Of a stretch of DNA of 64,000 bases, positions 1 to 64,000 are shown piece by piece. The notes beneath the pieces were generated by a model, which searched no databases, was not told the origin of the DNA, and saw only the letters and a program-made list of their open reading frames with translations. The translations under genes were made by a program, and so were the position numbers. This DNA is from Pseudolactococcus reticulitermitis (GTDB lineage: Bacteria > Bacillota > Bacilli > Lactobacillales > Streptococcaceae): assembly GCF_002260845.1 (NCBI RefSeq), contig NZ_BEDT01000004.1, positions 1 through 64,000 on the forward strand. Direction: 5' to 3'. Position 1 is the first letter of the stretch. Every line of letters starts with the position of its first letter.

Positions 1-138
1 TGTCAGGAGATTCATCTGCTTTTAACGCCTGAGGAGATTACCCTATTCGATGCGCTCAGGAGAGGCGAAAAGATTGACCGTAATCAGAAATATCGCATCA
101 AGAAGAAGATTATGGACTATATTAAGAGGTGCGGGTAA
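1..138 (+). CDS. C-terminal fragment, possibly competence sigma factor ComX
   Basis: An open frame runs in from the window edge and stops at 136-138, giving about 45 residues (LLTPEEITLFDALRRGEK, then a lysine/arginine-rich tail ending DYIKRCG). The charged helical end resembles the last part of streptococcal ComX (SigX), and comX often sits next to an rRNA/tRNA locus as here, but the match is a visual impression of a short fragment. Another small DNA-binding protein is possible. It converges with the tRNA operon. Confidence 0.4.
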   Translation, partial: CQEIHLLLTPEEITLFDALRRGEKIDRNQKYRIKKKIMDYIKRCG

Positions 139-192
139 TTATTCACGGACTTCACAGCTCTATTTTTCTATAGTTATCTTTATTTTTCAAAC

Positions 193-220
193 AAAAAAAC
201 GTTGTCCTCAGACAACGTTT
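193..220 (-). terminator. Rho-independent terminator of the tRNA/5S operon
   Basis: On the minus strand a 9-bp stem (AACGTTGTC/GACAACGTT, 4-nt loop) is followed by a run of seven T. It lies just past tRNA-Asn, the last gene of the operon. Confidence 0.85.
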
Positions 221-226
221 GCTTAG

Positions 227-300
227 CTCCGCTTGCAAGACTCGAACTTGCGACATCATGATTAACAGTCATGCGCTACTACCAACTGAGCTAAAGCGGA
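227..300 (-). tRNA. tRNA-Asn (GTT)
   Basis: Cloverleaf on the minus strand with acceptor TCCGCTT/AAGCGGA, anticodon loop CTGTTAA and a standard T arm. The discriminator base is G at 227 and CCA is not encoded. Last gene of the operon, downstream of the 5S rRNA. Confidence 0.95.
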
Positions 301-390
301 ATAATCTCAGCTGGTAGAGTAGAAGAAAACTTCGTTTTCCCTATCCGCAACCTTGAAGCAGTGCTTCAAGCCAACTGAGCAAAGCGAATA

Positions 391-509
391 TGCTTGGCAC
401 CGACCATATCTCACAGGGGGCAACCCCCAACTACTTCCGGCGTAATGAGACTTAACTGCTGTGTTCGACATGGGAACAGGTGTATCTCTCATGCAATTAG
501 CACCAAACT
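391..509 (-). rRNA. rrf: 5S ribosomal RNA (orphan copy)
   Basis: The minus strand carries the 5S hallmarks: GATACACCTGTTCCCATG, then CGAACACAGCAGTTAAG, then AGTAGTTGGGGGTTGCCCCC. Helix I is formed by GTTTGGTGC near 508 and GTGCCAAGC near 392. Ends are set from helix I and may be off by a few bases. The gene lies between tRNA-Ile and tRNA-Asn with no 23S or 16S anywhere in the window, so it is not part of an ordinary rrn operon. Confidence 0.9.
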
Positions 510-532
510 AATTTTGAAAATAAATTTTCAAA

Positions 533-606
<74 letters not shown>

Positions 607-650
607 CAATGTACATTAGGAACCAGTTTTTTTCAATAAAAAAATGGTAA

Positions 651-721
651 AGCGGGTGACGAGAATCGAACTCGCGTAGTTAGCTTGGAAGGCTAAGGTT
701 CTACCATTAAACTACACCCGC
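651..721 (-). tRNA. tRNA-Gly (TCC)
   Basis: Minus-strand cloverleaf starting GCGGGTGTAGTTTAATGG, anticodon loop CTTCCAA, 71 nt, acceptor closed by CACCCGC. CCA is not encoded. Confidence 0.95.
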
Positions 722-749
722 TTAAGATTCATTATGGTTAACCATAATA

Positions 750-822
750 TGGCGCGAGACGGAATCGAACCGCCGACACATGGAGCTTCAATCCATTGCT
801 CTACCAACTGAGCTACCGAGCC
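750..822 (-). tRNA. tRNA-Phe (GAA), with an acceptor-stem mismatch
   Basis: Minus-strand cloverleaf GGCTCGGTAGCTCAGTTGG, anticodon stem ATGGA/TCCAT around loop TTGAAGC. The acceptor GGCTCGG faces TCGCGCC, which leaves a T4-C69 mismatch where related tRNAs have a pair. The rest is canonical. Confidence 0.93.
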
Positions 823-866
823 AAATGTTACTGGTTTTATAACTAAAATACTGAAAAGTATTTTAA

Positions 867-939
867 CGGTCCCGACGGGAATTGAACCCGCGATCTTCGC
901 CGTGACAGGGCGACGTGATAACCGCTACACTACGGGACC
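867..939 (-). tRNA. tRNA-Asp (GTC)
   Basis: Minus-strand cloverleaf, acceptor GGTCCCG/CGGGACC, anticodon loop CTGTCAC, discriminator G at 867 as usual for Asp. Confidence 0.95.
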
Positions 940-953
940 TACTGATTTGATGA

Positions 954-1027
<74 letters not shown>

Positions 1028-1060
1028 ATAATGTTATATTAGGAACTCGTCGTTTCCTAA

Positions 1061-1150
1061 AGGAGGATTAGGGATTCGAACCCTAGCACGCTTTTACACG
1101 CCTGACGGTTTTCAAGACCGTTCCCTTCAGCCAGACTTGGGTAATCCTCC
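1061..1150 (-). tRNA. tRNA-Ser (TGA)
   Basis: 90-nt class II tRNA with a long variable arm, acceptor GGAGGAT/ATCCTCC and anticodon loop CTTGAAA on the minus strand. Confidence 0.95.
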
Positions 1151-1157
1151 ATAAAAA

Positions 1158-1229
1158 TAGTCCGTACGGGATTCGAACCCGTGATACCGCCGTGAAAAGG
1201 CGGTGTCTTAACCCCTTGACCAACGGACC
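1158..1229 (-). tRNA. tRNA-Glu (TTC)
   Basis: Minus-strand cloverleaf GGTCCGTTGGTCAAGGGG, anticodon loop TTTTCAC, terminal G1-T72 wobble. First gene of the operon, 43 nt from the promoter. Confidence 0.95.
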
Positions 1230-1272
1230 AGGGTTTGAACTGTTTGAGATGTCTCAATCAGCAACAAAAATA

Positions 1273-1301
1273 ATTATATCGTATTAATTCTATTCCGTCA
1301 A
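1273..1301 (-). promoter_or_regulatory. Near-consensus sigma-A promoter of the tRNA/5S operon
   Basis: Minus strand: -35 TTGACG (1296-1301), 17-bp spacer, -10 TATAAT (1273-1278), directly upstream of tRNA-Glu. Its strength fits a stable-RNA operon. Confidence 0.85.
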
Positions 1302-1367
1302 GCATTTTTTCAAAATAAACTGAAAAACTTTGTAATTGTTTCTGAAACTTGACGTCAAACTCCTTTG

Positions 1368-2153
1368 TTATAGTGTCCAGTGTGTCATCCCACCATGATT
1401 AAAGAGATAAACCGCACCTTCGATTTGTGCCTGTAAATCACCATCGTATCCTGTATAGCCTGGCGCTAATTGGAACAGACCATAATAACCAATTGAATTT
1501 TTGATATTTGCAATCCAACCACTTTCCCGTGAAATGATGTAATCCCATTGACTCGCATCTACACCGGTACGAGTTTGAAGTTGTGTCAAAACATACAAGC
1601 GTTCATCATCTGATAAGCCACCCGCAGCAACTTTATTCCCATTATTGATTGAAATACCTTGTGCATTTTGATTATCAATGGCTTTATCAGCTTCTAAAGA
1701 AGTCTCTGTTTCTTCCTTAACAACATATGACTTAGAAAAAGCTAGCACCTGACCAACGTAGATTGCTTCAGAAGAGGTCAGATTGTTTTGTTGCATGATT
1801 GACGCCATACTGACCTGGAATTGGTCAGCGATGGCACTCAATGCATCTCCAGCCTGAACAGTATAGCTAACCTGATCACTTGTTTCGCTTGATTTAGCTG
1901 GCTCAGCTTTTACAGCATGGCTTACTTTTGCTGCGGCTGGTTTAGGACTAACTTTTGAAGTCACGTCCGAAATTTTAGGTTGTGTTGTTTTTTCTGTCTC
2001 AGAATTTGTCATATCAGCTTGTGTGCTGCTCTCATTTCCTAAAATAAGAAAAACTGAAATACCAAATATCAGACCTATCATGCCGATAAGACTTAGAAGT
2101 GTGAAAAATATTTTATGAGCTGTTTTGAAATCATTCTGTTTATTTTTTCGCAT
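1368..2153 (-). CDS. LysM-domain cell-wall protein with lysozyme-like C-terminus
   Basis: 261 residues. A cytoplasmic basic N-terminus is followed by one membrane anchor or uncleaved signal (about 16-38), a Ser/Lys/Ala-rich linker, a LysM module (about 95-140, YTVQAGDALSAIADQF) that binds peptidoglycan, and a C-terminal part (about 185-261, WDYIISRESGWIANIKNS and GYYGLFQL) of the kind found in streptococcal and lactobacillar aggregation-promoting or transglycosylase-like proteins. The Glu in RESGW would be the catalytic acid. It probably acts outside the membrane in wall turnover. The ATG has no clear Shine-Dalgarno; a TAGAAT hexamer with an upstream TG lies 8 nt before it, so the leader would be only about 2 nt. 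Confidence 0.75.
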   Translation of the reverse strand: MRKNKQNDFKTAHKIFFTLLSLIGMIGLIFGISVFLILGNESSTQADMTNSETEKTTQPKISDVTSKVSPKPAAAKVSHAVKAEPAKSSETSDQVSYTVQAGDALSAIADQFQVSMASIMQQNNLTSSEAIYVGQVLAFSKSYVVKEETETSLEADKAIDNQNAQGISINNGNKVAAGGLSDDERLYVLTQLQTRTGVDASQWDYIISRESGWIANIKNSIGYYGLFQLAPGYTGYDGDLQAQIEGAVYLFNHGGMTHWTL

Positions 2154-2234
2154 ATTACTTTATTCTAACATGATTTTTCAACAAAAAAAAGCCTTGTCAC
2201 AGACTTTTCACGTATTTGTTACATTTTCGTAACT

Positions 2235-4115
2235 TTAAGATTTTGGTCTTGATTTAGCGACCTGATTTAAACTTTGCGCCAAGAGATTAAGGTAATCTAC
2301 CGCGACATCTTGTTTCCCAGCAAAGTGAATTTTATCTGCCCAAAGCCGATTATCTTGCGGTTCAATATAGGTCGCCCAGTCCGCTATCGCTACCCAAGGA
2401 TACTTAGCTGGCAGTGATTTCAGATAGGTGCTAAATTCATTTAGAACAGCTTTATTTTTACCATCATAAGGGGTGACAAACACTAACCTCGTGCCTTTAG
2501 GCGCGCTATCGATGATCTTTTGAACATCAGCTGTCATATCATTCGTCACGTTCGCACCAGCTGAAATCACAACATACTTACCAAGTGTACCAGCTTTCAC
2601 CTGTTTTTCAAACAAATCAAGGATGCTATCCAAGTTTAAACCAACTTGTGCCTCAACATCAGCATCGGGTAAAATCATTGATAGATAAGGCACGACACCG
2701 ACCATCACTGAATCGCCCAAAACAGTCTGAGAACTATCCAGAATATTTTCTGACAGAGAGGTGCTTTGTTTCAAGCGCATATCTGTACTCGTATCAAAGC
2801 CAGCAGCTGGATTCCCCCAACTCGTATTGGCATTAATGTTATTGCCGATATCATAGAGATTTTGGCTTAATTGACCTTTATGATCAAGCGACACCATCGC
2901 TTCCCCAATCGCTGCCTCATGCAGACTTCGCTCCGTTTTTGAAAGCGCAGGCGCAGTCAACATCACACCAAATCCAACCAAAACGACCACACCCAAGCCA
3001 GCGTAAAACGGCTTACTCAGTAACCATTTCGCTGGTTTTTTGCCATGAAAATAGGGTTCAATCCCATAGTAGACAAAAGCTGAAGCTACAAATGAGATGA
3101 GGAAACTCAAAATCCCCGCCAATAAAACTTGCGGTACAAAATGAGAAATAATCAGCCAAACTGGCCAATGAAACAGATAAATACTATATGAGGTATCCGC
3201 AAGGATTGTCAGAATTTTAGGTTCAGGACGAGTCGTGCGTTCATGCAAAATTCGAAATTGAACAATTAAAATCGCAGTTAAAACACTCGTCAGGATTAAA
3301 TTAGTCCGAATCGTCCAACTGCTCTCAAATTTGCCAAATAAACTCAATAGCAACAAAATCAAAATAGGAATACCTGACCAAAGCAGCATTTTTTTAATCG
3401 GATAGCTTGCAAAATGCGCTTGCTGTTTCTCACTAATGCGGACCCCAACAACAGTCGCTACCATTGCACCAATAAAGAAGGGATAGGCATGGCTCGCAAA
3501 AGCAAAATAACTATAACTTAAATATTTGGGGTCAAAAGTGACTTCTAAATAAATAATCGAAGCAACACTCGCTAAAATGGCAAATACAAACACGATAAAA
3601 CGCGTTTGGCTCAGCAATTTTTTACCTGTAAGCCCTTGTTTTTTCAGCCAAAGAACCAAAACAAACAAGAGCGCACCCCAAATCAGGTAGAAAAGAAACT
3701 CCAAAGATAGGGTCCAAGTATGGATATACAACTGCGGTGTTTGCTGTGCTTCATAGGACAAACCAGACTGAATTTCAAACCGATTGGTCACAAACCCAAT
3801 AGCGGCAGCGACTTGCTTGGCCAGATTAGCCCGAAAATCAGACGGTAATAACAGCGTGAAAGGCAACGTCGTGCTGATCATGATGACCAGTGGTGGAAAA
3901 ATCCTCATAAAACGACGTTTATAATAGGTCCATAATGTAAAGCCACCTGATTTTTCAAGTTCGATAAAAAAAAGCGATGTAATCAGATAGCCTGAAAAGA
4001 CAAAGAAAATATCAACGCCGATAAAACCGCCAGGAAAAGCTTTGACAAAAAAGTGATAACCTAAGACAGTCACAAGACCCAAAATTCGAATCAGAGAGAA
4101 CCATTTAATTTTCAT
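2235..4115 (-). CDS. oatA: OatA-like membrane acyltransferase with SGNH domain
   Basis: 626 residues. The N-terminal acyltransferase-3 domain (about 1-395) has about ten hydrophobic helices, with GYHFFVKAFPGGFIGVDIFFVFSGYL near the start. The C-terminal extracellular SGNH/GDSL esterase fold has block I GDSVMVG near residue 467 and the catalytic Asp-x-x-His in WADKIHF near 595. This two-part design is that of peptidoglycan O-acetyltransferase OatA, which O-acetylates MurNAc and gives lysozyme resistance. An acetyltransferase for another wall polymer cannot be excluded. The start codon overlaps the stop of the upstream MORN gene (ATGA, 4112-4115), so the two are translationally coupled. Confidence 0.8.
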   Translation of the reverse strand: MKIKWFSLIRILGLVTVLGYHFFVKAFPGGFIGVDIFFVFSGYLITSLFFIELEKSGGFTLWTYYKRRFMRIFPPLVIMISTTLPFTLLLPSDFRANLAKQVAAAIGFVTNRFEIQSGLSYEAQQTPQLYIHTWTLSLEFLFYLIWGALLFVLVLWLKKQGLTGKKLLSQTRFIVFVFAILASVASIIYLEVTFDPKYLSYSYFAFASHAYPFFIGAMVATVVGVRISEKQQAHFASYPIKKMLLWSGIPILILLLLSLFGKFESSWTIRTNLILTSVLTAILIVQFRILHERTTRPEPKILTILADTSYSIYLFHWPVWLIISHFVPQVLLAGILSFLISFVASAFVYYGIEPYFHGKKPAKWLLSKPFYAGLGVVVLVGFGVMLTAPALSKTERSLHEAAIGEAMVSLDHKGQLSQNLYDIGNNINANTSWGNPAAGFDTSTDMRLKQSTSLSENILDSSQTVLGDSVMVGVVPYLSMILPDADVEAQVGLNLDSILDLFEKQVKAGTLGKYVVISAGANVTNDMTADVQKIIDSAPKGTRLVFVTPYDGKNKAVLNEFSTYLKSLPAKYPWVAIADWATYIEPQDNRLWADKIHFAGKQDVAVDYLNLLAQSLNQVAKSRPKS

Positions 4116-4843
4116 TCTTCAAGCTCCCCCATGTTAAAGTTACCCGTGATTGGGTCGCCCACGATTGGTGTATAAGTCCCTTGACCATTCGGCAAACCAT
4201 TTTTCCACGATCCGTCGTAGCTCGCACCATTGGCGAAATGCATCTTGCCCTGCCAAGTCCCGGCAAAACGCCAAGCCCCCTCATAGGAAAAAACACTCCC
4301 CTTAAATGAATATTGGTTTGCGGTTTGATGAATAACTGACTTATCGGCTAGGGTAATCGTTACTTTTTGACCATTTTCTGTGACGACATAGGCATTATTT
4401 TTGGTATAAGTCACAGGATCAAGCATTTTACCAGCCTTAAATTTAGCTTTCAGCGTATTGCCTGAACTATTTTTAATCGTCGCATCGCCAGAAAAACGGC
4501 CATTCTTCAGACCACCTTGATAAGTAAATTTGCCATCCAAGGATTTTTGAGTGACTTGCCGTGTCAAGCTAAAGTCGCCTAAAGCATAAAATTGTGCGAT
4601 GAGAATGACGAAAAGGCTGACAAAAATTGCCAACGTTAATTTTTTTAGTTTTAATTTTGATTTTGTTTGAGCTGGCATGGCAGGTTCGACGTCATTTTGA
4701 GGCACGACCGCCTCTGAAACTTCTGCAGTTTCCCAAATTTCAGGGGTCTCCGAGGTTTCCAAATCCTGCTCTACCACATTTTCTTGCTCAAAACGACGTT
4801 TGGTCTCCAATTCTGCCAATTTTTCCTTGAATGTTTGAGCCAA
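4112..4843 (-). CDS. Membrane-anchored MORN-repeat protein
   Basis: 243 residues. An acidic cytoplasmic N-terminus (1-68) is followed by one transmembrane segment (about 70-90) and an extracellular part made of MORN-like repeats, FTYQGGLKNGRFSGDATI near 105 and YDGSWKNGLPNGQGTY near 210. The MORN fold is a beta-hairpin repeat that binds membranes or proteins; no catalytic motif is seen. The stop overlaps the ATG of the OatA-like gene, so the products are made together and may work together at the wall. That partnership is inferred from context only. Confidence 0.7.
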   Translation of the reverse strand: MAQTFKEKLAELETKRRFEQENVVEQDLETSETPEIWETAEVSEAVVPQNDVEPAMPAQTKSKLKLKKLTLAIFVSLFVILIAQFYALGDFSLTRQVTQKSLDGKFTYQGGLKNGRFSGDATIKNSSGNTLKAKFKAGKMLDPVTYTKNNAYVVTENGQKVTITLADKSVIHQTANQYSFKGSVFSYEGAWRFAGTWQGKMHFANGASYDGSWKNGLPNGQGTYTPIVGDPITGNFNMGELEE

Positions 4844-4895
4844 TTTACGCTACTTCCCTCAGTTTTATTATCTAATATTATATCACAAAACACAA

Positions 4896-4921
4896 AAAAA
4901 TCAGGCGTTCAGGCCTGATTT
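4896..4921 (-). terminator. Terminator after ftsH
   Basis: Stem ATCAGGC/GCCTGAT with a short loop, followed on the minus strand by seven T. It closes the rqcP-to-ftsH operon. Confidence 0.8.
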
Positions 4922-6967
4922 TTATTCATGATCTTGATTTTCAATTTTGTTTAAATCATCATCTAAATGATCAATTTTAGGTTCGTTTACTGCTTTTAAA
5001 GTTTGTTCAAAATCTGCTGGTTCAACACTTTCAGATTCTGTTACATTATCAGCAGGCATTTGACCTGTTTCAAACAAAGACTTGATTTGACGTGCATCCA
5101 AAGTTTCGTGTTCAAGCAAGGCAAGTGCAATCGCTTTATGCTGTTCACGATGACTTTCAATGATTTGACGCGCAGTTTCATGCGCTTCGTTGATAATGCT
5201 ACGCACTTCTTCGTCAATCGCTTGCGCCGTATATTCACTGTAACCTTTGGTCTGACCGTAATCACGACCGATAAAGACAGCTTGTGAATTGCCTTCAAGC
5301 GTAACCGTACCCAGTCTTTCAGACATACCGTACTGTGTCACCATACCACGCGCGAGCTGTGTTGCTTGCTCAAAGTCATTTGAAGCACCCGTTGTAATGG
5401 CATTGAAAATGATTTCTTCTGCAGTACGACCACCCATAAGACCCGCCAAACGTTCCTGCATGTCTTCTTTAGAGAGCAAGAATTGATCTTCTTTTGGCAA
5501 GGAAATCATGTAACCACCTGCACGACCACGTGGCACAATCGTTACTTTGTGAACAAAGCTTGCATTTGACAGCACCAAGCCAACGATTGTATGACCCGCT
5601 TCATGGTAAGCCACCATTTCACGTTCGCGCTCAGAAATCCGTTTGTCTTTCTTAGCTGGACCTGCAATCACGCGATCTTCTGCTTCATCAATATCAGAGG
5701 CATCAATCACAGACTTGTTACGTCGTGCAGCAACGAGCGCTGCTTCATTTAAGACATTTTCCAAGTCCGCACCTACGAAACCTGGTGTTTGTTGGGCAAC
5801 AACTTTCAAGTCAACATCGTCTGCCAATGGTTTATTCTTAGCGTGAACTTTCAATACCGCTTCACGACCTTTAACGTCTGGCGCACCAACGAGTACTTTA
5901 CGGTCAAAACGACCTGGACGTAGCAAGGCTGGATCGAGCACATCAGAACGGTTGGTTGCTGCAATGACGATCACAGCATCGTTGCTTTCATTGAACCCAT
6001 CCATCTCAACCAAAAGTTGGTTGAGGGTTTGTTCACGTTCATCATTCCCTCCACCCATGCCGGCACCACGTTGGCGACCGACCGCATCAATCTCATCAAT
6101 AAAGACGATGGCAGGGGCATTTTTCTTGGCATTCTCAAAAAGGTCACGGACACGTGATGCCCCAACGCCGACAAACATTTCCACAAAATCTGAACCAGAA
6201 ATTGAGAAAAATGGTACCGCAGCTTCGCCAGCAACGGCTTTCGCAAGGAGCGTTTTACCCGTTCCTGGAGGGCCTTCAAGTAAGACACCTGCTGGAATAC
6301 GCGCGCCTAAATCATGATATTTTTTAGGATTTTTCAAGAAATCAACAACTTCGACCAGCTCTTGTTTTTCTTCATCAGCACCCGCAACGTCAGCAAAACG
6401 AACTTTGACCGTTTTCTTATCTTGCTCTTTGGCACGTGATTTTCCGAAACTCATCGGATTACCACCGCCATTAGCACCGCCACCACGCATGCCGCCCATC
6501 ATCATGTAAAGGAAACCAATCATGAGGAGAAGTGGTAGCCAAGAACCTAGGAGTGTCAACCAAACACCGTTTGATGGCTCTGGTTTTACAGAAACTTTGA
6601 CTTTTTCTTTATCAGCAATTTTTTGTAGATCACTAATCGTCGTATCTGTTGGTAAAATTAAACTTGTAAACTTCTTAACTTCAACTGGTTTATTGTCAAT
6701 CAAAGAAAAGTTTGTTTTTGCTTTAATTTTTTCAGCCTTTTTGTACTCCCCACTCACTGAAATGAGTGAAGATGATGGCTGGTATGTGAATTCTTTGATA
6801 TCGCCAGCTTTTAGTTTTTTAACGAGGGTTGTGTAGCTGATTTTATCTACAGTTTCATTGCCAACGCCCTTGAAGAAATATTGGAAACCGACAACTGCAA
6901 CGATTACCATAATGACCCAGAAGAAGGAATTTTTTATGAAACCACTGTTTTTATTTTTATTATTCAT
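4922..6967 (-). CDS. ftsH: ATP-dependent zinc metalloprotease FtsH
   Basis: 681 residues from the ATG at 6967 ([10 protein letters not shown]), which has AAGGA 4 nt upstream. A TTG at 7021 would add 18 residues but has no ribosome site. Order: transmembrane helix 1 (about 13-32), extracytoplasmic domain, helix 2 (about 140-162), AAA+ domain with Walker A GPPGTGKT and Walker [11 protein letters not shown], second-region-of-homology arginines in RPGRFDRK, then the M41 protease with zinc site HEAGH. It degrades misfolded membrane proteins and short-lived regulators. The place after hpt and tilS is the conserved one in Firmicutes. The acidic tail is variable in the family. Confidence 0.97.
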
Positions 6968-7072
6968 AGAATCCTTGTCTAAATTTTGTGTTATACCAGA
7001 TATTATGACAAATTTTTCCAAAAATGTCTATCTATAAACGTCAGGTTTAGTCAATATCAGCCTTTAGACTGA

Positions 7073-7621
7073 TTAAACTTCAGTTTGATAAATTTCTGCT
7101 TTAAGCACACCGATATAGGGTAAATTACGATAGTGTTCATCATAGTCCAGACCAAAACCAACTAAAAATTCATTGGGTAAAGTAAAGCCAACATAATCCG
7201 CTTCAATATCAACCACACGACCCTCTGGTTTGTCAACCAATGTTACAATTTTGACTGATTTTGCCTTACGATGGATGAGTAACTCTTTCAAGTACAGAAG
7301 TGTTCGTCCAGTATCGATAATATCTTCCACAATCACGATGTCACGACCCTCAACAGATGTATCCAAATCCTTAATCATCTTCACTTCACCAGATGATGAT
7401 GTCCCACCATGATAGCTTGAGACAACCATGAAATCCATCTCAATGTGGGCATCAATCCGTTTTGTCAATTCTGCAAAAAAGGGGATTGACCCTTTTAAAA
7501 TTGCGATCATCAATGGATTTTTATCTGCATATGCCGTTGTTAAAATTTGTCCTAATTCTTCTGATTTCGCACAAATTTCTGCTTCGGTGACTAAAACTTT
7601 CTCGATTGTTTGTTCTAACAT
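7073..7621 (-). CDS. hpt: Hypoxanthine(-guanine) phosphoribosyltransferase
   Basis: 182 residues, full length. It salvages hypoxanthine and guanine with PRPP to IMP and GMP. The PRPP loop is [14 protein letters not shown] (about residues 95-108), the flexible loop is [13 protein letters not shown] and the purine-site motif is LVDKPEGR. It follows tilS closely, an arrangement conserved from Bacillus to streptococci, where the two can be co-expressed and HprT and TilS have been reported to interact. Confidence 0.96.
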
Positions 7622-7630
7622 GTTGGTTAC

Positions 7631-8869
7631 TTATCTCTTTTCCCTATAATAAAGTGTTCTTTTCATTTTATCATGTTTCAATGATTTACTCAAATCAGCC
7701 GTCACAACGTCTAGCACACCATAGACGATATCATCAACGACGATTAAAGGATTGCCGCGTTTTTTAAGCGCAACTTTCGTGTCAATGAAATACCGACGCA
7801 GTTTCTTATCAATCCCATTCACCTGAATCCGATCACCCGGCTGCCGTTTTCTAATCACAATCTGTCCTGTAGCTGGCAAATCAATTTCTTGAAAATCACC
7901 CGTAATATAGGGTGTCATCGCCGTTTCGAATTCAGTTGCCTTAGATCTTTCTTCAATATAAAAATGGTAGCGATCTTTGATAAAGTTGTAATCATTTGAA
8001 ATCGCATGAAAATATTGCCCCTCACGCCTGATAATATGGAATAATTCATCAAACTGAGCTTTTGAAACTTCTAAAGCTGGGAATTTAGCGATATAGCCCT
8101 GTAAAATAAAATACTGTAAATCATCAATCTCTCGAGAAAACTCAATTAAATCTATTTTTTCAGCAGTTGCATAAGCCCTAGCGCTGTAAGTGACAATCGA
8201 CATGGCCTTTTGAATTTCATCTGTCAAACTAGCTAGATTTTCAGAAAATCTCGGATTTTCTTTTTCAAGCGCTGGTAGATAGAGATTGCGGACACGATTT
8301 CTCAAGTAATCGTTCTCTGCGTTAGACGCATCTTCAAAATAATCAGGCGCATCAAATTCGGACTTTTCAAAAGCTAAAAGTGGCCGAATGAGGGATAAAC
8401 CTTGTCGCTCCTCTCCAAATGCTTGAACCGTCGCCATGTCTGTTAAGTGGCGTAGCCGTGACCCTCGGATTTGCCGAATCAGAAAATTTTCCGTCAAATC
8501 ATCCTTGTGATGTGCTGTTACTAAGGCTGTTAACTGGTGCTCGACCATAATTTTTTCAAAAAAATCATAGCGGAAATGGCGTGCTTTTTCTTCAGAAAAA
8601 GAACCGACAAACTTTGCCGTATAAAAAGGAACCCCCAAGTCAGCCATTTTTTCTTGTAAGGCTTTTGCTTCATCAGCAGACACTGCCCGTTGTTGATGAT
8701 TAACATGGGCAACCGATAAAGAGATATTGAGTGATTCTCTAGCTTGATAAAGCCAGTTAAACAGCGTCATCGAGTCTAGCCCACCCGATAAAGCAACTAA
8801 AACGTCTCGGTGTCGTTCAAAATACTGCTGTTCATCAACTATTTTGACAAATTTCTCGTAAGGGGTCAT
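7631..8869 (-). CDS. tilS: tRNA(Ile)-lysidine synthetase
   Basis: 412 residues. TilS modifies C34 of the minor tRNA-Ile(CAU) to lysidine, so that it reads AUA. The N-terminal PP-loop ATPase has SGGLDSM (about 28-34), then AHVNHQQR and TAHHKDDLTEN. The C-terminal substrate-recognition domain ends about residue 405 (RRYFIDTKVALKKRGNPLIV). Its ATG overlaps the stop of the upstream serine hydrolase by 4 nt, so expression is coupled. Essential in most bacteria. Confidence 0.95.
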   Translation of the reverse strand: MTPYEKFVKIVDEQQYFERHRDVLVALSGGLDSMTLFNWLYQARESLNISLSVAHVNHQQRAVSADEAKALQEKMADLGVPFYTAKFVGSFSEEKARHFRYDFFEKIMVEHQLTALVTAHHKDDLTENFLIRQIRGSRLRHLTDMATVQAFGEERQGLSLIRPLLAFEKSEFDAPDYFEDASNAENDYLRNRVRNLYLPALEKENPRFSENLASLTDEIQKAMSIVTYSARAYATAEKIDLIEFSREIDDLQYFILQGYIAKFPALEVSKAQFDELFHIIRREGQYFHAISNDYNFIKDRYHFYIEERSKATEFETAMTPYITGDFQEIDLPATGQIVIRKRQPGDRIQVNGIDKKLRRYFIDTKVALKKRGNPLIVVDDIVYGVLDVVTADLSKSLKHDKMKRTLYYREKR

Positions 8870-10188
8870 TTCATTACCTCATAGATGGCTTTGGAAATAT
8901 CAGCCAATGCGTCATTATCAGCACCATTATCTGTCTCAATCACTAAAATATAGGGTTCTGGCGTAAAAATCAGAGCAGCATCGTGATTAAATTCATCTGC
9001 TGTCCCGATTTTGTGCGCCACTTGGACCGATTTAGGGAGTTTAGCAGGAATGCGTTCTGTATCATAATCCGTCCCAATCAAGGCATTATAACCTGCTCCA
9101 CCCTCATGGTAGAGCGCTTCGAGGACACGTCCTACCATTTCAGATGATGCTTCGCGTTCGATTGGATTCCACGGTTGTCCTGCGATTTTTGCAATCTCAG
9201 ACTGATAGTTTTCAGAAAATTGATTGGTCTCATAGTAGGCCAGCATATTACTTGCTACATTATCAGAGTCCTTGGCTGTCCGGTTAATCAAATCTAATAA
9301 AGTATAAGACTGATTGTCTGCTATTTTAGGCAAAAAGCCTGTCCCTTCTGTCCTAAAAGCGCCTTGACAACCATTCACTAAGTCATTGTAGGCTAAACTA
9401 TCTCCCAAACTAGCATTACCTGCGTTAATTTGCTTTTGTGTCCAGTAGAGAATTGGTAACTTACTTAAACTCGCTGAATACATTTTTTTCGTTTGATTGA
9501 CACCAGCCGTAAAGTCACTATCAAGTTGCTTGACATAGATTGAATAGCCTGTTTGCTGATATTTCTGATTTAATAAAGTTTGAACTTGATCTAATTTTGG
9601 ATTTCTTAAAGTTGCAGATTGGCTATCTATCCAGCCTGTTTTACCACCATCAAAAGTAACTTGATAGTAGGTCCCCCAATGCGTTGTTGCGCTCTTCGTC
9701 ACATACACTCCCCCAGCACCTTTTGTCAACTTACTGTAAATTTGATTGTCAAAAGTTGTCAACGGCATGTAAAGAACATTGACGTCTTTTAGAACATAGA
9801 GTGGTTGGTTTATCTCCTCAGACTTTAAGACAACATCAGAACCAATCTCATTTTTATTATTTGAAATGAAAGTACCATCTGACAGCTTAAATGTTTGCAC
9901 ACTTAAACTCTCTATAGTTAGCTGTGTTTTAGCAGATATCTTCTTAGCCTTTATCTGCAAATCGGTATCCGTATAGCTCTGGGTTTCTTTTAAAGTAACT
10001 GCTCGTTTGGGGATTTCTGACCATCTAGGTAACTTTGCATTATCTGACAATAGCTTGGGTGTATAAGTCTGTGAACTCACGATATCTGATTTTTCAGGGA
10101 ATGTGAAAAAGGCTGGTAGAAGCATTGCCACAAAAACCAGCCATTGTAACACAAAATAAATTTTCTTATTTTTTACCATTTCTTGCAT
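8866..10188 (-). CDS. Serine hydrolase of the class A beta-lactamase fold
   Basis: 440 residues. An N-terminal membrane anchor (about 9-28) is followed by an extracellular region of unclear fold (about 30-200) and a beta-lactamase/transpeptidase-like domain with S-x-x-K as SLSK (in YSASLSKLP), SDN as DSDNVASN and a KIGT triad in place of KTG. Pneumococcus has a similar gene just upstream of tilS. The role is unknown: a penicillin-binding-like amidase or a wall enzyme is more likely than true antibiotic resistance. The start lies inside the end of the HpaB-like gene; the ATG at 10179 (MVKNKK) is an equally good start. Confidence 0.8.
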   Translation of the reverse strand: MQEMVKNKKIYFVLQWLVFVAMLLPAFFTFPEKSDIVSSQTYTPKLLSDNAKLPRWSEIPKRAVTLKETQSYTDTDLQIKAKKISAKTQLTIESLSVQTFKLSDGTFISNNKNEIGSDVVLKSEEINQPLYVLKDVNVLYMPLTTFDNQIYSKLTKGAGGVYVTKSATTHWGTYYQVTFDGGKTGWIDSQSATLRNPKLDQVQTLLNQKYQQTGYSIYVKQLDSDFTAGVNQTKKMYSASLSKLPILYWTQKQINAGNASLGDSLAYNDLVNGCQGAFRTEGTGFLPKIADNQSYTLLDLINRTAKDSDNVASNMLAYYETNQFSENYQSEIAKIAGQPWNPIEREASSEMVGRVLEALYHEGGAGYNALIGTDYDTERIPAKLPKSVQVAHKIGTADEFNHDAALIFTPEPYILVIETDNGADNDALADISKAIYEVMK

Positions 10189-11611
10189 TGTTTAAAACCT
10201 TATCAATCATCTGATTCGCCTGTGTTAAATCTGTGTGTCTGAGATGTTGTAGATGAATAAACATGGGATTACCACCATGTAAAAACTCATACACACGTTG
10301 GCGCTGTCCGAAACTTTCGCTTGTAATGTCCCAAGCGAGATTTAATAAAAGCACCCGCTCTTCTGCAGGCATCAAATCACTGGTCAAAGCAGAGTCTAAC
10401 ATCTCTGAAATCTCTGGATTGCTAAACGCTCGAAAATCTGGCACGCCAACAGCAGAACCTGCTGAAAACTCAGCAATCACGCATAAAGCTTCATCATAGT
10501 AAGTTGTTAATTTAGCACGAACTGCAAGTAAAGTTTGCATATTGGGTGTAAAAACATCTTTTTGTAACTTGCCCGTGACTTCACTCGCAACGATACAAGA
10601 CCGAATGAGTTCCAGATTAACAGATAGCTCACCTAACTTTTCTTGGACACGCTGAAAACCAGACAGCCCTAATTGTTCAGCAAGTCGGACAGCAATTCCT
10701 GTCACAAACTCCAACTTAACAAAGCCACGGATCTCATCTTGGTGTGCTGTATGATGAAATAAACCACTTGCTTCAAAGAAAGCGTTAGATTTTTCAACGT
10801 CTCCACAAACGAATAATGCGTCATTGGGAACAAAGACATCATCAAAAAGCAAAAAGGCATCCATCTCATCAAAGGCTTGAGACAAGGGATAGTCTGCAAG
10901 GGAATAGTCTGATTTCATCGTTGGTTTGCGACAGATGACTTTAACACCTGGTGTCGCAATCGGCAATGCAAAAGCCAAGGCGAATTTGTCATCTTCAGAT
11001 TTTAAATCTGGCAGATTAAAAATTAATAACTCATCCGCAAGCGGTGCTAGAGTATTGACTTGTTTAGCGCCCCTAACAATTACGCCATCTTCTCGCGTTT
11101 CTTTAATCCAAACACCAGCAAACTCCTGCCCTTCAGCCAATAATTGAGACAAGGTTTTTTGGCGGTCTAATTGCGGGTTTTGAATGGCATGGCTAACAAA
11201 GACATCATCAGATTTGACGTGATTGGCCCAATTTATCGCATTGCTTGCAAAATCAATCTCGCCTTGCTTCCCTAAATTATCTGCATAGTTGCCTAAAATA
11301 GCGACACCGGCATTGATAAAATCGGGTGTCCGGCCTAACATGCCAAAGGATTCACGTGCAACCTCTTCATAAATTTGACGTTTTTTAGCCAAATCATTTG
11401 CTGTCTTGGGTGCAAAAAACATCACGGAAGCTTCGCTTTCAATCCCATTGTCAAAAAAGGTATGGTTCTTATTCTCATGTTGCAATTCATAATAGCGCTG
11501 AATGACTGCCAAAGTTTTAGAGAATACTGGCTCACTGGCCATATCAGTCACACGTTGACCATTGAGATAGACCTCACGTCCGTCATTAAGTTGCCCATTT
11601 TTTGTTGTCAT
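10166..11611 (-). CDS. 4-hydroxyphenylacetate 3-hydroxylase (HpaB) family flavin monooxygenase
   Basis: 481 residues, full length for the HpaB/PvcC family, whose members use FADH2 from a partner reductase to ortho-hydroxylate phenols. Family features: GRTPDFINAGVA near 96, the region FVSHAIQNPQLDR near 140, VFVPNDALFV near 248 and the C-terminal helical bundle with LHGGNPMFIHLQHLRHTD. No HpaC reductase is encoded in the window. The gene is inserted in a cell-division and translation operon and overlaps both neighbours (4 nt upstream, over 10 nt downstream). The real substrate is unknown. Confidence 0.8.
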   Translation of the reverse strand: MTTKNGQLNDGREVYLNGQRVTDMASEPVFSKTLAVIQRYYELQHENKNHTFFDNGIESEASVMFFAPKTANDLAKKRQIYEEVARESFGMLGRTPDFINAGVAILGNYADNLGKQGEIDFASNAINWANHVKSDDVFVSHAIQNPQLDRQKTLSQLLAEGQEFAGVWIKETREDGVIVRGAKQVNTLAPLADELLIFNLPDLKSEDDKFALAFALPIATPGVKVICRKPTMKSDYSLADYPLSQAFDEMDAFLLFDDVFVPNDALFVCGDVEKSNAFFEASGLFHHTAHQDEIRGFVKLEFVTGIAVRLAEQLGLSGFQRVQEKLGELSVNLELIRSCIVASEVTGKLQKDVFTPNMQTLLAVRAKLTTYYDEALCVIAEFSAGSAVGVPDFRAFSNPEISEMLDSALTSDLMPAEERVLLLNLAWDITSESFGQRQRVYEFLHGGNPMFIHLQHLRHTDLTQANQMIDKVLNNARNGKK

Positions 11612-11940
11612 GACTTGCTTCCTTTTCGGTTTTGATCGCGTAATCCTTGCAAGATTTTCCCAGTTCTAGCCAGTATGTTATCATATTTTTCACGGAAATT
11701 TTCTGGTGTTACACGCAAATCAATTTTACCGTCATCATGAATTTCTTTTACTGTGACTGTCAGGGCATCATTTCTCTGAAACTTCTCTCCTCGAGGGACG
11801 TCTGACCACCGTAACAAACCCGTTAAAAGAAAATCATCTGATATATTATCAAAACGTGCCTGATTTTCTTGTGATAAGTCAGATGCTAAAAATGTCACAA
11901 ATAGTCCGAAACGAGAGATAGATTTAACGCGACCCATCAT
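11608..11940 (-). CDS. S1-domain RNA-binding protein (YabR-like)
   Basis: 110 residues. One OB-fold of the S1 type fills most of the protein (GRVKSISRFGLFVTF ... GLLRWSDVP ... DALTVTVKEIHDDGKIDLRV). Small S1 proteins downstream of divIC are known as YabR in Bacillus and are thought to act on RNA or ribosomes. The gene overlaps divIC upstream and the HpaB-like gene downstream by 4 nt each, so the whole stretch is translationally coupled. Confidence 0.75.
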   Translation of the reverse strand: MMGRVKSISRFGLFVTFLASDLSQENQARFDNISDDFLLTGLLRWSDVPRGEKFQRNDALTVTVKEIHDDGKIDLRVTPENFREKYDNILARTGKILQGLRDQNRKGSKS

Positions 11941-12386
11941 TTTATTTTTGTAAGTCCGCCATTTGACAACTCCGGAATTAAAAATACTTTTTCGCCATCT
12001 TTTGAATAGTATCTCAAACGGGCATACTTTTCAATGAAAATCGGATCTTTAAGTTTGACAATATCAGCTTTTTCAATGGCTAATTGTTTATCCAAAGCAA
12101 CTGATTTCTTTTCATATTCTGTCTTCAAATCTTGACGACTTTGCAATGTTTGATATGATTTGACAAGATTAATTGTCGGTAAAATCATAACCAAAATGAC
12201 AGCGACCAAAATCAAACCTAAATAACGGCGTTTGGGTACCGATTTCTGACTACTTGTTTGCATTTGGTTTAACTGTTGCGTTGTAAACTCATTATTTAAC
12301 CGAACAATTTTCTTTTGATTTGTCATGATGTCCCTTCTATCCTGCAGATAATTTTCACGCTCTAAATTAAGTCGATTGTCTGACAT
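11937..12386 (-). CDS. divIC: Cell division protein DivIC (FtsB homologue)
   Basis: 149 residues with a cytoplasmic N-terminus, one transmembrane helix (about 55-77, LGLILVAVILVMILPTINLV) and an extracellular coiled coil (about 78-115), ending with the DivIC motif IEKYARLRYYSKDGEKVF. It joins FtsL and DivIB in the divisome and helps activate septal wall synthesis. AAGG lies 5 nt before the chosen ATG. A second ATG at residue 21, also with a good ribosome site, is possible. Confidence 0.9.
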   Translation of the reverse strand: MSDNRLNLERENYLQDRRDIMTNQKKIVRLNNEFTTQQLNQMQTSSQKSVPKRRYLGLILVAVILVMILPTINLVKSYQTLQSRQDLKTEYEKKSVALDKQLAIEKADIVKLKDPIFIEKYARLRYYSKDGEKVFLIPELSNGGLTKIK

Positions 12387-12407
12387 TCTACCTTAATCCA
12401 GAATAAC

Positions 12408-12668
12408 TCAAGGATTCACACGCGTTTCTGACAAGATTTCATACATCTTGTCAGCATCTTCCTTTTTAGTAGAATCCTTTATATCCAGAACGCGAACTTC
12501 TAAGATCTTATTACCAAAAGTAATCGTTAAAACATCCTGATATTTAACATCAGATGAACTTTTCGCAAGAATACCATTTAGTTTAATTCGACCTTTATCT
12601 GCAACTTCCTTAGCAACTGTTCGACGCTTAATAAGTCGCGAAACTTTTAAATATTTGTCTAATCTCAT
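12408..12668 (-). CDS. rqcP: RqcP / YabO S4-domain protein
   Basis: 86 residues from ATG 12668 ([19 protein letters not shown]), nearly all S4 RNA-binding fold. RqcP works with RqcH at stalled 50S subunits to add C-terminal alanine tails in ribosome quality control. The longer open frame upstream is not used: its extra residues do not resemble the family. The ATG has no Shine-Dalgarno but lies 7 nt after a TATAAT with an extended TG, so the message is probably leaderless. First gene of the minus-strand operon running to ftsH. Confidence 0.9.
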
Positions 12669-12675
12669 AAGTCTT

Positions 12676-12684
12676 ATTATATCA
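12676..12684 (-). promoter_or_regulatory. Extended -10 promoter of rqcP (leaderless start)
   Basis: TATAAT at 12676-12681 on the minus strand preceded by TGA. Only 7 nt separate it from the rqcP ATG, which puts transcription start at or next to the A of ATG. Confidence 0.6.
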
Positions 12685-12872
12685 CAAACCCTGATGGCTT
12701 GTATACCTTTTAGAATTTCAGTAGTGTCCCTTTCAAAATAATAATGTCTCGTTTTTTTTTGCATCATATTTCTTAAATATTTACAAATATGATATAATTA
12801 AAGATAGGGTATAATTTAATAATATCAAAATAACACATCATCTCAATATTACTTCTCAAATAAAAGGGAAAT

Positions 12873-13775
12873 ATGAAAAAAATACTAACACTCCTAATCC
12901 TAATGGTTAGCTTTTTTGCCACTAAAGCCTATGCTGATAAGCTTGATTTCACTGTCACCCCCATTCTAGAAGAGGAACAATCGGTGACGGATCAAACAAT
13001 TTCTGCCAAATATCAGGCACAGCAAACCTTACGTTTTAATTTACAAAATAATTCTGATAACACCATCGACATTAACATCAAAACGGCAATTCCTGATCTT
13101 GACAACGACGGCAACCCAATTTTTACTGACGGCCATACTTTTTTAGATTCGCCTTCAACCATCACCTTGCCTCCAAATGGTAGTCAAGAGATCACGATTA
13201 ACTATAAAGCTGAAACTTTCAAAAAAGATTTTGATGGTGAAGTCACCAATGCAATTCTCTTTTGTCAAGGTGAGAAAAATATCACTTACCTTGTGAATGT
13301 CCGAAAAAATGATAATAAAGACACTGAAAATATCGTCATTGAAAAATCCGAAGCGGTAATCCTCAATAACAAATATTTCATTAGAATTTTAATCAAAAAT
13401 GATAGCAATGCTTGGCTAAATAACGTGTTGATTGACAGTCACATCATGGACCAAGCGACTGAACAATCGGATACGCACCAGTTTAGTCACATTGCGCCTA
13501 ATAGTAAGATTGAAATTCTAATTCCTATGTCTGAAAAATTCAAAGCTGGTACCTATCTCACTCTGAATACCGTCCAAACGGCAAGTCGAACTTGGAATTT
13601 AGAAAGTCAATTTAAACTGTCAACCGAAAAAATTGACGAACTCAATGGGATAGAAGCGCCTATTCATAAGGGTGAACACTCTAAAATTTTTTACTTTGTT
13701 AGTATTTTATTCTTCCTATTGGTTCTGACGATTATCCTCCAATTTAATTTTATTCAAAAACACAATCGAATATAA
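12873..13775 (+). CDS. DUF916/DUF3324 (WxL-associated) surface protein
   Basis: 300 residues with a signal peptide (1-21, cut after AYA), two beta-sandwich-like regions (DUF916 about 25-135 with LRFNLQNNSDNTIDINIKTAIP, and DUF3324 about 140-255), one C-terminal transmembrane helix (about 272-292) and a short basic tail. Such proteins usually sit in clusters with WxL proteins and anchor them at the wall. Here it is alone, with no WxL protein in the window. AAAGGG lies just upstream of the ATG. Confidence 0.75.
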   Translation: MKKILTLLILMVSFFATKAYADKLDFTVTPILEEEQSVTDQTISAKYQAQQTLRFNLQNNSDNTIDINIKTAIPDLDNDGNPIFTDGHTFLDSPSTITLPPNGSQEITINYKAETFKKDFDGEVTNAILFCQGEKNITYLVNVRKNDNKDTENIVIEKSEAVILNNKYFIRILIKNDSNAWLNNVLIDSHIMDQATEQSDTHQFSHIAPNSKIEILIPMSEKFKAGTYLTLNTVQTASRTWNLESQFKLSTEKIDELNGIEAPIHKGEHSKIFYFVSILFFLLVLTIILQFNFIQKHNRI

Positions 13776-13804
13776 CAACCATTGGCACCAGATGGTTGTT
13801 TTTT
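13773..13804 (+). terminator. Terminator after the DUF916 gene
   Basis: Stem AACAACCAT/ATGGTTGTT with a 9-nt loop, followed by TTTTTT. Confidence 0.85.
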
Positions 13805-13858
13805 ATGGTTATTTTTGTTAGAATGTAGTGAAAATGTTTCATCGTGATGGAGGTAGCA

Positions 13859-14053
13859 ATGTACGCTTTAGGTGATTTTGTTGAAATGAAAAAACCGCAC
13901 GCTTGTGTGATCAAATCAACTGGGAAAAAGGCCAATCACTGGGAAATTGTCCGATTGGGTGCAGATATCAAAATTCGATGCACCAATTGTGACCATATCG
14001 TCTTGATGTCACGCAATGATTTTAATCGAAAATTAAAACAAGTACTGAACTAG
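13859..14053 (+). CDS. DUF951 family protein
   Basis: 64 residues from ATG 13859, with GGAGG 5 nt upstream. Pattern YALGDFVEMKKPHAC, then W-x-I-V-R-x-G-A-D-I-K-I-R-C-x-x-C: three conserved Cys and a small beta-barrel, possibly metal binding. This gene sits next to ychF in streptococci as here. Function unknown; nucleic-acid binding has been suggested for the family. Confidence 0.88.
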   Translation: MYALGDFVEMKKPHACVIKSTGKKANHWEIVRLGADIKIRCTNCDHIVLMSRNDFNRKLKQVLN

Positions 14054-14054
14054 G

Positions 14055-14104
14055 AAAGGAGATTGAGCCGTTAGTTTCATTGCTAATAGCTCAACATCTA
14101 AATT
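14055..14104 (+). promoter_or_regulatory. ychF translation start region: Shine-Dalgarno, hairpin, ATG
   Basis: The only Shine-Dalgarno (AAAGGAG, 14055-14061) is 43 nt from the ATG. In between is a hairpin: TTGAGC (14063-14068) pairs with GCTCAA (14089-14094) and TTAG with CTAA inside. When folded, 11 nt remain between Shine-Dalgarno and ATG. An in-frame TAA four to six bases upstream of the ATG rules out an earlier start. Confidence 0.6.
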
Positions 14105-15220
14105 ATGGCTTTAACAGCAGGCATCGTTGGTTTACCAAACGTTGGGAAATCAACTCTTTTTAATGCAATCACACAGGCAGGCGCAGAAGCGGCCAATTAT
14201 CCTTTTGCGACCATTGATCCTAACGTCGGGACTGTCGAAGTACCTGACGAACGGCTCAATAAAATTACAGAACTCATCAAGCCTAAAAAAACAGTGCCAA
14301 CAACCTTTGAATTTACGGATATTGCAGGGATTGTTAAAGGCGCCTCTAAAGGTGAAGGACTTGGTAACAAGTTTTTGGCCAACATTCGTGAAGTGGACGC
14401 GATTGTGCATGTCGTTCGTGCCTTTGATGATGAAAATGTCATGCGGGAACAAGGTCGTGAAAATGACTTTGTTGATCCGATTGCTGATATTGACACCATT
14501 AACTTAGAATTGATTCTAGCGGATTTAGAGTCTGTCAATAAACGCTATGCGCGTGTTGAAAAAATCGCTCGGACGCAAAAAGATAAGGATGCTGTCCTCG
14601 AGTTTAAGGTTTTAGAAAAAATCAAACCTGTCCTTGAAGCTGGTAAGTCAGCACGAACAGTTGACTTTGAAGATGACGAACAAAAAGTTGTCAAATCACT
14701 CTTTTTACTAACGACTAAACCTGTTTTATATGTGGCAAATGTGTCAGAAGATGAAGTTGGCGATCCTGATACAATCGACTATGTCAAACAAATCCGTGAC
14801 TTTGCAACAACAGAAAACGCTGATACAGTTGTGATTTCTGCACGTGTTGAGGAAGAAATTGCTGAACTCGAAGATGATGAAAAAGCTGAATTTTTGGAAG
14901 CGATTGGCTTAACTGAGTCTGGTGTTGACAAGTTGACACAAGCCGCTTATCATTTACTCGGACTTGGCACTTACTTTACAGCAGGTGAAAAAGAAGTTCG
15001 AGCTTGGACTTTCAAACGTGGCATTAAAGCACCCGGAGCTGCAGGCATTATCCATTCAGATTTTGAAAAAGGTTTCATCCGTGCTGTGACCATGTCCTAT
15101 GATGATCTCATCAAATACGGATCAGAAAAAGCCGTAAAAGAAGCAGGACGCCTACGTGAAGAAGGTAAAGAATATATCGTACAAGACGGTGATATCTTAG
15201 AATTTCGTTTTAATGTTTAA
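14105..15220 (+). CDS. ychF: Redox-regulated ATPase YchF (OLA1 family)
   Basis: 371 residues, the usual length. Obg-related P-loop protein with G1 GLPNVGKST (about 9-17), G3 [14 protein letters not shown] with the extended switch, the atypical G4 that makes the family prefer ATP, and the C-terminal TGS domain (about 285-368) ending ILEFRFNV. It binds ribosomes and takes part in stress responses. In streptococci it lies between DUF951 and pth as here. Confidence 0.96.
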
Positions 15221-15234
15221 TAGCAAATGTCAGG

Positions 15235-15263
15235 AAGCTGAAATGTTAATTTCAGTCTTTTTT
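15235..15263 (+). terminator. Terminator after ychF
   Basis: Stem CTGAAAT/ATTTCAG (15238-15255) with a 4-nt loop, then TCTTTTTT. Confidence 0.75.
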
Positions 15264-15328
15264 GACGTTTACAGAATTGTCAACTTAAAGTAAAGATTTT
15301 ATCAATATACTGTAAAAGGAGTGTCAAC

Positions 15329-15898
15329 ATGGTAAAAATGATAGTGGGATTGGGAAACCCTGGTGATAAATACGCCCACACCAAACATAATATTGGTTTT
15401 GATGTTTTAGATGTTATCGCTGAACGCTTAAACCTCACTTTCAAACGTGACAAAACATTCATAGCAGATACTGCAGCTGATTTTGTCAACGGCGAAAAGA
15501 TCATCCTCGTTAAACCTGTAACCTTTATGAATGAATCAGGCAAGGCTGTTAAACCACTTTTAGCTTATAATGGTCTCATATCAGATGATTTAGTTGTCAT
15601 TTATGATGATCTTGATATGGCGGTAGGAAAATTGCGACTTCGTCAAAAAGGTTCCGCCGGTGGACATAATGGCATCAAATCAATCATTGCGCATCTCGGT
15701 AGTCAAGAATTTAAGCGCGTCAAAGTTGGCATTGGCAGACCGAAACATGGGATGTCTGTCGTCAATCATGTATTAGGTCGATTTGATCAAGAAGATGCGG
15801 CTGATGCTGAACTTGGTATTGTGCGCGCAGCAGATGCTGTTGAAACTTTCATTGAAAATCATGATTTTAACCAGACAGGAAACCAATTTAACGGATGA
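15329..15898 (+). CDS. pth: Peptidyl-tRNA hydrolase
   Basis: 189 residues. It releases peptides from prematurely dropped peptidyl-tRNA. The N-terminal [22 protein letters not shown] carries the catalytic His and nearby Asn; further motifs are FMNESGKAV and [13 protein letters not shown], then VGIGRP. Shine-Dalgarno AAGGAG is 8 nt from the ATG. The stop overlaps the ATG of mfd by 4 nt, so the two are coupled. Confidence 0.97.
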
Positions 15899-18800
15899 AA
15901 CTAACAGATTTACTTGCCAATAATCATGCATTAACACAATGGCAACGTGGCCTAAACCAACATACACGTACCTTATTCACAGGTATTCAAGGCACGATCA
16001 AAACGCTTTTAATGGCAACAGCTTTTGACAATCAGCCTGATAAATATATCATCATCACAGATAGTCAATATCATGCCAGTGAACTTTATAGTGATTTATC
16101 AGAATTTGTTGGTGAAGCTAACGTTTTTCAATATTTTTCTGATGATAATATTTTTGCTGAATATGCCATTGCCAGTAAAGAACGTTTGGCTTATCGCTTA
16201 GATGCGCTTTCTTTTTTACAAGACAAAGACGCAGATGGTTTTCTAATCATTCCGATTTTTGCTTTACGCAATTTACTACCTGATCCAGCCGTTTTTAAAA
16301 CCTTTAATCTGCTTTTTACAGTTGGTCAAGAAATGGCTAGTGAGGGACTTGTCAATCAGTTGTCAAGCATTGGTTTTGAAAAAACGCAACGTGTCATGAG
16401 CCCAGGAGAGTTCTCTAAACGAGGCGATATTCTAGATATTTACCCATTAGATGCTGAAAATCCGCTTCGAATTGAGTTTTTTGGTGACGAAATTGATGGT
16501 ATCAGATATTTTGATGTTGAGAGTCAACGTTCTTTACAAGAACTTGATACCGTTACAATCAAGCCATCCTCAGATTTCATTTTAAGTGCTGCAGACTTTG
16601 AACGTGGTGTCAACTACTTGTCAAGTTTGACTGATTTGGATGACAACTTAACTTCTTACTTAGCTGAAATTATTGGCGCAGCTAAACATCACAATTACCA
16701 TGCTGATCTCAGAAAATTTAGTGAATTTTTCTATGCCCAACAATGGACATTACTAGATTACTTACCGAAACATACACCGATTTTCATTGATGATTTTCAG
16801 AAAATCAATGAAATGGACCATAAAATCACGCAAGAAACCGCGGAATTTATCCTATCTGAAAAATTACTCAACCGTTCTATTGATGGCATGCATTATCTAG
16901 CAGATAATAGTCATCAACTGAGAACCTATAAACCGGCAACTTATTTCTCTAATTTCCAAAAAGGCTTAGGTAATCTCAAATTTGATCTCTTACATAATTT
17001 TAATCAACATAGTATGCCGGCATTTTTTGGTCAAATGCCTTTACTTGAAGTTGAATTAACCCATTTCATCAAAAGGGATTATACTGTCATTCTTGCGATT
17101 TCAAAAGAAAAAGAAGCGAAGTTGACAAGTAGTTTACAAGATGTTGATGTCAATTTTACATTGACACTGGCTGATCAGCTGCAATCAAACGTTGTCAATA
17201 TTGTCAATCTAAACTTGACAAATGGTTTCAACTTACTGGATGAAAAAATCGCAGTCATTACTGAAACTGAGATTTTTGGGAAAACAAAAAAACGTCGAAC
17301 GAAGCGGCTTAATATTACCAATGCTGAACGTTTACAAGACTACAACGAATTAGAAGTCGGCGATTATGTTGTTCACCAAACCCATGGGATTGGGAAATAT
17401 CTTGGCTTAGAAACGATTGAAATCTCTGGTATTCATCGTGATTATCTGACCATTCAATATCAAAATAATGACACCATTTCTATTCCTGTAGATCAAGTTG
17501 AACTGCTGACCAAATATACCGCAGGAGAGGGTAAACCACCCAAAATCAATAAGCTCAATGATGGCCGTTGGAAACGAACTGTCAAGTCTGTCAGCAAACA
17601 AATCGAAGATATTTCAGAAGATTTGATTAAACTCTATGCGGCTCGTGAAAGTCAACGTGGCTTTGCTTTTTCACCTGACGATGACAATCAACATGAATTT
17701 GATGAGGCATTCGCCTACACTGAAACTGATGATCAGCTTCGCTCAGTAGTTGAAATCAAAAAAGATATGGAACGTGAACGCCCGATGGACCGCTTGTTAG
17801 TTGGGGATGTTGGCTTCGGTAAAACGGAAGTGGCCATGCGCGCTGCCTTTAAGGCCATCAATGACCATAAACAAGTCGCTATTTTAGTGCCGACAACGGT
17901 GCTAGCTGAACAGCATTATAATAATTTTCGAGAACGCTTTAATGACTTCGGGGTCAATATTGCGGTCATGTCAAGGTTTCAAACTAAAAAAGAACAAGCT
18001 GATATTTTAGAAAAACTTAAAAAAGATCGGATTGACTTAGTCATTGGCACGCATCGCTTGCTATCAAAAGATGTCATGTTCTTTGATCTCGGCTTGATGA
18101 TTATAGATGAAGAGCAACGTTTCGGGGTCAAGCATAAGGAACGTTTAAAAGAGTTGAAAACACAAGTAGATGTTTTAACTTTAACTGCGACACCCATCCC
18201 TCGAACACTCCATATGTCTATGATGGGGATACGTGATTTGTCTGTCATTGAAACACCACCAACCAATCGCTATCCCGTGCAGACTTATGTTATGGAAACG
18301 AACTATAGTGTGCTTCGGGATGCTGTTTTACGCGAAATATCTCGTGGCGGACAAGTCTTCTACGTTTACAATCGCGTTGACACCATTGAACAAAAAGTTT
18401 CTCAAATTTCAGAACTCATTCCTGAAGCACGGGTCGGCTATATTCATGGCCAACTTAGTGAAGTGCAACTTGAAAATACCCTCCTTGACTTCATCAATGG
18501 CGACTACGATGTGCTAGTCGCAACGACCATCATAGAAACGGGTGTGGATATTCCCAATGCCAATACCCTATTTGTTGAAAATGCGGATCATATGGGCTTA
18601 TCTCAGCTCTATCAACTTCGTGGTCGAGTTGGGCGCTCCAATCGTGTTGCCTATGCCTATTTCACTTATCAACCAGAAAAATCGTTATCAGATGTCTCTG
18701 AAAAACGCCTTGATGCGATCAAAGGCTTTACAGAATTAGGATCAGGTTTTAAGATTGCAATGCGAGATTTATCAATTCGAGGTGCTGGTAATCTTTTAGG

Positions 18801-19395
18801 TGCTGAACAATCTGGTTTTATTGATTCTATTGGCTTCGACTTATACTCACAGTTGCTAGAAGAAGCTGTCAATAAACGTTTAGGTAAATCGAAAGGCCCA
18901 CGAAAAGCCAATACTGAAATTAATCTTGAAATTGATGCTTTTTTACCGTCAGATTACATTTCGGATCAACGTCAAAAAATTGAAATCTATAAACGGATTC
19001 GTGAAATTGAAAGTCGGACTTACTACCAAGATTTACAGGATGAGTTGATTGATAGATTTGGAGAATATCCGGACACTGTGGCTTATCTGCTTGAAATCGG
19101 CTTATTAAAATATTTTGCTGATCATGCATTCGTTGATAAGATTGACAAGCAATTGTCAACGATTGTTTACACGATGAGTAAAGCTGCAGCTCATCTATTT
19201 ATGCCACAAGATTATTTTGACGCCTTATCCAAAACACAGCTTAAGGCAAAAATTGGCGAAACAGCTGGTCAAATGGTCATTCGATTTGATATTAGAAAAT
19301 TACCAGCAGCCACCTACTTGTCAGAAATGATGGTCTTTACTGAACGTTTGAGTGCGATTAGAGATGAGAAAACCAATGAAAAAACTGGCGATTAA
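15895..19395 (+). CDS. mfd: Transcription-repair coupling factor Mfd
   Basis: 1166 residues, full length. UvrB-like N-terminal region (1-about 340), RNA-polymerase interaction domain (about 480-560, [14 protein letters not shown]), superfamily 2 translocase with Walker [12 protein letters not shown] (about 640), DEEQ box in [10 protein letters not shown] and motif [18 protein letters not shown], then TRG and C-terminal D7 domain. It removes stalled RNA polymerase at lesions and recruits UvrA. It is oriented toward oriC, so it is transcribed against the replication fork. Confidence 0.97.
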
Positions 19396-20839
19396 AAGTT
19401 TCAAAGGAGCGAGTATCCTAGCACTTGCAGGATTTCTATCTAAAATTCTCGCGGCACTTTACCGCTTCCCCTATCAAAACTTAGTTGGCGATCAAGGCTT
19501 CTATGCTTTCCAACAAGTCTACCCGTTTTATTCTATCATCACGACACTCTCATTAATTGCCTTGCCTAATTTTTTGTCAAGTCTCATTCATGCTTCTGAA
19601 CAACCCAAAGAAGAAACACATCAATTTTTTCAACTTTCTCTTATTCTGTCTATCTTGAGTTTTATCCTTCTGTCACTCTTGTGTCAACCTATTGCGAGAT
19701 TAATGGGACAAGAAAAATTAGCAGGTCCCTTACTAATGGCTTGTTTGCCACTTTTATTAGTCCCTTTCCTATCTTTATATCGTGGTCGAGCGCAAGCGAA
19801 ACAAGATATGGTAACAACTGCCACCTCCCAAGTCATTGAACAATTAGTACGTGTTGTCCTAATTATCTGTGCGGCACTGATGTTTACACGTTTATCAACC
19901 AATGTTTATACCATTTCTTTCTTAGCCATGCTTGGCTCCTTTATTGGCGGACTTGTTGCACTTATCTACTTGATGATTTCTAGTCCTTTTAAGTTTCAAG
20001 GTTTGTTTACAAACTTGACAGCTTTAAAACCTAAAGGTCAAATTATTCAAAAATTTGGCCTATCTTCCCTTGTCTTTACTTTCTTCATGGTTTACATGCT
20101 GATTTTACAAATGATTGATGTCTTCTTTGTGAAAAATGCTTTGATGTATTTACCTCAAATCAAAACCTCTAATCAGGCAGAAATTTTAAAGGGCATTTAT
20201 GATCGGGGACAACCTTTTTTACAATTGGGTTTGGTGTTCACAACCTCTATTTTGACTGATAGTCTACCGAAGCTGACGAAAGCTGGACGAATTTCCAAGA
20301 AAATTTGGAACAATGTGACTTATTTAGCCATCGCTTTAACCGTTGGTCTTGTCATCTTACTCCCAGAAATGAACGATGTTCTCTTTAAAAGTCATGAGCA
20401 TGTCCTAAGTTTACAGATTTTCGTGTGTCAGATCCCTATCATTTCAATGATCCAACTTTATCATCATGACCTATTTCTGGCGGGTAAAAATAAAGTATCG
20501 GGTTTGATTTTATTAAGTGGGTTAGGATTTAAAGTACTGAGTGTTTATCCGCTAACGGTGTTGCATGGCTTGAACGGTGCTGCACTCTCTAGTCTCATCA
20601 GCTTAATCCTCGTTCTCATTTTTTACAGCCTTTACAGCAAAAAATTTCCGAGACAACTCTATCATCTTAGGTTTTGGTTAGCAATTTTGTTGATGGTTGC
20701 TGTCGTCATGATAGGAAATCACTTCTTTATCGTAAATGGACGGAGCCTCAAGCTTTTGAAACTGATGATTTTAAGTGGCTTAGGTGCAACAACTTTTTTC
20801 AAAGTCTTTCGGATGAAACCAAAAGATTTCTTAAATTAA
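19376..20839 (+). CDS. Oligosaccharide flippase family protein (YabM/SpoVB/MurJ-like)
   Basis: About 487 residues from ATG 19376 ([23 protein letters not shown]); two in-frame ATGs upstream (19352, 19364) lie inside mfd and are less likely. About 14 hydrophobic helices of the MOP flippase superfamily. In Bacillus a protein of this type (YabM) follows mfd, which supports orthology. It probably flips a lipid-linked wall precursor or polysaccharide unit. It overlaps mfd by 20 nt. Confidence 0.8.
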   Translation: MKKLAIKSFKGASILALAGFLSKILAALYRFPYQNLVGDQGFYAFQQVYPFYSIITTLSLIALPNFLSSLIHASEQPKEETHQFFQLSLILSILSFILLSLLCQPIARLMGQEKLAGPLLMACLPLLLVPFLSLYRGRAQAKQDMVTTATSQVIEQLVRVVLIICAALMFTRLSTNVYTISFLAMLGSFIGGLVALIYLMISSPFKFQGLFTNLTALKPKGQIIQKFGLSSLVFTFFMVYMLILQMIDVFFVKNALMYLPQIKTSNQAEILKGIYDRGQPFLQLGLVFTTSILTDSLPKLTKAGRISKKIWNNVTYLAIALTVGLVILLPEMNDVLFKSHEHVLSLQIFVCQIPIISMIQLYHHDLFLAGKNKVSGLILLSGLGFKVLSVYPLTVLHGLNGAALSSLISLILVLIFYSLYSKKFPRQLYHLRFWLAILLMVAVVMIGNHFFIVNGRSLKLLKLMILSGLGATTFFKVFRMKPKDFLN

Positions 20840-20840
20840 A

Positions 20841-20890
20841 AAGCACAGGCTTACCTCAACATTAATGTTGAAGTGAGCTTGTGTTTTTTA
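20841..20890. terminator. Bidirectional terminator between the flippase gene and rexA
   Basis: Long imperfect stem: AAAGCACAGGCTTACCTC ... GTGAGCTTGTGTTTT around an ACATTAATGT centre, with A-run before and T-run after. It serves two converging genes and also marks one border of the inverted block. Confidence 0.8.
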
Positions 20891-23800
20891 GAGTTGTTCG
20901 ATATAAACTTTGTCTGGCCCCCCCAGTAAAATCAAGTATTGCTCAATCTTTACTGGCTGAAAGGCAGTTGTCAGACTTTCTGCATACAGCTCCATCTGCA
21001 TCTGATAACGCGCTTTAATTTGAGGAATTTCCTCTAAATTTTTGAAATGGTCTGTTTTATAATCAAACAGGATGATTTTATCAGCTAACTTGATAAAACC
21101 ATCAATAATCCCCCGAATCACATACTGTTCACCGGAAGTTTTGTCTGTTTTTAACATTGAAAAAGGTGCTTCTCGGGTCATTGACTGATAGTTTGCAACC
21201 ATCATTTGGCCAAAATCAGTTTCAAATAAACTTAAAATCTGGTCTATCTTGATTTTTTGCTTGACTTCATCCCGAACTGCTAGTGTTTGAATGGTTTGGC
21301 TTAATGTTTCACGTGTAACATTTGAAAAATCAAGTGACTGCATTAAGTCATGCACAGCAGAGCCTAATTCTGTCGGTGATACTTTCTTGTCTGTTTTTAT
21401 AAAGTCAAACTGAGAGTATTTTTGGTGTTGACTAACCACCACGTCCTGTTCTGAAATCAAGTGTTCATAGCGTTTCTTGATTTGGCTAGGCGTTTGAATG
21501 GTCGGTAACTGGATACCAGCTGCATATTTGTCATTTAAACTATCAGCAGAATCCAAAATCTGTTTGGCTAATCTAACCTCTTCAATTGTCTCCATTGCGC
21601 CATCATAATGTTTTGATTCGGCTAATAAGGTTTCAAAAGAGCGATGTCTTTTTGGATCACTAGGCATCATGTCTTGTAAATCAGCATCCTCAATCACACG
21701 GACATTAAGATTCAATGCTTTTTTCACAGTCATCGCCTGATAAATTCCCAATAGCCAATTCAGATAGCCTTGACTAGATTGTCTAATCGTATCATCTAAA
21801 ATGCCCTTGTTGTCAAAAGTCGCAGATTGATAAGCGATAAACTGATTATCTTCATCTAATTTTGCCACATCTAGTTTACCCACCATGTAAACCTTTTTGA
21901 CAGCTCGTGTCAAGGCAACATAAAGCATCCGCATCTCCTCAGCTAAGGCTTGATACTCCTTTTCTAAGGCATTTGCTATCTGCGGTAAAGTTGTCATCTT
22001 GACCATGGCATAAGGAAACTCAGTCTCGATTTCTTGTTTAAAATCAGCTACAAAACTAATCCCTGCACCATTTTTTCTGGATAAAATTAAATCGCTCGTT
22101 AAATCTTTGGTATTGAATTTTTTATTGACATGCAAAATAAAAACATAAGGAAACTCTAAGCCTTTTGATTTATGAATGGTCATGACACGAACCGCATTGC
22201 TCGGTAAAGCAATGTTGACAGCAGCTAAATCATTTTGACTGGCCATAAAGCTGTCAATCATTTTAATAAACTGGAAAAGTCCTTTATAACCAGATGATTC
22301 ATAGGCAGCGGCACGATCCGCTAATGCTGCTAAATTAGCCTGGCGTTGTTGGCCATTTTTCATGCCACCGACATAGTCATAATAATGGGTATCCCGATAG
22401 ATTTCCCAAATCAAGCTGTGTAAACTTTCCTGATGGGCAAGTTGACACCATTTGCTAAAAAGGTTTTCAAAATGTTGTAGTTTTGCAGACAGCGGACTGT
22501 CAATCAAGTCTGGTTTCAGGCCATTTCTCTGGTAGGCTTTTTGATATTTATCATAGAAATTGACATCATTTGACGCCTGCAAACTGATAATCGCCAAATC
22601 ATTTTCACTAAAATTGAATAAAGGTGATTTGAGAAGAGCGACAAATGAGACATCAAACAGAGGATTATCAATAGCTCTTAGTACATCTAACATGACTAAG
22701 ACTTCCATTGACTGCAAGTAATTCATTTTTCCTTCATCCAGAACTACGGGTATATCAAAAGACTGCAACACACGTTCAATTTCAGCATTATTTGTTTTGC
22801 TTCTAACCAAAATCACGATATCTTTTGGTTGCACTCCTTGACGCATGAGTTGACGAATAGCCTGTGCTGTCAAGACTAATTCATCTGTTGACACCGCATC
22901 CTCTGTTTCTGGTATCGTATTTTTTTCATCCTTATAAATCAGAAGTTCCGCTGTCAGCTCAGGAGAAGTCTCTTGAGCTAACTTAGGATTGCCAACAACC
23001 AACTTTTCTTCAGGACCATAGATCATTTCCCCAATATTTTTATCCATCAAATGTTCAAAAATCTGATTGGTAAAGTTAATCACTTCTGGATATGATCGAA
23101 AATTTTCCTTCAGTCGGATGAGTTTACCGTCAGCATTAGGTTGCTGATAGGCTTCATATTTACTCATGAAAAGAGAAGGATCTGCTAATCGAAAACCATA
23201 AATGGATTGTTTGACATCTCCTACCATGAAACAGTTGTGGCCGTTAGAGAGCAGTCGCAACATGGCTTCTTGCAGATGATTGGTATCTTGGTACTCATCA
23301 ACCATGACCTCAAAATATTGGGTCTGATAGACTTTCCGCAGTACCTCGTTTTCCTGTAAAATCTCAATCGTTAGATGCGTGACATCAGCATATTCAAGAC
23401 AGGCGTTTTTGAGTTTATAAGCATGATAACGCTGATAAAAAGCCAAAGCAACACGCTGTAAATCATGTGTCAACTCACTTGCTAAATCATGATATTTCTC
23501 TATTGTTTCTTGATGCTTAATCGCTTCTATAAACTGATCTAGGCGTGCTTTATTTGCAGCAATCAGCGTTTTTAAACTCAGCTTTTGTGCTTCAAGTGCT
23601 TCATCACGATTATCTTTATTATTGGCATTGGGTACAAACTGAAATTTCATCTGACGATAAAAGTCAGCAAATTTTTGAAATTCTTTCTGATTTAAACAGT
23701 CATGTAAATACTCATAGTTTGCTAAAAATTCTGCCGTATTGTCAATCTTTGCTTTGCCTGTAATCACACCAGAAGCTAAATTCTCCTCAAGCACTCTATA

Positions 23801-24541
23801 TATATCGTGCAAACTTTTTTGTAAACCGTTTGTAAATGTATCTGGTAGATCTGTAAACTTTTGATAGATTGAAAAACCATTCAAAAAATCATTTTCGAGC
23901 CAATCAATTGGATTTTCCAAACTATCTGCAAAGGTATTGATTTGATTCAATACCAGATAAAAAGCATCAATTTTACGATCTGTGGAAAAATTATTCATAA
24001 CTTGAGTAAAGCGGTCTTGACTAATAAGACCTTGATCAGATAAATGCTCTTCAACTAGCTGTTCAAAAATCTCTCGCTTGATAACTTCCTGTTCCGTGCT
24101 ATCTACTAATAACCTAAAAGTTGGATCTAGATTTTTGAAATAAAAATTTTCTTTCAGAAACTTGAGCGTAAAGCTATCCATTGTCCCAATATCAGCAGTT
24201 GACAAGTCCTGTAAAGCAGTTGTCAAGAGTTGAATTTTATCAAAAGATGTTTCATTAGCACGTGTTGCTCTAATTTTTTTATCTAATCGTTGCTTTAATT
24301 CTGCCGCTGCTTTATTGGTAAAAGTTGAAATGAACAAGTTTTTGACTGAGACACCATTCAAAATCAAATTGATAATTCGTTCGGTCATGACAAATGTTTT
24401 GCCCGAACCAGCAGAAGCAGAGACTAAAATATTAGTACCTGTTCGATAAATCGCTTCTATTTGTTCAGATGTTTTGGGCATTTCTTTGCCAATTTCAGAC
24501 TTTTGCAATAAGGCAATTTCTTGATCAGTGAGTTGTCGCAT
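20888..24541 (-). CDS. rexA: ATP-dependent helicase/nuclease RexA (AddA)
   Basis: 1217 residues. UvrD-type helicase with Walker A SASAGSGKTFVMTERI (about 41-56), motif II VDEYQDTN, motif VI MLYVALTRA and C-terminal RecB-type nuclease with ILFDYKTDH near residue 1160. With RexB it resects double-strand breaks up to a Chi site. The ATG overlaps the end of rexB by 17 nt. A parS-like site lies inside the gene at 21305. Confidence 0.96.
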   Translation of the reverse strand: MRQLTDQEIALLQKSEIGKEMPKTSEQIEAIYRTGTNILVSASAGSGKTFVMTERIINLILNGVSVKNLFISTFTNKAAAELKQRLDKKIRATRANETSFDKIQLLTTALQDLSTADIGTMDSFTLKFLKENFYFKNLDPTFRLLVDSTEQEVIKREIFEQLVEEHLSDQGLISQDRFTQVMNNFSTDRKIDAFYLVLNQINTFADSLENPIDWLENDFLNGFSIYQKFTDLPDTFTNGLQKSLHDIYRVLEENLASGVITGKAKIDNTAEFLANYEYLHDCLNQKEFQKFADFYRQMKFQFVPNANNKDNRDEALEAQKLSLKTLIAANKARLDQFIEAIKHQETIEKYHDLASELTHDLQRVALAFYQRYHAYKLKNACLEYADVTHLTIEILQENEVLRKVYQTQYFEVMVDEYQDTNHLQEAMLRLLSNGHNCFMVGDVKQSIYGFRLADPSLFMSKYEAYQQPNADGKLIRLKENFRSYPEVINFTNQIFEHLMDKNIGEMIYGPEEKLVVGNPKLAQETSPELTAELLIYKDEKNTIPETEDAVSTDELVLTAQAIRQLMRQGVQPKDIVILVRSKTNNAEIERVLQSFDIPVVLDEGKMNYLQSMEVLVMLDVLRAIDNPLFDVSFVALLKSPLFNFSENDLAIISLQASNDVNFYDKYQKAYQRNGLKPDLIDSPLSAKLQHFENLFSKWCQLAHQESLHSLIWEIYRDTHYYDYVGGMKNGQQRQANLAALADRAAAYESSGYKGLFQFIKMIDSFMASQNDLAAVNIALPSNAVRVMTIHKSKGLEFPYVFILHVNKKFNTKDLTSDLILSRKNGAGISFVADFKQEIETEFPYAMVKMTTLPQIANALEKEYQALAEEMRMLYVALTRAVKKVYMVGKLDVAKLDEDNQFIAYQSATFDNKGILDDTIRQSSQGYLNWLLGIYQAMTVKKALNLNVRVIEDADLQDMMPSDPKRHRSFETLLAESKHYDGAMETIEEVRLAKQILDSADSLNDKYAAGIQLPTIQTPSQIKKRYEHLISEQDVVVSQHQKYSQFDFIKTDKKVSPTELGSAVHDLMQSLDFSNVTRETLSQTIQTLAVRDEVKQKIKIDQILSLFETDFGQMMVANYQSMTREAPFSMLKTDKTSGEQYVIRGIIDGFIKLADKIILFDYKTDHFKNLEEIPQIKARYQMQMELYAESLTTAFQPVKIEQYLILLGGPDKVYIEQL
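21305..21320. promoter_or_regulatory. parS-like ParB binding site inside rexA
   Basis: TGTTTCACGTGTAACA differs at one position from the palindromic parS consensus TGTTTCACGTGAAACA. It lies about 9.5 kb from oriC, and the window encodes a ParB. I found no second site this close in the window. Confidence 0.65.
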
Positions 24542-27500
24542 GTTCTTTTCCTCCTGTCAGCAAAGATGCTCTAATGTCTTCTTTGGATTTCAGATTGACT
24601 TTCCGACCTGATGGTAAATGAAGATCTGCCTCAAAGCCACAAATTGATTTAAACTGACAAAATTGACACCCTTTGGCATGATGTTTCACGACAACAGGAT
24701 TAATCTCAATCTTTCCTGATAATATCTTCTGACCTGCTTCCTGATACAGCGTTTCATTATGCCTCATCAGAGCAGATATTTCTGGTTCACTATAAAAGTT
24801 GGCATTATTTTTATAAGGCAAGCCTTCTTTGGTAAACTGGCCTAGATTAAAAAGATGATCAAAATTTTCCTTCAAATGACTCGCTAAGTCCACATTAAAG
24901 AAGCCTGTATAGCGCATTTTGTTTTTGAGCGTATCAGAGATGTCAGAGATTTGATTGACCGACTTGAGGGCAATCGTCGGATTTTGTAGGTGTAAATAGA
25001 GTGCACCCCAAATCGTTTGGGAGGTGCCAAATTGTTTCGCATTCTGACGTAAAATATCCAAATAAGTTAAAAACTGTAAACTTGTGCCATCATAGGCTGA
25101 CTGTAACTCAAACTTTTTATCGCCGGACTTATAATCAACAGCACCTAAAGTTTCGAAAATACGATCGACGCGGTCAATCATACCACGTAAGTTTAACTTT
25201 TTGTTATCTTGTAAATCAACTTGATAGGTTTGAAGTCCAGCTTGATCAAAGCCAAAAGCTTGTTCAAAGGCTAGTGATTGAATACCAGTATTCTCTAACG
25301 TCTGTTTGAGCATGGTTGATGTTTGCCTGATAATGTCTTGCAGTCTAGACCAAGTATAACGACTTGTGGCATCACGTGTAAAAAATTCAAGATATTTACT
25401 GTCAACTTCTTGTAAAGATTGTGTCAATATATCATCAAAAGCTGCTGCCTCTACCTGACTTGATTGCATCACATTTTCAAAAACTTCATGGAAATAAGAA
25501 CCTGAAATACGAGAATCTAAATCAATCTTTTCAAATGCTTTAATATGTAGGGTGTTATTGATAAAGTACTGATACTCACAATTATAAAAATTTTCAAAAC
25601 TTGATACAGAAGCATTTAGATCTGATGGATAGAGTGCCGTTATCACTGATGGCTTAAGCTGTCTTTCTTCTAACTGATCTGTCATCACTGCTGATAAAAT
25701 ATGTTGATAGTCAGGATTTTTAGACATGATTCTAAATAGACTCAGCCAAAATGACGTATTATTAATCATTTCTTTTGACTCTTCCCTTGACATCAGTAAC
25801 CGTTCAATTTGACCTAGGTTAGCTAATAAACCATCATAGTTACCAATTTGTGACATCGTGTCAACTAGATTGACACCTTGCTTATTGAGAGGTGTAACGC
25901 CTCTGTCAATGATAAATTGTAAAAACTGTGACAACTCACTTTGTTCATTACTATAGATTTCTGGCGTTGACAAGACTAATTTCTTATTAGCTGCATTAAA
26001 TAATTGTAAAGCTGTAAAGCTATTTTTTTTATAGTTGATAAAATTTGGTTCGTCTATATATTTTAGATAGTCTAGATCAGCATCATGCAATGTTTGATTG
26101 AGTTTTGCCCGTTCTTCATCAGAGATAAGACTTGTATTTTGATGACTTTTTGGAAAATTGGATTGGGTTAAACCAATTGCAAACACATAGTCAGCCGTAT
26201 GTGGTTCAACGAGTTCATAAGATTTAACTTGAACAACATCAACATTAGCTGGTACAAGTCGATACGCAGCATTTTTTATTCCTGCTTCAATAATCTCTAA
26301 AAATTCCTGAATAGATAATTTTTCCAGACCAAATACAGCTGTAAATTCTTCCAAAACAGCCATCAATAATTTCCAAACTTCTAAATGTTCGGAAGCTTTT
26401 TCAAAGTTGCCAGCTGTTTCAGCATCAAAATAGAGCTGTTCAAGTTGCGCTTTAACTTGCCCCGTTTCCAAAAAAGTTTGAAATTTTTTAACCCAAGTCT
26501 GACCTTTTTGTGGTTGACTTCCTAATAAAACCTGCAGAGGAGAAGAAGAGCTGATTAAAGTCGACCTCACTTTTTCTGCCTTAATATCCTCAAATTCTTG
26601 AGCAAATTTAGTTCGTCCTCTTATATTTCGCTGTAAACTATAATTTTCAAACCTGTAAACATCTTGTAAACTTATTTGACTATCAGTGTAAAGCTCTGTT
26701 TTCAATAAATTCAAGACGTCATTAAGTTGATAATGGTTCGTTTTTATTTTTAATAAAGCTTCAACCAAGACAATTAAAGGATGATCTTTCATTGACTTTT
26801 CTTGTGCATAGAAAAATGGAATATCATAAGTCTTGAAGATTTCTGGTAACAAAATACGGTCTGATGCGACATCTCCTAGTAGAACCAAAATATCTTGATA
26901 TTTCACACCTTCAAAGAGTAGCTGACGGATTTGTTTGGCAACATGTTCTATCTCTTCTTTATGGTTGACGACTTGCCAAATTTCTAAACCGTCATGTTTT
27001 TCTAATAACTCAGAATCTGATAGCGTAAAATCCGATGCCTTTTCCATTAATTTTGATAGATTTGTAAATGTATCGTCAATATGATTGACATCTTTGTAAA
27101 TAACTATTAACTCATATTTCTGAGCTAGTGTCTGTACTAATGCAACTGATTGTTGATAAACATTCCCTTCAATAAAAGTAGCTGACATTGCTTTTTTAGA
27201 GGCATATATTCCAAATACAATCTCTGATACGCGACTAGATAACACATCAATCAAGGTCATTTCTTCTGCTGAAAAACGTGAGTAGCCCTCAATGATTAAA
27301 ACATAGTCTTGTAACTCATGTGTCAATTCATCATTGACAAGGTTGTCAATGAAACCTTGGAGTTTGTTATCATTAGAAAAATGCCCTAATTGGTACTCAA
27401 ATGCCTCAAATATCAACATCAATTCTTGATTTTTTTGACTATCAGCAGCTAATAGTAAGTCTTCAGGCTGCAAATTAGCGGTTGTTAACTCCTGATAGAG

Positions 27501-27869
27501 TGCAACTAACTGCGTGATAAAGCCTTGTTTATCACGCATAAAGCGATAGATGGGGATCTGATCATCAGAAAGTTGCTTCAAGGTTTGACGCATGAGCATG
27601 GCTAGACCAATGGGAGATAAGTTTTTTCGGCCATTGTCTTGATTTTTATCGAAATACCAAGGCAATTGTTTTAATCTGGTCACGGTTAAATCAAATAAAG
27701 CCCCATCTTGTCCAGCATTAAAACGCGTCAAAATCTCCTTTTCTTTTTCAAAAGAAAGAGATGATGGCACGATATAAAATATTTTTTTGCCGCTAGCGAT
27801 GTGTTCACGCGCTTCATCAACCAAAAACTCAGTTAAATGCCCATAAATATCTGTGTGGATAACTTTCAT
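24525..27869 (-). CDS. rexB: ATP-dependent nuclease subunit RexB (AddB)
   Basis: 1114 residues. The N-terminus is of the inactive-helicase AddB type (KIFYIVPSSLSFEKEKE). The C-terminal RecB-type nuclease motif is GAVDYKSGDKKF (about residue 910). Four Cys for an iron-sulfur cluster are visible: one in FYNCEYQYF (about 765) and three in GCQFCQFKSICGFE near the end. RexB recognises Chi and cuts the 5' strand. Genes dnaN-rexB-rexA follow each other on the leading strand. Confidence 0.95.
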   Translation of the reverse strand: MKVIHTDIYGHLTEFLVDEAREHIASGKKIFYIVPSSLSFEKEKEILTRFNAGQDGALFDLTVTRLKQLPWYFDKNQDNGRKNLSPIGLAMLMRQTLKQLSDDQIPIYRFMRDKQGFITQLVALYQELTTANLQPEDLLLAADSQKNQELMLIFEAFEYQLGHFSNDNKLQGFIDNLVNDELTHELQDYVLIIEGYSRFSAEEMTLIDVLSSRVSEIVFGIYASKKAMSATFIEGNVYQQSVALVQTLAQKYELIVIYKDVNHIDDTFTNLSKLMEKASDFTLSDSELLEKHDGLEIWQVVNHKEEIEHVAKQIRQLLFEGVKYQDILVLLGDVASDRILLPEIFKTYDIPFFYAQEKSMKDHPLIVLVEALLKIKTNHYQLNDVLNLLKTELYTDSQISLQDVYRFENYSLQRNIRGRTKFAQEFEDIKAEKVRSTLISSSSPLQVLLGSQPQKGQTWVKKFQTFLETGQVKAQLEQLYFDAETAGNFEKASEHLEVWKLLMAVLEEFTAVFGLEKLSIQEFLEIIEAGIKNAAYRLVPANVDVVQVKSYELVEPHTADYVFAIGLTQSNFPKSHQNTSLISDEERAKLNQTLHDADLDYLKYIDEPNFINYKKNSFTALQLFNAANKKLVLSTPEIYSNEQSELSQFLQFIIDRGVTPLNKQGVNLVDTMSQIGNYDGLLANLGQIERLLMSREESKEMINNTSFWLSLFRIMSKNPDYQHILSAVMTDQLEERQLKPSVITALYPSDLNASVSSFENFYNCEYQYFINNTLHIKAFEKIDLDSRISGSYFHEVFENVMQSSQVEAAAFDDILTQSLQEVDSKYLEFFTRDATSRYTWSRLQDIIRQTSTMLKQTLENTGIQSLAFEQAFGFDQAGLQTYQVDLQDNKKLNLRGMIDRVDRIFETLGAVDYKSGDKKFELQSAYDGTSLQFLTYLDILRQNAKQFGTSQTIWGALYLHLQNPTIALKSVNQISDISDTLKNKMRYTGFFNVDLASHLKENFDHLFNLGQFTKEGLPYKNNANFYSEPEISALMRHNETLYQEAGQKILSGKIEINPVVVKHHAKGCQFCQFKSICGFEADLHLPSGRKVNLKSKEDIRASLLTGGKEHATTH

Positions 27870-27935
27870 AAAAAAATAAACCTCTCGGTCTATTATATCA
27901 TGTTTGGCAAAGCTCTCATCAGATAGAACTATTGC

Positions 27936-29078
27936 TTAGTTAGTCCGGACTGGTGTGACCAATTGAACAAAATCAAGAGTATCGCTCTTAGGCACTAAGG
28001 TAAATGGTCGAACTGGTGAGATAAATCGGATACGAACTTCTGGTTCTTTGATGACTTTCAACGCATCAATCAGATATTGTGGATTGAAAGAAATCGTCAA
28101 ATCATCACCAGATTTTGCTAATGGTGTAATTTCTTCATGAACCGATCCAACTTCTGGTGAATTAACAGTTGCGATAATTTGATCACCTGTAATGCTTAAT
28201 TTAACAGTACCATTTGTCGTCGCGTTAGAGAGCAATTTAGCACGGTCCATGGTATGACGAAGGTTGGCAACGTCAAAGGTCAAATCAAGCGTATAGTCAG
28301 CATCAGAAGGGATCAGACGGTTGGTATCCGGATAGTTACCTTCAACGAGTCGGGTATAGAATGAAATCGTCTCATTGCGAATCAAAATTTGGTTGCTTGA
28401 GAAGAAGATGTCGAGTTCCGTATCATCGTCAGAAAAGACAGATTTAAAGCTATTTACGGATTTATTGGGTAACACCAAATCGAAATCTTCACTTAATTTG
28501 TCAAGGGTAATCACCCGTTGGCTCATGCGGTGTGAGTCAGTTGCGACTGATTTGAGGACTTTGTTATCCGTTAAAGTCAAATGAAGTCCTGTCAAAATCG
28601 GACGAGATTCTTGTGTCGAAACAGCGAAAGCCGTTTCTGTAAAGATGTCTTTTAAAACGCCAGCTTTAATTTTCAGTGGATTTTCAGCTGCCATCTCTTG
28701 AATGCGCGGATACATTTCAACATCCAAACCTTTGAGTGTGATTTCAGATTGACCTGATGTCAAAACGACTTGATTTTGTTCAATTTCTTTAAAATCAAAG
28801 GTCACCTCAGGCAAGTTATTCACAACACTTTCAAAAAAGCTAGCTTCTAGTAAAATGCTACCAGGTTCAGTAATCAACATCCCTGCATTTTCATCCTCTT
28901 TAGACAGAAAATTTTCGATTGAAATTTGACCATTTGAACCAGTTAAAGTAATGCCTTCAGTCGAGACATCAATTTTGATCTTAGATAAGGTTGGAATAGC
29001 AACTTTAGTTGAAATGGCTTGTTTGGTAATTCTCAAATTATTGAGAAAAGCAGTTTTGTTGATAGAAAAATTAATCAT
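27936..29078 (-). CDS. dnaN: DNA polymerase III beta clamp
   Basis: 380 residues, three repeated clamp folds, starting [23 protein letters not shown] and ending [11 protein letters not shown]. It forms the ring that holds the polymerase on DNA. It sits 169 bp after dnaA, with DnaA boxes in the gap. Confidence 0.98.
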
Positions 29079-29144
29079 CGAGGCAACTCTTTCTTTTATT
29101 AGTTAATAAATATAGTTAGTAATAGTAATAGGGGCTGTGAATCG

Positions 29145-29236
29145 TGTGGATAAGTCTGGAAATACTTTAAACATCAACTTTAAAGCACTGTGGATAAAAA
29201 AGAATAAGCTGTGTATAAGTGTGAAGATTTTCCACA
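29145..29236. promoter_or_regulatory. DnaA-box cluster between dnaA and dnaN
   Basis: TGTGGATAA at 29145-29153 and at 29189-29197 (perfect boxes), TGTGTATAA at 29210-29218 and TTTTCCACA at 29228-29236. Many Firmicutes have box clusters on both sides of dnaA; this is the downstream one and may also control dnaN. Confidence 0.85.
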
Positions 29237-29247
29237 TCCATTAGCAC

Positions 29248-30618
29248 CTATTTCAAATGAGATTTAATCGTATCCATCTCTTTTTGGAGGTTGGTATCGG
29301 TTTTCATCTTGTCAGAAATCTGCTTGTGGGCATAAATGACCGTTGTATGATCACGACCACCAAATTCCTTACCAATCGCAGGCAGACTTTTGCCTGTAAT
29401 CTCACGAATTAAGTACATGGCGATTTGTCGCGGATAGGCGATTTCTTTCGGGCGTTTTTTACTGACCATGTCAGCAACTGAAATCTTATAGAAATTGGCG
29501 ACTTCTTCTTGGATTTTTTGAGAAGAAATATCTTTATCCTGGGTGATTTTAGTGGATTCTAAATTACTCAAGGCTTTGGCTGCTGTATCAATATCAATGG
29601 TGTCGATATGATAGGTATTAGCATAAAACTTGAGATTTTTTAGAGCGCCTTCTAAATCTCTGACATTGGAATCAATGCGACCTGCTATATAAGAGAGTGT
29701 TTCGGAAGGGACTTTTAAAGCTATTTCGTCAACTTTGTTAAGGAGAATTGCCATTCGGTCTTCGTAGTTTGGCGCTGTAATATCAGTGGTCAATCCCCAA
29801 CTGAAACGAGATTTGAGTCGTTCTTCAAATTCATTGAGCTCATTCGGTGGTCGGTCACTAGAAATGACAATTTGTGCGCCTTTATCATGCAAGGTATTGA
29901 AGGTTTGGAAAAACTCGTTAATCGTGCCTTCTTTTTTAGCAAAAAATTGAATATCGTCTAGCAGAAGTAGATCCAATGTCCGATACTGGTCAGTAAACTC
30001 CTGCATTTGATTTTTGCGGGAACTCTGCACATAATCATTGACGAAATTTTCTGATGAGACATATTTGATACGGGCATCGGGTTTATCGTTTAGAATTTCA
30101 TTGCCAATAGCATTCATCAAATGGGTTTTACCAAGTCCGGGACCACCATAGATAAAGAGGGGATTATACATGCCACCTGGATCATTGGCGACAGCAATGG
30201 CAGCGCCTAAAGTCATGCGGTTACCCTCACCTTGGACAAAATTTTGAAAGGTGTATTTATGATTCAGACCATTTTTGAGTTCTGAGGTGATAAATTGGCT
30301 CGTTTCCCGAACTTCAGACGTTTCTGCAAGTTTATCTGCATTTTCATAATCGGCAAGATTGATGTCGTCTGCTGAATAGAGGGAAAAGCTAATTTCGGCG
30401 CCAAATATTTCAAAACCAGCGGTTTTAATCAGATCTTCCTGTTTTTTCCAAAAATCTCTGTGCATGTTATTATCAAGATAAATCTTAGCATTATGATCGG
30501 TGATTTCAAGTAGTTTGGCTGGTTCAATGAAAAAGTCATAGGAGGCTTGGCCTAAATTATTTTGGGCAAGTGCTTTGACACGTGCCCAGAATGCTTGTTC
30601 TTTTTGTGTTAAAGACAT
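29248..30618 (-). CDS. dnaA: Chromosomal replication initiator DnaA
   Basis: 456 residues. Domain I (1-about 85), short linker, AAA+ domain III with Walker [10 protein letters not shown] and Walker [11 protein letters not shown], and domain IV with the box-binding signature [15 protein letters not shown]. It unwinds oriC in the ATP form. ATG preceded by a GGAGT Shine-Dalgarno. Confidence 0.98.
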
Positions 30619-30659
30619 TTGACTCCTTTCGATAAAAAATTGGTAGCTAAAAGAATTAT

Positions 30660-30930
30660 ATCATGTTGGCTGAAAGTTTTCCACAATTAATCAAAAATAA
30701 AAGGAAAAATCAACACGTGCATTAAAAATTATACACAGGGGTGTGGAAAATGTGGAAAAAATCGCCAATTTTGAATTTAATCACAGGTAAATTGCCTTAA
30801 AAATCGCGAAATAAACCTGTTTTTTAAAAGTTAATCACAGATGTGCAAAACTTATGCACAAGGTGTGATTTAAATTGTCTTGTGTATAACTTTGTTGGAA
30901 AAGAAAAATCCACAAATAGGCTGTGGATTA
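30660..30930. other. oriC: Chromosomal replication origin oriC
   Basis: AT-rich gap between dnaA and parB with many box-like sites: TTTTCCACA 30677, TTATACACA 30729, TGTGGAAAA 30742 and 30751, TTAATCACA 30777 and 30831, TGTGCAAAA 30842, TTATGCACA 30852, TGTGATTTA 30864, TGTGTATAA 30881 and TGTGGATTA 30922. Most differ from TTATCCACA by one or two bases. Genes on both sides mostly point away from it, as expected at an origin. Confidence 0.85.
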
Positions 30931-31686
30931 CTTGTGGGTCAAAATGAGGAGAAGTCTGTTAAGCTCTTCGAGTGTGTCATAGGCGATTTCAATTTTTTGG
31001 GGTTTAATCGTCACTGGCTGACCTAAGGTTTTAGCGATGTCGGTTTCAGCTGATTTGATAAAAACATCTTTTGATTTGATAGTCCGTTCATCAGATTGTT
31101 TGGTCAATTGTTTTTCAAGTGCGCGAACAGAAAGCTGTTCTTGCTCAATGCGCTTCGCCCAGAATAGCTGTTCTTCTGGTGTTTTTAGACCGAGTAACAG
31201 TCGCGCGTGACCTTGGGAAATTTTTTGCGCTTCAATCAGTTCTAAAATGGGTTGCGGGAGATTTAAAATGCGGATGGCATTGGTCACATAAGGACGAGAT
31301 TTCCCCAATTTTTCAGCGATTTGGCTGTGGGTCAGGCCTTGTTTGGTCACGAGATTTTGGAGACTTCGCGCTTCATCTAGAAGCGTCAAATCATCCCGTT
31401 GTAAATTTTCCAAAATGGCTAATGTCATCATCTCGTCATCTGTTAATTGACGGATGATGGCAGGAATTTCTGTTAGTCCTGCTAACTGGGAAGCTCTAAA
31501 ACGGCGTTCCCCAGCCAAAATTTCGTAGCCGATAATCGGCGATTTTCTGACGATAATGGGTTGTAACACCCCATTTTCTTTGATAGAATCGCTAAGTTCT
31601 TGTAATTTTTTATCGTCAAAGACAATCCGTGGTTGATAGGGGTTTTTGACAAGATCTGACATTGAGAGCAGTTGAATAGTTTCCAT
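30928..31686 (-). CDS. parB: ParB/Spo0J chromosome partitioning protein
   Basis: 252 residues. ParB N-terminal CTPase fold with NPYQPR and the GERRFRAS motif (about 58-65), then a helix-turn-helix (about 120-140, THSQIAEKLGKSRPYVTNAIRIL) that reads parS, and a C-terminal dimerisation part. No ParA is encoded nearby, which is usual in streptococci and lactococci. It lies next to oriC, as in most Firmicutes, and probably loads SMC there. Confidence 0.93.
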   Translation of the reverse strand: METIQLLSMSDLVKNPYQPRIVFDDKKLQELSDSIKENGVLQPIIVRKSPIIGYEILAGERRFRASQLAGLTEIPAIIRQLTDDEMMTLAILENLQRDDLTLLDEARSLQNLVTKQGLTHSQIAEKLGKSRPYVTNAIRILNLPQPILELIEAQKISQGHARLLLGLKTPEEQLFWAKRIEQEQLSVRALEKQLTKQSDERTIKSKDVFIKSAETDIAKTLGQPVTIKPQKIEIAYDTLEELNRLLLILTHK

Positions 31687-31728
31687 AGTGCTATTTTACC
31701 ATGTCTTACACTCATTTTGCGTGATTTT

Positions 31729-31744
31729 TGCTATACTGAAACTA
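31729..31744 (+). promoter_or_regulatory. Extended -10 promoter with leaderless start (glycerate kinase)
   Basis: TATACT at 31732-31737 preceded by TG. The ATG begins 7 positions later at 31744, and no Shine-Dalgarno exists between. Transcription probably starts at the A of ATG. Confidence 0.6.
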
Positions 31745-32784
31745 TGAAAATTCTAGCAGCGATTGATTCTTTTAAAGGGAGTGCTACTTCTGAGCAGCTG
31801 AATACTGCGGCTTTATCAGGCATTTTAGCTCAATTTCCTGATATACAGGTGCAAAGCATGCCGATTGCCGATGGTGGTGAGGGCGTTTTAGAGGTGCTTG
31901 CCTACCAGAAAAATGCCATTAGAAAAACCAGCCAAACGACAGATTTATTGGGTCGTCCACTTGAGGTGCCTTACTTATTATTGGGGCATAGGGCAGTGAT
32001 TGAGTCGGCGAAAGTCATCGGGCTTGATTTAGTCGAAGTCAGTTCTGAAACCATCTCACGCGCGACGACCTTTGGTCTAGGCACCGTTGTCAAAGATGCT
32101 ATCCAAACAGGCGCACAAACGATTATTGTGAGTTTGGGCGGGACAGGCACGTCTGACGGCGGTCAAGGCTTTTTAAAAAGTCTGGAGACGACGGATTTAT
32201 CAGGTGTGACCCTGATTGGGGCAAGTGATGTGACCAATCCTTATTATGGGGAAAATGGTGCAGCGACTATTTTCGCAGCTCAAAAAGGGGCAACAGCTGC
32301 ACAGATCACTCAGTTGAATGCGCGTGATACACGATTTGCACAAGAAATGTTGATGCATCGTGGGATTGATTTACAAAAAATATCTGGAGCAGGTGCAGCG
32401 GGAGGTCTAGGTGGGGCAATCGCCTTACTTGGCGGTCAATTAACCTCAGGATTTGACTTCATTGCTGACTTGATTCAGTTAGAACAAGCTATCTCAGACT
32501 CAGACCTTATTTTAACAGGTGAGGGGCATCTGGATCATCAAAGCAGTCAAGGTAAGGTCGTTTCAGGCGTTGCCAAATTGGCGAAAAAATATGGAAAACC
32601 TTGTGTCGCTTTGGTTGGCAGTCGTTCGGATGATTTAGGAGAGCTTGAAACCGACTTGACAGCGGCTTTTAGTATTCAGACAGGTCCGATTGCTTTGGCT
32701 GATGCCATCAATGCCGAAACGACGTTGAAAAATATGGCGATGACAGCGCAAAATGTTATGCGTGTCTTTAAATCGCACCAATAA
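31744..32784 (+). CDS. Glycerate kinase
   Basis: 346 residues from ATG 31744 (MKILAAIDSFKGSATSEQLN). An in-frame ATG at 31672 lies inside parB and would add 24 unrelated residues. Family motifs: IDSFKGSATSEQ at the start, ADGGEGVLEVL near 40, GGTGTSDGGQG near 132, AAGGLGGA near 218 and LTGEGHLDHQS near 255. It phosphorylates glycerate for entry into glycolysis. The gene stands alone, divergent from parB with 57 bp between. Confidence 0.9.
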   Translation: MKILAAIDSFKGSATSEQLNTAALSGILAQFPDIQVQSMPIADGGEGVLEVLAYQKNAIRKTSQTTDLLGRPLEVPYLLLGHRAVIESAKVIGLDLVEVSSETISRATTFGLGTVVKDAIQTGAQTIIVSLGGTGTSDGGQGFLKSLETTDLSGVTLIGASDVTNPYYGENGAATIFAAQKGATAAQITQLNARDTRFAQEMLMHRGIDLQKISGAGAAGGLGGAIALLGGQLTSGFDFIADLIQLEQAISDSDLILTGEGHLDHQSSQGKVVSGVAKLAKKYGKPCVALVGSRSDDLGELETDLTAAFSIQTGPIALADAINAETTLKNMAMTAQNVMRVFKSHQ

Positions 32785-32786
32785 TA

Positions 32787-32814
32787 AAAAACAGCCGAGA
32801 CTGTTTTTTTATTT
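32787..32814. terminator. Bidirectional terminator between glycerate kinase and trhO
   Basis: AAAAACAG and CTGTTTTTTT around a 6-nt loop. Both strands end in a T run, suitable for the converging genes. Confidence 0.75.
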
Positions 32815-32818
32815 GACT

Positions 32819-33775
32819 TTAAGCAACCACTTCGTGAATGGCGTGTAGTCGTTCTGCGACTTCTGATTCAGATAAATGATGACTAACGATATAGCGATTG
32901 CGTGGATGGATACGACACTCATGACGACAACCACCGAGATAAGTCGCTTCATTGGCTTCAGATGCGAGAATTTGACGATTACATTCAGGATTGCCACAGT
33001 TGATATAGCGTTCACAAGGCGTGCCGTCAAACCAGTCTTTACCAACGATGACATGTTCGACATGGTTAATCGGAACAGCAATTCTGCTGTCAAAAACATA
33101 CATTTGACCATCCCACAAATCGCCTCTTACTTCAGGATCTTTCCCATAAGTTGCAATCCCGCCGTGAAGTTGACCAACATCTTTAAAGCCTTCTCGAACT
33201 AACCAGCCTGAGAATTTTTCACAGCGAATGCCACCGGTACAATAGGTGAGGACACGTTTTTCCATAAACTCTTCTTTGTGATCACGTATCCATTGGGGTA
33301 ATTCTCTAAAACTACGGATGTCAGGGCGAACCGCCCCTCTAAAATGACCTAAATCGAATTCATAATCATTGCGCGCGTCAATGACAACGGTGTTATCATC
33401 TAGCATGGCATCTTTAAATTCTTTTGGAGAGAGGTAAGCGCCTGTTAAAGCTAACGGATCAATGTCATCTTCTAAGTTAAGACTGACCAATTCTTTGCGG
33501 TAACGGACGTGCATTTTTTTAAAGGCATGGTCTTCAGACAAATCAATTTTAAAAATGGTTTCAGCAAATCGAGGATCTGCGTGCATCATCTTGATATAGG
33601 CTTCAGTTTGTTCAAATGTACCCGAAACAGTGCCGTTGATACCTTCATCAGCGACTAAAATTCTGCCCTTGATACCTAAAGCTTTACAGGCTGCTAGATG
33701 TGCTTGGGCGAATTGTTCACCGTTTTCGATTGGTACGTATTGATAATATAAAAGTACACGATAATCTTGTGTCAT
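32819..33775 (-). CDS. trhO: tRNA uridine(34) hydroxylase TrhO (rhodanese domain)
   Basis: 318 residues. N-terminal acylphosphatase-like domain (about 1-95, [10 protein letters not shown]), rhodanese domain with the active-site loop [16 protein letters not shown] (about 178-192), and a Cys-rich C-terminal region ([23 protein letters not shown]). TrhO makes 5-hydroxyuridine at the wobble position of tRNAs using oxygen. Confidence 0.92.
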
Positions 33776-33921
33776 TTTCTTCCCCTTTGTGTTTGATCTA
33801 AAAAGCTATCAATACCATTTAGACATCTTTAAAGGGGGAAAGCAACCATTTTGCTTGTGTTTTTTTACACAAAAATTATGCTACAATTTAAGGAAAGAGA
33901 CGAGAAAATGGAGAAAATCAG

Positions 33922-34467
33922 ATGACGAGATGTGGTTGGGCGAAGTTACCGCTAGAAATTGCGTATCATGATCAGGAATGGGGAAAACCTAAGTATGATG
34001 ATGCGGTGCTTTTTGAGATGTTGCTGCTTGAGGGATTGCAAGCTGGGCTGAGTTGGTCTACAATTTTGGCAAAGCGTGAGAATTATCGCAAGGCACTGGA
34101 TAATTTTGACCCGCAAAAAATAAAAGCTTATGACCAAGAAAAGTTAGATGACTTGTTACAGGATACAGGGTTAATCCGTAACAAGCGTAAAATGCAAGCC
34201 ATCGTCAAAAATGCTCAGGCTTTTATTCAGGTTCAGACAGAATTTGGCTGCTTTTCGACCTATCTCTGGCAATACGTTTCGGGTCAGCCGATACAACATG
34301 TCTATCACCATTTATCAGAAGTTCCTGCGATAACAGATATTTCTGAAAAGATGAGCCAAGACATGAAGAAAAGAGGCTTTTCATTTGTCGGGCCGACCAT
34401 TTGTTATGCCTATATGCAGTCTGTTGGTCTGGTTAATGACCATATTGTTTCCTGTGATTATCGGTAA
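33922..34467 (+). CDS. tag: DNA-3-methyladenine glycosylase I
   Basis: 181 residues. It removes 3-methyladenine from alkylated DNA. The Zn-site Cys is near the N-terminus (MTRCGWAK). Family motifs are YHDQEWGKP, LLLEGLQAGLSW and the C-terminal FVGPTICYAYMQSVGLVNDH. Ribosome site GGAG is 8 nt before the ATG. Confidence 0.95.
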   Translation: MTRCGWAKLPLEIAYHDQEWGKPKYDDAVLFEMLLLEGLQAGLSWSTILAKRENYRKALDNFDPQKIKAYDQEKLDDLLQDTGLIRNKRKMQAIVKNAQAFIQVQTEFGCFSTYLWQYVSGQPIQHVYHHLSEVPAITDISEKMSQDMKKRGFSFVGPTICYAYMQSVGLVNDHIVSCDYR

Positions 34468-34479
34468 AAACCTAAGAAA

Positions 34480-34505
34480 AAAGCAACCTCGGCTGCTTTT
34501 TTTTG
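34480..34505. terminator. Bidirectional terminator between tag and the DUF975 gene
   Basis: AAAAAGCA / TGCTTTTTTTT around an 8-nt loop, followed by the convergent DUF975 gene. Confidence 0.75.
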
Positions 34506-34506
34506 C

Positions 34507-35244
34507 TTATAAACGATTTTGAATGCGTGCTTCGTAGAAAGCAACCATCGACATTTCCGTGTAAGGCATGGTCCAGATTTGAGGTAGTCTCCAAAAGAAG
34601 GCGCCTAGAATATACCAGCCGATAAAGGTTAAATTAAAGAGAAAATATTTAAACTTATACCCTTTCATCATCTCTTTTGAGGTATTAAGCACATCCCAAA
34701 TGCCTTGGTATTGGTTATTTTTAAGTTTATCGTACAAGACATAAGTTGCTTGTGACCAAGCAAATCCAAGGTTGATGGCAATTGCCCAACCAATAATAGG
34801 GATGAACATCAGTAGGAACAAAATGAGCTGTTGGATAAGCGTTAAGATAGCAATTTTCCAGAAAGAATTATCGTTAAAAGTGCGAAGAATGTCTTTTGAT
34901 AAATTAATGTCTTCTTTCTCACCACGGAAAATTTCAATATAATTGAACATGCTGGCTGTTGTAAAAGCAGTCACAATGACAGTGATTAAAAAGCTGATAA
35001 TGAGTCCAACAAGAATAATTGGAATGGCGATGGCAAGGACTATTCCCCAATCAACATTTGAAAAGGCATTGGAAAAATCAACATTTGAGTCATTCAAACG
35101 ATGTTGTAAGACGACTGTGTAAGAATTATCGAAACGGCTTGTAAGAATAGAGAGTGCGAGTGGCACAATAAATAAGAGCATTTTGGTTATAAAATTGTCT
35201 TTAAGCGCCAATTTTGCGGCTTGTTTAAGTTCTGAACTGGTCAT
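34507..35244 (-). CDS. DUF975 family membrane protein
   Basis: 245 residues with five or six hydrophobic segments (about 20-40, 70-100, 135-160 and 200-225) and the DUF975 pattern SELKQAAKLALK at the start, then GYKFKYFLFNLTFIGWYILG. Integral membrane protein of unknown function, common in lactic acid bacteria. Monocistronic, with AAGGAG near the ATG. Confidence 0.8.
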   Translation of the reverse strand: MTSSELKQAAKLALKDNFITKMLLFIVPLALSILTSRFDNSYTVVLQHRLNDSNVDFSNAFSNVDWGIVLAIAIPIILVGLIISFLITVIVTAFTTASMFNYIEIFRGEKEDINLSKDILRTFNDNSFWKIAILTLIQQLILFLLMFIPIIGWAIAINLGFAWSQATYVLYDKLKNNQYQGIWDVLNTSKEMMKGYKFKYFLFNLTFIGWYILGAFFWRLPQIWTMPYTEMSMVAFYEARIQNRL

Positions 35245-35392
35245 TAATTTCTCCTTTTTTGACTGCTATAATTCATAAGATGTTTAGATTATTATAGCAT
35301 GTCTCACTTATAATAAGCAAAGATAAGCCTACATCTGCTATAAAGTCTAAAAATTGATACTAAGTGTCCTGCTTTTTTTATTGCTCATAATC

Positions 35393-35401
35393 TGCTATAA
35401 T
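35393..35401 (+). promoter_or_regulatory. Extended -10 promoter of yajC
   Basis: TATAAT at 35396-35401 with TG at 35393-35394; no good -35 is seen. The yajC ATG is 32 nt downstream, with a ribosome site (ATGAGGT) in between. Confidence 0.6.
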
Positions 35402-35432
35402 AGAAACTATCAAAAATAAATGAGGTAAAGAC

Positions 35433-35792
35433 ATGAGTTTTGTAATTTTGATTATTCTGTTTGGCGGAATGATGTGGTTTATGCAACGTAACCAAAAGAA
35501 AGCAGCTTCGCAACGTCAAGAACAACTTGATAATATGCAACCTGGTTCTGAAATCGTAACAATTGGCGGTTTGCACGGTATTTTGGCAAGCGTTGATAAA
35601 ACAAAAGGAACGATTGAACTGGATGCTGAAGGGGTTATTTTGACTTTTGATCGTGCAGCTGTTAAAACGATCAAACCGATTGCAACGACTGATGAAGCTA
35701 CGGATGCGATTGATGCTGTGATTGCTGATGCCAAAACAGAGGCAGTTGATGCGAACGAAACAGCTGATCAACAAGATTCACCTTTCGAATAA
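35433..35792 (+). CDS. yajC: Sec translocase accessory subunit YajC
   Basis: 119 residues. One N-terminal transmembrane helix (1-15) is followed by the YajC core (MWFMQRNQKKAASQRQEQLDNMQPGSEIVTIGGLHGILASVD) and an acidic tail. It associates with SecDF in protein export. It has its own promoter and terminator. Confidence 0.93.
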   Translation: MSFVILIILFGGMMWFMQRNQKKAASQRQEQLDNMQPGSEIVTIGGLHGILASVDKTKGTIELDAEGVILTFDRAAVKTIKPIATTDEATDAIDAVIADAKTEAVDANETADQQDSPFE

Positions 35793-35801
35793 GACAGAAC
35801 A

Positions 35802-35828
35802 AATAAGCCACATGGCTTATTTTTTTTA
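35802..35828 (+). terminator. Terminator after yajC
   Basis: Stem AATAAGCC/GGCTTATT with a 4-nt loop, then eight T. Confidence 0.85.
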
Positions 35829-36016
35829 AGAATTTTTACTGAAAATATGGTAAAATTAAAGGAAGCTCCTAATGGAAAGCAAGATGAAATACAAGGATTA
35901 GTCCATTATTTTAAGAATTTTAAGTGTTACAAGTTACATCCAAATGAGACGACTTCAACTTCTTGCCCTATGCGAGTGAATCATTAGAACCGATGAATTA
36001 GAGGTAGATAGATAAG

Positions 36017-36763
36017 ATGACAGCAACATCTGATAGAGCAGTTACGCAAAAAATTCCAAATCATCTGGCAGTAATCATGGATGGGAATGGGCGTTGGGCG
36101 CAACGTCAAGGCAAAGCACGTATTTTTGGTCATAAGGCAGGTATGGATGCTTTACAGACGATTGCCATTCACGCGCAAAATCGCGGCGTCAAAGTGATGA
36201 CTGTCTACGCATTCTCAACAGAAAACTGGACGAGACCAGCTGCTGAGGTTAAATTTATCATGAGCCTGCCGATTGATTTTTATGAAAAATTCGTCCCAAC
36301 GCTGAATCGTGAAAACATTCGGATTGCCATGATTGGCACACGAGCAGGTGTCCCGAAAGCCACGCTGAAATCAATTGATCGTGCCATGGTTGATACGGCG
36401 CAAAATACAGGGATGATTTTAACCATCGCTTTGAATTATGGTGGTCAAGCTGAAATTTTAGATGCCGTTAGAGCTTTAGCGACAGAAGTGAAAGCAGGGA
36501 CCTTGTCAATAGATGACATCACACAAAAAAGCTTTGAGCAACAACTCACTACAGCGATTTTACCAGAAGCTTATCGCAATCCGGATTTTGTCATTCGGAC
36601 ATCAGGCGAAAATCGTTTGAGTAATTTTTTACCCTGGCAAACAGCTTACAGCGAATTATATTTTACAGAGACATTATGGCCAGATTTTGATGAGGCTGCG
36701 TTAGATTTAGCATTTGACGTCTTTTCACAACGGGATCGCAGATATGGAGGTATCAAAAAATGA
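36017..36763 (+). CDS. uppS: Undecaprenyl diphosphate synthase
   Basis: 248 residues. It condenses IPP units onto farnesyl-PP to make the C55 carrier lipid for the wall. Motifs: IMDGNGRWAQRQG (about 20-32, catalytic Asp), YAFSTENW, and FVIRTSGENRLSNFLPWQTAYSEL. The leader of about 190 nt contains a pairing TAATGGA/TCCATTA (35872-35911) of unknown role. The stop overlaps cdsA by 4 nt. Confidence 0.96.
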   Translation: MTATSDRAVTQKIPNHLAVIMDGNGRWAQRQGKARIFGHKAGMDALQTIAIHAQNRGVKVMTVYAFSTENWTRPAAEVKFIMSLPIDFYEKFVPTLNRENIRIAMIGTRAGVPKATLKSIDRAMVDTAQNTGMILTIALNYGGQAEILDAVRALATEVKAGTLSIDDITQKSFEQQLTTAILPEAYRNPDFVIRTSGENRLSNFLPWQTAYSELYFTETLWPDFDEAALDLAFDVFSQRDRRYGGIKK

Positions 36764-37554
36764 CGCAAAGAATTATCACAGGTGTTGTCGCAGGGGCAGT
36801 CTTTTTAGGTCTAGCGATTCTTGGCGGGACACCTTTTCATATTTTGGTAGCCTTACTCGTTATGATTGCCATGGCTGAACTGTTCAAAATGCGCAAGTTA
36901 GAAATCTTATCTTTCGAAGGGATTTTAGCAACACTTGCTGCCCTTTCTTTGTCTTTACCCACAACGCAATATTTTCCAAAACTTGGCACAGATAGCAATT
37001 TTACCCTGTTTACTTTATTTTTATTGATCATGATGGGGGTCATGGTCTTTACCAAGGGCAAGTATTCTTTTGAAGATTTAGGCTTTCCTTTCTTGTCAGC
37101 TTTTTATATCGGGATTGGGTTTCAAAATTTATTAGCGGCGCGTGAAAATAGTTTATTTATCCTGTTTTTAGCCCTCTTTATTGTTTGGGCAACGGATTCA
37201 GGTGCTTATTTTGTCGGTCGAAAATTGGGTAAGACAAAGTTAATTCCGAGTGTGTCGCCGAATAAAACCGTCGAGGGGGCATTGGGCGGTGTTATTTCAG
37301 CTATTGTTGTTGCCGTTCTAATGGTCTTCCTTTATCCCAAACAAGCGCCAAATATTGGTATGATACATTTAATTATTTTAGTGGCTGTTTTCTCTGTCGT
37401 GGGGCAACTTGGTGATTTGGTAGAGTCTAGTCTGAAACGTCATTTTGGCGTGAAAGATTCGGGTAAAATTTTACCAGGCCATGGTGGTATCCTAGATCGT
37501 TTTGATAGTCTGATTTTCGTTTTTCCGGTGATGCATTTACTTGGGTTATTTTAA
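36760..37554 (+). CDS. cdsA: Phosphatidate cytidylyltransferase
   Basis: 264 residues with about eight membrane helices. The C-terminal signature runs from VGQLGDLVESSLKRHFGVKDSG to LPGHGGILDRFDSL. It makes CDP-diacylglycerol for phospholipids. Its ATG overlaps the uppS stop. Confidence 0.96.
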   Translation: MTQRIITGVVAGAVFLGLAILGGTPFHILVALLVMIAMAELFKMRKLEILSFEGILATLAALSLSLPTTQYFPKLGTDSNFTLFTLFLLIMMGVMVFTKGKYSFEDLGFPFLSAFYIGIGFQNLLAARENSLFILFLALFIVWATDSGAYFVGRKLGKTKLIPSVSPNKTVEGALGGVISAIVVAVLMVFLYPKQAPNIGMIHLIILVAVFSVVGQLGDLVESSLKRHFGVKDSGKILPGHGGILDRFDSLIFVFPVMHLLGLF

Positions 37555-37656
37555 CCTGATTTAACTGATGATAAAACTCCTTGCTCGTGTGCTGATGCCA
37601 TTGGCGCAAGCAAAGGAGAAATTTTAATAAATTAAACGAAGGAGGTAGTTCAGGAT

Positions 37657-38853
37657 ATGACAAAGAAAAAAATTATTTTACTAGGGGCGACGGGAAGTGT
37701 CGGCGTTCAGGCTTTAGATGTGATTGCAGCGCACCCGGAGCAGTTTGAATTGGTCGGTTTTGCTTTCGGCAAAAATATCGAGAAAGCGCGTGAGATTATT
37801 CAAGCTTTTTCTCCTAAAATCGTCGTTGCAGCGCAAGAATCATCACAAGTGACACTTGCCAAAGCGTTTCCAGATGTTGAGCTTCATGTCGGCAATGAAG
37901 GCTTAATCACATTAGCTAGAACAGAAGGCTATGACATTTTGCTAAACGCAATCGTCGGTTCTGTCGGCTTACCACCAACGATTGAAGCGGTGCAGCTTGG
38001 TCGAGACATCGCCTTAGCCAACAAGGAAACTTTAGTCGTGGCAGGTTATACGATTATGGCAGAAGCGGCAAGAACAGGCAGCAAAATTTTGCCGGTTGAC
38101 AGCGAGCATGCGGCGATTTTTCAAGTCCTCCAAGGCGTCGCCAAAAGTGATGTTCGCAGTTTGACGATTACGGCATCAGGCGGGTCATTCCGTGATAAAA
38201 CGCATGAAGAATTGGTCGATGTGACCCTTGAAGACGCTTTAGCTCACCCCAATTGGACGATGGGAGCGAAGATTACGCTAGATTCTGCGACCATGGTCAA
38301 TAAAGGTCTGGAAGTGATTGAGGCACATCATTTATTTGGCATTCCTTATGATGATATTCATGTCGTGTTGCATCGGGAATCTGTCGTGCATTCGATGGTG
38401 ACGCTAAAAGATGGTGCTGTTTTGGCACAACTCGGGGCAACGGATATGCGTGAACCTATCCAGTATGCTTTATCTTATCCGAGACATTTGACCATGCACC
38501 ATGAAACGCCGTTTGATTTGACTGAAATTGGTGCCCTTCATTTTGAAAAGATGGATCTGGTTCGTTTTCCGATGTTAGATTTGGCATATCGGGTAGGGAA
38601 ATTAGGCGGCGGCTATCCAGCGGTCTACAATGCAGCAAATGAAATTGCCAATCAAGCCTTTCAAGATGGCAAAATTACTTTCTTAGAGATTGAACAATTA
38701 ATCACGCGCGCTGTTTTTGAACATATGGAATTTGACGGTCAAACGCTACATCAAATTTTAGCGTCTGATGAAAGAACACGTCAAAAAGTGTCACAGTGGG
38801 TAGAAGATTTGACTCAAGAAAAAAAGATTGCGCTGACTGAAGTTCGCAAATAA
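37657..38853 (+). CDS. dxr: 1-deoxy-D-xylulose-5-phosphate reductoisomerase
   Basis: 398 residues, full length. N-terminal NADPH site LGATGSVGVQALDVI (about 8-22), ALANKETLVVAG, metal and substrate motifs PVDSEHAAIFQ (about 146-156), ITASGGSFRD and NWTMGAKITLDSATMVNKGLEVIEAH, then HRESVVHSMV. First committed step of the MEP isoprenoid pathway. In Bacillus dxr also lies between cdsA and rseP. Streptococci and L. lactis use mevalonate and lack it. No motif is missing, so it looks functional. Strong GGAGG upstream. Confidence 0.95.
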   Translation: MTKKKIILLGATGSVGVQALDVIAAHPEQFELVGFAFGKNIEKAREIIQAFSPKIVVAAQESSQVTLAKAFPDVELHVGNEGLITLARTEGYDILLNAIVGSVGLPPTIEAVQLGRDIALANKETLVVAGYTIMAEAARTGSKILPVDSEHAAIFQVLQGVAKSDVRSLTITASGGSFRDKTHEELVDVTLEDALAHPNWTMGAKITLDSATMVNKGLEVIEAHHLFGIPYDDIHVVLHRESVVHSMVTLKDGAVLAQLGATDMREPIQYALSYPRHLTMHHETPFDLTEIGALHFEKMDLVRFPMLDLAYRVGKLGGGYPAVYNAANEIANQAFQDGKITFLEIEQLITRAVFEHMEFDGQTLHQILASDERTRQKVSQWVEDLTQEKKIALTEVRK

Positions 38854-38903
38854 TCTAATCTGATTTCAAGATTTCATTTCACGAAAAGGGGAAATAACAA
38901 CAT

Positions 38904-40145
38904 ATGGTGCAAAGTTTAGTCACATTTATCATCATTTTCGGTATCATCGTTTGTGTCCATGAGTATGGTCACCTGTTTTTTGCTAAAAAATCAGGGATTT
39001 TAGTGCGGGAATTTTCGATTGGGATGGGTCCGAAAATTTATGCCCACCAAGCGAAAGATGGCACGCTCTATACGATTCGAATTTTACCTCTGGGGGGCTA
39101 TGTTCGCATGGCTGGCTGGGGTGAAGATGAAACTGAAATCAAGACCGGCGCCCCTGTGACTTTGACACTGGATGCCCAAAGCCAGACGGTGACACGTATC
39201 AATCTCAGCGACAAAGTGCAGTTTGGTCAAGCGCTACCGATGCTCGTCACAGCTTACGATTTCGAAAAAGCTTTGACCATTACCGGTGAGGTCAATGGTG
39301 AAGTCGTGACCTATGCGGTGGATCATGATGCGACGGTTGTCGAGGAAGACGGCACGGAGCTGCGCATTGCGCCTTTGGATGTCCAGTATCAGAGCGCGAG
39401 TTTGCCGGGTCGGATGATGACGAACTTCGCGGGACCGCTGAATAACTTTATTTTGGGCGCGGTGGCCTTTGTTTTGGTTGCCTTTATGCAAGGGGGGGTG
39501 CAAGATTTAAAGACCAATCAAATCACGGTGTCTGATCACACTTATCCAGCTTATCAGGCGGGGTTACGGACGGGTGATAAGGTTCTTTCGATTAATGGTG
39601 TACCAATTTCTGATTGGTCGGCGTTGTCGCAGCAAATCGGTAACTCAGATGGTAAGGCGATTCAAGTTAAGACAGATCGCAAAACATTGACGATTACACC
39701 TAAAAAAGAGGAAGAAAGATATGTTATCGGGATTGGTCCGATGATTAAAACAGGTTTTGTGGACAAAATAACAGGAGGTCTGAAAAATGCGGGAACATCT
39801 GCTTTTGCCATTGTCAATGCTTTAAAAGACTTGATTTTACATCCTGATATTAATAAATTGGGCGGACCAGTGGCTATGTATGAGAAATCAGGTGAAGCGG
39901 CGCGTGAAGGGATCACGACGGTGATCAGTTTCATGGCGCTTCTATCGATTAACTTAGGAATTTTCAATTTAATTCCAATTCCTGCCTTGGATGGCGGTAA
40001 GATTGTCATGAATATCATTGAAGCCATTCGTCGTAAACCGATGAAGCAAGAGCATGAAAGTATCATCACCCTTGTCGGTGTGGGGATTATGGTTGTCTTG
40101 ATGATTGCGGTGACTTGGAATGATATTTGGCGAATGTTTCGGTGA
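38904..40145 (+). CDS. rseP: Site-2 intramembrane protease RseP (Eep homologue)
   Basis: 413 residues. Zinc motif HEYGH in helix 1 (about 19-23), a PDZ domain (about 205-275, [16 protein letters not shown]) and the second active-site motif [13 protein letters not shown] near 355. It cuts transmembrane segments after a first cleavage. Its streptococcal and enterococcal homologue Eep matures peptide pheromones, including the SHP peptides that feed Rgg regulators, which is relevant to the island at 48-51 kb. Confidence 0.95.
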
Positions 40146-40214
40146 TTCTTACGTTTGCTACGCTTATCAACTCTAACTTAACTTAAAAGTGCTGATTTTC
40201 AGCGCTTTTTTTGA

Positions 40215-42146
<1,932 letters not shown>

Positions 42147-42154
42147 AGGCTATG

Positions 42155-42191
42155 AAACCAGAAATCTGAAGATCGGCTTTCTGGTTTTTTT
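42155..42191 (+). terminator. Terminator after proS
   Basis: AAACCAGAAA and TTTCTGGTTTTTTT around a 13-nt loop. Confidence 0.8.
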
Positions 42192-42241
42192 GCTGTGAAA
42201 AAATGATTTACAAAAAAAGAAAGCGATTTCTGAGATATGAT

Positions 42242-42270
42242 TTGCAAAAAAAATAGAAGCATGCTATGAT
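42242..42270 (+). promoter_or_regulatory. Promoter of the 6S-like RNA
   Basis: -35 TTGCAA (42242-42247), 17-bp spacer, -10 TATGAT (42265-42270). No open reading frame follows; it leads into a structured transcript. Confidence 0.75.
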
Positions 42271-42276
42271 ATAACT

Positions 42277-42480
42277 ATAAAGAAAAGCACTGGAATGTGC
42301 GAACTTGCTCACATTTTTGACCGACTAAATCGTATTACCTCGGGAGTCTTTGAGACATCTTACAGCGTGCAAGCCATTTTAGATGGAAGCTGCTTCAGTA
42401 GGAGCGAGACGCCCACCTGTTTAACATTAACAGCGGGTTCAATACTTGAGTGAGTAACGGCATTCAATCAGTGTTTTTTT
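42277..42480 (+). ncRNA. ssrS: Structured noncoding RNA, probably 6S RNA
   Basis: About 200 nt with its own promoter and a T-run end. The ends pair (GCACTG near 42288 with CAGTGT near 42473; GAATG with CATTC next), and TTGCTCAC near 42304 faces GTGAGTAA near 42450. So the RNA is one long, interrupted hairpin, the shape and length of 6S RNA, which binds sigma-A polymerase. The call rests on size and fold, not on a remembered sequence match. Other small RNAs are possible. A short frame across its end is not a gene. Confidence 0.55.
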
Positions 42481-42578
42481 GCGTTTTTTGGGCGCGATGT
42501 CTTCGTTAGCTCTCAGCTCACAACCTCAAGGGTGCTTCGCTTTAGCTGCCTCGACCTCACGCCCAAAAAATCGCAAAA
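42477..42578. repeat. Long imperfect inverted repeat
   Basis: Arms of 18-19 bp (TTTTGCGTTTTTTGGGCG at 42477-42494; CGCCCAAAAAATCGCAAAA at 42560-42578, one extra base) around 65 nt. It directly abuts the 6S-like RNA. No coding content is seen; it may be a cruciform, a second terminator or a small element. Confidence 0.65.
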
Positions 42579-42664
42579 CCTTTTCTATTATTAGGCGTGA
42601 AATCTGCTTTGAATTTTTGGTAAAAATTCTTCAAAAACTGTGTTTGACTTGTATGAGTTTATTC

Positions 42665-42694
42665 TTGCATTTTCAGGTCTATTTGGGGTATAAT
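42665..42694 (+). promoter_or_regulatory. Promoter of tRNA-Lys
   Basis: -35 TTGCAT (42665-42670), 18-bp spacer, -10 TATAAT (42689-42694), 35 nt before the tRNA. Confidence 0.7.
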
Positions 42695-42729
42695 GAACTG
42701 GTGAGAAATGTTTTTTCTCTTAATAAATT

Positions 42730-42802
42730 GCCTTCTTAGCTCAGTTGGTAGAGCAGTGGACTCTTAATCCATGGGTCGCAGGTTCAAGCCCTGCAGGGGG
42801 CA
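42730..42802 (+). tRNA. tRNA-Lys (CTT), integration target
   Basis: Acceptor GCCTTCT/AGGGGGC with two G-T pairs, anticodon loop CTCTTAA, discriminator A. The last bases are the core of attL, and the tRNA is intact, so the integrated island restored its 3' end. Confidence 0.95.
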
Positions 42803-42807
42803 TTAAA
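42791..42807. repeat. attL: attL core (tRNA-Lys 3' end)
   Basis: CTGCAGGGGGCATTAAA recurs exactly at 51280-51296, at the far end of the island. The adjoining integrase supports the att reading. Confidence 0.85.
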
Positions 42808-42841
42808 AAAAGGCTCTGCACGTTGGTGTAGAGCCTTTTCT
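42808..42841. terminator. Terminator for tRNA-Lys and for the integrase
   Basis: Stem AAGGCTCT/AGAGCCTT (42810-42817 with 42830-42837) with T-run on either strand. It was probably carried in by the island, since other tRNA-Lys-type terminators follow the att copies at 47.6 and 51.3 kb. Confidence 0.8.
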
Positions 42842-42842
42842 T

Positions 42843-44003
42843 TTATATTTTTGCCAAATTTTTGCCAAAACTACCCATAATTTTCTTGATTTTATCATTG
42901 CCAGCGTCCAATGTCTCCCTAAGTATATGACCATAAGTTTCTCTGATTTGAGTACTGTTTTTATGTCCTACTTGTTTAACAATAACTTCAATGTCTACGC
43001 CTTGGGCGAGTAAAACACTGATATAGGTATGACGTGTCCCATAAGGTGTGATAATTGGTGTAATGTTTAAGTCAGATAGATATTTTTGAATTGCCCGATT
43101 GATTTTATAATGTGATAAAATCTGGTTGTCGGGTTCTAAAAATACCATTTCTTTGTCCTCTACATCTCCATTAAGAGCTATACGGCTCTTTTTAAGGGTT
43201 CTAAAGGCTTTTATTGTTTCGTCATCTAACTGCACATATCGGATAGATTCAGGTGTTTTAGGTGGCACATACTTTTTATCCGCTAGAGAGTATCTACGAT
43301 AAGTGTAAAGTACCATTTTGTCAAAATTTATATCTTCCCAATTAACCGCAAGCGTTTCTGAAAGTCGCAGTCCAGTCTTAAACATAAGGTAGTAAAAGTA
43401 GGGTATCACACTGATTTTATAGTCAAGATGATTAGCTAAATAATCAAGTATTTTTTTATAATCTTCAATGCTTTCGATATATTTATCTTCTGCTTTTTTA
43501 GGTTGTTTACCTGCATTACGTTTATAACCCGCAGTAAAATCATCTATATATAATTTGTCACGAATAGCAAAAGCAACGACTTTTTTAATCTCATTATCAA
43601 GCCTTTTTAAACTATCTTTTCCGACATCTTTCCCGTAGTCATTCATTATCTTTTGATATTCACTAGGTTTTATTTTTGATACTTTTTGTCCGTCAAATAG
43701 TTTGGCAATTACTCTGCCATGACTTCTATACTTGTATTTTGTCCGTTCGGATAAGTTAGAGGGCTTGATTTCAAGGTCATACCACACTTGCCAAATATCA
43801 TGAACTGTACTTGAAAGATTGAGTTTACTACCACTGTCAAGTTCTAATCTTATTTTTTCGCCTGTTGCTTTGGCGATTTTTTTGGTTTTAAAACCTGATT
43901 TTGACAAAAGACGGACACCTTGATTATCTTTTATTTGAAAGCCATAGGTTAAGCCTTGCTTTCCTTTGTATTTGGTGTAATTGATTGATACCATATTAAG
44001 CAC
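42843..44003 (-). CDS. int: Tyrosine-type site-specific integrase
   Basis: 386 residues. N-terminal AP2-like arm-binding domain (about 5-50, YGFQIKDNQGVRLLSKSGFKTKK), SAM-like core-binding domain (about 65-160), catalytic domain with R in GLRLSETLAVNW (about 213), H-x-x-x in GTRHTYISVLL and final GHKNSTQIRETYGHI with the nucleophilic Tyr. It integrates the island into tRNA-Lys. It reads out of the island toward the tRNA and overlaps the small upstream gene by 8 nt. Confidence 0.95.
   Translation of the reverse strand: MLNMVSINYTKYKGKQGLTYGFQIKDNQGVRLLSKSGFKTKKIAKATGEKIRLELDSGSKLNLSSTVHDIWQVWYDLEIKPSNLSERTKYKYRSHGRVIAKLFDGQKVSKIKPSEYQKIMNDYGKDVGKDSLKRLDNEIKKVVAFAIRDKLYIDDFTAGYKRNAGKQPKKAEDKYIESIEDYKKILDYLANHLDYKISVIPYFYYLMFKTGLRLSETLAVNWEDINFDKMVLYTYRRYSLADKKYVPPKTPESIRYVQLDDETIKAFRTLKKSRIALNGDVEDKEMVFLEPDNQILSHYKINRAIQKYLSDLNITPIITPYGTRHTYISVLLAQGVDIEVIVKQVGHKNSTQIRETYGHILRETLDAGNDKIKKIMGSFGKNLAKI
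42848..42870. promoter_or_regulatory. Left integrase arm-type sites (two TTTTTGCCAA repeats)
   Basis: TTTTTGCCAA twice, 11 bp apart, inside the very end of the integrase gene. The same doublet occurs at 51157-51180 near the right end, as expected for arm-binding sites of a tyrosine recombinase. Confidence 0.55.
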
Positions 44004-44187
44004 CTACTTCTAATTGAACACCTAGAATTTCTTCAACTACATTGACAGGTACTCGCCCCAATCGCTTATTATCATAGAATAGATAACCACGACTGATTAA
44101 GATTGATTTTGCTTGTGCAATGATTTTTCTTGCGGTTTCGCTTTGATAGCCTAGTGAGACTAGGTCTTGTCGTGTGATTGTATTCAT
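43996..44187 (-). CDS. Small DNA-binding protein, excisionase-like (DUF3173)
   Basis: 63 residues, MNTITRQDLVSLGYQSETARKIIAQAK then GRVPVNVVEEILG. Such winged-helix-like proteins precede integrase genes in Gram-positive integrative elements and are thought to direct excision. The end overlaps the integrase start. Confidence 0.7.
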   Translation of the reverse strand: MNTITRQDLVSLGYQSETARKIIAQAKSILISRGYLFYDNKRLGRVPVNVVEEILGVQLEVGA

Positions 44188-44189
44188 AC

Positions 44190-44618
44190 TTATTTACCTG
44201 CTTTCTCATCAGATTTTTTGACCTTGTTATCTACTACCAGTGAGACTGAATCTGCCAGATAAGACAAAGCCCCATTTTGACCAATATATGAGTTTCTCAG
44301 ATTATCAAATTTGATTTTGACATCATCTGAATCATAGAATTTTTCAATTGTCATGAGTGGGTTAATGCCATTGATTTTGACTGTTTGTGTTTTACGCTTG
44401 AATTTGCCGTCTAAGACTTTTACAGCGTACATATAACCAGTGATTTCATCCGTTTCTTTTGTCATGACATTCCCATTTTTATAAAATTGTTGGTTGCCAT
44501 TTTCATCTAGGTTGTCAACTTGATTAAATACAGGGTACAAATCAAGTAGTTCAAAGGTTGTACCGATATTATCTAAGTTAAAATCTTTTGCGTTAATAGT
44601 TAAATCTCTTTTTCCCAT
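44190..44618 (-). CDS. Island protein of unknown function
   Basis: 142 residues from ATG 44618 (MGKRDLTINAKDFNLDNIG); a GTG at 44639 would add seven. No signal peptide or membrane helix, and many Asp/Lys/Asn. I do not recognise the family. Its place between the Rep-like and excisionase-like genes recalls small conserved proteins of Tn916-like and IME modules. Two perfect or near-perfect hairpins (44665-44685 and 44690-44712) lie between it and the Rep-like gene. Confidence 0.6.
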   Translation of the reverse strand: MGKRDLTINAKDFNLDNIGTTFELLDLYPVFNQVDNLDENGNQQFYKNGNVMTKETDEITGYMYAVKVLDGKFKRKTQTVKINGINPLMTIEKFYDSDDVKIKFDNLRNSYIGQNGALSYLADSVSLVVDNKVKKSDEKAGK

Positions 44619-44721
44619 AATGTAATGCTTTCTAACCACTTTCCGTGGTATAATATATCTAGTGAATCGCTAATTTAGCGATTATTCAAGTAGGAATTGC
44701 CGTTCTTACTTGTCCGAAAGA

Positions 44722-45828
44722 CTAATCAAACTGACTGTTTGTGTCTTTTGTTTGGTGTTGGACTTGTTTAATCAAGTCCATTTTTTTATCCTTTGATAAA
44801 TCGTTCAGCTCTGCTAGATACTTGATAATCTCAGTAGCTAGGCTCTTTGAATATCTTGATTCCTCAATCAACCAATCTATTGGATATTGGTCGAGAGGGG
44901 CAGTCGTGATCTCATTGTCATAAAGGAATTGATACATTTTCAAGATTGGTAATGCTCCTTTTTGGATGAACCAGTTGATTTTATCTAAGATAGGGGTTTG
45001 TTTTTTAGAAATCTTGTAAGACCAAGCCTTTGTTTTTGACATGAGATGTCTCCAAAATTCTGGGCTGTAAAACTTTCCTTGTTTATCCAAAAACTTGATT
45101 TTACCCTTTAAGTACCCTTTATAAAAATCAAGTTCATTTTGTTCGGTCTTGATAATCTCTAGCCAAACGGCTTTAACATCATCTTGCCGAAACTCTGTTT
45201 CTGTTCGTATCCAAGACTTGACTGCCATATCTTCGGCTAAATCTTTTGGACGGATACCCAATTTTTTAGCTTGTTCAACTAACTTGTCATAAATTCGAGT
45301 TTTTTTAGTGCTGTCATCAGCGCCAAGGTATAACGTTCTTCCCGTGTAGTCATCCCCAAAGGGCTTGTAGAAAGTACTTCTACCATAGAGTAGTCGTCTT
45401 TTTTGACAATAGCTTAACAAGGTTTTAGGGGTGTAATAGGGTTTATCATTAAAATCATCAAGTCTCATATCAAGCCGTTTAGGGTCAATGAGTTGTCCAA
45501 AACTAGAATCTAAAAATTTGATATAGCTAAATTCAGTGATTTCCCAAAGGTCTAAATAATTATCCTTGTAGAACGACCAACCTGAACCAGAAAATTGAAC
45601 CATACAGGGTGTATCCGATTTTTCGGTAAAGTAGAGTTTAATTTCTCCATAAACCCAATATTTTTCATAATCATAGTATCTCAGGTTACCTGATTTTTCG
45701 ATGAATAATTCAGGTTCAAGTCCTAAAACATCATTGATAATGTTTTCGATTTTCATATCAATTTGAAATTGAACCCAATCCAGACCCGCTGTCAATTTGT
45801 TTTGTTTATCAATATCCTTTATAACCAT
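44722..45828 (-). CDS. Rep_trans family replication initiator / MobT-like relaxase
   Basis: 368 residues. Pattern of the Rep_trans family (pT181 Rep, Tn916 Orf20): AGLDWVQFQI at the N-terminus, PKRLDMRLDDFND, YGRSTFYKPFGDDYTGRTLYLG, KTRIYDKLVEQAKK and SWIRTETEFR near 210. The family nicks DNA at an origin. In small mobilisable elements such proteins act as relaxase (MobT) and may also drive replication. No other conjugation genes are present, so the island would need a helper. Confidence 0.8.
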   Translation of the reverse strand: MVIKDIDKQNKLTAGLDWVQFQIDMKIENIINDVLGLEPELFIEKSGNLRYYDYEKYWVYGEIKLYFTEKSDTPCMVQFSGSGWSFYKDNYLDLWEITEFSYIKFLDSSFGQLIDPKRLDMRLDDFNDKPYYTPKTLLSYCQKRRLLYGRSTFYKPFGDDYTGRTLYLGADDSTKKTRIYDKLVEQAKKLGIRPKDLAEDMAVKSWIRTETEFRQDDVKAVWLEIIKTEQNELDFYKGYLKGKIKFLDKQGKFYSPEFWRHLMSKTKAWSYKISKKQTPILDKINWFIQKGALPILKMYQFLYDNEITTAPLDQYPIDWLIEESRYSKSLATEIIKYLAELNDLSKDKKMDLIKQVQHQTKDTNSQFD

Positions 45829-45859
45829 TTCTCACCTCCTTTCATTGTCTAAGTGTCGT

Positions 45860-46115
45860 TTCAAAAAACCTTTTTAGAAATAGCAACCAGCCCATAAGTA
45901 GCAAGGGTTTAGTGGTTGTTTTAATTCCTAATAGCACATGGTGTTACAGGCATGTGCCAAATGAAATCCAGTCATCATTTCTTATTTGAGTAAGTGAACA
46001 CTTTTCACTTCGTCCGTCCGTCGATGACGATTTTTGGGGTCTAAGCGCTTTGTGCGCCGACCGCAAAAATCTATCTCAGCCGTACTCAAAAATTGCTCAC
46101 TTACTCGATAAGTTT
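45860..46115. other. Stem-loop cluster upstream of the Rep-like gene (candidate oriT/replication origin)
   Basis: No gene. Stem-loops: CAACCA/TGGTTG (about 45884-45918), GCACATG/CATGTGC (about 45944-45966), GATTTTTG/CAAAAATC (about 46029-46072), all inside a wider inverted repeat GAGTAAGTGAACA (from about 45988) and TGCTCACTTACTC (to about 46107). Such clusters next to a Rep_trans gene are typical of nick sites and single-strand origins, but the nick site is not identified. Confidence 0.5.
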
Positions 46116-46624
46116 TTTGATTTTCTTGTTCTCTGATAACTTATCAATCAAACCAGATAACTTGCTTTCAAGTGTATAAACCCGTTGACGGAGTTTGACA
46201 TTATCAGCAGATAAACTATCAAGCTCTTTCTTTAAAGCAATCAGAGAACGATTTGAGCGACCTATCACAGCTCTTAGAGCAAGTATAGAATCTTCTCTTT
46301 CTTCTTCCAACTGAGCGTTAAGGTCGCCCCAGACCGCTTTAATCGCCTTGTCAAGTCCTTTATCAGCAACCAATCTTGATGTCTGAACAAACTTTTCAAG
46401 TTCCTCTTTCGTAAAATCTGGCGCCCAATTATAGCCCCGTCCTCGACCGTAGCCGATAGGAATTTTACTGAACGAAAATTCATAACCCGCAAGCTCTGTA
46501 ATTTTCGAGCGCCACTTTTTGATAGTTGAGACGCTTTTATCAACTTTTTCTGAAACTTGTTTGTAGTCGATAGCATGACCTTTATTTTGGTTTATTTTTA
46601 TCAGAAACTTAATTTCTGGCTCAT
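46101..46624 (-). pseudogene. Frameshifted DNA-binding/coiled-coil protein of the island
   Basis: A coding-like frame runs from 46637 to 46101 (EPEIKFLIKINQNK, HAIDYKQVSEKVDKSVSTIKKW, then a coiled coil with SLSADNVKLRQRVYTLESKL) but holds no ATG, GTG or TTG until 46373. The only ATG with a ribosome site (AAGGA, ATG at 46624) is one frame away and reads eight codons to a stop. A single-base deletion near codon 3 would explain this. Helix-turn-helix at the front suggests a regulator or replication helper. A sequencing error or an ATT start are alternatives. Confidence 0.55.
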
Positions 46625-46785
46625 GTCGAGACTTTCCTTACTTTCAAACGGTTATTATACGCTTTGAAACTGTTTTCACAGTCTTTGCGTTTTCCCGAGA
46701 ACTCTATATCAATAGCACAGTTAGCGTGAGTTTATGGCTCGGCGAGATTGAGTAAGTCATCCGAAACGTTATCGGATATTTTGTG

Positions 46786-46843
46786 TTATAATGAAATTAC
46801 TTCAAATATAAGTAAACTACTTTTTGAAGTAATTTCATTATAA
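46786..46843. repeat. 21-bp perfect palindromic operator arms between divergent genes
   Basis: The arms (46786-46806 and 46823-46843) match perfectly over 21 bp, with a 16-nt spacer. Each carries TATAATGAAATTACTTCAA or its complement. Further half sites (TTTGAAGT at 46851, AACTTC near 46869) follow. It lies between the double-HTH repressor and the leftward genes, and overlaps -10 elements of both directions. Confidence 0.8.
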
Positions 46844-46865
46844 ACGTCTTTTTGAAGTTTGTCAA
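46837..46865 (-). promoter_or_regulatory. Consensus leftward promoter of the island
   Basis: Minus strand: -35 TTGACA (46860-46865), 17 bp, -10 TATAAT (46837-46842), a perfect sigma-A promoter. The spacer contains the operator half site AACTTCAAA, so the repressor can shut it. It drives the disrupted gene, Rep, and onward. Confidence 0.8.
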
Positions 46866-46921
46866 CTAAAAACTTCTTTTTGATGTATTTTGTTTTTTGT
46901 TCGATTTTTAAAGGAGACAAC

Positions 46922-47575
46922 ATGGCAACTTTTGCTGAGCGTTTAAAAGAATTGAGAAAAGAAAAAGGGCTAACTCAAAAAGAATTAGCCGAAAGGGTGG
47001 GCACGCAACAAGGCGTTTATACCAACTGGGAAAACGGTAAAAGAGAACCTAAATATGATAAAGTAGGGGAATTAGCAAGTGAACTAAAAACAACTTCTGA
47101 TTACCTCCTTGGATTTACTGATGAAAAAAGATTACCGATTTATTCATTGCGATTGATAGAACTTCGTAAAGAAAAGGGATTGAGTATAGACGAACTGACT
47201 AAAAGTACTAAGATTAAACCAGAACTCTATAAACAGTGGGAGACTGGCGAAAAATTTCCGGGTTTTTTTGCTATATTAAAACTATCCAAAAATCTAGATG
47301 TTACACCAAGTTACTTAATGGGGCAGACTAATTTTAAAACTGAAAATAGTAGAATTGATTCTGATAATGAAGTAGTAAAGAGAGAATTTTTTGAAGAAAT
47401 TCAAGCTATAAAAACATCAAAGGATGAAGATATAGTCATTAGAAAGTTAAATAATATCTTTGGTACTTTGATGCAAGCAGCAAAAAAAGTAGAAAAAAGA
47501 GAGTACTATGAAGCAGCGTTTGATTTTATATTTACATCACTTGATGAAATAAATGAAGAGCTAAAAAATAACTGA
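46922..47575 (+). CDS. Island repressor with two Cro/CI-type HTH domains
   Basis: 217 residues from ATG 46922 (MATFAERLKELRKEKGLTQKEL) with AAAGGAG upstream. An upstream start at 46859 would add 21 poorly fitting residues. Two HTH_3 domains in tandem (about 4-60 and 75-125: LIELRKEKGLSIDELTKSTKIKPELYKQWE), then an alpha-helical C-terminus, probably for oligomerisation. The operator arms in front fit autoregulation and control of the leftward promoter. Confidence 0.8.
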   Translation: MATFAERLKELRKEKGLTQKELAERVGTQQGVYTNWENGKREPKYDKVGELASELKTTSDYLLGFTDEKRLPIYSLRLIELRKEKGLSIDELTKSTKIKPELYKQWETGEKFPGFFAILKLSKNLDVTPSYLMGQTNFKTENSRIDSDNEVVKREFFEEIQAIKTSKDEDIVIRKLNNIFGTLMQAAKKVEKREYYEAAFDFIFTSLDEINEELKNN

Positions 47576-47613
47576 CTGTACTATAATCAAGTAATATAAA
47601 AATACATTAATAC

Positions 47614-47730
47614 TTGCAGGGGCGTTTAATATAGGCTTTGTATCGTTGATACAGGTATTTTTCTTATAACTTTTATATGATGAATAATCAAAAAATAGCT
47701 CAATTAATTTATAGTGTTGCACAGTACGAG
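47614..47730. repeat. Internal att-like scar
   Basis: TTGCAGGGGCGTTTAATATAGGCT followed by GTATCgTTGATACAG, TTTCTTATAA and ATAGCTCAATTAATTTAT repeats the right end of the island (51281-51420) with substitutions and a deletion. Shared content includes the att core, the tRNA-type terminator and flank. It separates the integrase half from the Rgg half and indicates two tandem insertions or an accreted island. Confidence 0.7.
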
Positions 47731-47813
47731 GGCTACAACACATCTGTTTTATAAACATAAAAGAATTTAGAAGTGATTAGAGATAAGTGGTTTTTTTAAT
47801 TAAAAAGATTGAT

Positions 47814-47987
47814 ATGTATTCGAAGATTTGTTCAAATTTTAGAAAATCTCGATTTGATGCGAGTTTGGTTTATTATTATATGGTTGATAACTGGGATGAC
47901 CATATGCCAGATGAGCAAGCTGGTTTAAATGACTTTGTTAAGTTTGCGACAGAGTTTAGGTTGAGAGTTAGTGAAAATTTAAAATAA
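47814..47987 (+). CDS. Short hypothetical protein of the island
   Basis: 57 residues from ATG 47814 (MYSKICSNFRKSRFDASLVYYY ... NDFVKFATEFRLRVSENLK). An earlier in-frame start at 47787 is possible. No ribosome site is strong. Unrecognised; acidic with many aromatic residues. It may be a remnant of a larger mobile-element gene. Confidence 0.4.
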   Translation: MYSKICSNFRKSRFDASLVYYYMVDNWDDHMPDEQAGLNDFVKFATEFRLRVSENLK

Positions 47988-48092
47988 TCGTAAGTTTTTT
48001 TATTATTCCTAAAAAATATATGTCTCAAGTTTTTTAGAATAACATGTTACAATAAATATGATATTATACAAATTTATGGCTGGGAGTAAAAT

Positions 48093-48968
48093 GTGACGAA
48101 AAAATCTTTTAACGATGAAACTAAATTCGATGTAGGTATGTTTTTTAAAGAGATAAGGCATACTCGGGGTTATACACAAAAAGATGCTGGTGGTAACTAC
48201 ATCTCTAAATCTCAGTTATCTCGATTTGAAAATGGGGATACAATCTTGACGGCTGAAAAACTTTATTATGCCATTACACAAATATCTATGACACCAAATG
48301 AATTTTTCAATGCTTTTAACGACTATAAACTTGATAGGATGCAAAAACTTTACTATACGCTTGATAATATCCAGTTATCATTAAAAGAAGGTATTGAAAA
48401 ATCAGAAGAGTTGATTACTAAATATCCAGATAGTAAATTTGAAAAATTATCAAACATTATGATAAAAAGTGTTTTACAAGACATAACAGGTAAGCGTTAT
48501 ATCACAAAAGAAGAATATTTGTTAGTTGGAGATTATCTTAGTGCAATTGACTATTGGTCAGAATTTGAGTTAAAGTTATTGTATTATACTTGTTTGATTT
48601 TGGATGAGGGAGATATTTGTTGGTTTTGGCAATTGGTAACGGATAGAGCTTGTCATTTTAATAAAGGGAATAATCAGAAACTGTTTTTAGCAACATTACT
48701 TAATATTTATGAGTTAACGGTTTTGGATCGTCAAAATATGAGTAATGCTAATATTTTCAGAACGAGTCTTCAAAATTTTATTGTAAATAAAGAACCGACT
48801 ATTTTGATGGTATTTACTATTGTGACTTATTTTCATGATTATTTGCTTGAAAAGACATCAAAAAATCGCAAAAAGATAGAAGATTACCTCAATGCGACAG
48901 AAATAGTTGGTGTTAAATATATGGCAGATTATTATCGTAGTCGTCTAGTTGCTTTAGATGAGAAGTAG
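48093..48968 (+). CDS. Rgg/GadR/MutR-type transcriptional regulator
   Basis: 291 residues from GTG 48093. HTH_XRE domain (about 10-68: FFKEIRHTRGYTQKDAGGNYISKSQLSRFENGDTILTAEKLYYAI) with the LSRFENG signature of Rgg proteins, followed by an all-helical peptide-binding region (Rgg_C, about 100-288). Rgg proteins are receptors for imported short hydrophobic peptides. The last 15 nt overlap, tail to tail, a 23-codon SHP-like gene on the other strand. It probably controls three promoters with a common box at 49086, 49409 and 49439. Confidence 0.88.
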   Translation: MTKKSFNDETKFDVGMFFKEIRHTRGYTQKDAGGNYISKSQLSRFENGDTILTAEKLYYAITQISMTPNEFFNAFNDYKLDRMQKLYYTLDNIQLSLKEGIEKSEELITKYPDSKFEKLSNIMIKSVLQDITGKRYITKEEYLLVGDYLSAIDYWSEFELKLLYYTCLILDEGDICWFWQLVTDRACHFNKGNNQKLFLATLLNIYELTVLDRQNMSNANIFRTSLQNFIVNKEPTILMVFTIVTYFHDYLLEKTSKNRKKIEDYLNATEIVGVKYMADYYRSRLVALDEK

Positions 48969-49025
48969 TAAAATCCATAATAGGAATAGATTACCAAATA
49001 TACGATTGAATGTTTTGATTTTCAT
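48954..49025 (-). CDS. SHP-like small hydrophobic pheromone precursor
   Basis: 23 residues: basic start MKIKTFNR, then IFGNLF and a strongly hydrophobic end LLWILLLLI. Shine-Dalgarno GGAGG (49033-49037) lies 7 nt before the ATG. Below the usual size cut-offs and so easily missed. Layout and composition (Lys/Arg at the N-terminus, hydrophobic C-terminus, next to an Rgg gene) are those of SHP pheromones, whose C-terminal eight to ten residues act as the signal after Eep cleavage. The sequence is not one I know, and the Asp/Glu and GG common in SHP2/SHP3 are absent. Confidence 0.7.
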   Translation of the reverse strand: MKIKTFNRIFGNLFLLWILLLLI

Positions 49026-49053
49026 TTTGTAACCTCCATAAGTTTATAAATTA

Positions 49054-49100
49054 ATTTTAACTTCAAAAATACTAAATTTTAAAAAGTTGCATATATGCGC
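49054..49100 (-). promoter_or_regulatory. Rgg-box promoter A (SHP-like gene)
   Basis: Reading the minus strand: GCGCATATATGCAAC (49086-49100), 26 bp, -10 TAAAAT (49054-49059). The -35 position reads TTAAAA, poor, and sits 3 nt after the box, as for activator-dependent promoters. Start would be near 49047, giving a leader of about 22 nt. Confidence 0.75.
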
Positions 49101-49156
49101 ACTAAAGTTTATTTAAAATTGGTAGATAATCCTTTGATTATAAGGTTTTCGAATAT

Positions 49157-49188
49157 GTAAAAAGAGCATAATTTTTGTCATGCTCTTC
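49157..49188 (-). terminator. Terminator after the 24-residue peptide gene
   Basis: Stem AAGAGCAT/ATGCTCTT with TTTTT on the minus strand. A second small hairpin (CCCC/GGGG, 49198-49215) precedes it. Confidence 0.75.
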
Positions 49189-49243
49189 CTATTCAATCCC
49201 CGTTATGTAAAGGGGGCAGTGAAATGAAATCACTATTTTTTAA

Positions 49244-49318
49244 TTAATGTTTTGCAACCCAATAGATTACACCGCCAATAATAACTTTTGTAGCAAAGAT
49301 TCCTAAAGCCAATCCCAT
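49244..49318 (-). CDS. 24-residue hydrophobic peptide, possible bacteriocin or signal
   Basis: Starts MGLALGIFATKV, ends VIYWVAKH. AAGGAGG (49327-49333) is a near-perfect ribosome site, 8 nt before the ATG. The peptide is amphipathic and positively charged, with no leader or double-Gly cleavage site. It is followed by a terminator and preceded by the same box promoter as the SHP-like gene. It could be a leaderless bacteriocin or membrane-active effector controlled by the Rgg, or a second pheromone. Its function is unknown. It is below the size cut-off of most gene finders. Confidence 0.65.
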   Translation of the reverse strand: MGLALGIFATKVIIGGVIYWVAKH

Positions 49319-49376
49319 AATGTTATCCTCCTTCTTTTAATGATATTGTAAATTGTTCGAACTACTTTACGAACAT

Positions 49377-49423
49377 ATTTTATCACTAAAAAAATCTATT
49401 TAGAAAAGGTTGCATATATGCGT
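49377..49423 (-). promoter_or_regulatory. Rgg-box promoter B (24-residue peptide gene)
   Basis: Minus strand ACGCATATATGCAAC (49409-49423), 26 bp, -10 TAAAAT (49377-49382) preceded by TGA; -35 TTCTAA is poor. Same geometry as promoters A and C. An inverted GTTCG/CGAAC (49355-49374) lies downstream of the -10. Confidence 0.75.
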
Positions 49424-49438
49424 ACTATTTTTATGTAA

Positions 49439-49483
49439 GCAGATATGCAACTTTTTAAGATTGATGATTTTTAAGGTTAAAAT
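49439..49483 (+). promoter_or_regulatory. Rgg-box promoter C (ABC transporter)
   Basis: GCAGATATGCAAC (49439-49451), 26 bp, -10 TAAAAT (49478-49483); -35 TTAAGA. It faces promoter B, so boxes B and C form a divergent pair 16 bp apart. It reads into the 13-codon frame and the ABC transporter genes. Confidence 0.75.
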
Positions 49484-49506
49484 ATAAATCTATAAAGGAA
49501 CATAGA

Positions 49507-49548
49507 ATGAAAAGAAAAGATGATGGATTATTTTACGAATACGAATAG
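49507..49548 (+). CDS. 13-codon leader ORF before the ABC transporter
   Basis: MKRKDDGLFYEYE with AAGGA 8 nt upstream. Too short to call on its own, but it is the first frame after promoter C. It may be a leader peptide or chance. Confidence 0.3.
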   Translation: MKRKDDGLFYEYE

Positions 49549-49584
49549 CTTTAAATAATTTACAAAGAGAATCGAGGTTTTGAA

Positions 49585-50421
49585 ATGAGCAAAATGATTG
49601 AATTACAACATGTAACAAAAAAATTTAACGATAAAAAAGCATTATCAGATATTAGTTTTTCAGTATCTGAGGGAGAAATATTTGGTTTTCTTGGACCGTC
49701 TGGTGCTGGTAAGACGACGACGATTAATATTTTAACTGGGCAATTAGTTCAGGATAATGGACAGGCTTTTATTTTAGGTAAAAATGCAAAGGATATTTCC
49801 GCTAATGACCTTTTAAATATTGGCTTCATGAGTGATACGGTTGGTTTTTATGAAAAAATGTCACTCTATAAAAATCTAGAATTTTTTGCTAGATTTCATC
49901 ATGTTTCGACTGAAGTACTTGATGATTTGTTAAAAGCTTTAGATTTATATCAAGATAAGGATAAAAAGGCTGAGAATTTATCAACAGGTATGAAACAAAG
50001 ATTATTCTTGATCCGTGCCATTCTCCATACGCCGAAAATCTTATTTTTAGATGAGCCAACTTCTGGATTAGATCCAACTTTATCGCAAAAAGTGCATGAT
50101 ATTTTGTTTGATTTAAAAGAAAAAGGGGTGACGATATTTTTAACAACGCATGATATGAATGAAGCGACTAAAATTTGCGATAATATTGCCTTATTATATC
50201 AAGGCAATATTATTGAGTATGGTGCACCACAAGCTATCATTGACAAATATAGTGATGAAAATAAGGTCGTGATTAGATTCCAAAATGGGAAAGAAATAAC
50301 TGTTCCTAAAGAGGAAGTTGCTAACTATCTTGGACAATATGTAGTCAGTATTCATACCATGGAATCATCTCTGGAATCTATTTTTATACAATTAACAGGA
50401 AAGGCGTTTACAAATGAATAA
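49585..50421 (+). CDS. ABC transporter ATP-binding protein
   Basis: 278 residues. Walker A GPSGAGKTT (about 38-46), signature LSTGMKQRL (about 136), Walker B ILFLDEPTSGLD and H-loop TTHDM. C-terminal extension of drug/lantibiotic immunity-type ATPases. The stop overlaps the permease ATG by 8 nt. Ribosome site GAGG. Under promoter C, it should be induced with the small peptides, so export or self-immunity is the natural guess. Confidence 0.9.
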   Translation: MSKMIELQHVTKKFNDKKALSDISFSVSEGEIFGFLGPSGAGKTTTINILTGQLVQDNGQAFILGKNAKDISANDLLNIGFMSDTVGFYEKMSLYKNLEFFARFHHVSTEVLDDLLKALDLYQDKDKKAENLSTGMKQRLFLIRAILHTPKILFLDEPTSGLDPTLSQKVHDILFDLKEKGVTIFLTTHDMNEATKICDNIALLYQGNIIEYGAPQAIIDKYSDENKVVIRFQNGKEITVPKEEVANYLGQYVVSIHTMESSLESIFIQLTGKAFTNE

Positions 50422-51124
50422 AAAAGATAGATTAAAAAGTTTGATTTGGCTTAGAACACAATACTTGAAAAGCAATAAAGCTTTGTTGTATATATGTGTT
50501 GGGACGCCTATTGGTGATTTTGCTCTTCTATCTCTTATACCTAAATTTCACGGCAGTATACTTCTTTTAAGTTTTGCTTTAAATTTTGTATATAGTATGA
50601 CATCAGGTTCTTTTGTATCGATGATGATTGGAGAAGAAAAGGAAAAGAAAAATTTAAGAACATTGATTCTAAGTGGTGTCAAGATGCAGGAATACATTTT
50701 TTCTATTATTTTCTATCCTTTTCTATTCTCTATTTTTACTTGTATATTTTTCCCAATATTTTTTGGAGTAAGCATACCAAGTTGGCCTATTTATCTTATC
50801 ATTGCAATCTCAACATCTTTAATATTTATCCTAGCAAATTTATCAATTGGTTTATTAGCTAAAAGCCAAATGCATGCCTCTTTATTTACTTTTGGAATTG
50901 TTATGGTTGCAACATTTCTACCCATGTTAACAGATTTTTCGAATATTAAACCAGTAAAATACATAATAGATTGGTCATTTATTAGTGCTAATACCGAGTA
51001 CTTTATTAAATTGGAACATTTCAAAATAACAGATATTAGTATTATAAGTATGCTATTATGGATTGTAGGGTTATTTATTTTAACTCAATTTGCTTTTGCT
51101 TGGAATAGAAAAGAACATGATTGA
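50414..51124 (+). CDS. ABC-2 type permease
   Basis: 236 residues with six hydrophobic helices (about 23-45, 48-72, 95-125, 130-155, 160-180 and 210-230). Partner of the preceding ATPase. Size and composition match ABC-2 exporters or immunity pumps of bacteriocin clusters. A+T is high, unlike the nearby core genes, which fits acquired DNA. Confidence 0.8.
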   Translation: MNKKDRLKSLIWLRTQYLKSNKALLYICVGTPIGDFALLSLIPKFHGSILLLSFALNFVYSMTSGSFVSMMIGEEKEKKNLRTLILSGVKMQEYIFSIIFYPFLFSIFTCIFFPIFFGVSIPSWPIYLIIAISTSLIFILANLSIGLLAKSQMHASLFTFGIVMVATFLPMLTDFSNIKPVKYIIDWSFISANTEYFIKLEHFKITDISIISMLLWIVGLFILTQFAFAWNRKEHD

Positions 51125-51156
51125 TAAATAAAGTTTTGTCAATTATAGAAGAATTA

Positions 51157-51180
51157 TTTTTGCCAATTTTTTTGCCAAAA
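51157..51180. promoter_or_regulatory. Right integrase arm-type sites
   Basis: TTTTTGCCAA twice, 12 bp apart. It matches the doublet at 42848 at the other island end, and lies 100 bp inside the right att core. This indicates that the Rgg/ABC half belongs to the same recombining unit. Confidence 0.55.
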
Positions 51181-51279
51181 ATAAAAAAATGTAGTAGAAT
51201 TAGTTCAAATAAAAGAACCCAAATGCCTTTCTAATGCGTAAGTTTTCTGTATAAAAGTGTTGAATACGATGCTTTTTAT

Positions 51280-51330
51280 CTGCAGGGGGCATTAAATATA
51301 GGCTCTGTATCATTGATACAGGGTCTTTTC
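51280..51330. repeat. attR: attR core with native tRNA-Lys terminator
   Basis: CTGCAGGGGGCATTAAA (51280-51296), identical to attL, then a hairpin (GTATC/GATAC with flanking pairs) and TCTTTTC. This is probably the original tRNA-Lys terminator displaced by the island. Confidence 0.85.
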
Positions 51331-51461
51331 TTATAATTTTTTTCAGCCACTGTAGGATGTATCATTGAATAGAAAGATGTCGCATAGTGAATTATCATAA
51401 AATAGCTCAATTAATTTATTGTTTAAGGTATAAGATATTTTAAGCTTTCATTGACAGAATA

Positions 51462-51490
51462 TTGCGAAGATGATAAAAAAGGGGTATAAT
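51462..51490 (+). promoter_or_regulatory. Promoter of the aminotransferase gene
   Basis: -35 TTGCGA, 17 bp, -10 TATAAT (51485-51490). The leader then holds a hairpin (AAGGGCA with TGCC, 51503-51528) ending in TTTTTT before the start, which could attenuate transcription. Confidence 0.65.
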
Positions 51491-51555
51491 TGAATAAAAT
51501 ATGAAGGGCATATCGCAATCTTGTGCCTTTTTTCATACGAAATTGGGGTAAGCTA

Positions 51556-52731
51556 ATGGACGTGTCTAATCTTTTTAATTCGAACTTGGATCAAATCAAA
51601 ATTTCGGCGATTCGGCGTTTTGATCAGGAGGTGTCGAAAATTCCGGGGATGTTGAAACTGACGCTTGGAGAGCCAGATTTTAATACGCCTGAGCATGTCG
51701 AGGCTGCTGCTGTGGCTGCTGTTCAGGCGCACGAGAGCCATTATACTGGGATGTCAGGCTTGCTGGCTTTGCGTGAGGCGGCGAGTCAGTTTGTGGCTGA
51801 AAAATATGACTTGCAGTTCGACCCAGAAACTGAGATTTTGGTGACGGTCGGCGCGACGGAGGCGATTTCTGCTAGTCTCATGTCTATCTTAGTGACGGGT
51901 GACAAGGTGTTGACGCCTGCACCCCTGTACCCGGGCTATGAACCTTTGATTCAGCTTGCGGGTGCGGAAATGGTCGAAATCGACACGACGACCAATGGCT
52001 TTGTTTTGACGCCAGAAATGTTAGAGGCAGCCTTGATTGCCAATCCCGAAACCAAGGCTGTGATTTTGAATTATCCGTCCAATCCGACGGGTGTGACGTA
52101 TAACCGTGCAGAAATCAAAGCTCTGGCTGAAGTTATTCAGAAATATCCTGTCTTTGTTATTTCGGATGAAATCTACTCGGAGCTGAATTATACGGGCGAA
52201 AAGCACGTGTCGATTGCTGAATTTGCGCGTGAGCAGACGATTGTTTTAAATGGTCTATCTAAATCTCATGCCATGACGGGTTATCGGATTGGGTTTATCT
52301 TTGCGGACGCGGTTTTGACACGTCAGATTATTAAAACGCATCAGTATTTTGTGACGGCAGCGACGACCGTTTCGCAATTTGCGGCGATTGAGGCTTTGAC
52401 CAATGGTAAAGATGATGCGGCAACGATGAAAAAAGAATATGTCGTCAGGCGAGATTATATCATCTCACAGATGACACCGCTTGGCTTTGAGATTGCGAAA
52501 CCTGACGGGGCTTTTTATATTTTCGCTAAAATTCCTGTGGATTTAGAACAAAATTCCTTTGATTTCTTGCTTGATTTTGCTAACGAAAAGCAAGTGGCAT
52601 TTATCCCTGGGGCAGCTTTTGGCAAATATGGTGAAGGCTACATCCGTTTGAGTTACGCGGCGAGCATGACCGTGATTATAAAAGCCATGGCACGCTTGAC
52701 GGCATACGTGACTGAAAAGCGTGCCTTATAA
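51556..52731 (+). CDS. Class I aminotransferase (AraT/PatA-like)
   Basis: 391 residues from ATG 51556, with GGGG upstream; a GTG at 51523 would add 11 residues and is less likely. PLP-binding Lys in LNGLSKSHAMTGYRIGF (about 233), with NYPSNPTGV near 172 and RLSYAAS near 372. It transaminates amino acids such as aromatic amino acids, or acts in lysine synthesis (PatA). In streptococci a homologue (araT) precedes recO, as here. Confidence 0.85.
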   Translation: MDVSNLFNSNLDQIKISAIRRFDQEVSKIPGMLKLTLGEPDFNTPEHVEAAAVAAVQAHESHYTGMSGLLALREAASQFVAEKYDLQFDPETEILVTVGATEAISASLMSILVTGDKVLTPAPLYPGYEPLIQLAGAEMVEIDTTTNGFVLTPEMLEAALIANPETKAVILNYPSNPTGVTYNRAEIKALAEVIQKYPVFVISDEIYSELNYTGEKHVSIAEFAREQTIVLNGLSKSHAMTGYRIGFIFADAVLTRQIIKTHQYFVTAATTVSQFAAIEALTNGKDDAATMKKEYVVRRDYIISQMTPLGFEIAKPDGAFYIFAKIPVDLEQNSFDFLLDFANEKQVAFIPGAAFGKYGEGYIRLSYAASMTVIIKAMARLTAYVTEKRAL

Positions 52732-52851
52732 TCTCCTCATTTTTTATCAAGTGAAATGATGTTGCTTAATCTCCAGCAAGCATTGAAATTCCCTGATTTT
52801 GGGGAATTTTTTATTTTTGTTATAATGAAGTGATGAGAAGGTGTTGAGGAT

Positions 52852-53610
52852 ATGAAAAATGTTGAGACGCGTGGGTTGGTGCTGTTTAGTCGGCATTATC
52901 GCGAGCAAGATAAATTAGTCAAGATTTTTACGGAGCGTTTTGGCAAGCGGATGTTCTTTGTGAAAAATGCAGGAAATTCACGGTTTGCAAGTAGTCTTCA
53001 GAATTTTACGCAGCTTGAGTTGCTGGGGACGATTAATGACGATGGCTTGAGTTTCATTTCTGATATTAGTGAGGCGAGACCTTATCAGTTGATCAATGCG
53101 GATATTTTTGCTCAGGCTTATGCGAGTTATCTGGTTGGGTTGGCGGATGTCGCGCTACCAGATAATCATTACGATGCGCCGCTTTATGGCTTTCTGATGA
53201 AGTCGCTGGATTTGATTGAGGAGCAGATTGATATGGTCGTGGTGACTTTTATTTTTGAGTTGCAGATCATGTCGCGTTTTGGTGCGCAGTTGGATTTTGG
53301 GCAATGTGTGTTTTGCCACCGGCAAGATTTACCCATGGATTTTTCTTATCAATTTAATGGGTGTCTTTGTCGGCATCATTTTGATGCGGATATGAAGCGG
53401 TCGCACTTGGATCCCAATGTGATTTTTCTGTGTCACTCTTTTATGGCCATGGATTTAGAAAAACTACCGAGTATCAATCTGTCTGATGACATGAAAAAGA
53501 AGATTCGCGTTTTTATCGATGCGCTTTACGATCATTATATCGGTATACAGATTAAGGCTAAGAAGTTTATTGACGGTTTGGACGGTTGGGCTGATATTAT
53601 GAAAGGATAG
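52852..53610 (+). CDS. recO: DNA repair protein RecO
   Basis: 252 residues. N-terminal OB fold (1-about 80, TRGLVLFSRHYREQDKLVKIFTERFGKRMFFVKN), helical C-terminal domain with a Cys pair cluster (CVFCHRQ ... CLCRHH) that binds zinc. It loads RecA with RecR and anneals strands. Ribosome site GAGG 2 nt before the ATG. Confidence 0.92.
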   Translation: MKNVETRGLVLFSRHYREQDKLVKIFTERFGKRMFFVKNAGNSRFASSLQNFTQLELLGTINDDGLSFISDISEARPYQLINADIFAQAYASYLVGLADVALPDNHYDAPLYGFLMKSLDLIEEQIDMVVVTFIFELQIMSRFGAQLDFGQCVFCHRQDLPMDFSYQFNGCLCRHHFDADMKRSHLDPNVIFLCHSFMAMDLEKLPSINLSDDMKKKIRVFIDALYDHYIGIQIKAKKFIDGLDGWADIMKG

Positions 53611-53728
53611 CGTGTTTCGATTTCTAATTTTAAAACTAAATTAGCAAAAAAAACAATAATTGATGAAATATTTAACAAAAATATGTTATAATGAGTAGAA
53701 ACAATGGAAAATATAAGGAGATTAGGGA

Positions 53729-54367
53729 ATGAAGCACTTTAAAAAAGTAGGGTTAGTCTTTGCGGGCTTACTAGCAGTGGTCAGTCTGGCAGCATGTGCA
53801 TCGGAGTGGAAAGCATCAAACGCTGAGGAGTTTGTTAAATCATCTTTAGATGCGTTCACAAAAGGTGATACGAAAAAATATGCTGAAGTGACTAAGCAGA
53901 CTGAAAAAGAAGTCAAATCACAATTTGCGGCTGATATTGATGATTTAGCCAAAAGTTTTGATGGTCCAGGTGTCACTGAGACAACCAAAGCAGAGTTGAA
54001 GACGATGACGGTTGACCTATTAAAAATTTCAAAATATGATGTTAAATCTGCTGAAAAAACAAAAGATGGTTTTGAGGTTAAAGTTGCCGTCAAACCTTTT
54101 ATTGGTTTTGATACTCTTCAATCAGAGCTTGAAAAACAAATCACACCAGAGACGATTGAGAAGTCAGGTGTTGATATGACAAATCAGTCAGCAGTAAGCG
54201 AATGGGCGATGACTATCACGGTTGACATCATGAAAAAAGCAGTCCAAAACCCAACTTATGGACCTGAAAAAGAGATGACTGTAAAAGTTGACAAACAAGA
54301 TAAGGGTTACAAACTCTCTGATGCTGATATGCAAAAAGTAATTGCTTTCATGAGGAGTGGTAAATAA
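53729..54367 (+). CDS. Lipoprotein of unknown function
   Basis: 212 residues. Signal peptide with lipobox LAAC (Cys 23), then a mostly helical and beta domain (SNAEEFVKSSLDAFTKGDTKKYAEVT) of the kind annotated as DUF5105-like. Anchored outside the membrane. Own promoter region (TGTTATAAT near 53686) and GGAG upstream. Confidence 0.75.
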   Translation: MKHFKKVGLVFAGLLAVVSLAACASEWKASNAEEFVKSSLDAFTKGDTKKYAEVTKQTEKEVKSQFAADIDDLAKSFDGPGVTETTKAELKTMTVDLLKISKYDVKSAEKTKDGFEVKVAVKPFIGFDTLQSELEKQITPETIEKSGVDMTNQSAVSEWAMTITVDIMKKAVQNPTYGPEKEMTVKVDKQDKGYKLSDADMQKVIAFMRSGK

Positions 54368-54393
54368 TGTCAAAAAAATAAGCTAGATTCAGC

Positions 54394-55242
54394 TTATTTT
54401 TTTTGATTGTAGCGTTTCTTAATTTCAACTGCTAGGGCGGGATAATCGGTCATAAAGCCAGACAACTGATGGTTAAAGGCAAAATAGATGTCAACGTCAT
54501 TGTTTAAAGTCCAAGGTCGCAAGGGTTTGCCAAGTTTATCAAGTCTACCAGCATTTTTTTTCAGCCAATCGAGCCGAGGATGTAAATGGCTGATGTAATC
54601 AGTCGCCAAGCCTAGCTGCATTTTTTCTTCAGAGGTTGACATAAGCAAGCAAAAATCTGCGTCTGGTTCAAGCTCTGACAGGCGTTGAATCGACTGGAGA
54701 TTAAAGGAGCTGTAGCTATGAGAAAATGAAAACTGCTGAGAGGTGAGCAAGTCACTGGTCATTTTTTCAATGCCGACATACTGAAATTTATCTGTCTTGA
54801 TTTCGACATTGAGCACGCCTGTGAACTTTAGCTGGGTCAACAAATCCAGCACTTCAGACAATAAAGGCACTTTTTCAGCTGTATAGTCAGCGCTGAACCA
54901 GCTACCAGCTGAAAATTGCTGAAGTTCTGAAAAGGTCAGATTTCGGACAAGTCCTGTGCCATTTGTAGTGCGGTCGATGGATTCATCGTGAATGACGACG
55001 AGCTGGTTATCCTTGGTCAAATGGACATCAAGCTCAATGCCGTCAGCCCCTACTTTGATTGCCTCAGAAAAAGCTGCCAAGGTGTTTTCGGGTCGATTGG
55101 ACTTACTGCCTCGGTGGGCGAAAATCTGCGTTTCGACCAGCTCATCATGAAGAAACTGATAGATGTTTGCTTGAAACTTGCCACGCCGTGTTTTAAATTG
55201 ATCGCGACTTCTGCGCAACCATTTTTTAAGCCCTATCAACAT
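54394..55242 (-). CDS. Glycerophosphodiester phosphodiesterase
   Basis: 282 residues of the GDPD TIM-barrel. Motifs: AHRGSKSNRPENTLAAF (about 42-58, catalytic His and Asn), GADGIELDVHLTKDNQLVVIHDESIDRTTNG. Metal-dependent hydrolysis of glycerophosphodiesters. An amphipathic basic start may bind the membrane; no signal peptide is seen. 20 nt after trpS on the same strand. Confidence 0.9.
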   Translation of the reverse strand: MLIGLKKWLRRSRDQFKTRRGKFQANIYQFLHDELVETQIFAHRGSKSNRPENTLAAFSEAIKVGADGIELDVHLTKDNQLVVIHDESIDRTTNGTGLVRNLTFSELQQFSAGSWFSADYTAEKVPLLSEVLDLLTQLKFTGVLNVEIKTDKFQYVGIEKMTSDLLTSQQFSFSHSYSSFNLQSIQRLSELEPDADFCLLMSTSEEKMQLGLATDYISHLHPRLDWLKKNAGRLDKLGKPLRPWTLNNDVDIYFAFNHQLSGFMTDYPALAVEIKKRYNQKK

Positions 55243-55262
55243 TCGACCACTCCTGATGGTTT

Positions 55263-56285
55263 TTATTTAAAATAGTTAATCCCCATAGCGGATTTGACTT
55301 CATCCAAAGTCTGAGCTGCGACAGCCTGCGCTTGCTCAGAGCCTTTTTTCAGCATGTCATAAACCTGCCCCATGTCCTGCGCGTATTCTAAGCGACGAGC
55401 ACGAATGGGCGCAAATTCACGGTCTAAGACCTCGAGCAAGTAGCGTTTGGTTTTGACGTCACCGAGGCCGCCAGCTTGATACTGGGCTTTCATCTCAGCA
55501 ATGGTTGCAGCATCTTCGGGTGTGCCAAAAACATCGAGATAGTGGAAGACCATGTTCCCTTCGATTTTACCTGGATCTTCGACACGGACATGGTCAGGGT
55601 CGGTATACATGCTCATGACTTTTTTCTGAACGGTATCGGCATCGTCAGAAATGAAAATGCCATTGTTAAGTGATTTAGACATCTTGGCATTGCCATCGAG
55701 ACCAGGCAAGCGACCGGCATTTTCATTTTCAGGATAGAGGCCTTCTGGTTCAACGAGGACATCGGTTTGGTAAGCATGATTGAAGCTGCGGACAATCTCG
55801 CGCGTTTGCTCAATCATTGGTTTTTGGTCGTTGCCAACAGGTACAAGATTAGCTTTAAAGGCAGTGATATCAGCTGCTTGGGCGACTGGATAGACGAGGA
55901 AACCAGCTGGAATAGACTCGCCAAAACCTTTTTGAGCAATCTCTGTTTTAACAGTCGGGTTGCGTTCAAGACGTGCCAAGGACACGAGGTTCATATAGTA
56001 CATCGACAGCTCAGCGAGTTCAGGAATTTGTGACTGGATGAAAATGGTTGATTTGGCTGGGTCAAGACCAACGGCTAGATAATCTAAGGCAACTTCACCA
56101 ACAGACTGAATGATTTTTTCAGGCTCTTTGGCATGGTCAGTCAGGGCTTGTTGGTCTGCTAAAAAGACAAATAACTTGTATTTATCTTCATTTTGCAAGA
56201 GCACACGATTTTTCAATGAGCCAACGTAGTGGCCAATGTGGAGTTTACCTGTTGGGCGGTCTCCGGTTAAAATAATAGGTTTCAT
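55263..56285 (-). CDS. trpS: Tryptophanyl-tRNA synthetase
   Basis: 340 residues. Class I motifs: HIGH in [13 protein letters not shown] (about 13-25) and KMSKS in [11 protein letters not shown] (about 198). Charges tRNA-Trp. A T-box leader at 56340-56630 controls it. Confidence 0.96.
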
Positions 56286-56339
56286 ATGAATAAATTCTCC
56301 TTATGGGTTCGTCTATAGTTGAGGCGATGAAAAGCTGAT

Positions 56340-56630
56340 AAACAAAAAAAGTCCTCGACAAAATCATTTGTCAAGGACGTTTACACGCGGTGCCACCTTA
56401 AATTACGGAAAACACTTCCCGTCTCTTAGCTCCCTCAAGCAAGGGATTGCGCGGTATCGGGCACAGCCGTGATGCTTATTGTTTTGCATCAGATTGAACA
56501 TCAGTTCGTTTCGCAGGCCATTCACTTGGTTGAATTCTTGTCTCGCAATGACCGACAAGTCCCTGAAAATTCGGATACGCTGGTGCGTATGACTCAAGCT
56601 ACTTCCTCTGCTAATGGTCTTATTTTACGA
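56340..56630 (-). promoter_or_regulatory. T-box riboswitch of trpS
   Basis: Minus strand: conserved T-box core GGTGGCACCGCG (56387-56398) followed by a terminator hairpin GTCCTCGACAAA/TTTGTCAAGGAC and T-run (56344-56378). A candidate specifier TGG (Trp) lies in GAATGGCCT at 56518-56520. Uncharged tRNA-Trp would stabilise the antiterminator. Confidence 0.9.
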
Positions 56631-56698
56631 TTATTCTGAGGGAATGTCAAGGTGTCAAAAGAGTGTGGAGATTTTTTATCAGTCGTATCAAGAAAATA

Positions 56699-56875
56699 TT
56701 ATGCTAACCTTTTAACTTGTTTCATACCGCCTGCAAAATAGGCTAAGCACACAACAAATAAAGAAATACAGCATTCCCACCAAGTCCATTTGCAAAATAC
56801 AGTCAGTCCTAATATGGTAAAAAGACAAATAGCCAGTATGGCATCTTTAGGCCCAATCGGTAAATTTGTGTACAT
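56699..56875 (-). CDS. Small membrane protein
   Basis: 58 residues, MYTNLPIGPKDAILAICL ending GGMKQVKRLA. Two hydrophobic segments (about 11-28 and 37-50) with Trp and Cys between. GAGG lies 11 nt before the ATG. No known family; too short for many gene callers. Confidence 0.55.
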   Translation of the reverse strand: MYTNLPIGPKDAILAICLFTILGLTVFCKWTWWECCISLFVVCLAYFAGGMKQVKRLA

Positions 56876-57041
56876 GATATTTTATCCTCTATCCTTCGTT
56901 TTATATTTTCTATTAAAGCACGATAAACTAAGAAAATAAAATATTTAAGTCGCATGAATTTAGAGCGTTCACGGGCTTTTTATTTCCCTGCAAAAATGCT
57001 AAAATGGAAACAGCACGTAAATTGAAGATAAGAGGACAAAA

Positions 57042-58664
57042 ATGCTACAAGTAAGCGATATTAGTTTGCAGTTTTCAGACCGTAAACTGTTTGATGAAGT
57101 CAATATTAAATTTTTACCGGGAAATTGCTACGGCTTAATCGGAGCCAATGGTGCAGGAAAATCAACTTTCCTGAAAATTTTAGCAGGGGATATTGAGCCA
57201 AGCACTGGTCACACGTCAATGGGCCCAGACGAGCGGATGAGTATTCTGCGTCAGAACCATTTTGACTATGAAGAAGTGCCTGTTTTGGACGTTGTTTTGA
57301 TGGGGCATCAACGCCTGTATGACGTGAAAGTTGAAAAAGATGCCATCTACATGAAAGCAGATTTCACTGATGAAGATGGCATGCGTTCAGCTGAGCTTGA
57401 GGGCGAATTCGCTGAGCTTGGCGGTTGGGAAGCTGAGTCTGATGCCGCACAATTACTGCAAAACTTAGGCATTCCTGATGACCTTCACCTGCAAAATATG
57501 TCTGAATTGACCAATGGCGAAAAAGTCAAGGTACTCTTGGCACAAGCCTTGTTTGGTAAGCCAGACGTTTTGCTCCTCGACGAGCCGACCAATGGTCTGG
57601 ACATTCAGTCTATCAACTGGTTAGAAGAGTTTTTGATTAACTTCGAAAACACCGTTATCGTCGTCTCCCATGACCGTCACTTCTTGAACAAAGTGTGTAC
57701 GCATATGGCAGACTTGGACTTTGGTAAAATCAAACTTTTTGTTGGTAACTATGATTTCTGGAAAGAGTCATCAGAACTTGCCCTCAAACTCCAAGGCGAT
57801 GCCAACCGCAAAGCCGAGGAAAAAATCAAAGAATTGCAAGATTTCATCGCGCGTTTCTCTGCCAATGCTTCTAAATCCAAACAAGCCACATCTCGTAAGA
57901 AAATGTTGGATAAAATCGAGTTGGACGAGATTGTCCCATCTTCTCGAAAATATCCCTTTATCAACTTTAAGCCTGACCGCGAAATCGGAAATGACTTGCT
58001 GAAAGTGGACAATCTGTCAGTCAAAATTGACGGCGAAGTGATTTTGGATAAGATCAGTTTTATCCTTAATCCAGGCGATAAAACAGCTTTTATCGGGCAA
58101 AATGATATTCAAACCACTGCACTCATCCGTGCCATTATGGGCGACATCGCCTATACTGGCGAGGTGAAATGGGGGGTGACGACATCACAAGCCTACTTGC
58201 CAAAAGATAATTCGCGTGACTTTGCAGGCGGCGAAACAATCCTTGATTGGCTCCGTCAATTTGCCAGCAAAGAAGAAGACGATAATACTTTCTTGCGTGG
58301 TTTCCTTGGTCGGATGCTATTCTCTGGTGAGGAAGTTAATAAGTCTGTCAACGTCTTGTCTGGTGGTGAAAAAGTCCGTGTCATGCTCAGCAAGCTCATG
58401 CTCTTGAAATCAAACGTTCTTGTTTTAGATGATCCAACTAACCACTTGGATTTGGAGTCAATTTCATCGCTCAATGAAGGCCTGACCAACTACAAAGGTA
58501 GCTTACTTTTCGCCAGTCATGACCATGAGTTCATTCAAACCATCGCCAATCACATCATTGTTTTATCGAAAAATGGTGTGATTGACCGAATTGATGAAAC
58601 TTATGATGAATTCCTCGAAAATGAGGAAGTGCAAGCAAAAGTTAAAGCGCTCTGGGCTGACTAA
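57042..58664 (+). CDS. ABC-F family ATPase (YbiT-like)
   Basis: 540 residues with two ATPase domains and no membrane part. Domain 1: Walker A GANGAGKST (about 38), signature LTNGEKVKV and LLLDEPTNGLD. Linker with basic helix (about 245-290). Domain 2: signature LSGGEKVRV and VLDDPTNHLD, but a degenerate Walker A (GQNDIQTT), which is known in this subfamily. ABC-F proteins bind the ribosome E site; this subgroup is not typically a resistance type. Confidence 0.88.
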   Translation: MLQVSDISLQFSDRKLFDEVNIKFLPGNCYGLIGANGAGKSTFLKILAGDIEPSTGHTSMGPDERMSILRQNHFDYEEVPVLDVVLMGHQRLYDVKVEKDAIYMKADFTDEDGMRSAELEGEFAELGGWEAESDAAQLLQNLGIPDDLHLQNMSELTNGEKVKVLLAQALFGKPDVLLLDEPTNGLDIQSINWLEEFLINFENTVIVVSHDRHFLNKVCTHMADLDFGKIKLFVGNYDFWKESSELALKLQGDANRKAEEKIKELQDFIARFSANASKSKQATSRKKMLDKIELDEIVPSSRKYPFINFKPDREIGNDLLKVDNLSVKIDGEVILDKISFILNPGDKTAFIGQNDIQTTALIRAIMGDIAYTGEVKWGVTTSQAYLPKDNSRDFAGGETILDWLRQFASKEEDDNTFLRGFLGRMLFSGEEVNKSVNVLSGGEKVRVMLSKLMLLKSNVLVLDDPTNHLDLESISSLNEGLTNYKGSLLFASHDHEFIQTIANHIIVLSKNGVIDRIDETYDEFLENEEVQAKVKALWAD

Positions 58665-58703
58665 ACTAACTATTTTAAAAGTCGTAGTCATACGTCTTTT
58701 TTT

Positions 58704-58717
58704 GTTATAATAAAAGC
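58704..58717 (+). promoter_or_regulatory. Extended -10 promoter with leaderless start (HAD gene)
   Basis: TATAAT at 58706-58711 after TG at 58703-58704. The ATG follows after 6 nt (58718) and there is no Shine-Dalgarno. A hairpin (AAGTCGTA/TACGTCTT, about 58679-58698) just before it with a T-run ends the ABC-F gene. Confidence 0.6.
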
Positions 58718-59530
58718 ATGACAATTAAACTCATCGCAACAGATATGGACGGGACTTTCTTAGACGGCAATGGTGCTTATGATAAAGCACGATTTGATAA
58801 GATTTTAACAGCATTGGAAGAAAAAAATATCCTTTTTGCAGCAGCATCTGGTCGCCAGCTTTTGGCTTTGGAAGCGATGTTTGCTGATTTTTCTGACCGG
58901 ATACTATTCGTCGCAGAAAATGGCGGCATTGTCAAATATCAGGATCACATTTTATTTGAAGAAAAAATGCCATTTGATAAAGTGTTAGAGATTGCAGATA
59001 TCGTCAGAAAATCTGACTATATTCAGGACGATTCCGTCTTGCTCAGCGGTGCCAATGGCTCCTACATCTTAGAGACGGCTAGCGATTACTATAAGAAAAA
59101 AGCGAATTTTTACTATAAAAATGTGCAAGCGCTGCCAGATTTTTCAGGTGTTGTAGATGATATTCTGAAATTAACGGTTAATTTTACGGCGGCTCGAGTA
59201 CTCGAGGGAGAGGCGTGGGTCAATCAACAAGTGACAGGGGTTCGGGCAGTCACGACAGGATTTGAATCCATTGATATCATCCCAACGGGCATCAGTAAGG
59301 CAACAGGTCTCTCGCATATTGCTGAAAAATTTGCCATTTCGCCAGCAGGAATGCTAGCGTTTGGGGATAATCTAAATGACTTAGAAATGCTAACTTATGC
59401 CGGTACGGCGATTGCCACCAGCAATGCGCGTGATGAGATTAAAGCTGTAGCTGACAGAGTGATTGGCAATCACAAAGATCAGGCAGTTTTGACTTATTTG
59501 GAAGAGTTGCTCAAATCAAAAAACGCCTAA
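58718..59530 (+). CDS. Cof-type HAD phosphatase
   Basis: 270 residues. Motif I DMDGTFLDGNG (about 9-19, nucleophile Asp), motif II AASGR, motif III Lys in TGISK, motif IV FGDNLNDLEML. Sugar-phosphate or nucleotide phosphatase of broad range, substrate unknown. Probably a leaderless message. Confidence 0.92.
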   Translation: MTIKLIATDMDGTFLDGNGAYDKARFDKILTALEEKNILFAAASGRQLLALEAMFADFSDRILFVAENGGIVKYQDHILFEEKMPFDKVLEIADIVRKSDYIQDDSVLLSGANGSYILETASDYYKKKANFYYKNVQALPDFSGVVDDILKLTVNFTAARVLEGEAWVNQQVTGVRAVTTGFESIDIIPTGISKATGLSHIAEKFAISPAGMLAFGDNLNDLEMLTYAGTAIATSNARDEIKAVADRVIGNHKDQAVLTYLEELLKSKNA

Positions 59531-59558
59531 CTCAGACGATTGAGTTAGGCATTTTTGA

Positions 59559-60179
59559 TTAAAACTCTTTGGCAATACTGTCAACTTTAGCCAAGGCATC
59601 AGCTAAAATGTCATCAGCACGTTCAGGGTCATAGGCATGCCCTTCGATGTAAACAGAAGTAATGTCATCAATACCGATAAAGTTTAAAATACTGTTAAGG
59701 TATTGAGAAGAGGCATCATTGCCATTGTAGACACCACCATTGGCTTGGATGTGAAGCACTTTTTTACCGCCAGCAAGACCGATAGGCCCTTCGGCAGTGT
59801 ATTTGAAAGTTCTACCCGCGACATTAATCGTGTCGACCCATGCTTTCAGGCGTGTTGGCACACCTAAGTTCCAAAGCGGATTGGTAATGACTACTTTATC
59901 AGCAGCGAGGAATTGGTCGGTTAATTCACCGAAACGCGCAACTTTTGCTTGTTGCTCAGCGCTAAGGCTAGCAAATTCAGTACCTGAAGCTAGAGCATTG
60001 AAAGCTGCTGCAAGGTCGGCGTCGATTTCTGGGACGTTGTCAGCGAAGACATCGAGAATGGTCACTGTGTCACTTGGATGTGCTGCTTCATAAGTCGACA
60101 GGAATTGATCCAGTGCTTTAAGTGAGAAAGATGTTTCAGCTGTAAGGGGGTGCCCTTTAATAACTAGTGTATGTGACAA
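59559..60179 (-). CDS. azoR: FMN-dependent NADH-azoreductase (flavodoxin fold)
   Basis: 206 residues from TTG 60179 (SHTLVIKGHPLTAETSFS), which has GAGG 8 nt upstream. The open frame runs on 18 codons further but these do not fit the family. Motifs: KGHPLTAETSFS (FMN phosphate), NPLWNLGVPTRLKAWVD and HIQANGG. It reduces quinones and azo compounds with NADH. Confidence 0.88.
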   Translation of the reverse strand: MSHTLVIKGHPLTAETSFSLKALDQFLSTYEAAHPSDTVTILDVFADNVPEIDADLAAAFNALASGTEFASLSAEQQAKVARFGELTDQFLAADKVVITNPLWNLGVPTRLKAWVDTINVAGRTFKYTAEGPIGLAGGKKVLHIQANGGVYNGNDASSQYLNSILNFIGIDDITSVYIEGHAYDPERADDILADALAKVDSIAKEF

Positions 60180-60344
60180 TGGGAAAACCTCATCATTTCT
60201 AAAAATTTTTGTTACATGCTTTATTTTATACAAAATCAGACAGAATTGCTTTGTTTACGCTTGTAAATTTTATTACAAACTTGCCATTCAAATAGGCAGC
60301 CTACGATTGGTTAATTTGTGAAAGACCCCACAATTGTTATAAAA

Positions 60345-60379
60345 TTGAAAAAAAAACTAAAATATGGTATATTGTTAGA
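60345..60379 (+). promoter_or_regulatory. Promoter of plsX, leaderless
   Basis: -35 TTGAAA (60345-60350), 17 bp, -10 TATATT (60368-60373) with TG upstream. The plsX ATG starts 6 nt later and has no Shine-Dalgarno. Confidence 0.65.
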
Positions 60380-61381
60380 ATGAAAAAGAAATTAGCGATT
60401 GACGCAATGGGTGGCGATTTTGCCCCCCAATCTGTTGTCGAGGGGTGTTTGCTGGCGCGAGCTGAATTTCCAGACACTGAGTTTATTTTGTTTGGTGACG
60501 AAGCGAAAATTCGCCCATTATTGAGCGATGAGACCAATATCACCATTGTCCACACGACTGAAAAGATTGACTCTGGCGAGGCTGATCCCGTTAAGGCGAT
60601 TCGCCGTAAAAAAACAGCTAGCATGGTACTAGCTGCGACAGCGGTTAAAAACGGCGAGGCAGATGCCCTTGTTTCTGCGGGCAATACCGGTGCGCTCCTT
60701 GCGAGCGGTATCTTTACCGTGGGGCGGATCAAGCAAGTCGATCGTCCCGGTTTGATGTCAACTTTACCAACATTGGATGGTAAAGGCTTTGATATGTTGG
60801 ATCTCGGTGCCAATGCTGAGAATACGGCACACCATCTTCATAACTATGCGATTCTTGGTTCTTTCTACGCTTCAAATGTCAGAGGCGTGTCATCTCCACG
60901 TATCGGACTTTTGAACAATGGGTCTGAAGCCAGTAAGGGGGCACCATTGCAAAAAGAGGCTTACGAGCTGCTTTCTGCTGATGAGAGTTTGAACTTCATT
61001 GGTAATGTCGAAGCGCGTGATTTGATGAGTGGTGTCGCTGATGTCGTCGTTGTGGACGGTTTCACTGGTAATGCGATTCTCAAATCAATCGAAGGCACGG
61101 CATCTAGCTTGATGAAACAGCTGAAATCTTCTATCACTAATGGCGGGATTTTATCGAAAATCGGTGCTGTTCTGATGAAAAAATCTCTCTACAGTCTAAA
61201 AGATGCGCTAGATTACGAGAAAGCAGGTGGTGCCGTTTTATTCGGTTTGAAAGCCCCTGTCATCAAGAGTCATGGCTCTTCAAATGCTGACGCGATTTTT
61301 GCGACACTTAAACAAACGCATAAAATGCTAGAAACTGACGTGGTTGGGAAATTAGTGCAACATTATCAGGAGGACAAATAA
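60380..61381 (+). CDS. plsX: Phosphate acyltransferase PlsX
   Basis: 333 residues. Starts [18 protein letters not shown]; further family motifs [13 protein letters not shown] and [13 protein letters not shown]. It converts acyl-ACP to acyl-phosphate for phosphatidic acid synthesis. acpP follows at once, which links donor and enzyme. Confidence 0.96.
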
Positions 61382-61630
61382 ATGGCGATGAGTAAAGCAG
61401 AGCTTTTTGCTAAAATAAAAGAAAATTTAGTGACGACTTTGGAGTTGGATGCTGAAAATATCACGCTAGAAACCAATATCGTTGCTGATTTAGGCGCGGA
61501 CTCGATTAGCTTGATGGAATTCACCTTGGCTTTAGAAGATGAATTCGGTATCGAAATTTCTGACGAAGATGCAGAACATATCTTGACGATAGGTCAAGTT
61601 GTTGATTATGTGTCTCATAAAATTAATTAA
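61382..61630 (+). CDS. acpP: Acyl carrier protein
   Basis: 82 residues. Phosphopantetheine attachment Ser in LGADSISLMEF (about 40), where DSL is usual; the Ser itself is kept. Helical bundle otherwise typical (FGIEISDEDAEHILTIGQVVDYV). AGGAGG lies inside the end of plsX; the ATG follows the plsX stop directly. Confidence 0.93.
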   Translation: MAMSKAELFAKIKENLVTTLELDAENITLETNIVADLGADSISLMEFTLALEDEFGIEISDEDAEHILTIGQVVDYVSHKIN

Positions 61631-61635
61631 TTCAA

Positions 61636-61679
61636 AAAGCACAGGTTTTGGCTAATTGCCAAGTCCTGTGCTTTTTTTG
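61636..61679. terminator. Bidirectional terminator between acpP and the NUDIX gene
   Basis: AAAAAGCACAGG and CCTGTGCTTTTTTT around 18 nt that pair further (TTGGC/GCCAA). Confidence 0.9.
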
Positions 61680-61683
61680 TCTG

Positions 61684-62457
61684 TTACATCTCTGATTTCA
61701 ATCTGAAAAATGTGTGTGTGTTATCATCACCGTCTTTGTTGAGCGTATCGGTAGGGATAAAATACGCCTCACGATAAGGCAAGAGCTGGTCTGCTAGATT
61801 GCTTCCAGTAAATTGTTTGGTAAGCGTTTCGACCTGTTGCCAGCTAAAAATAGCCGGCAGGAGATTGAGCCATTTCGGTTTGGTCTCAAAGCTATCTTGA
61901 ATGACTTGACTGGCTGTATTGAGAATCTCTGAGTGATCAAAAGCCAACAGATGGTCAGGAATGCCGTCAATTTGCAGTTGGTGTGTTTCAGGATTGACCG
62001 AGAAATCAAACCATTGGGCGCGCGCAGCATCATCTCCTGCCTGAGTTTCAGGAAAGTTAGGGAGATAGATTAGGTGCGCAACCGTGACCACCCACCCCCT
62101 AGGATCACGTCCAGGTGTTGCAATTGTTTTGAGCTGCGCCACGAGTTTAGGCGCGATTTTGAGGTGGGTCTCCTCAAAAACTTCACGAATGGCAGCTTGT
62201 GTGGTATCTTCATTTTTGTCCAAAAACCCACCCGGCAGCGCCCAATGATGTAAATCAGGATGTGCTTTACGCTGGATTAAGAGGAGATTGACCCGATTGG
62301 TCTCAGGATTGTAGGCGAAGATGACATTATCAACGGTGACACTGGGTGTTTCGTAGGTTGGATGATCTTGTTTGAGATACCAAGCGAGAAATGCTTCCTC
62401 ACTTGCTTGCTGTTCATAATAGACTTTTTCTGCTGCTTTGCTGACAAATGTTGGCAT
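61684..62457 (-). CDS. NUDIX hydrolase with C-terminal winged-helix-like domain
   Basis: 257 residues. NUDIX box GGFLDKNEDTTQAAIREVFEETHL (about 95-118) has the metal-binding REVFEE but His where Gly is usual (ETHL for ETGL). N-terminal leader (1-35), then NUDIX core, then a C-terminal part (about 165-245) as in NrtR-type regulators and ADP-ribose pyrophosphatases. It may be an NAD-related regulator or an enzyme; I cannot decide. Confidence 0.8.
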   Translation of the reverse strand: MPTFVSKAAEKVYYEQQASEEAFLAWYLKQDHPTYETPSVTVDNVIFAYNPETNRVNLLLIQRKAHPDLHHWALPGGFLDKNEDTTQAAIREVFEETHLKIAPKLVAQLKTIATPGRDPRGWVVTVAHLIYLPNFPETQAGDDAARAQWFDFSVNPETHQLQIDGIPDHLLAFDHSEILNTASQVIQDSFETKPKWLNLLPAIFSWQQVETLTKQFTGSNLADQLLPYREAYFIPTDTLNKDGDDNTHTFFRLKSEM

Positions 62458-62545
62458 GGTCTCTCCTTTTTTGGTTTATGTTAAGTTTAACCTAGGAGAT
62501 AGGTGATGTCAAATTTAGGCTAACAGGTACAGAATAGGATATTAG

Positions 62546-62574
62546 TTGTCATAATATGAAAAATAGGTTAAAAT
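62546..62574 (+). promoter_or_regulatory. Promoter of the apbE operon
   Basis: -35 TTGTCA (62546-62551), 17 bp, -10 TAAAAT (62569-62574). Confidence 0.7.
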
Positions 62575-62587
62575 ATAAAGAGACAAA

Positions 62588-62601
62588 CGAAAACGTTTTC
62601 A
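62588..62601. promoter_or_regulatory. cre site (CcpA operator)
   Basis: CGAAAACGTTTTCA, one base from the lactococcal/Bacillus cre consensus (TGNAANCGNTNNCA). It lies just after the promoter, where CcpA binding would block elongation and so repress on glucose. Confidence 0.7.
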
Positions 62602-62637
62602 TGATGAGGGGATAGAGATACCGAAAGGAGAGGTTGA

Positions 62638-63756
62638 ATGAAAAAAAGATTGCAGTGGCGACTAGGTGCGATGTTGCTGATTGTACCAGTTTTACTTGCA
62701 AGTTCTGGTTGCCAAAAAAAGGAGGATAGCTCTAAAAAAGCACCAGAAAAAAAAGTCGAGCTGATGAAAGAGCCTTATAAAAATGAAGAGTTTGCAACGG
62801 GTACGTACGTTGAAATTTTGATTTATGACAAAGGACATGGTGAGGCGGATTTTGAAGTTGCTAGAAAACAACTCAAGGAGTTAGCGGCGAAGTTCGAAAT
62901 TTATGAGCAAGGTGAAAGCGAGCTAGATAAAGTCAATGCCCAAGCAGGCATCGCACCAGTTAAGGTATCAAAAATCACCTTTGAATTAGTTAAGGCGCTA
63001 GATAAATATGCTCAGACTTCTGATGGCTACTATAATCCAGCTGTTGGTGTGATGACACATCTTTGGCATATTGGTTTTTCGGATGCTCAAGTTCCCTCAG
63101 AGGAATTAATCAAAGCAACATTAGACAAAGTAAACGTTGATGATATCGTGTTAGATGCTAAAAATCAGACGGTCTTTCTCAAGAAAAAAGGGATGATGAT
63201 TGAGGCTGACGGTATTGGTAAAGGCTTTATTGGAGCGCAATTATTGGAAACCCTTAAAGCTAGAGGGGTGACGACTGCAGTTGTCAACCTAGGTGGTCAT
63301 GCTTATACGATAGGTAAAAACCCAGATCGTGAAGACGGTGCTTGGGAGGTTGGGGTTGCCAATCCAACATTAGGTGAAAGTCAAGACAGTCCTTTAGTAG
63401 GCGTGGTAGCCAGCCACCATACGAGTTTTAATACCACGAACTATTATGGGCGCTATCTAAAGGTTGGAGACAAAGTTTATTCTCACTTATTTGATACTAA
63501 GACGGGCTATCCAGTAGAAACAGATTTATTGAGCGTGACCATGGTTGGTGATACGCCCTATCATGATGATGCTTATAGTAATGCCCTGATGAACATGGGG
63601 CTTGAAAAAGGGATGAAATACGTCAATGCTCACGATGAATTAGACGCTATCTTTATTACCAAAAATAAAGAAGTATACATCTCAAAAAATATTCCAGGAG
63701 AATTTGAACTTCTAGATAAAAGTTTCACAGTAGTGAAAGGTGTCGCAAAAAAATAA
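62638..63756 (+). CDS. apbE: FAD:protein FMN transferase (ApbE), lipoprotein
   Basis: 372 residues. Signal peptide with a Cys at 25 (ASSGC), then the ApbE fold: FATGTYVEILIYD, DGYYNPAVGVMTHLWHIGF, EADGIGKGFIGAQL, VVNLGGHAYTIG, then the metal-site region near DAYSNALMNMG. It attaches FMN to extracytoplasmic proteins by Mg-dependent transfer. Ribosome site AAGGAG. A secreted protein follows; such pairs take part in extracellular electron transfer in Gram-positives, which would fit a cre site. Confidence 0.9.
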   Translation: MKKRLQWRLGAMLLIVPVLLASSGCQKKEDSSKKAPEKKVELMKEPYKNEEFATGTYVEILIYDKGHGEADFEVARKQLKELAAKFEIYEQGESELDKVNAQAGIAPVKVSKITFELVKALDKYAQTSDGYYNPAVGVMTHLWHIGFSDAQVPSEELIKATLDKVNVDDIVLDAKNQTVFLKKKGMMIEADGIGKGFIGAQLLETLKARGVTTAVVNLGGHAYTIGKNPDREDGAWEVGVANPTLGESQDSPLVGVVASHHTSFNTTNYYGRYLKVGDKVYSHLFDTKTGYPVETDLLSVTMVGDTPYHDDAYSNALMNMGLEKGMKYVNAHDELDAIFITKNKEVYISKNIPGEFELLDKSFTVVKGVAKK

Positions 63757-63788
63757 TTGAATAATCATTGAAAGGTCATGGTGATGAA

Positions 63789-64000
63789 ATGAAAATTCAG
63801 AAAAGTTTAAAAATAATGACGGTCACATTGGCACTTTTGGCTAATTTTGTTGTTTCAACACAAGTATTAGCAAGAGAAAAAGGTGATACTAAAAAAGATA
63901 AAGAATCAAGACAAATTAATATTGATTTACGCTTCAATCAACGCTATACAGAGCAGCAAGAAGCTGAAAAAGTGACGCAAAATACTAACAATGAGCCTAA
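63789..64000 (+). CDS. Secreted protein, truncated by the window end
   Basis: 70 codons are visible from ATG 63789. Signal peptide (about 1-29, MTVTLALLANFVVSTQVLA), then a charged stretch KKDKESRQINIDLRFNQRYTEQQEAEKV. The gene runs out of the window. Possibly an ApbE substrate (FMN-binding), but no FMN motif lies in the visible part. Confidence 0.7.
   Translation, partial: MKIQKSLKIMTVTLALLANFVVSTQVLAREKGDTKKDKESRQINIDLRFNQRYTEQQEAEKVTQNTNNEP

Follow-up and report, generated by a model that had tools for sequence, protein, structure and literature searches.

Introduction

Among the described systems closest to the locus reported here are the group III Rgg/SHP systems. These are now placed under MutRS (Wyllie and Jensen 2025, via the available parts of PMC12445099 and PMC13234698); in them an rgg gene is accompanied by a convergent pheromone gene overlapping its 3' end, the topology given for group III in the available text of PMC13361665. 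Their pheromones have a basic N-terminus and a hydrophobic C-terminus, 30 nt separate the motif CATATWTG from the -10 element, and antimicrobial genes are associated with them. The ScuR/SarF-SptAB system of Streptococcus salivarius combines the SptAB transporter with ComR-like RRNPP regulators that are 82% identical to each other, and its promoters have a dyad, a T-rich spacer and a near-fixed distance to the -10 (available part of PMC6703854). The available portions of PMC6703854 and PMC12998947 report no short coding sequence beside scuR/sarF and give the SptAB substrate and the native inducer as unknown. The raffinocyclicin cluster, with its rgg gene rafR, encodes a 61-residue circular bacteriocin and a different ABC transporter (PMC11409674, in the part available). 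In the LCP/RopB system of Limosilactobacillus reuteri, an Rgg-type regulator and a short peptide likewise induce an ABC transporter, but the signal is an 8-aa leaderless peptide divergent from ropB, and the available part of the report mentions no second peptide (PMC10518010).

Here we compare with these systems a locus of Pseudolactococcus reticulitermitis lying in the window, by which we mean the whole 64,000-nt stretch that was analysed. The first-pass annotation had called it an apparently undescribed cassette. That holds for one part, a 24-residue peptide that appears to be new; judged by its topology, pheromone style and promoter spacing, the switch is of the known group III Rgg/SHP (MutRS) kind, and the transporter is of the SptAB family. 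We lean, by a modest preference, towards reading the whole as a quorum-sensing-controlled mini-bacteriocin cassette.

Results

Organization of the cassette and its surroundings

The five genes first noted at this place, namely rgg, a tail-to-tail 23-codon gene, a 24-codon gene and two ABC transporter genes, were all recovered. The features of the locus are the following:

48093..48968, plus strand: rgg, Rgg/MutR-family transcriptional regulator, 291 aa, GTG start
48954..49025, minus strand: shp/mutS-like pheromone precursor gene, 23 aa, strong Shine-Dalgarno GGAGG
49160..49187, minus strand: likely terminator hairpin 3' of the 24-aa gene, AGAGCAT/ATGCTCT and then a T run, read from the sequence
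49244..49318, minus strand: gene of a 24-aa hydrophobic, cationic, leaderless peptide (proposed antimicrobial effector), strong Shine-Dalgarno AGGAGG
49507..49548, plus strand: 13-codon mini-ORF in the ABC leader, length and sequence not conserved
49585..50421, plus strand: ABC transporter ATP-binding protein, SptA-like, 278 aa, PF00005
50414..51124, plus strand: ABC-2-type permease, SptB-like, 236 aa, PF12698 at 25.3 bits, below the cut-off of 31.6
51280..51307, no strand assigned: 28-nt repeat at the right end of the cassette, with partners at 42791-42818 and, weaker, 47613-47640
51300..51326, plus strand: terminator-like hairpin 3' of the ABC genes, from the terminator scan, weak on its own

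In L. chungangensis, rgg, both small genes and the ABC pair occur in the same order as in the window (Rgg orthologue 80% identical). The inverted repeat of the hairpin behind the 24-aa gene is also present there, and this hairpin was absent from the list of the terminator scan. The hairpin behind the ABC genes was the one found in that scan, the mean in shuffles being 0.9. We dropped the 13-codon mini-ORF as a part of the cassette because it is not conserved.

The location of the cassette in a mobile island is supported by an integrase gene (Phage_integrase, 42843-44003) and a Rep_trans protein beside it, by the 28-nt repeats (the copies at 42791 and 51280 are 93% alike and that at 47613 is weaker, 68%) and by one relative (G004, locus L223) whose fetched stretch contains the repeat once, the matching flanks lying about 1 kb apart. 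The insertion site lies between proS and an aminotransferase gene. The rseP gene, whose product is the Eep homologue, adjoins proS outside the cassette, and we took its proximity to be a coincidence of insertion behind proS.

The Rgg regulator and the pheromone gene

The regulator belongs to the Rgg family (RRNPPA), with an N-terminal HTH and an Rgg C-terminal helical domain; it matched PF21259 (Rgg_C) with 62.2 bits (cut-off 27), TIGR01716 with 56.3 bits (cut-off 36.9) and HTH_3 with 21.4 bits, just below the cut-off of 23, and its best PDB sequence match was 7zcv (E 2.7e-18). Relatives at E 1e-30 or better were present in 8 of 335 Streptococcaceae genomes, all in this genus. In the Rgg tree, in which row L026, another protein family, was ignored, the protein fell in a separate clade of this genus that takes in the RafR-type Rgg of the raffinocyclicin cluster, 43% identical (locus L033, which carries the precursor accession WP_031366965). 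Identity to the MutR of L229 and L230, two of the four streptococcal loci fetched with the MutS pheromone, was only 24-26%, a difference from these proteins that counts against our main reading.

As in group III systems, rgg and the 23-codon gene are convergent, overlapping by 15 nt in both the window and L. chungangensis, and the pheromone precursor is basic at its N-terminus and hydrophobic at its C-terminus. The pheromone counterpart in the latter has 22 aa with a conserved C-terminus (NLF..WILL), and the 3' half of the gene survives as a remnant in L. laudensis. Two related rgg loci have 12-codon ORFs at the same or a similar position; in the raffinocyclicin cluster a 12-codon ORF overlaps the rgg 3' end; the pheromone candidate of that cluster has 12 aa, unlike that of the cassette.

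Three promoters with one box and a start-site element

A common box was found at three promoters, one of which also carries a downstream element:

49089..49098, minus strand: Rgg box GCATATATGC of the shp promoter, -10 TAAAAT at 49059-49054
49412..49421, minus strand: Rgg box GCATATATGC of the 24-aa peptide promoter, -10 TAAAAT at 49382-49377
49439..49448, plus strand: Rgg box GCAGATATGC of the ABC promoter, -10 TAAAAT at 49478-49483
49348..49373, minus strand: start-site element TTCGTAAAGTAGTTCGAACAATTTAC of the 24-aa peptide promoter, which starts 3 nt past its -10

GCAKATATGC is common to the three promoters, and in each of them CAKATWTG is followed, after exactly 30 nt, by TAAAAT; the centre of the GCATATATGC dyad lies 34 nt upstream of the -10, and the -35 hexamers are weak. 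The 17-nt box GCAKATATGCAACYTTT has three exact matches in the 2.17 Mb genome, all inside the cassette, with no site at one mismatch, five at two and 20 at three, so that 28 sites in total compare with 12 for a reversed control pattern. The combination of box, 30 nt and -10 matched three times in the window, against five matches (at most one each) in 200 Markov resamples of the whole window and 14 (none with two or more) in 5000 resamples of the local 3.3 kb. These genome-wide counts and resamples argue that the shared box is not due to chance. L. chungangensis retains all three boxes, one with a further change.

In 1.2 Mb of fetched loci, box-30 nt-TAWAAT occurred only in the cassette (window and L. 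chungangensis) and in the four MutS-linked streptococcal loci, with one such promoter each. CAKATWTG-30 nt-TAWAAT is therefore an architecture common to the cassette and the MutS-linked loci, with the exception of the mutS operon promoter of L229/L230, where the dyad centre lies 33 and not 34 nt from the -10. A bacteriocin gene scored above curated cut-offs in all four loci; the target of the cassette is instead an SptAB-like ABC pair and a 24-mer, not a recognised bacteriocin. The dyad of the raffinocyclicin bacteriocin promoter is also 34 nt from its -10, in a scan that tried distances of 32-36 nt with a loosely defined -10. Among 31 contexts listed for this spacing, six with 5-6 mismatches were set aside; 17 of the remaining 25 fell at 34-35 nt and eight at 37-48 nt, where the automatic pick of dyad or -10 often looks wrong. 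We rejected box-like GCA motifs of L013, L014 and L030, which are loci of other Rgg paralogues with their own dyads. Neither such a box nor a strong dyad was found between the peptide and ABC genes of G008, S. parasanguinis and an S. salivarius plasmid, which counts against our main reading. The conserved overlap, the conserved pheromone C-terminus, the three boxes in strict register and the spacing of the MutS-linked bacteriocin loci make an Rgg/pheromone circuit driving the three promoters well supported by comparison; the first-pass annotation had modelled it as an SHP-like peptide that acts through the Rgg to activate the gene encoding it, the second peptide and the pump, and gave these last two no role other than being activated.

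The start-site element, 26 nt long and strongly conserved, was not found at the shp or ABC promoters. A scan of the 12 genomes of the genus gave 21 occurrences, spread over nine genomes (reversed control: one), and rgg lies within the fetched 3 kb at 18 of these places. The genes behind such promoters include one member of the lactococcin-972 family and one of a TOMM-bacteriocin family; when six element-linked proteins of the genus were scanned, two passed a bacteriocin model, one fell below the cut-off and three gave nothing useful, and some transcripts code for transporters or larger proteins. Since these products are only partly bacteriocins, the element marks Rgg targets, not strictly bacteriocins. 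Its presence at the 24-mer promoter alone of the three, as before some bacteriocin genes, speaks for the 24-mer as effector.

The element may work as DNA. We do not claim an RNA switch in the 24-mer leader, as its folding is little better than that of shuffled sequence: z is -0.89 for the leader in the window, and two cuts of its counterpart from L. chungangensis gave -0.33 and -0.42. This folding also speaks against an untranslated 24-codon ORF, or a type I-like self-toxin, with RNA or DNA as the conserved unit, which we regard as improbable. The strongly conserved element would suit such a unit, as would a dN/dS that is not low over the 24 codons (0.32/0.45); between the window and L. chungangensis, however, there is no indel, the counterpart again has 24 aa, its start, stop and Shine-Dalgarno are kept, and the peptide weakly matches streptococcal ones.

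An ABC transporter of the SptAB family

Both transporter proteins have homologues at L151, a locus taken as of the scuR-sptAB-sarF type by its layout, in which the two flanking ComR-like genes are 83% identical: the ATPases are 52% and the permeases 35-36% identical. With the L151 ATPase as query, the window ATPase was the best match in this genome (305 bits; next 143.5). The cassette shares the transporter family with ScuR/SarF-SptAB but not ComR-like control, since the adjoining regulator is of the Rgg type (PF21259) and had no ComR_TPR match at E 0.001; it also has both a pheromone gene and an effector-like peptide gene. At E 1e-15, the permease family was found in 132 of the 335 Streptococcaceae genomes, and the ATPase frame of L111 is open. 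In G001 and G006, of the same genus, neither peptide nor rgg accompanies the ABC pair, which counts against our main reading. A search of viral contigs with the permease profile gave 278 pattern matches, none of them a relative. A PADLOC defence system was rejected: several ATPase models matched the ATPase, mad3 scoring best (97 bits), and two HTH-type models gave marginal matches to the Rgg, which we attribute to generic domain similarity. We read the ABC pair as a likely exporter of the 24-mer or the producer's immunity pump.

The 24-residue peptide and its relatives

Leaderless bacteriocins with ABC immunity or export, such as aureocin A70, and the staphylococcal PSMs with Pmt are, like the 24-mer, Met-initiated leaderless cationic peptides beside ABC genes. 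All leaderless bacteriocins known to us are longer than 24 residues. PSMs are amphipathic, and we rejected a PSM-like reading in view of the low helical moment of the 24-mer (0.09), which is unlike typical amphipathic antimicrobial helices and counts against the effector reading as well. The PmtA model gave 113.6 bits (cut-off 350). The 24-mer matched no known bacteriocin family and nothing in Pfam; one NCBIfam match, to a sorting signal, was below threshold (E 0.097).

Relatives of 23-27 residues sit divergently beside one clade of SptAB-like ABC genes. Our small-ORF surveys admitted only ORFs with a Shine-Dalgarno-like site, and one of them, which covered 92 loci (a permease match in 91), also set a minimum of 55% hydrophobic residues; its loci are redundant, as some genomes came via two collections. 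The permease tree held 50 chosen survey loci and the window, with rows labelled from the survey as having divergent peptides, mini-peptides or none found by the filter; L134, near kin of L133 by genome-wide score and without a peptide found, was left out. Divergent relatives occurred in 9 of 24 rows of one clade versus 0 of 27 of the other, where some members carry mini-peptide arrays with as many as five dissimilar peptides (S. mitis L061); L152 and L156, left as none despite one or two such ORFs, fall in this latter half. A peptide profile gave eight strong matches in 335 genomes, each of them next to this kind of ABC pair, with no further match at E < 0.02; as it was built from neighbourhood-found peptides (seven matches are its own rows and the eighth is identical to one), its value lies in the absence of other matches. 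Across genera the peptides are only weakly homologous (the best of 1035 small ORFs had E 0.021; the lactococcal profile clearly recognises one of five streptococcal peptides, that of S. parasanguinis), which counts against our main reading.

This restriction to one transporter clade, and to places beside ABC genes in the surveyed loci, would also be expected if the 24-mer, a single hydrophobic helix, were not secreted but acted in the membrane as a small accessory subunit of the transporter or as its regulator. Small membrane subunits of transporters are known. The substrate would then be another one, for example cell-envelope antibiotics; SptAB has been called bacitracin-like (PMC12998947). 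We consider this unlikely, because the 24-mer gene has its own promoter, box and likely terminator, it shares its start-site element with other Rgg-linked, partly bacteriocin, transcripts, and unlike mini-peptides in arrays suit products better. Moreover, the ABC genes outlast the peptide: L. laudensis-type loci lost the peptides and kept ABC and rgg, and in S. vestibularis a stop codon interrupts the peptide gene while the neighbouring ABC pair is intact, the pattern that retained immunity would give.

Alternatively, the 24-mer could itself be a signal, a second pheromone or the true Rgg ligand, exported by the ABC pair. It shares its box with the pheromone gene, and the ligands of Rgg and ComR proteins are usually short and hydrophobic peptides (PMC13361665 and PMC6703854, in the parts available). 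Yet the convergent 23-mer already holds the pheromone position, where, or near which, the two related rgg loci have their 12-codon ORFs, and SHPs are exported by a different transporter, PptAB (available part of PMC9765709). Moreover, the displayed stretch around several relatives that adjoin ABC genes contains neither an Rgg nor a ComR-like gene (S. salivarius plasmid L032, S. parasanguinis L052). A signalling role thus seems distinctly unlikely. The evidence puts the 24-mer in the position of an antimicrobial effector tied to one SptAB-like transporter clade, and we infer that it is probably a leaderless, antimicrobial mini-bacteriocin.

Discussion

On the model of Rgg/SHP and ComRS biology, the 23-aa gene would encode a pheromone precursor whose hydrophobic C-terminus (about NLFLLWILLLLI) is exported and trimmed, re-imported by an oligopeptide permease and bound by the Rgg. 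The loaded Rgg would bind the GCATATATGC dyad at the three promoters and turn on the ABC genes and the gene of the 24-aa peptide along with, in a positive feedback, the pheromone gene itself. The 24-mer, which is ready-made without a leader and could span a membrane once, would act as a leaderless antimicrobial peptide, and the SptAB-like pair would export it and/or clear it from the producer's membrane, conferring immunity.

More tentatively, SptAB-family transporters could be dedicated exporters or immunity pumps for overlooked single-helix leaderless peptides of 15-27 residues under RRNPP quorum sensing, a generalization that we hold to be possible but doubtful. Divergent 23-27-mers would then belong to one SptAB clade and 15-23-mers in arrays to the other, and orphan copies such as S. 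salivarius ScuR/SarF-SptAB would be eavesdroppers raising immunity when neighbours signal, which would explain why none has been found to have a pheromone gene beside it. For SptAB-like transporters, common in streptococci, the locus offers a concrete candidate substrate; for ScuR/SarF-type systems it suggests an ecology open to testing, of peptide producers versus listeners that keep only the pump. The locus also exposes a promoter grammar of dyad, near-fixed spacing, -10 and start-site element, which could serve to locate what other Rgg proteins control in the genus, and perhaps also in streptococci, even where the target is a peptide gene that annotation misses because it is too short.

Layout and Conservation of the Cassette

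The window sits on contig 4 of the 2.17 Mb genome G000. The first-pass annotation had described a compact group of one regulator gene, two small-peptide genes and a two-gene ABC transporter at 48093-51124, and both its coordinates and its description proved correct, all five genes being found there.

Genes of the cassette
Within 48093-51124, + strand: rgg, first of the five cassette genes
Within 48093-51124, - strand: 23-codon pheromone-type gene (23-mer), with a 15-nt overlap at the rgg 3' end
Within 48093-51124, - strand: 24-codon peptide gene (24-mer)
Within 48093-51124, + strand: ABC ATPase and permease genes

We recovered the five genes in unchanged order in L. chungangensis (80% identity for rgg and for the permease), whose small peptides are one 22-mer and one 24-mer; the pheromone C-terminus NLF..WILL is kept between the two cassettes. 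A leftover of this C-terminus persists in the L. laudensis-type locus, in which the 24-mer gene is gone, the pheromone gene has lost its start, and the ABC promoter and genes are retained. This reduced form, with a complete rgg, was also present on two MAG contigs (L047 and L048), and the partial cassette of L. laudensis (L051) occupies the same chromosomal position behind proS. At 42791-47640 of the window, a 28-nt repeat occurs on both sides of an integrase, a Rep_trans protein and small genes, its inner copy being weak. Because the repeat bounds the integrase/Rep_trans stretch, the site behind proS may hold an integrative element to which the cassette (47613-51307) was added as a second, stacked unit.

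A Shared Promoter Box and the Type of Switch

All three cassette promoters exhibited CAKATWTG followed, after 30 nt with a T-rich tract, by TAAAAT, those of the 24-mer and ABC genes being arranged back to back.

Promoter boxes, read in the direction of transcription
23-mer gene promoter: GCATATATGC
24-mer gene promoter: GCATATATGC
ABC promoter: GCAGATATGC

The 17-nt box had three exact matches in the G000 genome, every one inside the cassette, none at one mismatch and five at two; up to three mismatches, the total was 28 vs 12 for a reversed control pattern. The L. chungangensis cassette retains all three boxes, that of the pheromone gene with one extra change.

The regulator belongs to the Rgg family (Pfam and NCBIfam matches). 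Group III Rgg/SHP systems are defined by an shp gene convergent with rgg and overlapping it (PMC13361665, available part), as is the 23-mer gene of the window, and this group is now placed in MutRS, whose MutS precursor reads MLKTILKRIISLALVLPFFLLPIL (PMC12445099, available part). Using this precursor as query on 335 Streptococcaceae genomes, we obtained four loci (E 1e-8 to 0.005). Each carries a gene that exceeds the curated cut-off for a bacteriocin (cyclic gassericin A-like, uberolysin-like, aureocin-like and type-A lantibiotic). In L230, mutR and mutS have the 44-aa gene for an aureocin-like leaderless bacteriocin nearby, at 1033-1167 on the - strand (PF11758, 70 bits). Apart from the cassettes of the window and L. 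chungangensis, the only matches to CAKATWTG-30 nt-TAWAAT within 1.2 Mb of fetched loci, a redundant set, came from the four MutS-linked loci, one per locus. In two of these (L229 and L230), the dyad centre of the mutS operon promoter is, however, 33 nt from the -10 and not 34. The overlapping convergent pheromone gene and the common promoter pattern thus give good comparative support to a switch that would work like MutRS/group III and may strictly belong to it; the window Rgg shows 24-26% identity to MutR from L229/L230.

The clade of the window Rgg (E 1e-30) covered 8 of the 335 genomes, all of the same genus as the window, and included a 43%-identical Rgg on an L. raffinolactis plasmid. Its neighbour is the 64-aa WP_031366965, the precursor from which the circular bacteriocin raffinocyclicin is made, in a cluster whose regulator was named RafR (PMC11409674, available part). 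The locus contains a perfect dyad, GGAATATATTCC, whose centre is 34 nt from a -10-like TATACT on one side and TACAAT on the divergent side. Two loci carry 12-codon ORFs with a strong ribosome site, which we consider candidate pheromones.

Candidate pheromone ORFs
L033 (raffinocyclicin cluster) 4859-4897, - strand: MFPILNIWFWWS, overlapping the rgg 3' end
L042 5373-5411, - strand: MFNLANIWWWGF, directly behind an interrupted rgg

We found no mention of the raffinocyclicin-locus dyad and 12-codon ORF in the available part of PMC11409674.

A Start-Site Element at the 24-mer Promoter

The sequence TTCGTAAAGTAGTTCGAACAATTTAC begins 3 nt past the -10 of the 24-mer promoter and was not found at the pheromone and ABC promoters of the window. 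Allowing up to three mismatches, matches came from 5 of 328 family genomes, each belonging to the window's genus. A consensus derived from Rgg loci, TTKGTAARTTAGTTYGAACRAYTTAY, gave 21 copies in 12 genus genomes, nine of them carrying it, vs one for the reversed control. Of the two copies in G000, that at G000:C1:562310-562335 adjoins another rgg, with no obvious gene behind it. The element closely follows the -10 of Rgg-linked promoters, and an rgg match, partial in one case, was inside the fetched 3 kb at 18 of the 21 loci; the others were two G011 copies 1.1 kb apart with no rgg in reach and one near a contig end. Since the consensus was drawn from Rgg loci, this association is partly built in, and its informative part is the few copies lying elsewhere.

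The element usually has a locus-specific upstream dyad. In 25 contexts (31 were listed, six with 5-6 mismatches being set aside), its distance to the -10 was 34-35 nt for 17 and 37-48 nt for the other eight, for which the automatic pick of dyad or -10 often seems mistaken. Among the genes that follow the element are members of the lactococcin-972 family (83 bits, cut-off 32) and of the TOMM bacteriocin family (47 bits, cut-off 33), the latter with a more diverged element copy; others encode MFS-type transporters, larger proteins and small proteins that look secreted and match no family. Folding of the RNA at the 24-mer element was not unusually good, and no description of such an element was found in the open literature, available in part, the subscription literature being mostly outside the search. 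Our interpretation is that the element flags the effector transcripts of Rgg systems. The best argument that the 24-mer would be the product of the cassette is that the element marks its promoter and not that of the pheromone or of the pump.

The Pump Belongs to the SptAB-Like Family

The permease family was present in 132 of 335 Streptococcaceae genomes. Various members adjoin regulators of ComR-like appearance, and the four scanned all match ComR_TPR. In L151, the ABC pair is flanked by two ComR-like genes 83% identical to each other, a layout identical to scuR-sptA-sptB-sarF of S. salivarius, whose regulators are 82% identical (PMC6703854, available part). Compared with their L151 counterparts, the window ATPase shows 52% identity and the window permease 35-36%, and the L151 ATPase retrieved the window ATPase as best of 58 matches in G000 (305 vs 143.5 bits for the next). 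SptAB has been termed bacitracin-like, the native inducers of ScuR and SarF being unknown (PMC12998947, available part).

Relatives of the 24-mer Peptide

Genes for peptides of 23-27 residues, divergent and upstream of ABC genes, were found in the window, L. chungangensis and G008 of the same genus, as well as in an S. salivarius plasmid, S. parasanguinis, S. hyovaginalis, G206 (peptide identical to that of S. hyovaginalis), G109 and G247. Their alignment comprises an initial M, small and hydrophobic residues, a Lys (His in G008) around position 10-12 and a stretch rich in V/L/I; most also have an aromatic pair, and every one but that of S. salivarius ends in basic residues.

A profile of five streptococcal peptides placed the window 24-mer top of 1035 small window ORFs (E 0.021), residue shuffles scoring equally in 2 of 1000 cases (9 for L. 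chungangensis, 16 for G008). Conversely, with three lactococcal peptides the S. parasanguinis peptide was top of 496 ORFs from five streptococcal loci (E 1e-5, 0/1000 shuffles), the remaining streptococcal peptides being recognised weakly or not at all (per 1000 shuffles, 15 for S. salivarius, 113 for G109 and 868 for S. hyovaginalis). A joint profile, whose rows were chosen by neighbourhood, gave eight strong matches in the 335 genomes (seven its own rows, the eighth identical to one), all beside an SptAB-like ABC pair, and no further match at E <0.02.

A midpoint-rooted permease tree held the window and 50 of the 92 surveyed loci (51 rows). Of the 24 rows in one half, 9 had divergent peptides and none had downstream mini-peptide arrays; of the 27 in the other half, none had divergent peptides and 5 had such arrays. 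The tree has several long branches, its rows are not independent, and the peptide classes were assigned by the author. Mini-peptide arrays in L061 (S. mitis, 4849-5478), L034, L145, L148 and L158 consist of two to five hydrophobic ORFs of 15-23 codons, each preceded by a ribosome site, and follow the SptAB-like ABC genes; ComR-like regulators adjoin those of L061 and L034. The mini-ORFs may be unannotated peptide products.

The related loci L133 and L135 have a 36-bp inverted repeat, ATTTTTGACCATGACATGTATGTCATGGTCAAAAAT, with perfect 17-nt arms between a divergent 27-mer gene and SptAB-like ABC genes, apparently the peptide-plus-pump layout of the window under another RRNPP family. This position, together with the ComR-like-looking gene upstream in L135, suggests that a single operator may drive both directions. 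Counting against this, no strong dyad was seen between the peptide and ABC genes of S. parasanguinis, the S. salivarius plasmid or G008.

Discussion

Our best reading of these sequences is that the pheromone would act through Rgg, which would then switch on the three promoters, the output being a leaderless membrane-active peptide and its pump. The main rivals, each of which may hold, are that the 24-mer is an accessory subunit of the transporter, that it acts as a second signal, or that its ORF is untranslated. An immunity role of the pump would fit, because the L. laudensis type drops the peptides and keeps regulator and pump, and likewise in S. vestibularis L053 a stop codon interrupts the peptide gene, the neighbouring pump being intact. 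In the open literature, available in part and with subscription sources mostly outside the search, we found no description of a 24-residue peptide beside SptAB-like transporters. The switch and the pump fall into known categories; what appears to be new is the class of peptide and the way it is coupled to the pump.
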